Under the pieces are notes generated by a model, which made no database searches, was not told the origin of the DNA, and saw only the letters and a list, made by a program, of their open reading frames with translations. Below are positions 1 to 35,897 of a stretch of 35,897 bases of DNA, in pieces. Positions within the stretch are counted from its first letter, which is position 1, and the number at the start of each line of letters is the position of its first letter. The DNA lies in IMG/VR virus record IMGVR_UViG_3300025101_000009, positions 1 through 35,897 of that record; one strand, given 5' to 3'. Made by a program: the position numbers and the translations under genes. The DNA comes from a virus.

Positions 1-99
1 AGCCCTTTGTGCATCTAATATACCAGAGCCAACCATAGGGCCAAACAGCGGAGATGATCAACAAACTGACGATTTCTTCAACACGGTTTTGTATACTGG
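1..99. repeat. Terminal direct repeat marking a circular contig (left copy)
   Basis: Bases 1-99 are identical to 35799-35897. The repeat lies inside one continuous reading frame that runs off the right end and continues here, which is what a circular genome linearised at an arbitrary point looks like. Exactly 99 bp is a common assembler k-mer overlap, so it is more likely an assembly overlap than a true packaged terminal repeat. The sequence cannot separate these fully. Confidence 0.93.
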
Positions 100-1129
100 T
101 AACAGTGGAACAAATGCCATAACTGGTGTTGGTTTTCAACCTCAACTGGTTTGGGCAAAGAGCAGAACAGTTGCCTATCATCACGAATTATATGATGTTA
201 TTAGGGGGTCAAGCAGAATGTATTCCAGTTCAACTACTGGTGACTCTGCTGGCTCAATAACATCATTTGATAGTGATGGTTTTACGCACCAAAGCGGTAG
301 CGTAGGCACTAATGCTAATGGCGATGGCATTGTTGCTTGGAACTGGAAAGGCGGCGGTAGTTCCAACACTTTTAATGTTGATGGCACTGGTTATAGCTCT
401 GCATCCGATGCTGGGCTAAGTGGAGGTGACATAACTCCGACAGCAGCTTCTATAAACACTACTTCTGGGTTTAGCATAATTGGATATTCTGGGAACGGGT
501 CAGCTAACCAGACAATAAAACATGGTTTATCTAGCCCACCAGAGTTTATAATTATTAAAGATAGGGATTCAAATAGTAACAACAACCAATGGCAAGTATC
601 ATCGTCTGTTATCGGTGATGATTATTCTTATTTATCTCTAACCAGTGCTTTTGCTGGCACAGGGCAGATGATACCTACATCTGGAGAACCAACAACTTTA
701 ACAATAGGGCGTGATTCGACCGTATTAACAAACGAAAGCGGTGATAGATTTATTATGTACTGTTTCCATTCGGTCGAAGGCTACAGCAAGGTTGGCAAAT
801 ATATAGGTAATTCTAGTGATATCGACGGCACTTATGTATATACCGGATTTGCCCCCACTTTTGTGATGGGCAAAGTAACAACTCAAACTGGTCGATGGTG
901 GATGTATGATTCTGTACGTTCACCGCGAATGAATAACACGATTGGAACTGGTGCATATTTACACGCACAGTCAACTGCTACAGAAAGCTCAGATACCGGG
1001 GTCAATGCTGTGCAACTACTTAGTAACGGTTTTAAAGTAAATTCAACAAATGCGGAATGGAATAGCAGCAGTCATACTTATTTTTATTTAGCCATCGGTA
1101 ATACTTTTAAATACGCGAACGCGAGATGA
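1..1129 (+). CDS. Tail-fibre / receptor-binding protein, C-terminal part (continues from 34399)
   Basis: This is the C-terminal portion of the protein that starts at 34399; the frame is open from base 2 through the repeat without a stop. Joined across the circle the gene is 2,529 nt and encodes 842 residues. A start at the TTG at 89 is not needed. The junction region reads GYKALCASNIPEPTIGPNSG, a linker I recognise from tail-fibre proteins of marine phages that follow an SPRY-like domain. The remaining ~350 residues are Ser/Thr/Asn/Gly-rich and beta-rich, with repeated Trp and Tyr patches (WNWKGGG, YCFHSVEGYSKVGKY), consistent with a trimeric fibre tip. Base composition is distinctly AT-rich (for example about 28% GC by hand count in 541-600), unlike the structural genes before 34399. 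Function as receptor-binding protein is inferred from position and domains. Confidence 0.85.
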   Translation, partial: ALCASNIPEPTIGPNSGDDQQTDDFFNTVLYTGNSGTNAITGVGFQPQLVWAKSRTVAYHHELYDVIRGSSRMYSSSTTGDSAGSITSFDSDGFTHQSGSVGTNANGDGIVAWNWKGGGSSNTFNVDGTGYSSASDAGLSGGDITPTAASINTTSGFSIIGYSGNGSANQTIKHGLSSPPEFIIIKDRDSNSNNNQWQVSSSVIGDDYSYLSLTSAFAGTGQMIPTSGEPTTLTIGRDSTVLTNESGDRFIMYCFHSVEGYSKVGKYIGNSSDIDGTYVYTGFAPTFVMGKVTTQTGRWWMYDSVRSPRMNNTIGTGAYLHAQSTATESSDTGVNAVQLLSNGFKVNSTNAEWNSSSHTYFYLAIGNTFKYANAR

Positions 1130-1142
1130 ATAGGGGATAGAG

Positions 1143-1718
1143 ATGCCTTGGAAATATGCGGATAAAACTTTGCGAGAAGGCAGAGGCTGGACTGATGACA
1201 ATGGCTTCAAGCATCCTTACAATTGGGCGTCTGCTTGGACTGATACTGATAAAAAAAACTGGGGTGTTACTTGGGAAGACCCACCAGCATCAGAGGCTGC
1301 GTTTGACAACAGATTTTATTGGGGCAGACAGACTGATGGCTCACTGATTGAGCGTAGTCTGACAGATGTTAATGTTTTTGATGAAGATGGCAAAGCTGTC
1401 AATGATCCTATAACTGGACAACAAATGGTAACACTTGGGCTCAAGTCTATTTGGGTTGAACAAACAAAACGTACAGCAAATAACAAGCTTTCGCTTTATG
1501 ATTGGATGGTCACACGCAAAGCTGAGAAATCAACTGCAATACCTACAAATGTCCAAACATACAGAGATGCAGTTCGTACTAAATGTGCAGAGATAGAGAC
1601 AGCTTTGAATGGTGCATCTGATTTGGCTGCGTTCATGGCGTTGTTTGAAGATGAACGTAATTCAGATGGCACAGTAAAAACCATTGCTAAAATTAACGAC
1701 TGGCCTGATGAAATCTGA
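1143..1718 (+). CDS. Tail-fibre-associated protein / putative tail assembly chaperone
   Basis: A 191-residue soluble protein starting 13 nt after the tail-fibre gene, with an AGGGGA ribosome-binding site. The N-terminal half is Trp-rich (PWKYADKTLREGRGWTDDNG, then WASAWTD and KKNWGVTWEDPP); similar proteins follow fibre genes in marine podoviruses. The last ~75 residues are helical (DWMVTRKAEKSTAIPTNVQTYRDAVR and onward) and resemble the XkdW/DUF4376-type region of phage tail-fibre assembly proteins. Position directly behind the fibre gene supports a role in folding or attaching the fibre. Family assignment is by eye only. Confidence 0.6.
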   Translation: MPWKYADKTLREGRGWTDDNGFKHPYNWASAWTDTDKKNWGVTWEDPPASEAAFDNRFYWGRQTDGSLIERSLTDVNVFDEDGKAVNDPITGQQMVTLGLKSIWVEQTKRTANNKLSLYDWMVTRKAEKSTAIPTNVQTYRDAVRTKCAEIETALNGASDLAAFMALFEDERNSDGTVKTIAKINDWPDEI

Positions 1719-1882
1719 TGACTAAACCAACGCTCTTATCAATTCATGTAGAATTGGAAAAACACATCGCTCTGACAAATGAGCGCTGGCTTGAAACGAT
1801 CACGCGGATAAAGCGAGTGGAGCATATCCTTATAGGCCAAGCAGCCGCAATCATCCTGTTGCTACTGGCAGAGCGAATCTAG
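1718..1882 (+). CDS. Small single-pass membrane protein of the lysis region
   Basis: A 54-residue protein whose ATG overlaps the preceding stop (TGATG), so it is probably translationally coupled. It begins MTKPTLLSIHVELEKH, has a charged amphipathic middle (ALTNERWLETITRIKRVEHI) and ends in a hydrophobic helix (GQAAAIILLLLAERI). The arrangement, a short cytoplasmic coil followed by a C-terminal transmembrane segment, resembles XhlA-type accessory lysis proteins. I do not recognise the family. It lies upstream of other small membrane proteins, a 3TM holin and the endolysin, so a lysis or holin-accessory role is plausible but inferred. Confidence 0.6.
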   Translation: MTKPTLLSIHVELEKHIALTNERWLETITRIKRVEHILIGQAAAIILLLLAERI

Positions 1883-1896
1883 ATTAGAGACATATC

Positions 1897-2397
1897 ATGG
1901 AGCCTATCACCACCGCTTTGGCGGCTGTTTCTGCTGCGTCAAACGCCATAGCATTTATCAAGGCTCGTATAAATGATGCACAATCTGTTGCTGATATTTC
2001 ACAACAAATCGGCACATTGTTTGACTGTCAAAAAAAACTTAATGAGGAGCGTAACAAACAAGCTGGTGTTGGTGATATTAAGTTTCAAAGCAGTATGGAT
2101 GCAGTGCTTGAAGCCAAAAAATTACAGGAGCAAATGCAAGAAATCAAAACCATGATTAACTTGCGCTTTGGCCCAGATACATGGAATGAAATCGTCAACC
2201 ATCATAATCAAAAACTCAGGGAGCAAAAAGAAGCGCAGAAGGCGGCGCGTAAAGAGGCTGCAAGAAGGGCCAAGGAACTTGAAGATACGATTAAAACAAC
2301 GCTACTCGTCGCCGGTATTATCGCAGTCACAATAGCTCTGTTTGTGTTCTTGTTTGCAACTGTAGCCCAAAGTGGTGTGGAAGAGATTGTCCTATGA
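1897..2397 (+). CDS. Coiled-coil membrane protein of the lysis region
   Basis: A 166-residue protein. It starts with an Ala/Ser-rich helix (TTALAAVSAASNAIAFIKAR) followed by a long charged coiled-coil (about residues 50-130, rich in K, E, Q and R) and a strongly hydrophobic C-terminal helix (about 136-160, TTLLVAGIIAVTIALFVFLF). It looks like a membrane-anchored rod. Its stop overlaps the start of the next gene (ATGA), so it belongs to the lysis operon. Possible roles are spanin-like or holin regulator; no specific family is recognised. Confidence 0.65.
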   Translation: MEPITTALAAVSAASNAIAFIKARINDAQSVADISQQIGTLFDCQKKLNEERNKQAGVGDIKFQSSMDAVLEAKKLQEQMQEIKTMINLRFGPDTWNEIVNHHNQKLREQKEAQKAARKEAARRAKELEDTIKTTLLVAGIIAVTIALFVFLFATVAQSGVEEIVL

Positions 2398-2609
2398 CCG
2401 ACTGGTGGAAACGATATCTGCAATTTAATGTCACTGCCAAGCTGACCATGATTGCCTCAGTTGCAATGTCTTGGCGCTGCGCTGAATGGTTCATGGATTT
2501 AGAAGCGCCGACAACACAGCAGTCGGCTTTTGTCAGCGTCATCATGGGCGTGATGACCGGGGTCTATGGCATCTATTTGGGCAAAGAAGCAAGGACGCCG
2601 AAAGAATGA
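2394..2609 (+). CDS. Small two-helix membrane protein, holin candidate
   Basis: A 71-residue protein in a four-base ATGA overlap with the upstream gene and with the downstream gene at 2606. The region VTAKLTMIASVAMSWRCAEW forms one hydrophobic stretch and SAFVSVIMGVMTGVYGIYLG a second, followed by a short charged tail (KEARTPKE). Two transmembrane helices, small size and a charged C terminus are what class II holins look like. However, a better family match to a holin follows at 2824, so this could be an antiholin or accessory protein. Confidence 0.65.
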   Translation: MTDWWKRYLQFNVTAKLTMIASVAMSWRCAEWFMDLEAPTTQQSAFVSVIMGVMTGVYGIYLGKEARTPKE

Positions 2610-2827
2610 AAGAAACATTATACATTCTTGTAATTAGTATGTGGGGCAGCGACGGCGTTACAAACCATCCTATAGGTCAGATGGCGCTGCAACAGCCCAT
2701 GACCATTGAGCAATGTAACTGGCTACGGTCTGACGGGATGTGGCACAAATCTACAAACAATGATTTTTATTTTATGATACCGCAGTGTTTCCCAGAGGAT
2801 TGTGCTGGTAAGGAGAGGTGTGAATGA
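2606..2827 (+). CDS. Small cysteine-containing hypothetical protein
   Basis: A 73-residue protein. I chose the ATG at 2606, which overlaps the preceding stop (ATGA), over an upstream start at 2486 that would lie wholly inside the previous gene. It begins with a short hydrophobic segment (KETLYILVISMWG) and carries four cysteines in its second half (EQCNW, PQCFPEDCAGKERCE). This suggests an exported or membrane-tethered small domain, but the hydrophobic segment is short for a signal peptide. Its stop overlaps the 3TM holin start. Unknown function; lysis-region membership is from context. Confidence 0.6.
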   Translation: MKETLYILVISMWGSDGVTNHPIGQMALQQPMTIEQCNWLRSDGMWHKSTNNDFYFMIPQCFPEDCAGKERCE

Positions 2828-3204
2828 TACAGGCTTTAATCGGCCCTATAGCCTCGCTGGCAGGGTCTTTTTTAGAAAACCGTGTGGAGCAAAGCAAAGC
2901 CAAAGGCGCGGTTGCAAAAGCAGAGGCAGAGGCAAAGGCTAAAGTTTTAGTCAGCTCAGCGACAAGCGTGGCTGAGTGGGAAAAAATCATGGCGCAGTCC
3001 ACGCAAAATTCGTGGCGTGACGAGGCAGTCACAATAGTCGTGCTTGTGCCAGTGTGTTTAGTTTTTGTGCCGGGCATGGAAGATGTCGTGAAGGCTGGCT
3101 TTGACCGGCTCAACGAGTTGCCCGAATGGTATCAATATTTAGTTTTCCTCGTATGCACCAGTGCGCTTGGCATCAAAGGCATAGACAAGTTTAGGAAAAA
3201 ATAA
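2824..3204 (+). CDS. Holin, 3TM gene-transfer-agent type
   Basis: A 126-residue protein. The N-terminal ~60 residues are an Ala/Lys/Glu-rich helix (AKGAVAKAEAEAKAKVLVSS); then comes NSWRDEAVTIVVLVPVCLVF, a proline break (VPGMEDVVKAGFDRLNELPE) and a second hydrophobic helix (WYQYLVFLVCTSALGIKGID). The SWxDE-[hydrophobic]-P...LPxWY...GI pattern is that of the GTA_holin_3TM family (PF11351), which releases gene transfer agents and phages in alphaproteobacteria by permeabilising the inner membrane for the endolysin. It overlaps the endolysin by one base (TAATG), the usual holin-lysin pairing. Confidence 0.82.
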   Translation: MIQALIGPIASLAGSFLENRVEQSKAKGAVAKAEAEAKAKVLVSSATSVAEWEKIMAQSTQNSWRDEAVTIVVLVPVCLVFVPGMEDVVKAGFDRLNELPEWYQYLVFLVCTSALGIKGIDKFRKK

Positions 3205-3650
3205 TGAAACTATCAGCAAACTTTTCATTAGCTGAGATGGTCAAAAGCCAGACAGCGGAACGCAAAGGTATTGATAATACGCCGGACACCACAGCTAGAG
3301 AGAACATGGTCAAGCTGTGTGAAAACATCTTGCAGCCGGTGCGTGATCATTACGGTGTGCCTTTTACTGTCAGCTCTGGGTATCGCTGCCCGGAACTTTG
3401 TCTGGCTGTCGGAAGCACAATAAAATCGCAACACGCGAAAGGGCAAGCTGCCGATTTTGAAGTGCCGGGCATCAGCAATATGGAGCTGGCTGAGTGGATA
3501 CAAGATAACCTAGAGTTCGATCAACTTATTCTAGAATGTTATACCGGGGGCAACAGCGGCTGGGTTCACTGTTCGTATGTCCATGAGCCACGCAAAGAGG
3601 TACTGACCTATGACCGGGCTAACGGCTACCGGCACGGTTTGATTGGATGA
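3204..3650 (+). CDS. Endolysin, zinc peptidase M15 family
   Basis: A 148-residue single-domain enzyme with no signal peptide, which therefore needs the holin for access to peptidoglycan. The core reads FTVSSGYRCPELCLAVG, then SQHAKGQAADFEV and GWVHCSYV. The predicted zinc ligands are His77, Asp84 and His122, the H-x6-D...H set of the Peptidase_M15_3 family (L-Ala-D-Glu or D-Ala-type peptidases). The N-terminal FSLAEMVKSQTAERKGIDN is also typical of these phage enzymes. The start overlaps the holin stop and its own stop overlaps the next gene. Confidence 0.92.
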   Translation: MKLSANFSLAEMVKSQTAERKGIDNTPDTTARENMVKLCENILQPVRDHYGVPFTVSSGYRCPELCLAVGSTIKSQHAKGQAADFEVPGISNMELAEWIQDNLEFDQLILECYTGGNSGWVHCSYVHEPRKEVLTYDRANGYRHGLIG

Positions 3651-3925
3651 GGAAAGCGCCAAAGACCCCGGCGTGGCAGCGCAAAGAGGGGCAATCAGAA
3701 TCTGGTGGATTGAATGCGGCTGGCCGGGCATCAGCAAGAGCGCAAGGTCACAACCTCAAGCCGCCGGTCAGTGCGAAGCAAGCAAAGAAATCACCAAAAG
3801 CCAAATCACGGCGCGCAAGCTTTTGCGGTCGCATGAAAGGCATGAAGGCAAAGCTGACATCAGCTAAGACTGCGCGAGATCCAAACAGCAGAATTAATAA
3901 GGCACTTAGGAAGTGGGATTGTTAA
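3647..3925 (+). CDS. DUF6321-like small basic protein
   Basis: A 92-residue, very basic protein overlapping the endolysin stop (ATGAGG). It contains GGLNAAGRASARAQGHNLKP, SAKQAKKSPKAKSRRASFCG and a C terminus DPNSRINKALRKWDC. The pattern GLN-x-AGR ... NLKPPVS ... RRxSFC-x-RM-x-GM ... ALRKWDC is widely conserved in marine phages and matches what I recall as DUF6321. The role is unknown; the high Arg/Lys content hints at nucleic-acid or virion association. Confidence 0.8.
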   Translation: MRKAPKTPAWQRKEGQSESGGLNAAGRASARAQGHNLKPPVSAKQAKKSPKAKSRRASFCGRMKGMKAKLTSAKTARDPNSRINKALRKWDC

Positions 3926-3937
3926 AGGAGAAAAGCC

Positions 3938-4087
3938 ATGAGCCTATATGAAAATATGAATAAGCGTAAAAAAGCTGGAACCAGTCGGTCAAAAAAGAAC
4001 AGTACGGTTGATCCAAAAACTTACAGCAAGATGAGTAACAAGCAGGGTGGCTTCGCGGAGAAGAAGAAGAAAAAGTCATACGCATAA
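3938..4087 (+). CDS. Short lysine-rich protein
   Basis: A 49-residue protein with an excellent ribosome-binding site (AAAGGAG at 3924-3930). It begins MSLYENMNKRKKAGTSRSKK and ends FAEKKKKKSYA. Very similar short MxLYxNINKRKKAGTS...KKKK proteins occur in marine podoviruses, often encoded near lysis or structural genes. Function is unknown. It is the last gene before the attP region. Confidence 0.72.
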   Translation: MSLYENMNKRKKAGTSRSKKNSTVDPKTYSKMSNKQGGFAEKKKKKSYA

Positions 4088-4193
4088 TTGGGTACGTTTT
4101 GGGTACGCTTTTACAGCAGCTCACAGCAGTTTGTGGCAGTTTGTACCCACCTAAAACCCCAGAAAACCAACGGTATTACCCCTAAATATCGCA

Positions 4194-4238
<45 letters not shown>

Positions 4239-4269
4239 CTAATTTCATAATAAATTCAATACATTAAAC

Positions 4270-4302
4270 GCCCCCAGCCTTGATTGGCCGGGGGCTTTTT
4301 TT
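4270..4302 (+). terminator. Rho-independent terminator
   Basis: GCCCCC and GGGGGC close a hairpin (4270-4295) around AGCC TTGATT GGCC with one A-C mismatch, followed by seven T residues. It sits 32 bp after the tRNA-Asp CCA end. After integration it would lie behind a restored tRNA gene at one end, and in the free phage it insulates the integrase unit from lysis-region transcription. Confidence 0.82.
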
Positions 4303-4342
4303 GCGTTTGGGTACACTTTTGGGTACGTTTTTGTTGCATTGT

Positions 4343-4359
4343 TTGACATCTTGTGTCTA
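4343..4359. promoter_or_regulatory. Predicted repressor operator upstream of the integrase unit
   Basis: TTGACA-TCTTG-TGTCTA fits the TTGACA-N5-TGTCAA inverted repeat found at four other control regions of this genome, with one mismatch. It overlaps the start of a perfect -10 hexamer, TATAAT at 4358-4363, so a bound repressor would block transcription of the gene at 4396 and the integrase. A good -35 at normal spacing is not evident. Confidence 0.72.
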
Positions 4360-4395
4360 TAATGATTCGTAAGGCATCAAACAAGGGAGCATCAA

Positions 4396-4662
4396 ATGAC
4401 ACACAAAGTAAAATCTTACGCATGGGTTGCCAATAATTGGTTCGATCTTGACGACTATAAATTCCAAATCGAAATAGATGGCCGCAAAGGTCTTGTGACC
4501 GCTGAATACGAGCGAGATGTAAAGGCTGGCACAGCGGTGATTTCGTTCCGCGAATATGTAAGTGAAAATCCTGTTCGTCTTGGTGAGATAGAAAAGATCT
4601 TGATCAACGTAAACCACAAAGATGCGTTGGTAACGCTGATACCAGAAAAGGCGGCGGCTTAA
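4396..4662 (+). CDS. Hypothetical protein upstream of integrase
   Basis: An 88-residue acidic/neutral protein with no membrane segment, preceded by GGGAG at proper spacing. Alternating hydrophobic and charged residues (KFQIEIDGRKGLVTAEYERD, AVISFREYV, KILINVNHKDALVTLIPEK) suggest a mostly beta fold. It is the first gene of the integrase transcription unit: the integrase follows 25 nt later with an almost identical GGGAGCAT leader. A recombination directionality or integrase-associated function is possible from position, but it lacks an evident HTH and I do not recognise the family. Confidence 0.65.
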   Translation: MTHKVKSYAWVANNWFDLDDYKFQIEIDGRKGLVTAEYERDVKAGTAVISFREYVSENPVRLGEIEKILINVNHKDALVTLIPEKAAA

Positions 4663-4687
4663 CAGCCGCCCCGGAAGGGAGCATGAC

Positions 4688-5845
4688 ATGCCTAAAAAAG
4701 TAGTCACAAGCTTGAAGGTTTACGAGCGCAAAGACCGCCCCGGCGTGTGGACATATGACGCGCGCCCGATTGGTGGCAAGAAACTATCTTTCAAGTCGAA
4801 AGATGATGCCACAATCGCAATGGTTGAGGCCGTCAACAATTACAATAACGGCACTATCGTTGCGCCGGTCAAGCCAACGAGTGTGAAGTCAGCCGCTGAC
4901 AAATTTTACAACGAACAAGAAGGCCGGGTTGTCGCAAAGAAAATCAGCAAGTCTCACAAAGATGAGATTGTGCGCGGCATAAAGTTTTGTCTTGCTATCT
5001 CTATTGATGGGCGCGCGCTGGCAAAGCACAACATATCTGAGTTGATGCAGACAGCGACAAGAGGGCCGATAGGACTTGCAATTATTTCTGGCATAGAGGC
5101 TGAGCAAAAATCCAAAGCAACCGCTGAGAAGCGCGTCAAAGCTGTTAAGATGCTATTCAATTATGCAGTAACGCAGGGCTGGGGTCAGGTCAATCCACTG
5201 GATAAAATGACACTTAGCCTTGATACTGACTTTACTGATGACCGTGCGCCACGCATTCAGCCAGAGGTCATTCAGTCTGTGGTTGCAAGCTTGAATGATG
5301 AGAGCCTACTGGTCAAAGCAATGGCGCTCACTGCCATAGCATCTGGCATCCGGCAGGGTGAGCTGCGCGCGCTGCCTTGGCGCAATGTCAACTTTGAGGA
5401 TTGCACAATCAAGATTGACCGTGCCATCAAGCATCAATGCAAAGGCTTGGGCAGAACAAAGACCAAGCGCGGCAACCGCATAGTGCCGGTTCCAGCAGAG
5501 GTAATCGCTATTCTGCGCCAGCTTAAAGTATCGTCAAAGTATTCTGGCGCTGAGGATTTTGTTTTTGCCAATGACGCTGGAAATTTCCAAACTAAGAAAA
5601 CTTTCCCTAAAATTATGGATCGTATCTGCAAGCGCGCTGGTGTGCCGCTGATGCTGTGGGGTGACTTCAGACATTTCTTTGCTAGCGTACAGATTAGCTC
5701 ACTGGGTGAGGATTGGGGCGAGGTGGCTGCACTGATGGGCCACGCTAACACCGCGTTCACCTACAGGCAGTACGGTCACTATGTAAAGAATGTAGAAAAG
5801 CAAAAGCAAGTTAGTGGCGCGACAGCCGCTGCCATGGGTATTTAG
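4688..5845 (+). CDS. int: Tyrosine recombinase / phage integrase
   Basis: A 385-residue integrase. Residues 1-60 form the arm-binding type N terminus (a short beta domain, LKVYERKDRPGVWTYDAR), about 65-175 the core-binding helical domain and about 185-385 the catalytic domain. Catalytic residues visible are Arg222 (GIRQGELRALPW), a Lys in KTKRGNR near 258-260, Arg328 and the preceding region in GDFRHFFAS, His352 (LMGHANT) and Tyr362 (RQYGHY). In box II the usual HxLRH reads DFRHF, so the first His is replaced by Asp326, a known variation. It catalyses attP x attB recombination at tRNA-Asp and, with a directionality factor, excision. A strong ribosome-binding site (GGAAGGGAG) precedes the ATG, and a terminator follows directly. 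Confidence 0.96.
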   Translation: MPKKVVTSLKVYERKDRPGVWTYDARPIGGKKLSFKSKDDATIAMVEAVNNYNNGTIVAPVKPTSVKSAADKFYNEQEGRVVAKKISKSHKDEIVRGIKFCLAISIDGRALAKHNISELMQTATRGPIGLAIISGIEAEQKSKATAEKRVKAVKMLFNYAVTQGWGQVNPLDKMTLSLDTDFTDDRAPRIQPEVIQSVVASLNDESLLVKAMALTAIASGIRQGELRALPWRNVNFEDCTIKIDRAIKHQCKGLGRTKTKRGNRIVPVPAEVIAILRQLKVSSKYSGAEDFVFANDAGNFQTKKTFPKIMDRICKRAGVPLMLWGDFRHFFASVQISSLGEDWGEVAALMGHANTAFTYRQYGHYVKNVEKQKQVSGATAAAMGI

Positions 5846-5862
5846 AGGGGCGCGAGCCCCTC
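5845..5862. terminator. Hairpin terminator between convergent units
   Basis: A perfect 7-bp stem GAGGGGC / GCCCCTC with a GCGA tetraloop begins at the integrase stop codon and is followed by ATTTATTT. It lies between the rightward integrase and the leftward operon ending at 5861, so it probably ends one or both transcripts. The T-tract is imperfect. Confidence 0.68.
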
Positions 5863-6076
5863 ATTTATTTCTAATGTGAATTGAATCTATACCCCGATAT
5901 TGACCAACATCATCAGCGTCTGCATGTTCATCATCATCTGCAAAAGCATCATCCGCTAGATGCTCAGTTGCTTTCTGCCAAGCGAGCCTATCGCGCCGGT
6001 CTTGATCTCGCTGCGATCTCTCAATTGATTCATCACTGCGACTATCAATACTGACAAAAACACGCTTACGCTTCAT
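5861..6076 (-). CDS. Charged hypothetical protein at the end of the leftward operon
   Basis: A 71-residue, highly charged protein: basic at the N terminus (MKRKRVFVSIDSRSDESIER, RDQDRRDR) and acidic in the second half (ADDAFADDDEHADADD). Its start overlaps the stop of the Xis-like gene by 11 bases. No family is recognised. It is the distal gene of the leftward recombination operon. Confidence 0.58.
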   Translation of the reverse strand: MKRKRVFVSIDSRSDESIERSQRDQDRRDRLAWQKATEHLADDAFADDDEHADADDVGQYRGIDSIHIRNK

Positions 6077-6263
6077 CGACTTTCATGTTTCGTATGCGGT
6101 CAATCTCAGCAGCCGGGATCCAATACTTGCGCCCATCGCGCACTGCTGCGATATCATTGCGCTCTATCATTCTGTAGACAGCATCCTTGGTGCCGCCTGT
6201 CCAGCGTCCAAACAAAGCTATAGCAGCCGTGCGTGTATCGATGAGAGCTGGCCCGGCTTTCAT
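6066..6263 (-). CDS. Winged-HTH protein, excisionase-like
   Basis: A 65-residue protein with a MerR/Xis-type winged helix: GGTKDAVYRMIERNDIAAVR, then DGRKYWIPAAEIDRI, where the second part is the wing and the Arg-Lys-Tyr-Trp-Ile-Pro turn is typical of HTH_17 domains. Such small proteins act as recombination directionality factors or operon regulators. It starts in an ATGA overlap with the upstream gene. Excisionase function fits a phage with an integrase, but it is inferred. Confidence 0.7.
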   Translation of the reverse strand: MKAGPALIDTRTAAIALFGRWTGGTKDAVYRMIERNDIAAVRDGRKYWIPAAEIDRIRNMKVDEA

Positions 6264-6610
6264 TTGCCGAAGCTCCCGAAGCCACCGCCTTGTGGTGCAG
6301 CAGCCGGGGCTGCTTGCCTGTCTTCTGGCGCGACATAGGGCTTGTTGGCAAAAATGTTTACCGCTCCAATATCTTTGTCGTTGTTGTAGTCATCGTCTAC
6401 AGCTTCTGTGAACTTAATGCGGAACTGTAAATCGTTTTCGTACACAAGATTTCTAATTTTTTCACATGCTGCAAGCTTTGCTTCATCATACTGATCTGCC
6501 TTTTTCGGGTTGACCCAGCTTGCAAGCTTCAGCTTTTTAGGCTTGCCTGACGCATCACAAATGCATTCTAGCTGCGCGTCATTGTTCTTGAATGTTGGTT
6601 TTCCGGCCAT
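6260..6610 (-). CDS. Hypothetical protein with Gly-rich tail beside ERF
   Basis: A 116-residue protein overlapping the ERF gene by 32 nt, with a GGAAGGG ribosome-binding site. The first ~85 residues are compact (TFKNNDAQLECICDASGKPK, KLKLASWVNPKKADQYDEAK), followed by a Pro/Ala/Gln linker and a GGGFGSFGK C terminus. A small domain with a flexible Gly/Ala-rich tail next to a single-strand annealing protein recalls a single-strand DNA binding protein. The tail lacks the acidic DDxPF tip, so this is only a hypothesis. Confidence 0.68.
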   Translation of the reverse strand: MAGKPTFKNNDAQLECICDASGKPKKLKLASWVNPKKADQYDEAKLAACEKIRNLVYENDLQFRIKFTEAVDDDYNNDKDIGAVNIFANKPYVAPEDRQAAPAAAPQGGGFGSFGK

Positions 6611-7220
6611 TTTTATACCCTTCCATTTTTTCTATGTATGCTCTGCCGACAGTATCGTAGAGGTCAGGACGCTTAGATTCAGCCTGTCGGATTATCTTGC
6701 TGTTATCTTTATCCCATTGCGTTAATGCAGCTTGATCTAAATCCCTCACCGCAATCAGTGCTTCGTTTGCCCAACCATCCCAATCGAAATTGTGTGGCAC
6801 ATCTTCCAACAAACCGTTTGTCACACCGTCATCATCGTCATCATCGTCTAGCTCAGCGATGCCAGCGGCAAGCCCCAGTATGCTCTGCATGAGGTAACGC
6901 CGCCCATATGACACAGCGCTGCCAAGCTTTTGTGAGTTAGTCATATCATCGACTATGATCGGCCAAGCTAGATCGTCTGACTGCCAGCTCACACCGCTGC
7001 TATGCACAATCACAGGCGATATACAAAACTCGCCATCAATGCGTTTTGTCGGAAATGAAATGCCAAGACCAAAATCTTGTGCGGCTTTTCTAACAAGTGT
7101 CATCATTGAGCCGACAGAGGCGTACTGAGAGCGATTGCCTTGCTTATCTAAATTCATAGATTCATTTTTTGATTGGAACGCAACCAAAGCTTTTGCGATC
7201 TCTGGCGGCATCTCAGTCAT
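6579..7220 (-). CDS. erf: ERF-family single-strand annealing protein
   Basis: A 213-residue recombinase of the ERF superfamily (PF04404). Diagnostic segments are the N-terminal helix with AFQSKNESMN, SQYASVGSMMTLVRKAAQDF (32-51), GLGISFP, and SAVSYGRRYLMQSILGLAAG (101-120) followed by an acidic run of Asp residues (about 125-131). ERF proteins anneal complementary single strands during phage recombination and genome circularisation. The partner exonuclease is encoded upstream in the same leftward operon. The start overlaps the stop of the preceding gene. Confidence 0.93.
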   Translation of the reverse strand: MTEMPPEIAKALVAFQSKNESMNLDKQGNRSQYASVGSMMTLVRKAAQDFGLGISFPTKRIDGEFCISPVIVHSSGVSWQSDDLAWPIIVDDMTNSQKLGSAVSYGRRYLMQSILGLAAGIAELDDDDDDDGVTNGLLEDVPHNFDWDGWANEALIAVRDLDQAALTQWDKDNSKIIRQAESKRPDLYDTVGRAYIEKMEGYKNGRKTNIQEQ

Positions 7221-7536
7221 GCGGCAGCTCCATCTTGCCTAACATTGTGGGCATGTAGATAGCTGCGTTGCGCCCGGACGCTGTCTTGCGTGTTGCGTTT
7301 GTCTTCCAAACCAAGCCCAGCTCTTCTAGTTTTACACGGGCCGGGCGATAGCTATTGCCGGTCATGCCGGATTTGTTGCAGCCTTCCTCATCAGTCGCGC
7401 CGTCAAGCGATATGATTGCTTGCAACGCCTTGACCATGTTCTTGCCAAACTTTGGCTTGATGGCATCAGCAGATGCAGCGCTTGTCGGGCTGTGAGCTTG
7501 ATGCGGTGGTGCTATGTCAAACAGATTTGTGATCAT
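7213..7536 (-). CDS. Winged-helix-like DNA-binding protein
   Basis: A 107-residue protein. I place the start at the ATG at 7536 (MITNLFDIAPPHQ), preceded by GAAGGAAAG, rather than at a longer upstream start that would overlap the gene before. Residues ~30-100 look like a winged helix: KFGKNMVKALQAIISLDGAT, MTGNSYRPARVKLEELGLVW, and ATRKTASGRNAAIYMPT for the wing. It may regulate the operon or a host process. Exact family not recognised. Confidence 0.68.
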   Translation of the reverse strand: MITNLFDIAPPHQAHSPTSAASADAIKPKFGKNMVKALQAIISLDGATDEEGCNKSGMTGNSYRPARVKLEELGLVWKTNATRKTASGRNAAIYMPTMLGKMELPHD

Positions 7537-7687
7537 GATGCTTTCCTTCGATTGCAGTTTTAATTTCGTTTTGCAGAACGCCGCGATCATGTGCATCCCG
7601 GTGCATTGCCTCAAGCAGATGCCGGATGCGGCGCAGTTCTGTCTCAATCTCTGTGTTGGGTTTTTTGTAAAACAGCCAATTGAACAT
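7517..7687 (-). CDS. Small hypothetical protein
   Basis: A 56-residue protein starting at the ATG at 7687 (MFNWLFYKKPNTEIETELRR) with a GGAGATC ribosome-binding site; the start overlaps the exonuclease stop (TAATG). After a short aromatic N terminus it is a charged helix (ETELRRIRHLLEAMHRDAHD). The final residues are histidine- and lysine-rich. It overlaps the next gene by 20 nt, consistent with a tightly packed operon. Function unknown. Confidence 0.65.
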   Translation of the reverse strand: MFNWLFYKKPNTEIETELRRIRHLLEAMHRDAHDRGVLQNEIKTAIEGKHHDHKSV

Positions 7688-8682
7688 TATGATCTCCAGA
7701 TTTTGTGGGCTTGTTCTAGGATGGCCGGTGGTAGATCGCGCCAGACATACATGTGATCCCACTGTGGGTCACAGAGGCGCAGTAGCTCTTCCGGGCTAGA
7801 TGCGGCAGCAAGCAGCCGTTCACGGCGCATACACGCCTCTCTGATGGCTGCAACGCCAGCTTGAAGCTGTTCTAGTGTCGGTTTAAATACTCTGTAGCCA
7901 AGCCTATTGGCGTAAACGATTGTCGGCCACACATCAGTCATGTGCCAGTACCCGGCAATCTGGGTGAGGTGGCCCCACATAATCTCTTTCGGCAAGCTGC
8001 TAGCGGCTGGCTTGTCAGTGCCAGCGCCCTTATCCCATTTTGTTTTCAGCTCAACGCCGCCACCTTGATAGTCTGCGTATCCCAAGTATGGCAGCTTTAC
8101 ATCATCGAACTTGCCTTCCAGCTTTTGCTGCCCGGTAATCCGATTCGCGCCAGCCGTAGCCTCGCGCAGACCGTCCAAGGCATTGCTGCACACCAGTTCA
8201 AATTCTGTGTGCATGCCGTCATCGCCTTTTTTTGGTGCGCTGCCGTCCGCTGTGTAGCGCGCTGTTACCTTGTGTTCGATCTCTCGCTTGTCTTTGTCAG
8301 CGTCACGCCATGAGCCGCCATGAAAACTATGCAGCTCATTTAGCGCATCTTTGTAGGCGTCAGCCGGGCTGACATCGTTGACCAGTATGTCAGTGCAATA
8401 GTTTTCAACAGCCCGGCCACCGATCAAAATTGGCTTGTCACCGCTTTGCTGCTTGCCCCGGCTGTCTTTATAAACGCCATGCAGTTCCACGAGCTGTTTT
8501 GCTTCAGCCGATTTCTCAGCGTTTTTCTTTGCCGCATTCAGCTCTTGCCGGACAATGATTTTATCAAAAAATGTGAAACCATCAGGATTCGATGGGTTGG
8601 AGTGGTGATAATACGCTATCTGTGTTGCTGCGCGCTTAGCTATCACATCAGGCGCTGCTTGTTTGAACTCAGAAAACGACAT
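7687..8682 (-). CDS. PD-(D/E)XK exonuclease, Cas4/RecB-like
   Basis: A 331-residue nuclease. The catalytic core is GYADYQGGGVELKTKW (about residues 201-216), giving Asp204, Glu211 and Lys213 of the D...E-x-K motif, with the associated Gln241 in HLTQIAGYW, as in RecB/YqaJ-type exonucleases. An upstream HTEFEL motif and a helical N terminus complete the fold. Together with the ERF protein it forms a Red-like pair: the exonuclease resects a strand and ERF anneals it. It is the first gene of the leftward operon, with GGAGAGGA before the start, and a predicted repressor operator lies 43-59 bp upstream. Confidence 0.87.
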   Translation of the reverse strand: MSFSEFKQAAPDVIAKRAATQIAYYHHSNPSNPDGFTFFDKIIVRQELNAAKKNAEKSAEAKQLVELHGVYKDSRGKQQSGDKPILIGGRAVENYCTDILVNDVSPADAYKDALNELHSFHGGSWRDADKDKREIEHKVTARYTADGSAPKKGDDGMHTEFELVCSNALDGLREATAGANRITGQQKLEGKFDDVKLPYLGYADYQGGGVELKTKWDKGAGTDKPAASSLPKEIMWGHLTQIAGYWHMTDVWPTIVYANRLGYRVFKPTLEQLQAGVAAIREACMRRERLLAAASSPEELLRLCDPQWDHMYVWRDLPPAILEQAHKIWRS

Positions 8683-8724
8683 AAAAAAATCCTCTCCACA
8701 TTGTAAAGAGGACTGTAAACTGAC

Positions 8725-8741
8725 AAGACATTTTATGTCAA
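8725..8741. promoter_or_regulatory. Predicted repressor operator of the recombination operon
   Basis: AAGACA-TTTTA-TGTCAA, which on the minus strand reads TTGACA-TAAAA-TGTCTT, fits the five-member inverted-repeat family TTGACA-N5-TGTCAA. It sits in the 69-bp gap between the repressor 3' end and the leftward exonuclease gene. The TTGACA of the operator itself could serve as the -35 of the leftward promoter, with a weak TTTACA -10 at 16 bp. Confidence 0.72.
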
Positions 8742-8751
8742 GCTAGATAAT

Positions 8752-9459
8752 TTAAATGTCTATATCACTGTTTTTTAAAATCGTCACACCGCGCAATCTC
8801 TGTCGTAAACTTACAGTAATGACAGGCGTTGCGAACACCAGCTCCTGTTCTTTTAAGTGCCAACCAAGATCACCATTTACTATTTGGTAAACACCGCCCG
8901 GTTCAGGATACAGCATGCCAGCAACAAAATGTTCTGGGCCGTTCTTGCTTTCATATGGGTTTTTTAAGTAACAAAATGCCTGTCTGCCGAAACACTCTTC
9001 ATGCACATATTGTTCAAGCACTGGCTCAAGCATCACATATTCATGCGCCTTTGACCAATATGCCCATGGGCCAGTGTATTTTTTATCCATTGACCAGCTA
9101 ATGATTGCAGCTCTGTATGGTAAATTCGTGTGCGAATAAGCCCAATCTACTGATTTAAGGCTTTGTTGCATTGTTTCTTCGTTACTTACATCCAAGTGCA
9201 ATTTTCTAGATAGACCGCCATCTTTATCTAAATGACAGTGACCAATAATCGGTGTGCCTTGTGTCTCAAAAATAATTTCATAAGCGTGACAACCCAAGAT
9301 ATCTGCGTACTCTCGCGCATCTACGATAGTCATTGGCACACGCTCATGAATATGGCGTGATAGCGTTTCCGGCGTAACGCCTTTGCGTTCTGCAACAACC
9401 TTTTTTTGCAGACCACTTTTTTCAATCATCTTGTTTAAATTGTTTGGCATGTCGTTCAT
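8752..9459 (-). CDS. CI-like repressor with N-terminal HTH
   Basis: A 235-residue protein from the ATG at 9459; an upstream GTG at 9486 would lie in an operator and has no better leader. Residues ~5-55 form a Cro/CI-type helix-turn-helix (NLNKMIEKSGLQKKVVAERK, GVTPETLSRHIHERVPMTIV). The remaining ~170 residues are a separate domain that I do not recognise and that lacks an evident S24 autoprotease Ser/Lys signature, so induction may not be by RecA-stimulated self-cleavage. It is divergent from the Cro-like gene at 9545 with two predicted operators between them, and is flanked on the other side by a third, which marks it as the lysogeny regulator. Confidence 0.78.
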   Translation of the reverse strand: MNDMPNNLNKMIEKSGLQKKVVAERKGVTPETLSRHIHERVPMTIVDAREYADILGCHAYEIIFETQGTPIIGHCHLDKDGGLSRKLHLDVSNEETMQQSLKSVDWAYSHTNLPYRAAIISWSMDKKYTGPWAYWSKAHEYVMLEPVLEQYVHEECFGRQAFCYLKNPYESKNGPEHFVAGMLYPEPGGVYQIVNGDLGWHLKEQELVFATPVITVSLRQRLRGVTILKNSDIDI

Positions 9460-9469
9460 GGTAATAACC

Positions 9470-9486
9470 TTAACATTTAATGTCAC
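9470..9486. promoter_or_regulatory. Predicted repressor operator next to the repressor start
   Basis: TTAACA-TTTAA-TGTCAC matches the TTGACA-N5-TGTCAA family with two mismatches. It lies 11-27 bp upstream of the repressor ATG, where binding could autoregulate the repressor gene. It is the weakest of the five sites. Confidence 0.6.
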
Positions 9487-9508
9487 TCAACAAATTATAT
9501 AGTGCCTA

Positions 9509-9525
9509 TAGACATATGATGTCAA
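9509..9525. promoter_or_regulatory. Predicted repressor operator in the divergent switch
   Basis: TAGACA-TATGA-TGTCAA matches the operator family with one mismatch. It lies 20 bp upstream of the Cro-like ATG and covers the likely rightward early promoter. On the minus strand its TTGACA could be the -35 for the repressor promoter, with TATAAT as -10 near 9495-9500 at a long spacing. Confidence 0.74.
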
Positions 9526-9544
9526 CTGTATTAACACATAGGGC

Positions 9545-9766
9545 ATGAAACTTGATGCATATCGAAAACAAAAGGGCTGGAGCTATGTTGATTTAGCCAA
9601 GCTGACCGGGGCTTCACATGCAACTGTAGCCCGGCGCTGGTGCTTGCCGCATAGCCACCCACATTTCAAAATACCAGCTCAAAAATTTATGAACGCCATC
9701 CTAGTCATAAGTGACGGTGCGGTACAGCCTAACAGCTTTTATCAAGTCGGTATAATGGATGACTGA
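9545..9766 (+). CDS. Cro-like HTH protein
   Basis: A 73-residue protein, the first gene rightward of the switch region. It contains a compact HTH: MKLDAYRKQKGWSYVDLAKL, TGASHATVARRWCLPHSHP, with a Thr-Gly-Ala-Ser turn and an Ala-Thr-Val-Ala-Arg recognition helix. By size and divergent position opposite the repressor it is the Cro equivalent or an early regulator. The ribosome-binding site is weak (AGGG close to the ATG). It overlaps the next gene by 8 nt. Confidence 0.75.
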   Translation: MKLDAYRKQKGWSYVDLAKLTGASHATVARRWCLPHSHPHFKIPAQKFMNAILVISDGAVQPNSFYQVGIMDD

Positions 9767-10175
9767 GGATCAGTTCCAAAACTATGTGGTGCAATGGCTT
9801 GATGCGTCATTGCCCATGGGCAGCGTGTTCCATCACTCACCAAACGAGGGTAAGCGCCACATTGCTTACAAGATGCGTTTGAAAGCTGCTGGCACAAAGT
9901 GGGGCTGGCCTGACCTTGAGCTGTTTATATGTGATCACGGTTGGCATGACCCGGCTGCAAAAGGCCCGATAATGATTGAGCTGAAGCGCCCGAAAGGCGG
10001 CAAGCTGTCCGATAATCAAAAAGATATCCATGAAAAGCTGCGCTGCACTGGCACCTATGTGTTCGTTGCAAAGCGCCTGAGCCAAGTTGAGGCTTACTTA
10101 AAACCATTATTGAAGCTGCGTGAAACCGGCAAAGCATCAATCGTGCGCCAGCTCTGCGAGGTGCAGGGTGGCTGA
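9759..10175 (+). CDS. VRR-NUC domain nuclease
   Basis: A 138-residue single-domain nuclease of the VRR-NUC family (PF08774, PD-(D/E)XK fold). Motifs are HSPNEGKR (26-33), AGTKWGWPDLELF (44-56, catalytic Asp52), IELKRPKGGKLSDNQ (73-87, Glu74, Lys76 and Gln87) and GTYVFVAK. Phage members of this size occur next to replication or recombination genes and are thought to process DNA branches or ends. It is the second gene of the rightward early operon. Confidence 0.93.
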   Translation: MTEDQFQNYVVQWLDASLPMGSVFHHSPNEGKRHIAYKMRLKAAGTKWGWPDLELFICDHGWHDPAAKGPIMIELKRPKGGKLSDNQKDIHEKLRCTGTYVFVAKRLSQVEAYLKPLLKLRETGKASIVRQLCEVQGG

Positions 10176-10335
10176 GTTGATACAAGTGCTACGCCACCCG
10201 GAGATCGGCTACGAGATCATGGCAGAGTGTGAACATTGCGTACCGTTCAATGGTGATCTGCGTGGTTGCCATGAGTGCGATTACAACGGCTATCGCCGAC
10301 TGACAGAGGATGAAGAGCTTGCGGCAGAAAGATGA
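10168..10335 (+). CDS. Small zinc-ribbon-like protein
   Basis: A 55-residue protein. The GTG at 10168 overlaps the nuclease stop and is my preferred start; a longer frame from 10120 would lie within the nuclease gene, and a TTG at 10177 is another option. It contains two CxxC pairs (AECEHC and GCHECDYNGYRRL), typical of a zinc ribbon. The final residues are acidic. It overlaps the methyltransferase gene by 26 nt. Function unknown. Confidence 0.6.
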   Translation: MAELIQVLRHPEIGYEIMAECEHCVPFNGDLRGCHECDYNGYRRLTEDEELAAER

Positions 10336-10834
10336 TTTCTACCCAACGCCGCCAGAGGCAACCAAGGCGCTGTTAGCTGTCGAACAGTTCGATAGCCATG
10401 TTTGGGAGCCAGCAGCCGGTGACGGCGCTATCTGCAAAGTGTTGATCGATTCGGACTACATGCCAATCGCGTCTGATCTCAACGACTACGGCTACGGCTG
10501 CGACACTGGCATAGATTTTTTAATGACCACAGAGCGGCCATGCGAGAGCTTGGTGACTAACCCACCGTACAGGCTAGCCGATCAATTCATTTTACACGCG
10601 ATAAATCTTGGTGTGCGAAAGCATGCATGGCTTGTGCGCTTGCCGTTTTTAGAGGGCAGCAAGCGGTATGACATGCTGTTTAAGCATTATCCACCGCGTT
10701 GGGTCTGGGTGTTTAGCAAGCGATTAACGATATGGCGCGGCGATGAAGAACCCACCGGGTCTGGCACTACAGCATATTGCTGGCTGGTTTGGGAAAACCA
10801 CAACACCATGCCGCCAAAAGTAGGGTGGCTGTAA
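10310..10834 (+). CDS. Adenine-specific DNA methyltransferase-like protein
   Basis: A 174-residue protein with class I methyltransferase motifs: DDFYPTPPEATKALL (motif X-like, residues 8-22), VWEPAAGDGAI (motif I, SAM binding) and LVTNPPYRLADQF, where NPPY (84-87) is the amino-methyltransferase catalytic motif IV. It is short compared with full restriction-modification enzymes and lacks a clear target-recognition domain, as in many phage proteins. It may protect phage DNA or regulate expression by N6-adenine methylation. No restriction endonuclease partner is evident. Confidence 0.85.
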   Translation: MKSLRQKDDFYPTPPEATKALLAVEQFDSHVWEPAAGDGAICKVLIDSDYMPIASDLNDYGYGCDTGIDFLMTTERPCESLVTNPPYRLADQFILHAINLGVRKHAWLVRLPFLEGSKRYDMLFKHYPPRWVWVFSKRLTIWRGDEEPTGSGTTAYCWLVWENHNTMPPKVGWL

Positions 10835-11160
10835 TGACGCACGATGAAGCTATTGCCATGGCGAAAGAACACTTCGGCTGGTCTGTAACAGAAGGCATGG
10901 GCCTTTTCATGATTGCTGAGGCTTGGGGCATCAAGCCATGGGCTGTGACGCAGTATGAGGGCCATGGCGTACTGACAGAGGGCTATGTGATCGAACAGAT
11001 GGCGCAGCAAATCATGGAGATGTGGCGTGGCAAAGAAGAAAAAGAGCCAACAACACAAAGACAACAGGACAGAACGCTGCGTGTCGTGTCATCGAATGCA
11101 TTGGATCGCGAACGGCACATGGGTAATTTTAGCAAGCGGCAAGCTGGTGTGTGCAAATGA
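10834..11160 (+). CDS. Hypothetical early protein
   Basis: A 108-residue protein starting in a TAATG overlap with the methyltransferase. The first ~65 residues (MTHDEAIAMAKEHFGWSVTE, AWGIKPWAVTQYEGHGVLTE) look like a genuine helical domain; the last ~45 are Arg/Gln-rich and coincide with another plausible gene in a second frame starting at 11027. Its stop overlaps the next ATG (ATGA), which argues that it is translated to the end. Family not recognised. Confidence 0.62.
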   Translation: MTHDEAIAMAKEHFGWSVTEGMGLFMIAEAWGIKPWAVTQYEGHGVLTEGYVIEQMAQQIMEMWRGKEEKEPTTQRQQDRTLRVVSSNALDRERHMGNFSKRQAGVCK

Positions 11161-11320
11161 CCGCTGCTGGAGACAAGCCGCAAAAGCTAGCTCAAGCAGC
11201 GGCACAGATACTGGAGAGCCGGGCAACCAAGCTTGGCCCATACAAGCCGCTGTACAGCGAGTTAGCGGTCAGATGGTCAATGGTAGCTGGGGTGACGCTG
11301 AGCCCGGCACAGACGGCTAG
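11027..11320 (+). CDS. Overlapping-frame zinc-ribbon-like protein (possible)
   Basis: A 97-residue frame from a GTG at 11027 preceded by GGAGA at 11016-11020. Residues 1-52 look like a real small domain: a Lys-rich start, ERCVSCHRMHWIANGTWVIL, ASGKLVCANDRCWRQAA, with four cysteines in CxxC...CxxxxC spacing. The rest is low-complexity and overlaps the DUF6378 gene in another frame. It overlaps both neighbours by more than 100 nt, so either two frames are used here or one of the predictions is a shadow. The cysteine pattern makes it worth keeping. Confidence 0.5.
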   Translation: MAKKKKSQQHKDNRTERCVSCHRMHWIANGTWVILASGKLVCANDRCWRQAAKASSSSGTDTGEPGNQAWPIQAAVQRVSGQMVNGSWGDAEPGTDG

Positions 11321-11435
11321 AATGCTGATTGAGATGAAGTTGGCTAGATGGAATGCCGGGTTTGATGAGGATCACGCGATTGATGCAGCAAACTATGCGT
11401 TTATTGCGGCAGCATTGGAAGGCGAATCGGAATGA
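11157..11435 (+). CDS. DUF6378-like protein
   Basis: A 92-residue protein. I use the ATG at 11157, which overlaps the preceding stop (ATGA), instead of the GTG six bases upstream. The sequence AAQILESRATKLGPYKPLYS, LSPAQTARMLIEMKLARWNA and HAIDAANYAFIAAALEGE matches the ILESRxxKYGxY...MLxxKLAR...D...DAAxYAAxA pattern of DUF6378, a small all-helical family common in alphaproteobacterial phages. Function is unknown. Its stop overlaps the next gene. Confidence 0.75.
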   Translation: MTAAGDKPQKLAQAAAQILESRATKLGPYKPLYSELAVRWSMVAGVTLSPAQTARMLIEMKLARWNAGFDEDHAIDAANYAFIAAALEGESE

Positions 11436-11860
11436 GCTTTAAAGATTTCAAACCCCGTCCTGACTATCCTGTACAGGATAATCCTGTAGTGCCTAACCCA
11501 CAAAACTTTATTGATAAAACCAATCAGGATAATCCTGTACTCACTTCGTTCGATTATACTGACAGCAGTAAACTACCAGATCAAGGCTGTCAACAGGACA
11601 GATCAAGAGAGATACAGGAGATGTTGTCTGGTGTCGTGAAGAACACCAACCCAAACTATTGTGCAGCAAAGGATAAAGCAAAGAATGATCCATTGCAATT
11701 TAGGAAGGATCGCGCGCTTAGACGCATCAGACCAATGATGTCAGCCGATAGATACACCGACACCCTAAAAGCAATTAGTCATATGGATTCGGTGCAGTTG
11801 CTCGACTGGGTCAACGACACTGAAAAGCACTTGCGAGGAATAGCCAATGGACATAGCTGA
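11432..11860 (+). CDS. Hypothetical early protein with internal palindromic repeats
   Basis: A 142-residue hydrophilic protein in an ATGA overlap with the DUF6378 gene. The N-terminal ~60 residues look disordered and contain two copies of QDNPV encoded by repeated palindromic DNA (11465-11539). The C-terminal ~55 residues are helical (RKDRALRRIRPMMSADRYTD, TLKAISHMDSVQLLDWVNDT). A disordered N terminus carrying repeats within the gene is reminiscent of phage replication initiator genes that contain their own origin, but no initiator family is recognised. It overlaps the next gene by 14 nt. Confidence 0.62.
   Translation: MSFKDFKPRPDYPVQDNPVVPNPQNFIDKTNQDNPVLTSFDYTDSSKLPDQGCQQDRSREIQEMLSGVVKNTNPNYCAAKDKAKNDPLQFRKDRALRRIRPMMSADRYTDTLKAISHMDSVQLLDWVNDTEKHLRGIANGHS
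11465..11539. repeat. Cluster of ACAGGAT/ATCCTGT half-sites
   Basis: Positions 11465-11480 are a perfect 16-bp palindrome (TATCCTGTACAGGATA). Overlapping it, 11473-11487 is ACAGGAT-A-ATCCTGT. The 15-mer CAGGATAATCCTGTA recurs 51 bp later at 11525-11539. Five half-sites in 75 bp suggest a binding cluster for a dimeric protein or an origin-like element inside the coding region. Confidence 0.6.
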
Positions 11861-12227
11861 GCTGCACACGCTGTTTCTTGATATGGCTGTTACTGAGCGC
11901 AGACTGCCGAAAGCAATCAGGGTACAGAAGCAAGCTAGCTGGCCTGACTATCCAATGGACTGGCATGGCTACGGCTGGACGCAGCTTGGTGAGGTCAGGC
12001 TAAGGCCAACCGGGGATCAGATCGATGCAATGGATAGGGCGCATGGCATGATTATGCAGCTTGCAGAGGATGATAGAAGATTGATTATGGCTGTGGCGCA
12101 TAGCGCTGTGGGCAGGGATCGTGGCCCTAGATGGACAAAGCTGGCTCACATACTGGGGCTGAATGATCCAAGAATAGTCAAGCGCAACTACAGGGATGCG
12201 CTGACTAGGCTGTATTACAGGCTATAG
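11847..12227 (+). CDS. DUF6362-like HTH protein, possible late regulator
   Basis: A 126-residue protein. It has RLPKAIRVQKQASWPDYPMD, WHGYGWTQLGEVRLRPTGDQ, IDAMDRAHGMIMQLAEDDRR and a C-terminal sigma-like HTH (RWTKLAHILGLNDPRIVKRN, YRDALTRLYYRL). The SWPDYxxDWxxYG...PTxxxIDxMDxA...W arrangement matches DUF6362, a family near the right end of early operons in alphaproteobacterial prophages. Position just before the structural genes suggests a late-gene regulator, which is inferred. The stop converges on the leftward cassette, overlapping it by six bases. Confidence 0.75.
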   Translation: MDIAELHTLFLDMAVTERRLPKAIRVQKQASWPDYPMDWHGYGWTQLGEVRLRPTGDQIDAMDRAHGMIMQLAEDDRRLIMAVAHSAVGRDRGPRWTKLAHILGLNDPRIVKRNYRDALTRLYYRL

Positions 12228-12326
12228 CGTACCAGCCAAAGCATGCAGCAATATGGCTGTGAGGTACAAGCTGGCAAAGAATGCCGCTGCACCGATGATT
12301 TCGAAGATAATGCGTATGATGGACAT
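12222..12326 (-). CDS. 34-residue single-pass membrane peptide
   Basis: A very short gene: MSIIRIIFEIIGAAAFFASL followed by YLTAILLHALAGTL. Apart from one Arg and one Glu near the N terminus it is one hydrophobic helix. Its ATG overlaps the stop of the upstream gene (TAATG), which supports translation, and it is the last gene of the leftward cassette. Such small membrane peptides act in superinfection exclusion, toxin-like depolarisation or holin control; no assignment is possible. Confidence 0.62.
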   Translation of the reverse strand: MSIIRIIFEIIGAAAFFASLYLTAILLHALAGTL

Positions 12327-12625
12327 TACTTGATCTTCCTGAAGTAACCGCCCTGCACAACTAGATGCCCAGCTCCATCGCAGGTATTGTACCAATCAAT
12401 AAACCTATAACTGGCATGAACGCCAGAACGGCCACCTTTGTAGAGCTTTTTGATCTGAACGCATTGAATTGGGTCAGTTGATGTATTTGTAAAAGGTTTT
12501 CTGACCAATCCATTTTCGCGCAAATATCGGATTGCCTCGTTTTGCGCCTCGCTGATGGATGGGTGCATCACGCCAAGCACTTTGCTGGTGCCATCTCTGA
12601 GAAAAATTTCGCTGTAGTATTCCAT
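12326..12625 (-). CDS. Hypothetical protein of the leftward cassette
   Basis: A 99-residue soluble protein. I use the ATG at 12625 (MEYYSEIFLRDGTSKVLGVM) with GGAG seven bases upstream; a GTG at 12637 would add four residues. It has a mixed alpha/beta look with an N-terminal strand, a helix (ISEAQNEAIRYLRENGL) and aromatic C-terminal strands (HASYRFIDWYNTCDGAGHL, VVQGGYFRKIK). No family is recognised. It is coupled to the membrane peptide downstream. Confidence 0.65.
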   Translation of the reverse strand: MEYYSEIFLRDGTSKVLGVMHPSISEAQNEAIRYLRENGLVRKPFTNTSTDPIQCVQIKKLYKGGRSGVHASYRFIDWYNTCDGAGHLVVQGGYFRKIK

Positions 12626-12648
12626 TGCATGCTCCACTTGTTGTGTTC

Positions 12649-12879
12649 TTAACTTAATTTTTTGCAGATTTCTTCGTTGCCCTCGTACAAGTCCAGCATC
12701 TCGCTCTGAACATCGACAGGCGGCACTCCTAAAGCTGTTGCAACTGATTTGCGATATTTGCGCAAGAGAGCCTTATGCTCTTTCACGCTATCTTCGTTGC
12801 CCCAGAAATCGACACTATTGAGACATATCCATGTCAAAAATAAACGAGCCTCGCTTTTGTCTTTTGCTACCAGTTTCAT
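12649..12879 (-). CDS. Hypothetical protein of the leftward cassette
   Basis: A 76-residue helical protein starting at the ATG at 12879 (MKLVAKDKSEARLFLTWICL) with a strong GGAGGA ribosome-binding site; the longer frame to 12936 would run into the operator. The rest is acidic/helical (GNEDSVKEHKALLRKYRKSV, ATALGVPPVDVQSEMLDLYE). It is the first gene behind the operator at 12920, so its transcription is predicted to be repressed in the lysogen. Function unknown. Confidence 0.65.
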   Translation of the reverse strand: MKLVAKDKSEARLFLTWICLNSVDFWGNEDSVKEHKALLRKYRKSVATALGVPPVDVQSEMLDLYEGNEEICKKLS

Positions 12880-12919
12880 AATTTGATCCTCCTTCTTACT
12901 TCTTACATAGTTAGTTATC

Positions 12920-12936
12920 TTGACACAAGATGTCAA
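12920..12936. promoter_or_regulatory. Predicted repressor operator between leftward cassette and terminase genes
   Basis: TTGACA-CAAGA-TGTCAA is a perfect inverted repeat with 5-bp spacer and the best of the five operators. The reverse complement shares 15 bases with the 4343 site (TTGACATCTTGTGTC). It lies 41 bp upstream of the leftward gene start and 153 bp upstream of TerS. A CATAAT at 12945-12950 could serve as a rightward -10, at a long 19-bp spacing from the TTGACA. Confidence 0.78.
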
Positions 12937-13088
12937 GGGCTATGCATAATAAATAAAGGGTGTTGCAAATGACGCGAAAATGTGGATGATGGTTTTATCG
13001 TGCGGTTCATAACCGCCGAACCTCCCTTGGACAGCAAACTATGGCCGGTGCCAGCCCCATTGGTGCCGGTCATCTTTATGGGTGATTG

Positions 13089-13505
13089 ATGGCTAGAAAG
13101 ATCAACAAGACAGTGATGACAGAGATCGCCAACAGGCTTGGCTCTGGCGAGACATTGCTTAGCATCTGCAAGGATGAGGGCATGCCGGGCTACAGGACTG
13201 TCACAAGAGCTGTGATGGCTGATGACGAGCTGTACGAGATCTATCGTAAGGGTAGGCTGATGCAAGCTGAGTTCTATGCTGATCACATCAATGAGATTGC
13301 CATGGCTCCGCTGCCTGATGATGTAGATCCACGCATGCTGAATGCTGAAGTGCAGCGCCGTAGGCTTGAGGTGGATACGCTGAAGTTTACCATGGGCAAG
13401 CTACAGCCATGGGGCTTGCGTGATAAGAAGGAAGACGCGCCAGCTCAGCAGAGCATCACGATTAGCTGGCAGGGTAATGAGGTATTGGCAGAGGCGGATG
13501 CGTAG
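13089..13505 (+). CDS. terS: Terminase small subunit-like protein
   Basis: A 138-residue protein from the ATG at 13089. The N terminus is an HTH (MTEIANRLGSGETLLSICKD, EGMPGYRTVTRAVMADDELY) followed by YRKGRLMQAEFYADHINEIA and a segment RRLEVDTLKFTMGKLQPWGL. This order matches small-terminase-like proteins (ASGESLxxICxDxGMPxxxTV...RAR...RLxVDxxKWxxxKLxPxxYG), which recognise phage DNA and stimulate the large subunit. It is located shortly before TerL. The ribosome-binding site is weak. Confidence 0.83.
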   Translation: MARKINKTVMTEIANRLGSGETLLSICKDEGMPGYRTVTRAVMADDELYEIYRKGRLMQAEFYADHINEIAMAPLPDDVDPRMLNAEVQRRRLEVDTLKFTMGKLQPWGLRDKKEDAPAQQSITISWQGNEVLAEADA

Positions 13506-13785
13506 GGATTATCCCTATATATCGGCGCTGCTCTGGCCCAGCTACGCGCGTGAGGTCAGGCCGGGCTCGACATTGATGCACCGCCTTTGTAGTCCGGTGA
13601 CCTTGTATGCTGTACCCGGCGGTCACGCTCAGGAAACAAAGGGTGCCTCATTATTTGGGTACAGATTGGGTACGATCCGCGCAGAATATTGATCAGGATT
13701 CTGGGATATGCCAGACCCCACCCTCCGATTTTTTATCGCTGCCTCTATAGACAATAACATTCCCGACTAATGGAGCCACACAGCC
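13506..13785. other. 280-bp gap between terminase genes with GGGTAC repeats
   Basis: No convincing gene. A 64-codon frame (13498-13692) overlaps the TerS stop but lacks a ribosome-binding site and family resemblance. The gap holds two GGGTAC repeats at 13657-13662 and 13668-13673, spaced 11 bp as in the attP arms, and a loose hairpin GTGACC (13597-13602) / GGTCAC (13621-13626). A packaging site near terS is possible but not visible as such. Confidence 0.55.
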
Positions 13786-13938
13786 ATGTCCAAACTGACA
13801 GCTACACAGAAAAACATGTTGCGAAAGCACAGCAAGCATCATTCTCCAAAGCACATGTCCTTGATGAATAACCTGATGCGGTCAGGCAAAAGCTTCGAGC
13901 AAGCGCATAAGGCAGCTCAGTCTGAGGTCGGCAAGTAG
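13786..13938 (+). CDS. Small conserved basic protein
   Basis: A 50-residue protein, MSKLTATQKNMLRKHSKHHS, PKHMSLMNNLMRSGKSFEQA, HKAAQSEVGK. Near-identical MSKLTxxQKxxLxKHSxHHTxKHMxxMxxLMxxGKSFxxAHKxAMxxVGK proteins are widespread in marine phages. Amphipathic helices and histidine/lysine richness suggest a nucleic-acid or virion role; no function is known to me. The start of TerL (GTG) overlaps its stop. Confidence 0.8.
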   Translation: MSKLTATQKNMLRKHSKHHSPKHMSLMNNLMRSGKSFEQAHKAAQSEVGK

Positions 13939-15233
13939 TGCAGATTGTCATACCGTATGCGCCAAGGCCGCTACAGGCGAAGCTGCATGATCAGCTATCG
14001 TCCAAGCGCTGGAGCGTAGTTGTCTGTCACAGGCGATTTGGCAAGACTGTCATGGCAGTCAATCATTTGCTGCGTGATGCGATTATGAGCGGTAAGCCTA
14101 ACCCACGCTACGCATATTTGGCACCCACATATCGGCAAGCCAAGAATGTGGCATGGGATTATTTGAAGCAGTTCGCCGGGGCGATACCCGGTGTGCGGTT
14201 TAATGAGACAGAGCTGCGGTGTGATCTACCTAATGGCGCTAGAATAAGCTTGTTGGGGGCTGAGAACCCGGACAGCTTGCGCGGTATCTATCTTGATGGC
14301 TGCGTTATTGATGAGGTGGCTGATACGCCGGAGAGCGTGTTTCCTGAGATTTTGAGGCCAGCTCTATCTGATAGACAGGGTTATTGTGTGTTTGTAGGCA
14401 CGCCACGCGGGACCAACGCATTTTACGATTATTACGAGCTGGCGGCTAGCAACGATGACTGGGTTGCGGCGGTGTATAAGGCATCTGAGACAGGCATCTT
14501 GCCTGATGAAGAGCTGGAAGCTGCCAAGACTATGATGTCGCCGGATCAGTACGAACAGGAATTTGAGTGTAGCTGGGTGGCGAATGTACCCGGCAGCATC
14601 TACGGCAAAGAGATGCAGACGGCGTTAGAGACTGGCCGGATCGTTAATGTGCCATATGACCCATCGATGAAGGTTCAAACATTTTGGGATCTGGGTGTTG
14701 GTGACGCTTCTAGTATTTGGTTTGCACAGACAGGCGGCAACGCCGGGAAAGGCATACATGTCATTGACTATTATGAAGCGCGCGGCGAGGGCTTGCCGCA
14801 CTACTGTGCAGTCCTTGCGCGTAAAGGCTATCTGTATGGGGATCACTATGCGCCTCACGATATTGAAGTGCGTGAGCTGGGTTCGGGCAAAAGCAGAAGA
14901 GAAATCGCGTGGGATTTGGGGCTCAATTTTAGGGTGCTACCAAAGCTGCCGCTCGAAGATGGCATCCATGCGGCGCAAATGATCATACCCCGGTGCTACT
15001 TTGACCGCGATAAATGCAAGGCAGGGCTCGAAGCGCTGCGCCAGTATCACCGTGCATATAACGAAAAAAGCAGAAGTTACCGGCTGACGCCAGTTCACGA
15101 CTGGTCATCGCATGCAGCCGACAGCTTTCGGTATATGGCAATAGGCATACAAGAAAGCCGTATGAGCCACCGGCCACCACAGCAACGCGCTGTGATGGAT
15201 TACAACCCATTTAGCAGTGCGGCTGCGAACTGA
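13938..15233 (+). CDS. terL: Terminase large subunit
   Basis: A 431-residue packaging motor starting at a GTG that overlaps the previous stop, with GAGG nearby. ATPase motifs: Walker A CHRRFGKT (30-37), Walker B GCVIDE (121-126, Asp125 and catalytic Glu126) and the coupling motif VGTPRG (153-158). Nuclease domain: TFWDLGVGD (Asp251 as first acidic residue) and a C-terminal DWSSHAADSFRYMA acidic motif near residue 400. It translocates DNA into the prohead through the portal and cuts the concatemer. Length is near the lower end for the family but all motifs are present. Confidence 0.96.
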   Translation: MQIVIPYAPRPLQAKLHDQLSSKRWSVVVCHRRFGKTVMAVNHLLRDAIMSGKPNPRYAYLAPTYRQAKNVAWDYLKQFAGAIPGVRFNETELRCDLPNGARISLLGAENPDSLRGIYLDGCVIDEVADTPESVFPEILRPALSDRQGYCVFVGTPRGTNAFYDYYELAASNDDWVAAVYKASETGILPDEELEAAKTMMSPDQYEQEFECSWVANVPGSIYGKEMQTALETGRIVNVPYDPSMKVQTFWDLGVGDASSIWFAQTGGNAGKGIHVIDYYEARGEGLPHYCAVLARKGYLYGDHYAPHDIEVRELGSGKSRREIAWDLGLNFRVLPKLPLEDGIHAAQMIIPRCYFDRDKCKAGLEALRQYHRAYNEKSRSYRLTPVHDWSSHAADSFRYMAIGIQESRMSHRPPQQRAVMDYNPFSSAAAN

Positions 15234-15243
15234 GGAGAACAGC

Positions 15244-16086
15244 ATGGCTTCTAAAATGGCAAACGCCCCGGCTAGGCAAGTAAATGTTGCTGGTCAGGAA
15301 CATTCACTAGCCTACATCAATAAAAGCGAAGCGCGGATGTTACGGCGCATGGGTGGCTCTGGTAAGCCCGGCCCTAGTGGCATACCGACTTATTACAAGG
15401 GCGATCCAGACAAAATGAAATCCACCCTTGATCGATATCAAGCTGACAAGGATAGTGGGCAAGCACAAAAGGATTTTGCAAAAGCGGCACAAGCCGGAAA
15501 AGATACTGCGGCTAAAGCCAAAGCCAACAGAATAGCTGATGCAAAAAAACAACTACAAGACAGGATCGAAAATCAAAATGTAACAGGGATCGGGGCTTAC
15601 ACGCCGGGTGGTGCGCTTATAAATCTTGGCAATGCGGCGCAGCGTGGGTACATGAATAGACAGCTTCAAGACCCAAACATAGTTGATGTCGTTTTTGACG
15701 AAAAGGGCATCTATGCAGGAAATGTTACCAAAGGCTTGTTTGGCTTTAATGTTTACACCGGCAGGCAAATAGCTGGTTACACTGGCCCATATGCTAACAT
15801 TGTGGCTCAAGACCCGACAGGGTTTGATAAAGATGACAGAGTGCAATCAAGGATCGTCCGAAATTATGGCGGCGGTAGACTATCAGAAGATCAAGAAGAC
15901 GGTGTGAATCAAGAATTGCCAGATAATCCAGATGCGCCCGGCAATGTTGGTGATGGCGATCAGACCGAAGAAGCAAAGAAAAAATCCAGTTTAGGCCAAG
16001 AATCTACTGTAGGCACAAGCCCACAAGGCTTGCTGTCTAATCCCAGAACTAGGCGGCGCTCACTAATGTCTGGCTTAATACAATGA
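15244..16086 (+). CDS. Hypothetical structural-region protein
   Basis: A 280-residue protein from the ATG at 15244 with GAGGAGA upstream; a start at 15217 would sit in terL. It has a conserved Gly/Pro-rich N-terminal piece (EARMLRRMGGSGKPGPSGIP), a Lys/Ala-rich coiled region (about 60-110), a Gly-rich middle with aromatic residues (GLFGFNVYTGRQIAGYTGPY) and a C terminus ending in RRRSLMSGLIQ. Proteins of this type are encoded between terL and portal in related phages and may be minor virion or head-assembly components. Not recognised more precisely. Confidence 0.65.
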   Translation: MASKMANAPARQVNVAGQEHSLAYINKSEARMLRRMGGSGKPGPSGIPTYYKGDPDKMKSTLDRYQADKDSGQAQKDFAKAAQAGKDTAAKAKANRIADAKKQLQDRIENQNVTGIGAYTPGGALINLGNAAQRGYMNRQLQDPNIVDVVFDEKGIYAGNVTKGLFGFNVYTGRQIAGYTGPYANIVAQDPTGFDKDDRVQSRIVRNYGGGRLSEDQEDGVNQELPDNPDAPGNVGDGDQTEEAKKKSSLGQESTVGTSPQGLLSNPRTRRRSLMSGLIQ

Positions 16087-16280
16087 TGGATCTACGCGGT
16101 AAAAAGAACCTTGCCGGTAAAATGGGCATGTCTGCACCACAACCAATGAATTTTAGCGGTGCAATGAATGTAAACCCACTGGAGCGCTTGCTGCAAAAGT
16201 CTGCTGGTAAAAGCCGTGGCAGATCGATTGCCGGCGTAAAACGAGACAAACCATCCAAAATGGCCGGGGGTATGTACTAA
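16083..16280 (+). CDS. Small basic protein before the portal gene
   Basis: A 65-residue, Met/Gly/Lys-rich protein (MMDLRGKKNLAGKMGMSAPQ, NPLERLLQKSAGKSRGRSIA) that overlaps the previous stop by four bases and the portal start by one (TAATG). The strong coupling supports translation. Unknown function; probably a small virion or head-assembly protein by location. Confidence 0.62.
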   Translation: MMDLRGKKNLAGKMGMSAPQPMNFSGAMNVNPLERLLQKSAGKSRGRSIAGVKRDKPSKMAGGMY

Positions 16281-17893
16281 TGGCAGAACCGATCCGCAAA
16301 GAGGTTGCTGCGCTTGACCGGCGGTTGAAAACGCTAGAGACACAGCGCTCGAACTGGGAAAGCCATTGGCAAGAGCTGGCAGACTACATGCTGCCACGCC
16401 GGGCTGACATTACAAAAAAGCGCGCCCAAGGCGATAAACGCACAGAGCTGATCTATGACGGCACAGCCATTCACGCTGTCGAGCTGCTGTCAGCAAGCTT
16501 GCATGGCATGCTGACCGGCGCATCAGCGCCATGGTTTTCGCTAAGATACAGAGATCCGATATTACAAGAAAGCGATGAGGCCAATGAGTGGCTAGAAGCT
16601 ACAACCGATCAAATGTATATGGCGTTTAATCGGTCAAACTTTCAGCAAGAGATCCATGAGCTTTACTATGACCTTGTTGTGTTTGGCACGGCGGCTATGT
16701 TTGTCGAGGGTGACGGCGATGGCGTGAGATTTAGCTGCCGACATATCGCAGAGATTTACATATCAGAAAATGCGCTTGGCAAGGTGGACACTGTCTATCG
16801 CAAATTTGAAATGACAGCTAGAGCGATTGCCAGCCGGTTCGGCGAAGACAATCTGCCGCAAAAAATAGACAAGAGCCTCAAAGAAGATCCATTCAAAGAA
16901 CACCCGGTTGTGCATGCAATCTTCCCAAAAGAAGGCATGAAGACAGATCTGTTCGCAAAATTAGATAAAGCTATCGGCTCAGTCTACTATTGCGCCGAAA
17001 CAAAAATGGTGTTGGGCGAGGGCGGCTTTGACGAAATGCCAATGCTGATACCGCGTTTCAACAAAGACAGCGTATCAGTTTATGGGCGCAGCCCCGGCAT
17101 GACATGCCTCAGCGATACAAAGATGCTGAATAAAATGTCAGAGATCACCATTAGATCAGCGCAAAAGCAGCTAGATCCACCATTGATGGTGCCTGATGAT
17201 GGGTTCCTGTTGCCAGTTCGCACAACGCCGGGCAGCTTGAACTTTTACCGTACCGGCACCAGAGATAGGCTAGAGCCGCTGCAAGTTGGTGCAAACAATG
17301 CGCTTGGCCTCAACATGGAAGAGCAACGCCGCCAAGCGATACGCGAAGCGTTCTTTGTTGATCAGCTCTTGATGGGCCAAGGTCAGACAATGACTGCGAC
17401 AGAGGTGTTGCAGCGCAATGAAGAGAAAATGAGACTGCTTGGCCCGGTCATGGGCAGGATGCAAAACGAATTATTACAACCGCTTATAGATCGAACCTTT
17501 GCTATATTATTAAGACAGGGTGCGTTCCCAGAGCCACCAGAAGAGCTGCAAGGTTTGGACATCGACATCGAATATGTCAGCCCACTTGCTAAGTCGCAAA
17601 AGATGGCTGAGCTGCAATCAACCTTGAGGGGCATTGAGGTGTTGTCGCAGTTTGGCGAAATGGCCCCGGTCATGGATTATTTGGATAGCGACAAGATGAT
17701 CAAATACCTTGTCGATGTTCTTGGCCTACCGGCAAGAGTTATACGCTCTGACGAAGAAGTGATGATGGTGCGCCGCCAGCAACAGCAACAGGCTCAGGCT
17801 CAGGCAGAAGCGCAACAGCAAGCAGCTAATGCTGAACAGGCCGGGCAGATCGCGCCATATATTAAGGCAACCGGCGAGGTGCCTAACATATGA
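16280..17893 (+). CDS. Portal protein (head-tail connector)
   Basis: A 537-residue protein of the podovirus head-to-tail connector family (PF12236), similar in arrangement to T7 gp8. The N terminus has LKTLETQRSNWESHWQELAD, YMLPRRADI and ELLSASLHGMLTGASAPWFS, which is diagnostic. The middle contains VFGTAAMFVEGD and YGRSPGMTCLSDTKMLNKMS; the C-terminal tail is Gln/Ala-rich (residues ~495-525). It forms the dodecameric vertex through which DNA is packaged and ejected. The start overlaps the upstream stop. Confidence 0.95.
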   Translation: MAEPIRKEVAALDRRLKTLETQRSNWESHWQELADYMLPRRADITKKRAQGDKRTELIYDGTAIHAVELLSASLHGMLTGASAPWFSLRYRDPILQESDEANEWLEATTDQMYMAFNRSNFQQEIHELYYDLVVFGTAAMFVEGDGDGVRFSCRHIAEIYISENALGKVDTVYRKFEMTARAIASRFGEDNLPQKIDKSLKEDPFKEHPVVHAIFPKEGMKTDLFAKLDKAIGSVYYCAETKMVLGEGGFDEMPMLIPRFNKDSVSVYGRSPGMTCLSDTKMLNKMSEITIRSAQKQLDPPLMVPDDGFLLPVRTTPGSLNFYRTGTRDRLEPLQVGANNALGLNMEEQRRQAIREAFFVDQLLMGQGQTMTATEVLQRNEEKMRLLGPVMGRMQNELLQPLIDRTFAILLRQGAFPEPPEELQGLDIDIEYVSPLAKSQKMAELQSTLRGIEVLSQFGEMAPVMDYLDSDKMIKYLVDVLGLPARVIRSDEEVMMVRRQQQQQAQAQAEAQQQAANAEQAGQIAPYIKATGEVPNI

Positions 17894-18120
17894 GCGAGAA
17901 CAACCATCTAGAAATGTTGCAGATCAAGTACCGCGAGGTGTTTTTATCTGAAGAAGGCGCGGCAGTTTTGGAAGATTTGCAAGCGCGTTTTAACATCAAC
18001 AACACGACATTTGAGCGCGGTGATCCGCATTTTTCAGCGTTCCTAGAAGGGCAGCGCTCAGTTGTGTTGACGATTATGCGAATGATTGACGATAGGAAGC
18101 AGACACAACAAGAGGAATAA
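17890..18120 (+). CDS. Bbp19-like small head protein
   Basis: A 76-residue protein overlapping the portal by four bases (ATGA). The sequence FLSEEGAAVLEDLQARFNIN and FERGDPHFSAFLEGQRSVVL matches the short family annotated as Bbp19-like (GxxVLxDLxxRF...GDPxxTxFxEGxRxVVL), found between portal and scaffold genes of T7-like phages. It may be a head-completion or scaffold accessory protein; function is not established. Confidence 0.75.
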   Translation: MSENNHLEMLQIKYREVFLSEEGAAVLEDLQARFNINNTTFERGDPHFSAFLEGQRSVVLTIMRMIDDRKQTQQEE

Positions 18121-18123
18121 AAA

Positions 18124-18942
18124 ATGGAAGACCAAGTTGAGACAACCCCGGTTGAAGAAAGCGGATCTCAGGAAGTTGCCCCGGTGGGCTTTCTTGACAG
18201 TTTGCCGGAAGAATTACGGCATGAGCCGTCACTGAAAAATTTTACTGATGTCGGACAGCTAGCGAAAAGCCATGTCCACGCACAACGCATGATCGGAGCT
18301 GACAAAATAGCTCTGCCCGGCCATGGATCAAATGACGATGACTGGATGCCAATTTTCCAAAAGCTTGGCGCGCCAGTTAATGCAGATGGGTATGAGATTA
18401 CAAATAGTGATCTAGATACAGACACGATGCAGGGCTTTAAAGCCATGGCTGCTGAAAAAGGCATCATACCCCGGCATGCACAAAATGTAATTGACTGGAT
18501 ACAGCAAGATGTTGCTGAAGGCGAGAAGCTGTTTGCGGCTGAGCAAGAGCAAGTATCTCAGCAATATGAGGACGACTTACGCCAAGAATTTGGACGAGCC
18601 TACGAAGACAAGCTTCAGCGCGCATCAGCGGCTGGCAAAGCGATGGGCATTGCGCCAGAGGTTTGGGATAACATAATTTTGGATAATGGTCTGCCGCTAG
18701 GCGATCACCCAATGATAATCAAGCTGTTTGCAAATCTAGCTGACCAGCTTGGTGAAGACACGCTTGAAGGTGCCACATCAGAAATGGCGATGACACCTCA
18801 AGAAGCTAGTCGAAAGATTGCAGAACTAACAGCGCCGGGTACGCCATACTGGGATAAAAATCACCCAGCCCATGAGCAAACTGTCGCTGATGTATTGCAG
18901 CTCAGGGAATACGAAACCCCTGATCTGCGAAATGCGGGATAA
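18124..18942 (+). CDS. Capsid assembly scaffolding protein
   Basis: A 272-residue acidic, helical protein placed between portal and capsid, the position of T7 gp9. It begins with a Glu-rich disordered stretch, then GFLDSLPEELRHEPSLKNFT, DVGQLAKSHVHAQRMIGADK and a helical body rich in Gln/Glu (WIQQDVAEGEKLFAAEQEQV). The LPxxLRxxPSLxxF...LAKSYVxAQxxIG pattern is typical of podovirus scaffolds. It directs prohead assembly and is released before packaging. Start is supported by AGAGGA. Confidence 0.87.
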   Translation: MEDQVETTPVEESGSQEVAPVGFLDSLPEELRHEPSLKNFTDVGQLAKSHVHAQRMIGADKIALPGHGSNDDDWMPIFQKLGAPVNADGYEITNSDLDTDTMQGFKAMAAEKGIIPRHAQNVIDWIQQDVAEGEKLFAAEQEQVSQQYEDDLRQEFGRAYEDKLQRASAAGKAMGIAPEVWDNIILDNGLPLGDHPMIIKLFANLADQLGEDTLEGATSEMAMTPQEASRKIAELTAPGTPYWDKNHPAHEQTVADVLQLREYETPDLRNAG

Positions 18943-19045
18943 GCCTAACGGCCCCCAATCGCCTACCAAGTTACAGCCCGGCATTGCTGGATAACTGGAA
19001 CGAAAATTCACTTAAATTTCAACTTTAAATGTGGAGGGTGACGAT

Positions 19046-20156
19046 ATGTCAACTCAAATTACAACCGCATTTGTGAACCAGTTTTCAGCAAATGTGACAA
19101 TGCTTTCACAGCAGCAAGGCAGTCTTCTGCGCGCTACTGTGGATACAGAAACTGTAAATGGCGAGAAGGCGTTTTTTGATCAAATCGGATCAGCAGCGGC
19201 AGCTCTTAGAACCACACGGCATGGTGATACACCATTGATGGAAACACCACATGATCGCCGGATGGTTACGCTGAGTGATTATGAGTATGCTGATCTCATT
19301 GATGATCAGGATAAAATCAGAATGCTCAGCTCCCCTGAGTCGAATTATGCGAAGGCGGCGGCTTTTGCATTGGGTAGATCAATGGACGATGCAATCATTG
19401 CTGCGTTCAATGCATCTGCTAAGACAGGCAAAGCTGGCACAACAAACACAGCTCTACCGGCTGGCAATATCATTGCCCATGGTTCCGCTGGTTTGACTGT
19501 GGCAAAGCTTATCTCTGCCAAGAAACTGCTTGATGCTGGTAGCGTTGATCCATCGATCAATCGTTACATTGTTGTCTCACCAGAGCAAATCGAAGATCTG
19601 TTGAACACAACATCAGTCACCAGCAGCGATTTCAACACCGTTAACTCTTTAGCGGCTTAGTAGGGCAACCTATTTCGAAAAACTCTGTGAACTCAGAGGA
19701 AGTCTCATTGAGATTATTCTGAGCCAAGCCCGGCGGTGCCGGGAAGGTGCAACGATCATCCTTGAAATAGGAGTAGGCTGGGAGCCCAGCCGAAGCGCAG
19801 AGAACCCCACTGGGGTTATGATATGATCTGATCTGCATAGCGATATGCAGCGGCGAAAGCGGCTTTGGATTAGCGATCCAAGGTGAACATAATGTAAAGC
19901 GTTAGCAACTGGAACTGTGGATTCGTTTGTCGGGTTCAAGTTCATTGTGAGCAATCGTTTAAAAGACGATGGCACATCACGCCAGTGCTATGCATGGGCT
20001 GAAGATGGAATGAAATTGGCTATTGGCAAAGATGTCAAAGCAGAGATCACCACGCGAGCTGATAAATCTTACGCAACCCAAGTCTATTATTGTGCCTCAT
20101 TTGGTGCAACGAGGATGGAGGAAGCCAAGGTTATTCAGGTGCTTTGTAACGAGTAA
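19046..20156 (+). CDS. Major capsid protein, split by a group I intron (exons 19046-19641 and 19895-20156)
   Basis: The coding sequence is join(19046..19641, 19895..20156), 858 nt, 285 residues. The ATG at 19046 follows GGAGGG at 19033-19038; an upstream GTG at 19031 is inside that leader. Exon 1 begins MSTQITTAFVNQFSANVTML and ends in NTV; the split codon is Val199 (GT|T). Exon 2 resumes KALATGTVDSFVGFKFI and ends VIQVLCNE. The sequence is typical of the podovirus HK97-fold capsid family (HGDTPLMETPHDRRMVTLSD; YEYADLIDDQDK). Unspliced RNA would stop at tandem in-frame TAG TAG codons (19658-19663), giving a 204-residue fragment lacking the last third. Frame, splice-site pairing and the restored conserved sequence all support splicing rather than a broken gene. 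Confidence 0.93.
19642..19894 (+). ncRNA. Group I self-splicing intron, ORF-less, 253 nt
   Basis: The 5' exon end CCGT pairs with the internal guide GCGG (19652-19655), placing a U.G wobble at the splice site (P1). CTTTA (19647-19651) pairs with the 3' exon TAAAG (P10). P3: CCTATTTC (19669-19676) with GAAATAGG (19764-19771). P4: CTCAG (19692-19696) with CTGAG (19719-19723). P5: TCTC (19703-19706) with GAGA (19710-19713). P6: CCCGGC with GCCGGG (19729-19743). The core strings CTGAGCCAAGCC and AAGGTGCA are classic group I Q and R elements. P7: GATCAT (19754-19759) with ATGATC (19823-19828). P8 region has two hairpins, GGCTGG/CCAGCC and AACCCC/GGGGTT. P9 is CTGCATA-GCGA-TATGCAG with a GNRA loop. 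The intron ends in G (19894). No homing endonuclease is encoded. Subgroup not assigned. Confidence 0.93.
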
Positions 20157-20191
20157 ACTGTTTCATTACAGTGATTTAAAGGAGACTAGAG

Positions 20192-20650
20192 ATGGGTACA
20201 GTTTATTCTGACCAGAAGACCAAGTGGGATCAAAACAACCCCACTGAAAAAATCAAGCCAATTGAGCTTGGTGGTCGTGTTCGCATTGCTTACGGTAGCT
20301 ACACAGCTTCCGCTGAGCAATCAGACATCCACATGTTCAATCTGCCAAATGGTGCGCGGATCCTTAGCGGTCAGCTTGTCCATGCGGCACTTGGTTCATC
20401 AACAACACTGTCAGTCGGTCACGCCGCATATAAAAATGCTGCTGGCACCGATGTCGCATTGGATGTTGATGAGTTCAAGGCGGCTGCTGCATCAACATCT
20501 GTCACGACTGTCGGTTGCTGTCTAACAGCAGCTCTGGGTTTAAACTCAGTAGTCGATGCAGATTCTGACGGCATCCCGGTTACTGTGAGCCTTGCTGGTG
20601 CTAACGGCACTGGTTTGATCGAACTCACAATGACCTACGCGATTGACTAA
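20192..20650 (+). CDS. Putative capsid decoration/structural protein
   Basis: A 152-residue protein directly after the capsid gene with AAAGGAG upstream. It is Ala/Thr/Val/Gly-rich with many predicted strands (GGRVRIAYGSYTASAEQSDI, PNGARILSGQLVHAALGSST, GIPVTVSLAGANGTGLIELT). Proteins of this length and composition follow the capsid gene in many marine podoviruses and are annotated as head decoration or structural proteins. Function inferred from position and composition. A hairpin terminator follows. Confidence 0.68.
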   Translation: MGTVYSDQKTKWDQNNPTEKIKPIELGGRVRIAYGSYTASAEQSDIHMFNLPNGARILSGQLVHAALGSSTTLSVGHAAYKNAAGTDVALDVDEFKAAAASTSVTTVGCCLTAALGLNSVVDADSDGIPVTVSLAGANGTGLIELTMTYAID

Positions 20651-20658
20651 ACCAGTTT

Positions 20659-20701
20659 GGGTCAGGCTTTTGATGCTTCCTAGCCTGACCCATCCCTTTT
20701 T
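20659..20701 (+). terminator. Rho-independent terminator after capsid genes
   Basis: A 9-bp perfect stem GGGTCAGGC (20659-20667) / GCCTGACCC (20683-20691) with a 15-nt loop, followed by ATCCCTTTTTATT. It sits just after the decoration-like gene, where partial termination would raise capsid mRNA relative to downstream tail genes, as in T7. Confidence 0.78.
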
Positions 20702-20717
20702 ATTGTGAGGTATTGTT

Positions 20718-21317
20718 ATGCCATCAGCGGTGGATATTTCTAACGCTGCGCTCAACACGCTTGGCGCAACGAACATCATCAGCCTGACTGAAGACTCCAA
20801 AGCTGGTCGTCTTATCAATCAGCGTTATTTGTTAGTGCGTGATGCCGTGTTTAGATCTCACAACTGGAATAGCCTTATAAAGCGCGCAGAGCTGTCACAG
20901 GACAGCGTTGCGCCACCATTTGGGTATACATTCAAGTATCCATTGCCAGCCGACTGTCTGCGCGTTCTAGAGTTCTCTAACGGCACTTTGATGTATCCGC
21001 AAGACAACATGACCGACAACACTGGGGGGCCGGTCTATGTCATTGAAGGGCGTGACCTGTTAACTGATGAAGGCACGGTCTTCATCAAATATATTGCGCG
21101 CATCGAAGATCCAAACCTATATGACACACTTCTTGTTGATACTATAGCAGCCCGTTTGGCATTTGAGATCTGTTATGCAATCACCGGCAGCAATGCGATG
21201 ATTGCAACGACAAAAGCGCTCTATGATGAAAAACTCAAAGAAGCGCGCTTTGTTGATGCGACAGAGGGTGCGGCTGCTAAGTTTGAAGCCTCTGACCTAA
21301 TTGAAAGCCGGTTCTAA
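20718..21317 (+). CDS. Tail tubular protein A
   Basis: A 199-residue protein of the T7 gp11-like tail tube A family: DISNAALNTLGATNIISLTE, then YLLVRDAVFRSHNWNSLIKR, FKYPLPADCLRVLEF and IARIEDPNLYDTLLVDTIAA. The NxAL..LG...I.SL.E......N..Y...RDxxLRxHxWNxAxKR pattern is characteristic. It attaches below the portal and forms the upper tail adaptor. Adjacent tail tube B follows four bases after its stop. Confidence 0.92.
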   Translation: MPSAVDISNAALNTLGATNIISLTEDSKAGRLINQRYLLVRDAVFRSHNWNSLIKRAELSQDSVAPPFGYTFKYPLPADCLRVLEFSNGTLMYPQDNMTDNTGGPVYVIEGRDLLTDEGTVFIKYIARIEDPNLYDTLLVDTIAARLAFEICYAITGSNAMIATTKALYDEKLKEARFVDATEGAAAKFEASDLIESRF

Positions 21318-21320
21318 TCG

Positions 21321-23576
21321 ATGCCGCGTTCAGCTCCATCACAAACCAGCTTTGTAGCTGGCGAGATCTCGCCGCGTCTAGAAGGCCGGGTTGACCTAGA
21401 AAAATACAGATCAGGTGCGGCTGAGCTGCTTAATATGGTGGTGCATCCTCATGGCGGTGCATCACGCAGACCGGGTACAGAATATATTGGCGAGATCAAA
21501 TCAAGCTCTGTCAAAGGGCGGCTGATACCGTTTGAGTTTAAAACAAGCGACACATACATCTTAGAATTTGGCGATAGCATTATGCGCGTTGTGCGTAATG
21601 GTGAATATGTCTTAGATGCTGCAAAGAATATAACAGCAATTACTAAAGCTAGCCCCGGTGTTATTACAAGTGCTGGTCACGGTCTGAGCAACGGTGATGA
21701 AATATTTGTATCGTCTGTTGGCGGTATGGCAGAGCTGAACACAAGAAACTATCGCGTGGCTAATGTGTCAACTGACACATTTACGCTGACAGATTTGTTT
21801 GGTGCTGCTATCGATACAACTAATTTTACGACATATACATCCGGCGGCACGGCTGAAGAAGTATTCAATATTGCAACGCCGTACCCAGAAGCAGTGTTGG
21901 CAGATCTCAGATTTGTGCAATCTGCCGACACAATGTTTATTGTGCATCCATCGCATGAACCGCGAAAGCTAACCCGGACTGATCACACTGCGTGGGCATT
22001 TAGCACTATCACTTTTGTTGATGGGCCGTATCTTGATGTCAACACAACCACAACAACGCTAAATCCAAATGCCGACACCGGCACTGGCGTTGCGCTTGTG
22101 GCATCAACTAATCTTTTCGCTGCAACAGATGTTGGGCGGCTGGTCAGTCTGCCAGGGGGTAATGCGACCATTACAGCATTCACAGACGCGCAAAATGTGA
22201 CTGTGACAATCAATGACACGCTGTCAGCAACCACAGCGACAACAAACTGGGCGCTTGGCGCGTTTTCCAACACGACAGGCTTTCCATCTGTTGTGACATT
22301 TTTTGAGCAAAGGCTGATTTTTGCAGCAACGACAAACGAGCCGCAAAGCTTGTTTATGTCGAAGTCTGGTGATTTCGAAAATTTTACAGCCGGTACGGCT
22401 GACGATAGTGCAATTATATTCCAGATTGCATCAAACCGTGTAAACAGCATCAGGTATTTGGCTGCGACAAGGGTTTTGACGATTGGCACCAGCGGCGGCG
22501 AATATGTGCTATCGACAACCAATGATGGCCCAATAACGCCGACAAACGCACAGATTCGTAAATACAGCAACTATGGCACGGCAAATGTTGAGCCGGTGCA
22601 AGTCGCTGATGTGACGCTTTTCTTGCAACGAGCCAAGCGCAAGTTTCGTGAATTTAAATACGCTGGAGAGATCAATGCTAGCGGGTATTCAGCGGCTGAC
22701 ATGTCGATATTGTCTGAGCATATCACGCTTGGTGGCATAGTTGATGTTGCTTATCAGCAAGAGCCCGACAGCATTATCTGGCTGATCCGCGCTGATGGGC
22801 AGTTGCTGGGGATGACATATCGCCGGGAAGAAGAGGTGGTTGCGTGGCACCAGCATAAGATTGGTGGCACTTACACCGGCACACATGGGTCGTTGGCATC
22901 TGCAACTTACGACTATGGGATGGTTGAAAGTATTGCTGTGTTGCCGACAGAAGATTCAGAAGATGAACTTTACATGATCGTCAAGCGCACGATTAACAGT
23001 GTGACTAAGCGATACCTTGAGCGAATGAAGCCGTTTGATTTTGGCACAGATGCGACAACAGCGTTTTTCGTAGACAGTGGGCTGTCATACTCTGGCAGCT
23101 CAACGACTAGCCTGACCGGGCTGTATCATCTTGCCGGGCAAACAGTCAGTATTCTTAACAATGGTGCAACACACCCTGATGCCACTGTGACTGCTGGCGG
23201 TGTGACCGTGTCACCGGCAACGACAAAAGCGGCTGTTGGTTTAAACTATACAAGCAGATTAAAAACACTACGCCTTGAAGCTGGTAGCTCAGATGGCACA
23301 AGCCAAGGCAAAATTAAACGCATACATGAAATCACTTTGCGGCTGCATAAAACGCTTGGTGTCGAGGTTGGCAGCGATGTGACTGATGTTGACCGGATCC
23401 CATTTAGAGACAGCTCTATGGCGATGGGTTCTGCTGTGTCGCTATTTACTGGTGATAAAGAAATAGAATTTCGCGGTGGCTTTGAGGAAGACGATCAGAT
23501 TGTCATTCAGCAAACACAGCCATTACCGCTGACTGTTTTGGCAATTTATCCACGCATGAACACATTCGATAGTTGA
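21321..23576 (+). CDS. Tail tubular protein B (nozzle)
   Basis: A 751-residue protein starting PSQTSFVAGEISPRLEGRVD, LEKYRSGAAELLNMVVHPHG, GASRRPGTEYIGE, which is the signature of the tail tube B / nozzle family in marine and alphaproteobacterial podoviruses. The FEFKTSDTYILEFGDSIMRV segment and later beta-rich repeats fit a six-fold nozzle. It forms the tail tip through which DNA exits and to which fibres attach. An extended Thr-rich region (about 230-320) resembles a linker or inserted Ig-like domain. Confidence 0.92.
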   Translation: MPRSAPSQTSFVAGEISPRLEGRVDLEKYRSGAAELLNMVVHPHGGASRRPGTEYIGEIKSSSVKGRLIPFEFKTSDTYILEFGDSIMRVVRNGEYVLDAAKNITAITKASPGVITSAGHGLSNGDEIFVSSVGGMAELNTRNYRVANVSTDTFTLTDLFGAAIDTTNFTTYTSGGTAEEVFNIATPYPEAVLADLRFVQSADTMFIVHPSHEPRKLTRTDHTAWAFSTITFVDGPYLDVNTTTTTLNPNADTGTGVALVASTNLFAATDVGRLVSLPGGNATITAFTDAQNVTVTINDTLSATTATTNWALGAFSNTTGFPSVVTFFEQRLIFAATTNEPQSLFMSKSGDFENFTAGTADDSAIIFQIASNRVNSIRYLAATRVLTIGTSGGEYVLSTTNDGPITPTNAQIRKYSNYGTANVEPVQVADVTLFLQRAKRKFREFKYAGEINASGYSAADMSILSEHITLGGIVDVAYQQEPDSIIWLIRADGQLLGMTYRREEEVVAWHQHKIGGTYTGTHGSLASATYDYGMVESIAVLPTEDSEDELYMIVKRTINSVTKRYLERMKPFDFGTDATTAFFVDSGLSYSGSSTTSLTGLYHLAGQTVSILNNGATHPDATVTAGGVTVSPATTKAAVGLNYTSRLKTLRLEAGSSDGTSQGKIKRIHEITLRLHKTLGVEVGSDVTDVDRIPFRDSSMAMGSAVSLFTGDKEIEFRGGFEEDDQIVIQQTQPLPLTVLAIYPRMNTFDS

Positions 23577-23584
23577 GGTAAGTA

Positions 23585-24133
23585 ATGAGCTGGTGGCAAA
23601 TAGCATCTGTTGGCCTTGGTATTTACGGCGCATATCAAAACAAAAGAGCCGGTGACAATGCGGCTGCGTTTGCTAGAGCAATCGGTCAAGAAAACGCCAA
23701 GATTATTGAACGCGACATTGATATTGCGGATCGTCAAATTGAAATACTTGGCCGCAACCTTGAGACATCAAATCGGCGTAAAACATCACTGTTTGAAGAA
23801 TTTCAAGGGCGTGGCAGATCAATATACGGCGGCGGTGGCATTGAGCTTAGCCGGGGTGCGCCGGTATCGGTGGCATTACGATCCGCTGCTGAATTTGAAT
23901 ATGAACTAGAGGTTGATGCGTACAACACATCTATCGCTATTCTAGAGCAAGAAGACCGCAAAGTTGAAGCGAGAATGCGCGCCAATGTCAGTCGCATGGG
24001 TGGTCAGGCGCAAGCGTCAGCCTACAAAGCGCAAGGCACAACAGCGCTTCTAACTGGCATTGGCGCTGGCATTGGACAGGCTGGTGACTATGACATGTTC
24101 ACGAAATCTTATTGGCAAAACTTTTTTACATAA
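23585..24133 (+). CDS. Internal virion protein, T7 gp14-like
   Basis: A 182-residue protein with a GAGGTAAG leader. It has a hydrophobic N-terminal helix (WWQIASVGLGIYGAYQNKRA), a long helical middle (GQENAKIIERDIDIADRQIE), a Gly-rich turn (RSIYGGGGIELSRGAPVSVA), a second helix and a C-terminal hydrophobic Gly/Ala segment (TTALLTGIGAGIGQAGDYDM). This arrangement is that of gp14-like ejection proteins, which form an outer-membrane pore during infection. Next to tail tube B and before the large ejection proteins, as in T7-like genomes. Confidence 0.82.
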   Translation: MSWWQIASVGLGIYGAYQNKRAGDNAAAFARAIGQENAKIIERDIDIADRQIEILGRNLETSNRRKTSLFEEFQGRGRSIYGGGGIELSRGAPVSVALRSAAEFEYELEVDAYNTSIAILEQEDRKVEARMRANVSRMGGQAQASAYKAQGTTALLTGIGAGIGQAGDYDMFTKSYWQNFFT

Positions 24134-24145
24134 TGGAGTTGCTTG

Positions 24146-25861
24146 ATGCCTAAAGTGCCGGTTTACGCCAGCCAAGCTGCACCAACCACCGATACCGGGA
24201 TGGTTAGCTACACACGCGCTCAAAAAGACAGCCGCCCATTTATACAAGCGGCACTTGCAAAAGGCGAGGTGGCTGGTACAGCCGCATCACTGATATCTAA
24301 TTTTATAGATGGTCGCATAAGATCAGAGGGGGATCTGCAAGCTGATACAGCGCTTGCCGGTGCTGATGCTGCACTTGAAGGTGAGGTTAGTAGACTAAAG
24401 CGATCTAGAAGCCCAGCCGCTGTGTTTGGCGCTGATCTTACAAATGACGATAGTTGGTTTGGCGCTGTGGAAGATGTGCGAACAAGCGCTTCTCAGGGTT
24501 TGGATTCATATGCGCGAAAACAATTTAATACAAAGTTTGCCGCAAAAGCAGCGCAACACCGGGCAAAGCTGCGAACTGCAATCGATGAGCGAGTAATTAA
24601 CGCGCAAATAGCATTGCATGACACTAACAGCGCTAACTTAATTATGTCGTTTTCAAACATAAACAATACTGATGCCTATCCTAACGGCGAAGAAATGTTG
24701 CGTAGTTTTAAAAATGCAATAGCAGAACACTCAAACAATGGATTGAAACTTGTCTACGAGGGCAAGTTGGAAATGGATCAACACCAAGCAGATTTGCTTA
24801 AAATAGCAAAAGAGGTTGCAGAAAACTCTTTGACTCTATTTTTGAATGAACAGCCAAATGCTTTGGTAGCGTATGAAATGCTTACCTCTGGTGACCCGGA
24901 AGAGGCTGAGCTGCTGTCGAAAAAGCACGACAACGGTGCTTTTGCTATGCACATGCTAAAAATTCTTAAAAAAACAAATCCTGCTGATCATATAGCGTTG
25001 CTTGATGCTTTGGAAAAACGCGCGTTCCAAGAATATGACAACAGCAAAAAACGCGAAAGAGATGACCGCGATGCAATCAAGCGCGGCAACGAAAAATTAT
25101 TTAATGAAATTTTTGAACCCGGCACTAGTAACGAACAAATCCAAACAAACTTGAGAGTATTGCGCGATCAAAATTTTATTACGCCAACGATGCAAAATTT
25201 GATTGAGAAACTTGAAACTAGTAGCTCAGCTAACGCTGTTTTCCGCACACAAGAACAGGGTGATGATGAATCTATTGTAATGGCTATGGAAGCGCTTGTT
25301 CCATTTGGTCAACTTACATATGACATTTTAGCACAGAATGCAGATGGTTTGACACAAGAGACATTCCGCTCATTGATGAACGATGTTGGCACAATACAAA
25401 AAGACAAATGGTCAGACATAGAAAAAGGTTTCCGCTACGAGTTTGGTTATGCTGAAGAGCAAGGCAATGACATTGAAGAGTATGAACAGCAAGCCAAGCA
25501 ATCTTATCAGCAAGCGCGGCGCTTATGGCGAAGATACAAGCTTAAAAATCCAAGTGCCAGTGCTATCGACATGCAACAAGAATATAAAAGAATTGTTGAG
25601 GCAGAGCGCGAAAAGCTTGATCAAGTCGTAAAAATAGAGCTGAAAAACACATTAAAGCTGCTTGAAGAGAACGGCACTTATACTGACCCACAAACGCGAG
25701 TGCAAACAAGATTAACATTCCCAAGAAATGCAGACGGCACTTTTGATTTAGGTCAGGTGTTAAACACACTATCCAATCATATCGAAGTGACAGGCCAATC
25801 CTTGTTGGCATTAGATTTAGATATGGTGCGTTATTATCTTGATATGATGGAAGGCCGCTAA
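24146..25861 (+). CDS. Internal virion / ejection protein, T7 gp15-like position
   Basis: A 571-residue helical protein from the ATG at 24146 with GGAG eight bases upstream (a TTG at 24143 is less likely). It opens VPVYASQAAPTTDTGMVSYT, a conserved opening in this protein type (VP.Y.......G......T), and continues as charged helices with no membrane segment. By position between the gp14-like gene and larger ejection proteins it is the gp15 equivalent that forms the periplasmic conduit. It overlaps the next gene by one base (TAATG). Confidence 0.75.
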   Translation: MPKVPVYASQAAPTTDTGMVSYTRAQKDSRPFIQAALAKGEVAGTAASLISNFIDGRIRSEGDLQADTALAGADAALEGEVSRLKRSRSPAAVFGADLTNDDSWFGAVEDVRTSASQGLDSYARKQFNTKFAAKAAQHRAKLRTAIDERVINAQIALHDTNSANLIMSFSNINNTDAYPNGEEMLRSFKNAIAEHSNNGLKLVYEGKLEMDQHQADLLKIAKEVAENSLTLFLNEQPNALVAYEMLTSGDPEEAELLSKKHDNGAFAMHMLKILKKTNPADHIALLDALEKRAFQEYDNSKKRERDDRDAIKRGNEKLFNEIFEPGTSNEQIQTNLRVLRDQNFITPTMQNLIEKLETSSSANAVFRTQEQGDDESIVMAMEALVPFGQLTYDILAQNADGLTQETFRSLMNDVGTIQKDKWSDIEKGFRYEFGYAEEQGNDIEEYEQQAKQSYQQARRLWRRYKLKNPSASAIDMQQEYKRIVEAEREKLDQVVKIELKNTLKLLEENGTYTDPQTRVQTRLTFPRNADGTFDLGQVLNTLSNHIEVTGQSLLALDLDMVRYYLDMMEGR

Positions 25862-28800
25862 TGGAGCAACCAACAAAGTTTGCCACACCGGCTGAAGAAG
25901 CTTTGACTATGGATAACCAAGGACGCATGCGCGTTATGATGGATCCAGTGTCAGAAACCGATGCAGATCTTTTTCGCGCTGGCCCAGAGACAAGAGAGCC
26001 CGGCACAGCGCCAGTTGAGGCAGAACCAAATCAACGCATGCCAAGCTTGGCGCATCCTTTTGTGACATTGGCAGAAGATGCCATCGATGCTGATGCTGAG
26101 TACGGCAAGTATCTGCTTGCATCTCAGCTACGCTCTATTGGCGTTGAGCCATTTCCTGAGCCAACACAGTCACCAGATGACATGATGCTTGCCGGGCCAA
26201 GCGGCGAAGCACAGTCGGATGGGCGGTCAATATCAGGCCAAGTCGGTCAAGCCATTTTTAAAGGTCTTGATCAAGGTGGCCGGGAGCTGATGGATTCATT
26301 TGCGTTTCTTGCTGGCGCACCAGTTGAGGCGGCAAAAAATGTAATGAATGTTGGCTTAGAAGCTGTTGGCATGGAGCCAATCAAAAACGCATTCGGCGAT
26401 ATAGACAGAATGCGAACCGTAGTTGGCGCTTACCAAAACGCTGTCGATGAAGCGATCCCGGTGCCAGAATCTGTGCGTGATTGGGCTAGCCAGCCATATG
26501 ACAATGAAATACTTGGCGGTCTTGTTGAAGGCATTACACAATTCGGCGTAGCAGCCGTTCCAGCGGCCAAACTTGTAAAAGCTATGACAACCTACAATGC
26601 AGCCGCTAGAGGCTTTGTGTGGGGCGCTATCGCTGATTTCACTGCATTTAATCCTGATGATCCGACACTTGCCAATGGGATCATAGATCATTTGCAATCA
26701 TTACCGCCAGAAGAGCAAATGCCGGTGTTGCAGTCATTCTTGTCTGTAATGGAAAAATACGAAACTGATAGCGAATTGGTGAAGCGCGCCAAAATGGCAA
26801 TGGAAGGTGGCGTTATCGGAACTGTTATTGAGGGTGCAATCAAAGTTGCCCGAATGATACCGTTCCAAGAAATAGCTGATGCAAGCAAGCGCGCCATAGG
26901 CCGGGCTGGTGAGGCGGCTGATGCGCGGATAGCTGAGCGTGATAGCAGCGTGACGCTGGGAGCTGGCGCTGATCCTATGCCAATGATTGATGAGGCTATA
27001 TCTGCGGCTGGTAAGGCTGTTAGAAGACGGCGTATTAATCGTGAAGAACGAGAAATAATTAAAACAGACATTGCGAATCAAAAACTAAAAGATGGACAAG
27101 AGCCAGTTGATTTGAAAAATGTGGTTGATGAGGTGGAAAGAATTAAAAATGAATACCCACCAGAAAACGGTTGGTTACCAATTAATGTGCAAACTGGCCG
27201 TAATTTAAAAGACCAATCGAAGCGCAACCCTGTTTTCAAAGTAGATAAAGACGGCGGCTTAGAAATACGCTGGGAGCAACCAGCTTATGCATTCCATAAT
27301 CCACCGGGCGAAAAACTTAAAGGTGCGGCTGGGAAAGCGCAACGCCAAGCACATCAAGAAAAACTTGTTGATGTTACAATTGATGAAGTCTCAGCTATTG
27401 TTGAACGCGCAAAAAGCGGTGACCAAGCAGCTATTGAAATTATTAATCAAGCAAATTGGTATAGATCAATGCGTACACGGTTACGCAAAGAATTTGGCGG
27501 TTTAGCAGATATTTTTGCCGATATTATTGGGGCAACATCAGCGCAAACAAATGTGCAACAAAATTATGAAAATGCGTTGCAAGTGTTGCGAAGATTTACG
27601 CGCGGTGAATTTGATAAAGAAATTGCTATTTATCAAGCTAGAATTGACGCTGGTAAACCTATGGGCAGCGCTGAACTTAATGCGTTACATAAAGATGAAA
27701 ACAGCCCATTTAGGTTAATTACAAAAGCGTCAGGATCATTGTTCAATACTAATAGCCCGGCGGCTACTGAAGCTTTGTTAAATATGTTTAGACAAGTCAA
27801 AGTAGGCAAAGCGCCAAAAACTATTAACTTTACTGGAAATCTTATTGGATTTGGCAATGAGGCAACTATTGATGTGTGGGCCGCTAGGTTCTTGCGTGAC
27901 GCTGCTGATTTGCCACGCATACCGCCGCCAGCAGAAAAAGCTGTGTCTGGCAAACATCTTACTGGTAGCACATTAGAAGATCCAAGAATTGGTGCAGAAT
28001 TTGGATTTGGTCAAAAAGTGTTTGCAGCGGCCGCTAAACAAATAAATGACAGTGGTATTATAAAAGAAGCAAATCCTGAGTTGGGCGAAATTGGCGCAGA
28101 TGATTTACAAGCTATTGTGTGGTTTCTTGAAAAAGAAAAGTGGACTAAGAATGGTTGGACAAGCAAAGCCGGAGAGGGTGGATCACTAGATTATGAATCT
28201 GTTTACGGTGGTTCTGTTGATCGAAACAGGGTTGCCCAATTGCGTTCTATTATTAACAAAAAAGGCAGTACGCCAGCTCAAATAGCAGATGCTAAAACAG
28301 AGCTAAAAACATTAGAAGGTGAGCCGCAACGGTTTGTCGCTGGGATTTCAAGAGAGCGTCCGGGCGCGGTGCCGACAAATATAGAGCAAAATGAACTAGC
28401 GCAAGAAATATTAGCGCCAGTTTTAAAAGATGAAAAAATGATTGGTGTGCAAGCTAATAGCACATATGGCGAATTTGATGATGTGCCAGAGCGGTCTATT
28501 AATTTTGAGGTTGTTACTCAAATTGATTTTGAACCAACCGCAATGATAAACGGCATTGTTGAAGCTGGCCGCAAATATGATCAAGATGCTGTGTTTGTGT
28601 CAAAAGTGGTTGCTGATGTTACCCCAAATGCAAGGCCCGGTGTCGAAATGTATTTTGACAGTAGACGATGGAAACAGGGTGGTGATGGCCTTGTCCAAGC
28701 TGTTACCAGAATATTACGCGAAAAGGGAATGGATGGTTATACTTTTGTGACCGATGCGCGTCAAAGTGACCGTGTTGATGTGCAAGCGGTTGAGCCGCAA

Positions 28801-29121
28801 CAAAAATTTAGCGAGGTTTCTGGAACCTTTACAACAGATAATACAACGCCAGAGCTTGAAGCCCAATATGTTGGGGTCAGATTCCAATATGTGCCTGAGT
28901 TTGATGGAACAGCAACAGATCCAAACCTTCAACAAATATTAATAGATCGTGCAAAAGAATATAGAAATGTTATGGATGAGATCGGCAAACTTGACGGCGT
29001 GACCTATGGTGATGTAGTGTTCTATGACACTAAAGTCTTTAAAAACACAGACCGTGAAGGAGCGGAGTGGATAGATGGTGGAACAAGCTATGAACAACAG
29101 CTTGGAAAATCTGCTGAGTGA
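25861..29121 (+). CDS. Large internal virion protein with DUF7178-like domain
   Basis: A 1,086-residue protein. The N-terminal ~390 residues contain a helical region with hydrophobic stretches (GVAAVPAAKLVKAMTTYNAA, GVIGTVIEGAIKVARMIPFQ). About residues 525-760 read NWYRSMRTRLRKEFGGLADI, FADIIGATSAQTNVQQNYEN and FTGNLIGFGNEATIDVWAAR, which I recognise as the DUF7178 / polyvalent-protein type domain. Large polyvalent proteins are injected with phage DNA. GC drops from about 50% or more (26101-26940 samples) to about 38% (27481-27720, hand counts), suggesting the C-terminal half was acquired separately. The exact enzymatic role is unknown. Confidence 0.75.
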   Translation: MEQPTKFATPAEEALTMDNQGRMRVMMDPVSETDADLFRAGPETREPGTAPVEAEPNQRMPSLAHPFVTLAEDAIDADAEYGKYLLASQLRSIGVEPFPEPTQSPDDMMLAGPSGEAQSDGRSISGQVGQAIFKGLDQGGRELMDSFAFLAGAPVEAAKNVMNVGLEAVGMEPIKNAFGDIDRMRTVVGAYQNAVDEAIPVPESVRDWASQPYDNEILGGLVEGITQFGVAAVPAAKLVKAMTTYNAAARGFVWGAIADFTAFNPDDPTLANGIIDHLQSLPPEEQMPVLQSFLSVMEKYETDSELVKRAKMAMEGGVIGTVIEGAIKVARMIPFQEIADASKRAIGRAGEAADARIAERDSSVTLGAGADPMPMIDEAISAAGKAVRRRRINREEREIIKTDIANQKLKDGQEPVDLKNVVDEVERIKNEYPPENGWLPINVQTGRNLKDQSKRNPVFKVDKDGGLEIRWEQPAYAFHNPPGEKLKGAAGKAQRQAHQEKLVDVTIDEVSAIVERAKSGDQAAIEIINQANWYRSMRTRLRKEFGGLADIFADIIGATSAQTNVQQNYENALQVLRRFTRGEFDKEIAIYQARIDAGKPMGSAELNALHKDENSPFRLITKASGSLFNTNSPAATEALLNMFRQVKVGKAPKTINFTGNLIGFGNEATIDVWAARFLRDAADLPRIPPPAEKAVSGKHLTGSTLEDPRIGAEFGFGQKVFAAAAKQINDSGIIKEANPELGEIGADDLQAIVWFLEKEKWTKNGWTSKAGEGGSLDYESVYGGSVDRNRVAQLRSIINKKGSTPAQIADAKTELKTLEGEPQRFVAGISRERPGAVPTNIEQNELAQEILAPVLKDEKMIGVQANSTYGEFDDVPERSINFEVVTQIDFEPTAMINGIVEAGRKYDQDAVFVSKVVADVTPNARPGVEMYFDSRRWKQGGDGLVQAVTRILREKGMDGYTFVTDARQSDRVDVQAVEPQQKFSEVSGTFTTDNTTPELEAQYVGVRFQYVPEFDGTATDPNLQQILIDRAKEYRNVMDEIGKLDGVTYGDVVFYDTKVFKNTDREGAEWIDGGTSYEQQLGKSAE

Positions 29122-29260
29122 CGCATTAGCCAACGGCAAAACTGAAGAAAGTTTTTCGGTAAAGCAATTGCGGCGGCAAATAGCAGCCAAGCAGTCCGGG
29201 CAAACTAGCCAAGATCTTTATGTCACTGGTAGTTATAAACAGTCCACTAACACATCTTAA
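29075..29260 (+). CDS. Small hypothetical protein
   Basis: A 61-residue protein overlapping the end of the large ejection protein by 47 nt. GGAG-like sequences precede the ATG at 29075; an ATG at 29090 (MNNSLENLLSDALANGKTEE) is an alternative. It is hydrophilic and helical (SFSVKQLRRQIAAKQSGQTS) with a Ser/Thr/Tyr-rich tail. It may be a minor ejection component. A terminator follows. Confidence 0.55.
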   Translation: MVEQAMNNSLENLLSDALANGKTEESFSVKQLRRQIAAKQSGQTSQDLYVTGSYKQSTNTS

Positions 29261-29309
29261 ATAATAAGCTTCACGAATGCATCTAAATCGTGTAAGGTTT
29301 TTCTAACAT

Positions 29310-29332
29310 GGGCGCAACAGCGCCCTTTTTTT
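29310..29332 (+). terminator. Rho-independent terminator between ejection protein genes
   Basis: A 6-bp GC stem GGGCGC / GCGCCC with AACA loop, followed by seven T residues (29326-29332). It lies 50 bp after the small gene ending at 29260 and 14 bp before the next large gene. No clear new promoter is visible before 29346, so it probably attenuates transcription rather than ending it. Confidence 0.82.
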
Positions 29333-29345
29333 ATGGGTACAATTC

Positions 29346-32300
29346 ATGTCAATTCAGATGCCGCCATCTGAGCAAGAGCAACTAGCTCAGCTCAACCAGA
29401 GAGCTATGCGCGATGTAGCAACCGGCGGTGTCACTGAAATGGCAACAGATCCGGCTATGCAAGTAGCTGGCAAAATACCACAAGCTGCATTAAACGCGCT
29501 TTTGAGTGTCTTTACTGGCAAAAGCACAAGACGGCCAACTGGCGAGATCGGTGACAAACCCCGCGTATTGGCTGAGGGCAACATTGAAAGCCCGGATATA
29601 AATTATAAAAAGACACAGACTGAAGCGGCAAAAAAAAATATGTCAGAAGAAGGTCTGGCAAAATTTCAAGCGCAAGGCAACCAAGCATCTGACCTTAGTC
29701 CGGCTGGGCAACGGCAAGCTGCTGCTTTGGCTGATGCAGATGAAGCGCTTGAGGCATCAGCAGAGGATCAGTTGCAACAAACCGTAACAGCAGCTCAGCG
29801 CGGTGTGACGGCAGATAAACAAGGTTTTAAATTAACTGATGATTCTTCTGGCTTAGCAAGTGAAAGCCAAGCTGCTGAGGTGCTTGAGAATGTCAGCCTT
29901 GGCGCAAGTTATTTGAAAAGTATTAAAGACGGTGCGCCGTTCAACTGGGATAATCTAAGAACGCCAGACGATGTAAAAACCTTGATCAATGCAGTTTCTG
30001 AAAGTTTGCCTGATCAACAGCAAGCTGCAACCAGAGGCGTTGTCACTAATGAAGAAACCATTGACGCTGCTATTGGTCAGCTCAGTGATACTATCGGCGT
30101 TACGCGCAACATATTGAAAAGACAAGTTGGCACATCATTTAAAAATGCGGCTGATGCTACGGCTGCAAGAATGTTGCTTGTTGATAGCGCCACAAAGCTT
30201 GAAGAGCTGGCAACGCGCGTGGCGCAAGGTGACGCAACCAATCGTGACATGTTGCAGTTTCGCCGTCAGCTAGCGATCCATAATGGTATCCAATTACAAA
30301 TAAAGGGCGCGCAAACAGAAGCTGCCCGGATATTGCAATCTTTCAATATCCCGGTGTCTGAGGGCATGAGTAAAGAAGCCAGCGCTCTCATAAATGCAGA
30401 TGTCATTGAAATATCTGGTGGTGCAAAAACTATGCAGCAAGCTGCTAAAGGTTTGCTGCTAGCAAAGAAAAATGGCGGCGATGCTGCATTTAATGAAGCG
30501 GCTCAAAAAGGCATAATGAGCAAATTTAAGAATGGCGTTGAGCATTTATACATAAACGGTTTGCTGTCGGGGCCAAAAACACAGTTTAAAAATGTAGTCG
30601 GAAACTTTTTGTTTGGCATGATGCAAGTGCCGGAAGAATTTATTGCCGGTATTTATGGCACTGGTGAGCGCGCCATTATGCGCGCTGCTGGCAAAGAAAT
30701 TGACTACACAAAGCAAGTTTACATGAGCGATGTGGCGCATAGATTTACTGGTTATGCAGTGTCTTTTGTTGATGCGCTTAGAGCTGCTAGAGAAGCGTTT
30801 GTAACTGGCGAAGCCGGTGACGCTGTAAACAAAGCTGAGTTTAATACATATCGAACTGGTAATGTCGGGGCTTTGACCGGGGGAAGGTCAACTGCAATCG
30901 ACAATGTGTTTAGCAACGCAATGTTGTATTTACACAATTTTAGCGGCATACCAACACGCTTGCTGCTAGCTGGTGATGATTTATTTAAAGTATTGTCGCA
31001 GAACGGCGAGTTGCATGCCATGGCAAATCGCCAGAGGAAAGCAGCTCTTGCTGCTGGCATGACTAAACAAGCTGCAAAAGAAGAAGGCTTGATGGTCATT
31101 AACAGTCCACGGCAGTTTGCTGAAGAGCTGGATGTAAAAAGTAGATATGACACGTTGATGTCTGACACTGGCGCAATTGGTCAGGCGGCAAGCTCTTTGC
31201 AAAATACATGGTTTGGCAGATACATATTGCCATTCGCCACAGCGCCAACAAACGATATTATAAGAACTTTTGAACGCACACCGCTGGGTCTTTTGCACAA
31301 AGATATGATTGGCAAGGATGCTAGCAAAAGGCAGATACGCATAGCTAGAATGGCGTTTACTGGCGTGGCAATGTCACAAGTAGCCATGTTTGCGGGCATG
31401 GGTCATATTACTGGCGGCATTCCGCAAACTAACTCTGGATATACCGACAAAAGAAAAAGAGAAAAACTGCCGCCGGGCTGGCAACCTTATAGCTTTGTGA
31501 CAAGAGGTGAGGGTTTTCCGACTGATGAAAACGGTGAGCCACTTGAACTATACAATCAATTTGGCGCGCCTAACGGCCCTTTAGAATACACAAGCTATGC
31601 AGGGCTTGGGCCTTTAGCCAGTGTAATAGGCTTAACCGCAGCAGCCGTGCAACATGCATCGTTGGCTACGTCTGCGGAAGAAAGACAATATGTGTATTTT
31701 GGCGCTGTGCTTGCCAGCATGGGATATTTTAGAGAATTGCCGTTCTTAAAAGGTATGGCAGATGTCATATCAGCTATGACAAAAGGTGATGCGAACTATT
31801 TGACATCAGGCCCACTGGGGTCAATGAATCTAGTGCCGGGTGTGCCAAACCCAGCGTCAGCTTTGACAAGAACCATTGAGCGTGTTGGTGACAACACAAT
31901 TACAAAAGCTGGTGCAGATTTTGAAATATACACTATTGATGAGGTACGCACCCTAACTGATCAAGGTGTGCTAAAAGCAAATCAAGATGGCAGCTATCCA
32001 TTTGATTTGGTTGGTATGCCTAAAACAGAAGCGAGTTTGAAGTTTACAGAGCTTATGAGCAACTGGCGCTATCAAGCCATTGCAACAAACCCATTTGTTG
32101 ATGATATAAACGCTGAAATTCCTCAATACGATACGCTGGGCAGACTTAAAACTGACGGCCCAACATTTCAAGAAGCGCCGAACATTCGTCTGTGGAATGC
32201 AATATCGCCAATTACAATCAGCTCATCTGAGGCGCAGCCTGACTATGTGAAAGAGCTAATACGGCTTGATTGGCCTATCCCACAAGCGCCAAAAGAATAC

Positions 32301-32648
32301 AAAGGCGTTGCCCTTACACCGTTGCAACAAAGCAATTTTGTCTGGCTTGCTAAAGGCAACAAAGATGATATGCCGATGAATCTTGAAGGCTTAGATAAAA
32401 ACCCTGTTCGGGTGAGGGTCAAAGGCATGGGTTTTGTTACATATAACCAAGCATTAGAAGCTTTGATGCGGCCAACTAATCCAAGGTATCGCAAGGCAAA
32501 TAACAAAGAAAAACGCTCACTTATCAGATCTCTTAACGATCAATTTTTTGAAGCTGCTTGGCCTCGCCTGATGAGTATACCTGAGAATGACAGATTGCCA
32601 CGCGCAGCGAGAGCTATACAGATGCTTAAAGATAGGGGTATGAGATGA
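29346..32648 (+). CDS. Very large internal virion / ejection protein, T7 gp16-like position
   Basis: A 1,100-residue protein. The N terminus is Gln/Ala-rich and flexible (MPPSEQEQLAQLNQRAMRDV), followed by long helices (about 100-400), then a region with hydrophobic segments (LYINGLLSGPKTQFKNVVGN, NFLFGMMQVPEEFIAGIYGT; MAFTGVAMSQVAMFAGMGHI). The NGLLSGPKTQxxNVxGN signature is shared with large polyvalent/ejection proteins of podoviruses. No lysozyme or transglycosylase motif was identified. It would be ejected into the cell envelope to form the inner-membrane part of the DNA conduit. The next gene starts within its stop (ATGA). Confidence 0.78.
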   Translation: MSIQMPPSEQEQLAQLNQRAMRDVATGGVTEMATDPAMQVAGKIPQAALNALLSVFTGKSTRRPTGEIGDKPRVLAEGNIESPDINYKKTQTEAAKKNMSEEGLAKFQAQGNQASDLSPAGQRQAAALADADEALEASAEDQLQQTVTAAQRGVTADKQGFKLTDDSSGLASESQAAEVLENVSLGASYLKSIKDGAPFNWDNLRTPDDVKTLINAVSESLPDQQQAATRGVVTNEETIDAAIGQLSDTIGVTRNILKRQVGTSFKNAADATAARMLLVDSATKLEELATRVAQGDATNRDMLQFRRQLAIHNGIQLQIKGAQTEAARILQSFNIPVSEGMSKEASALINADVIEISGGAKTMQQAAKGLLLAKKNGGDAAFNEAAQKGIMSKFKNGVEHLYINGLLSGPKTQFKNVVGNFLFGMMQVPEEFIAGIYGTGERAIMRAAGKEIDYTKQVYMSDVAHRFTGYAVSFVDALRAAREAFVTGEAGDAVNKAEFNTYRTGNVGALTGGRSTAIDNVFSNAMLYLHNFSGIPTRLLLAGDDLFKVLSQNGELHAMANRQRKAALAAGMTKQAAKEEGLMVINSPRQFAEELDVKSRYDTLMSDTGAIGQAASSLQNTWFGRYILPFATAPTNDIIRTFERTPLGLLHKDMIGKDASKRQIRIARMAFTGVAMSQVAMFAGMGHITGGIPQTNSGYTDKRKREKLPPGWQPYSFVTRGEGFPTDENGEPLELYNQFGAPNGPLEYTSYAGLGPLASVIGLTAAAVQHASLATSAEERQYVYFGAVLASMGYFRELPFLKGMADVISAMTKGDANYLTSGPLGSMNLVPGVPNPASALTRTIERVGDNTITKAGADFEIYTIDEVRTLTDQGVLKANQDGSYPFDLVGMPKTEASLKFTELMSNWRYQAIATNPFVDDINAEIPQYDTLGRLKTDGPTFQEAPNIRLWNAISPITISSSEAQPDYVKELIRLDWPIPQAPKEYKGVALTPLQQSNFVWLAKGNKDDMPMNLEGLDKNPVRVRVKGMGFVTYNQALEALMRPTNPRYRKANNKEKRSLIRSLNDQFFEAAWPRLMSIPENDRLPRAARAIQMLKDRGMR

Positions 32649-34399
32649 CAGTATCTAGCACCACCACAAAAGCCAGCTTGTCGGCAAATGGAACCGCGCA
32701 TAGCTTTGCGTATGGTTTCAAGATTTTCGCTGACACTGATCTTTTAGTCATCATTAGATCTGCCACCGGCACAGAAACGACAAAGACACTTAACACGCAT
32801 TATGTGGTTACCGGGGCTGGTAGCGACAGCGGCGGTAATGTTTTATTCAAATTCAACACTGGTAATGCATCAGACGCGCATTTCAGCAATACAGATCAAC
32901 GCCCGGCAAACGGTGAAACTGTTGTGATCTTACGCAATCTCACCCTAACCCAAGAAACTGATTACGTTGCCAACGATCCATTTCCGGCAGAAAGCCATGA
33001 AGATGCGCTTGACCGGCTGACAATGATCACGCAGCAGCTTGATGAAGCCGTGGGCAGATCATTGAAGGTGTCGCAAACCAACGTAATTGCAACATCTGAG
33101 TTTACAACATCAAGCAGTGATCGAGCTAACAAGCTGCTAAGTTTCGACGGCAGCGGCGATTTGACGGTTACTGAGGGCAAGATTGACACCGTAACCGCAT
33201 CTGTATCGGCAGTGTCGGCTGGTGGCTCTCCTACAGCGTCAGCAACCTACACAGCCAGTTCTGGTGCGCTTGCATTAGCGTTTGGCCTAGTCACTGGCAA
33301 CACAGGCGCAACAGGCAATTCTGCTGGTATGCAAATGACTTTTAGCAACAGTACCTCAGACGCTGACCCCGGCTCTGGCAAGCTGGCGTTGAACAACGGC
33401 ACTGTCGCATCCGTCACTGAAATGTACTTTGATGATGTCGATGACAATGGCGCAACTATATCTACGTTTGTGCAGAGCTTCGATGATGCTGTCAATTCGA
33501 CAGCCAGAGGCATTATTCATATTGAAAAAGAGGGTACGCCGGCAACTTTTGCGCTTTTTAAAGTGACAGGCGCAGTCACAAACGCATCAGGATACTCTAA
33601 GGTTCCTGTCGGACATTTGGCATCCAATGGATCGTTTAGCAACACTGATGGCATCCGTGTTGATTTTAGTTACAGCGGTTCAGACGGCACTGCTGGTGGG
33701 GGTTTGTCTGATGTGGTAGGAGATACGAGTCCTGAGTTGGGCGGTGACTTAGATGTTTTAGCTAGAGACATTGTGTCAAGTAGTAACAGAGATATTGATT
33801 TATTGCCTAACGGTTCTGGCAAAGTCAATCTTGATGGTGATGGTTCCAGCGGTGGTGTGACTATATCAGATGGTTTAGTCGATATACGAACAGGCACTGG
33901 CAGTCGTTCACAAATCAAATTGTACTGTGAGTCTAGTAATGCTCATGCACAGACCATACAGCCACAGCCACACTCTGCTGGTGTAACTAATACACTGACG
34001 CTACCGGCTGGCGGTGACGGCACACTTGTAAGCACAAACGCACAAAGCACATTTCTAAAAGCACAAGTGCCAAGCACATATACAGCAGCCCTGTCAGCAA
34101 CCAGTGGTGTGCTTGATTATGACACATATCAAAATTTTATAATTACACTAGCTTCTGGTTCTAACACTCTTGCTGCGCCAACGACTGAAGGCAGCCAGAT
34201 TGGTCAGACAGGTGTTATCATACTCATTCAGCCATCATCAGGTTCGGCTGCAACACTGTCACTGCACGGTGATTACGAAAGCCCTGCCGGTGGTACAATC
34301 ACCTTATCATCTGCTAACAGCGCCTATGATGTTTTGCCTTACGTCGTAAAGGCAGATAACAGTATTCTGCTTGGCGCACCACAGTTGGCGTTTGCATAA
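32645..34399 (+). CDS. Tail fibre protein with T7 gp17-like N-terminal domain
   Basis: A 584-residue protein. The first ~150 residues (STTTKASLSANGTAHSFAYG, FKIFADTDLLVIIRS, VILRNLTLTQETDYVANDPF, PAESHEDALDRLTMITQQLD) match the phage T7 tail-fibre N-terminal domain (PF03906), which docks the fibre on the tail. The remainder is repetitive Ser/Thr/Gly/Asp-rich beta structure, ending in a compact strand-rich segment (SQIGQTGVIILIQPSSGSAA). It likely anchors the receptor-binding protein encoded immediately downstream; the two genes overlap by one base (TAATG). Confidence 0.9.
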   Translation: MTVSSTTTKASLSANGTAHSFAYGFKIFADTDLLVIIRSATGTETTKTLNTHYVVTGAGSDSGGNVLFKFNTGNASDAHFSNTDQRPANGETVVILRNLTLTQETDYVANDPFPAESHEDALDRLTMITQQLDEAVGRSLKVSQTNVIATSEFTTSSSDRANKLLSFDGSGDLTVTEGKIDTVTASVSAVSAGGSPTASATYTASSGALALAFGLVTGNTGATGNSAGMQMTFSNSTSDADPGSGKLALNNGTVASVTEMYFDDVDDNGATISTFVQSFDDAVNSTARGIIHIEKEGTPATFALFKVTGAVTNASGYSKVPVGHLASNGSFSNTDGIRVDFSYSGSDGTAGGGLSDVVGDTSPELGGDLDVLARDIVSSSNRDIDLLPNGSGKVNLDGDGSSGGVTISDGLVDIRTGTGSRSQIKLYCESSNAHAQTIQPQPHSAGVTNTLTLPAGGDGTLVSTNAQSTFLKAQVPSTYTAALSATSGVLDYDTYQNFIITLASGSNTLAAPTTEGSQIGQTGVIILIQPSSGSAATLSLHGDYESPAGGTITLSSANSAYDVLPYVVKADNSILLGAPQLAFA

Positions 34400-35897
34400 T
34401 GTTTAGCCCAGACAAATGGTTTACGAGTAGTAGCACTGGGTTTTATTCTAAAACTATAGGCCAATCCTTACGTTTCAATGAGGGTGACAGTCCAGTTTTA
34501 AGTAGAACACAAACTTCTGGCACGACTACGACTTGGACATTTTCTGCATGGATAAAACGAAGTCGAACAGATGGTGTTTTGCAATCTGGTGGAAATGCTG
34601 GTCAAGACCCTATTTTTTGTGTTGGTGAGAATAACACAAATGATATGCTCATTTATTTTCAACAACACGGTGCAGGTTCAGCAGATTGTTTAGATATAAT
34701 TTTCAGAGATAGCAGCAGTCTACGCGCACGTCTTGTAACCTCTAGAACATTTCGTGACATGTCATCTTGGTATCATATTCAATTAACTTGCGATTTTACA
34801 AACTCAACGCAAGGCGACCGTTTACGCTTATATGTCAATGGTGTTAGAGAGACTGCATTTAGCACAGAAACATATCCATCGGATGCAAGCCAAGTTACTA
34901 TAGTTAATAATAACTCTTACACTGCTAGACTAGGGCAATTGAGGTCAGACAGTTCTTATTTTGCTGGTTACATGGCAGAAGTGCATTTGGTTGATGGAAG
35001 CGCATTAGAGCCTACGTCATTTGGTGAGTTCAAAAATGGTCATTGGACTTGCAAAAACTATTCTGGCGGTCACGGTACTGCTGGCTGGTTTTTACCGTTT
35101 GATGATGGTAGCGCAATCGGTGACGATGAAAGTGCAAACACTAATGACTTCACCGCAACCAACCTAGCCGCCAGCGATGTAGTTTTAGATTCTCCCACAC
35201 AAAATTGGTGTACCAACAATGGCGCAATGAGGGCTAACATTACGCACTCTGAAGGCAACCTAAAGATGGTTGGCGTTGGCAACAACTATGATAATATGGC
35301 TGGTACGTTTGAGGTGGATGCTGAAGACACTGATGGATGGTACTGGGAGTATTACAGTGTTGGAAATGATACAGCCACATCAATTGGCATAGCAAAATCA
35401 AACAACGCACAATTTAATAAATCTGACCCAAGCGCACCATTTACACAAGAAAACAACGGTGAAGTTAGTTATCAAGGGAGCGGAAACAAAGCAATAAACA
35501 CTGGCTCTGTTGACCCTACTTCGTATGGAAATTCTTGGACTGCTGGCGATGTTATTAGCGTAGCTGTTAAAGCTGGGGCAGTTTACTTTTATAAAAACGG
35601 CGTAATACAAAATTCTGGCACAGCCGCCCTAACAGGAATTACAGGAAAAATTGTACCGGCTTTTGCAATTAACGGCACAAATTCTGGCATTGCTAACTAC
35701 GGTCAAGACAGCACTTTTGCCGGAGCAATAAGTGCTGGCGGCAATAGTGATGCAAACGGTCTAGGAGATTTTAAGTACACTGTACCATCTGGATACAAAG
35801 CCCTTTGTGCATCTAATATACCAGAGCCAACCATAGGGCCAAACAGCGGAGATGATCAACAAACTGACGATTTCTTCAACACGGTTTTGTATACTGG
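34399..35897 (+). CDS. Tail-fibre / receptor-binding protein, N-terminal part (continues at 1-1129)
   Basis: The frame opens with ATG at 34399 and runs off the right end, continuing at base 2 through 1129 for an 842-residue protein. Residues ~20-230 form a LamG/concanavalin-like domain: IGQSLRFNEGDSPVLSRTQT, TWTFSAWIKRSRTDGVLQSG, LYVNGVRE and YFAGYMAEVHLVDGSALEPT. Residues ~290-445 form an SPRY-like domain (GWYWEYYSVGNDTATSIGIA, YFYKNGVIQNSGTAA, GKIVPAFAINGTNSG), ending at GDFKYTVPSGYKALCAS. Both folds bind glycans or proteins, consistent with host recognition. The gene is AT-rich relative to the upstream fibre gene. A linear annotation would miss it because no stop occurs before the end. Confidence 0.88.
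   Translation, partial: MFSPDKWFTSSSTGFYSKTIGQSLRFNEGDSPVLSRTQTSGTTTTWTFSAWIKRSRTDGVLQSGGNAGQDPIFCVGENNTNDMLIYFQQHGAGSADCLDIIFRDSSSLRARLVTSRTFRDMSSWYHIQLTCDFTNSTQGDRLRLYVNGVRETAFSTETYPSDASQVTIVNNNSYTARLGQLRSDSSYFAGYMAEVHLVDGSALEPTSFGEFKNGHWTCKNYSGGHGTAGWFLPFDDGSAIGDDESANTNDFTATNLAASDVVLDSPTQNWCTNNGAMRANITHSEGNLKMVGVGNNYDNMAGTFEVDAEDTDGWYWEYYSVGNDTATSIGIAKSNNAQFNKSDPSAPFTQENNGEVSYQGSGNKAINTGSVDPTSYGNSWTAGDVISVAVKAGAVYFYKNGVIQNSGTAALTGITGKIVPAFAINGTNSGIANYGQDSTFAGAISAGGNSDANGLGDFKYTVPSGYKALCASNIPEPTIGPNSGDDQQTDDFFNTVLYT
35799..35897. repeat. Terminal direct repeat marking a circular contig (right copy)
   Basis: Identical to bases 1-99. It encodes ALCASNIPEPTIGPNSGDDQ and following residues in the same frame as the left copy, so one copy is redundant in the circular map. 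Confidence 0.93.

Follow-up and report, generated by a model that had tools for sequence, protein, structure and literature searches.

An ORF-less group IA intron in the major capsid gene of an HTVC010P-type podovirus and its candidate mobile lineage

The major capsid protein (MCP) gene of a marine HTVC010P-type podovirus is interrupted within codon 199 by what is almost certainly a self-splicing group IA intron that lacks an open reading frame (ORF) and belongs to a mobile lineage, as judged from sequence comparison. The segment, at 19642–19894 of the window (the 35,897-nucleotide stretch of viral DNA analysed here), matches the group I intron family, has a covarying fold, and lies at an exon junction for which intronless relatives provide the empty site. 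Related introns occur at several other positions in capsid genes, where they appear to have been inserted repeatedly at sites matching their guide sequences.

The interrupted capsid gene and its empty sites

The intron resides in a 35.9-kb genome with 99-base direct repeats at both termini (1–99 and 35799–35897), so the genome in the window is probably complete. Its G+C content is 47%. A tyrosine-type integrase (4688–5845; phrog_1, Phage_integrase) and a repressor-like HTH protein (8752–9486) are encoded, and this combination suggests a temperate lifestyle for this HTVC010P-type phage.

The capsid ORF starts with the ATG at 19046 and runs into tandem TAG codons at 19658–19663, and the missing C-terminus is picked up again in a different frame (Table 1). 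The 5′ exon ends with CACCGT. Joining 19046–19641 to 19895–20156 (596 + 262 bases) yields exactly 285 amino acids with Val199 at the junction, the two outcomes that, according to an earlier note on this DNA, splicing would restore. The joined product covers positions 1–284 of phrog_3437, a major head protein family (E = 5.5e-92), and each exon separately matches its own part of the family. This full-length match identifies the product as an HTVC010P-type podovirus capsid. It can be aligned over its entire length (100%) with uninterrupted pelagiphage capsids at up to 64.6% identity; these relatives, of approximately 285 residues, come from Pelagibacter phages, among them HTVC034P and HTVC010P.

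Homologous capsids thus run past the exon 1 stop, and the intronless relatives are joined at the predicted junction. The MCPs of contigs L009 and L010, which lack the insert, are 96% and 94% identical in amino acids to the spliced window MCP, and both genes read contiguously ACACCGT-CAAAG (hyphen, exon junction) exactly at this point. The L009 DNA is 91% identical and reads ttcaacaccgt-CAAAGCC, as compared with ttcaacaccgt-intron-TAAAGCG in the window. Empty sites were found in L009, L010, and L012–L017. The first base of exon 2 (19895) is T in the intron-bearing window and contig L214, and C in the nearest intronless contigs, L009, L010, and L015; T at this position lengthens the P10 pairing.

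Table 1. Positions of the capsid exons, the intron and its helices in the window
Feature	Position	Strand	Remarks
MCP exon 1 (codons 1–198 and two bases of codon 199)	19046..19641	+	phrog_3437 major head protein
ORF-less group I intron of 253 nt, from T19642 to G19894	19642..19894	+	RF00028, empty sites
P1	19638–19641 (CCGU, exon) with 19652–19655 (GCGG, guide)	+	U.G at the 5′ splice site
P10	19647–19651 (CUUUA, guide) with 19895–19899 (UAAAG, exon 2 start)	+	Continuous with P1
P2	19659–19664 with 19669–19674	+	GCAA loop; 100% paired; double-sided changes in 6/6 pairs
P3	19683–19689 with 19796–19802	+	100% paired; double-sided changes in 5/7 pairs
P4	19693–19698 with 19717–19722	+	Encloses P5; 100% paired
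P5	19703–19706 with 19710–19713	+	Inside P4; 96% paired
P6	19723–19724 with 19747–19748	+	97.5% paired
P6a	19729–19734 with 19738–19743	+	97.8% paired
P7 (guanosine-binding helix)	19754–19758 with 19824–19828	+	100% paired; pseudoknot with P3
P7.1	19759–19762 with 19769–19772	+	100% paired; group IA type insert
P7.2	19776–19781 with 19786–19791	+	86% paired; group IA type insert
P8	19804–19808 with 19812–19816	+	91% paired; double-sided changes in 4/5 pairs
P9	19833–19839 with 19844–19850	+	GCGA loop; 100% paired
P9.1	19853–19854 with 19859–19860	+	100% paired
P9.2	19863–19870 with 19876–19883	+	93% paired
MCP exon 2, including the stop codon TAA	19895..20156	+	Alone matches phrog_3437 positions 203–292

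Fold, covariation and predicted splicing

A cmscan search places RF00028 at 19632–19850 with 69.1 bits (E = 1e-15; gathering cut-off, 50 bits), the sole Rfam match in the window. Together with the two reading frames, this match, whose boundaries are compatible, bears out the intron that the earlier note had delimited from the tandem TAG codons and the second-frame C-terminus. Since the RF00028 model stops at P9, the 3′ end of the intron is not fixed by the model itself; it is set by the capsid reading frame and the empty sites, together with the terminal G and P10. No plausible gene is present in any frame of 19642–19894. Beyond the score, the segment has the P3–P8 and P4–P6 core with the P3/P7 pseudoknot, a P1 guide pairing with U.G, a terminal G, a restored product, and an empty site.

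The fold, drawn from the window sequence as P1–P9.2 including the P3/P7 pseudoknot, was evaluated on an alignment of 20 introns of the lineage, each flanked by six exon bases at either end. Standard pairs account for 97.1% of the alignment cells, compared with 32–45% when the partners are slid by one to three columns. Double-sided changes occur in 49 of the 72 pairs, as against 32.7 ± 2.5 in shuffles. The guide CTTTAGCGG at 19647–19655 pairs unbroken with CCGT-TAAAG, forming a nine-base duplex of P1 and P10 with U.G at the 5′ splice site, precisely as had been proposed. P1 is paired and ends in U.G in all 20 sequences, and three of its four pairs have changed on both sides (exon/guide combinations CCGT/GCGG, CTGT/GCAG, GGAT/GTCC, GGGT/GCCC, and TCCT/GGGA), indicating that guide and exon change together. 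In P7, C-G/U-A exchanges are seen in two pairs. P7.1 and P7.2 are located between P7 and the 3′ strand of P3, an arrangement that we take to assign the intron to group IA. The core strings, the GNRA loop (GCGA) on P9, and the terminal G noted earlier are all present; P3 consists of seven pairs rather than the eight initially counted. P2, P6a, P7.1, P7.2, P9.1, and P9.2 are additions to the structure then described.

These features outline a splicing pathway. In the folded transcript, GCGG of the guide would pair with the CCGU at the end of exon 1 to form P1, and a guanosine bound in P7 would attack after U19641. The freed exon 1 would then attack after G19894, with exon 2 held by P10, thereby joining the 285-residue frame. 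An unspliced mRNA would yield only a truncated capsid of 204 residues, so virion production should depend on splicing. Group I catalysis, its efficiency during infection, and the dependence of the phage on splicing are inferences; a helper protein could be required. A dead or artefactual insertion, caused by an assembly error or reflecting a capsid whose true end is the exon 1 stop, is extremely improbable, because the same site carries an identical intron in contig L087 and a 95.5% identical one in L214, nearly every helix shows compensatory changes, and exon 2 on its own still matches the capsid family.

Related introns and their apparent movement

A scan of capsid relatives identified L087 and L079, the latter with an 89% identical capsid and a similar intron at another place, and pattern searches directed at the core and 5′ end of the intron brought in many more. 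In HTVC010P-type MCP genes, introns follow approximately residues 54, 64, 71, 83, 146, 199, and 257, about seven positions in all, with two introns in the gene of L210 and three in that of L148; RF00028 backs all of these except the third of L148. Only three of 105 fully covered capsid genes, a sample picked by capsid motif and not by intron, are split, making introns a minority trait of this gene. Two intron types share the codon-199 junction, that of the window and another of approximately 190 nt. The shorter type was observed at L210 about 4123–4314 and L148 about 4885–5074, as well as in L273 and L284. In L289, an insert of approximately 880 nt at about codon 80 of a related MCP (about 403–1281, minus strand) encodes a LAGLIDADG_2 endonuclease; it falls below the RF00028 cut-off and was rejected as a simple group I intron.

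The exon end CCGT with guide GCGG occurs at MCP codons 64, 71, and 199, and also in MCP genes of phrog_9953 (L192), phrog_1328 (L091, L149), and phrog_1357 (L112, L147, L179). At least three MCP families besides phrog_3437 thus contain introns of the lineage, mostly having this guide and 5′ exon. The phrog_9953 intron of L192 is 82–84% identical to that of the window and is situated in an unrelated capsid gene. This gene (L192 12858–14193, minus strand) contains three group I introns, of which the middle one is window-like. The sole CCGT in the window capsid gene is the intron site, and among 157 distinct intronless relatives CCGT is found at codons 64, 71, and 199 in 3, 10, and 19 sequences, respectively.

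Several comparisons set closely similar introns against more divergent surroundings. L214 and the window share 95.5% identical introns at the same site, whereas their capsid exons are only 75% identical; the exons of L214 are 93% identical to those of intronless L015, and their window-like stretch adjoining the intron is no longer than a few to about 12 bases. The introns of L112 and L179 are 88.8% identical in genes of 66% identity and occupy sites 19 nt apart, each gene having CCGT at its own site only. L089 and L092 carry 93% identical introns at two sites of phrog_9953; the L089 contig ends short of the first site, so L089 may also have an intron there. In L191, two sister introns reside in one gene with matching guide and exon changes. 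These four cases argue for recent horizontal or ectopic moves and, as read from such comparisons, suggest that a mobile lineage entered capsid genes repeatedly at different guide-matched sites. Common descent of the CCGT introns of this MCP family from one insertion was rejected when their eight rows were constrained to a single clade (p-AU 0.003), the groups having been defined once the alignment was known; all 11 rows of the family gave p = 0.056, with many weak branches.

An MCP family lies downstream of approximately 64 of 104 lineage introns, as against approximately 26 of 108 for introns with another group I core (Fisher p = 4e-8; both counts are sums of Pfam family counts). Short IMG/VR viral contigs are probably selected for hallmark genes, and the contrast is therefore likely in part a sampling effect. 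On contigs of at least 15 kb, among the matches listed, counts read from overlapping family tables give MCP families for roughly 7–10 of 22 lineage introns and roughly 8 of 46 with the other core, and tail and ribonucleotide reductase genes appear as well. Since the contrast shrinks on these contigs, capsid specialisation was dropped as a firm claim, and a preference of the lineage for capsid genes is suggestive. A literature search, with many subscription papers outside its coverage, returned no report of a capsid hot spot for introns.

Modes of spread and known systems

The lineage may hop to guide-matched sites either by reverse splicing or by endonucleases acting in trans. The 253-nt intron has no ORF for a homing endonuclease of its own, and of 20 intron-bearing records, for the most part fragments, only two contained canonical endonuclease genes. 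The earlier proposal that an endonuclease supplied elsewhere mobilises the intron finds no support within the window genome, where six-frame searches for four families (GIY-YIG, HNH, HNH_3, and LAGLIDADG_2) gave no match; a co-infecting phage may be the source. Pfam scans of most window proteins together with these searches yielded nothing to sustain an endonuclease acting in trans from this genome; a VRR-NUC protein is encoded at 9759–10175, which is not a typical homing enzyme.

Reverse splicing is a plausible route, to which we give somewhat less than even chances. In this process, the excised intron RNA would enter a capsid mRNA at a guide-pairing site (CCGU), followed by DNA copying and recombination. 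Since no endonuclease is needed, it would permit hops to new sites that share only about 4–6 bases. The guide-matched sites, endonuclease independence, and little co-conversion that it predicts all fit the data: GCGG/CCGT recurs at non-homologous sites within and between families, CCGT is rare at the three codons in intronless relatives, endonuclease genes are scarce, and the L112/L179, L089/L092, and L191 introns show the corresponding displacements. On the other hand, a reverse transcriptase is required, and the full pathway was without direct experimental evidence as of a 2014 review (PMC3984707). The same target rule is also predicted by random DNA insertion, in which introns land anywhere and the guide-mismatched copies are subsequently lost.

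Collaborative homing, in which intronless capsid genes would be cleaved by a free-standing endonuclease of a second phage and acquire the intron during repair, is an alternative that we rate only slightly lower. It is documented for ORF-less introns in two phages (PMC3984707), the same-site transfer between L214 and the window fits it, and a LAGLIDADG_2 gene is present in the L289 insert within a related MCP gene. However, the window genome lacks a match to the four standard families searched, the tract of window-like exon bases at the L214 intron is short, and homing by itself does not explain moves to non-homologous CCGT sites. Returning to reverse splicing, a broader version appears rather unlikely as a whole: an endonuclease-free lineage residing mainly in phage structural genes, above all capsid genes, and moving by RNA-guided reverse splicing into guide-complementary sites, perhaps because capsid mRNA outnumbers all other late transcripts.

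Fungal rDNA introns resemble the window lineage in having relatives at different sites of one gene. Short guide-matched targets are a further shared trait; the fungal introns lie in nuclear rRNA genes, whereas the present lineage occupies phage protein genes. Reverse splicing has been proposed as the means by which those fungal group I introns spread (Bhattacharya 2005, cited in PMC3984707).

Capsid-gene group I introns are already known. The major capsid gene of LittleE, a cluster J mycobacteriophage, is interrupted by a likely group I intron whose splicing was demonstrated by RT-PCR and N-terminal sequencing; as in the window, the exon ends in U and the intron in G (PMC3706429). The LittleE intron differs in its length of 819 nt, its HNH endonuclease frame, its location in an actinobacterial phage, and its single site (PMC3706429), in contrast to the 253-nt ORF-less intron of an HTVC010P-type podovirus. 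The 265-nt tail-gene intron of BAKA and Optimus, which has no endonuclease, is similarly small, ORF-less, and located in a virion gene; because a 156-bp part of the LittleE capsid intron is 98% identical to it, related introns occupy different genes there too (PMC3706429). Only two sites were known in that system, as against many sites in several MCP families for the window lineage. Lactococcal phage Tuc2009 also has a capsid-gene group I intron (cited in PMC3706429), a likeness drawn from its description. What appears to be new is a mostly endonuclease-free lineage that would have invaded capsid genes on many occasions, at sites fitting its guides.

A 2025 survey describes a preference of phage group I introns for nucleotide synthesis and DNA metabolism genes, which it terms mysterious (PMC12350094). 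The present case contrasts with it in that one mostly endonuclease-free lineage is found in several unrelated capsid families, at many sites, with a four-base target. The lineage offers a tractable phage system for testing the reverse-splicing mobility of group I introns. Gene callers split such capsids, which may therefore escape marker-gene surveys of abundant marine phages. Among the nearest annotated-phage introns by DNA are those in terL of Vibrio phage R16F and in the DNA polymerase genes of Aeromonas phage MQM1 and Xanthomonas phage MK21, RF00028 members that are 69–84% identical over parts; they interrupt terminase and replication genes, whereas the window intron is in a capsid gene. 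In Vibrio phage vB_VpaM_R16F (L007, 595–3085), the terminase large subunit is annotated in five pieces with four RF00028 introns between them.
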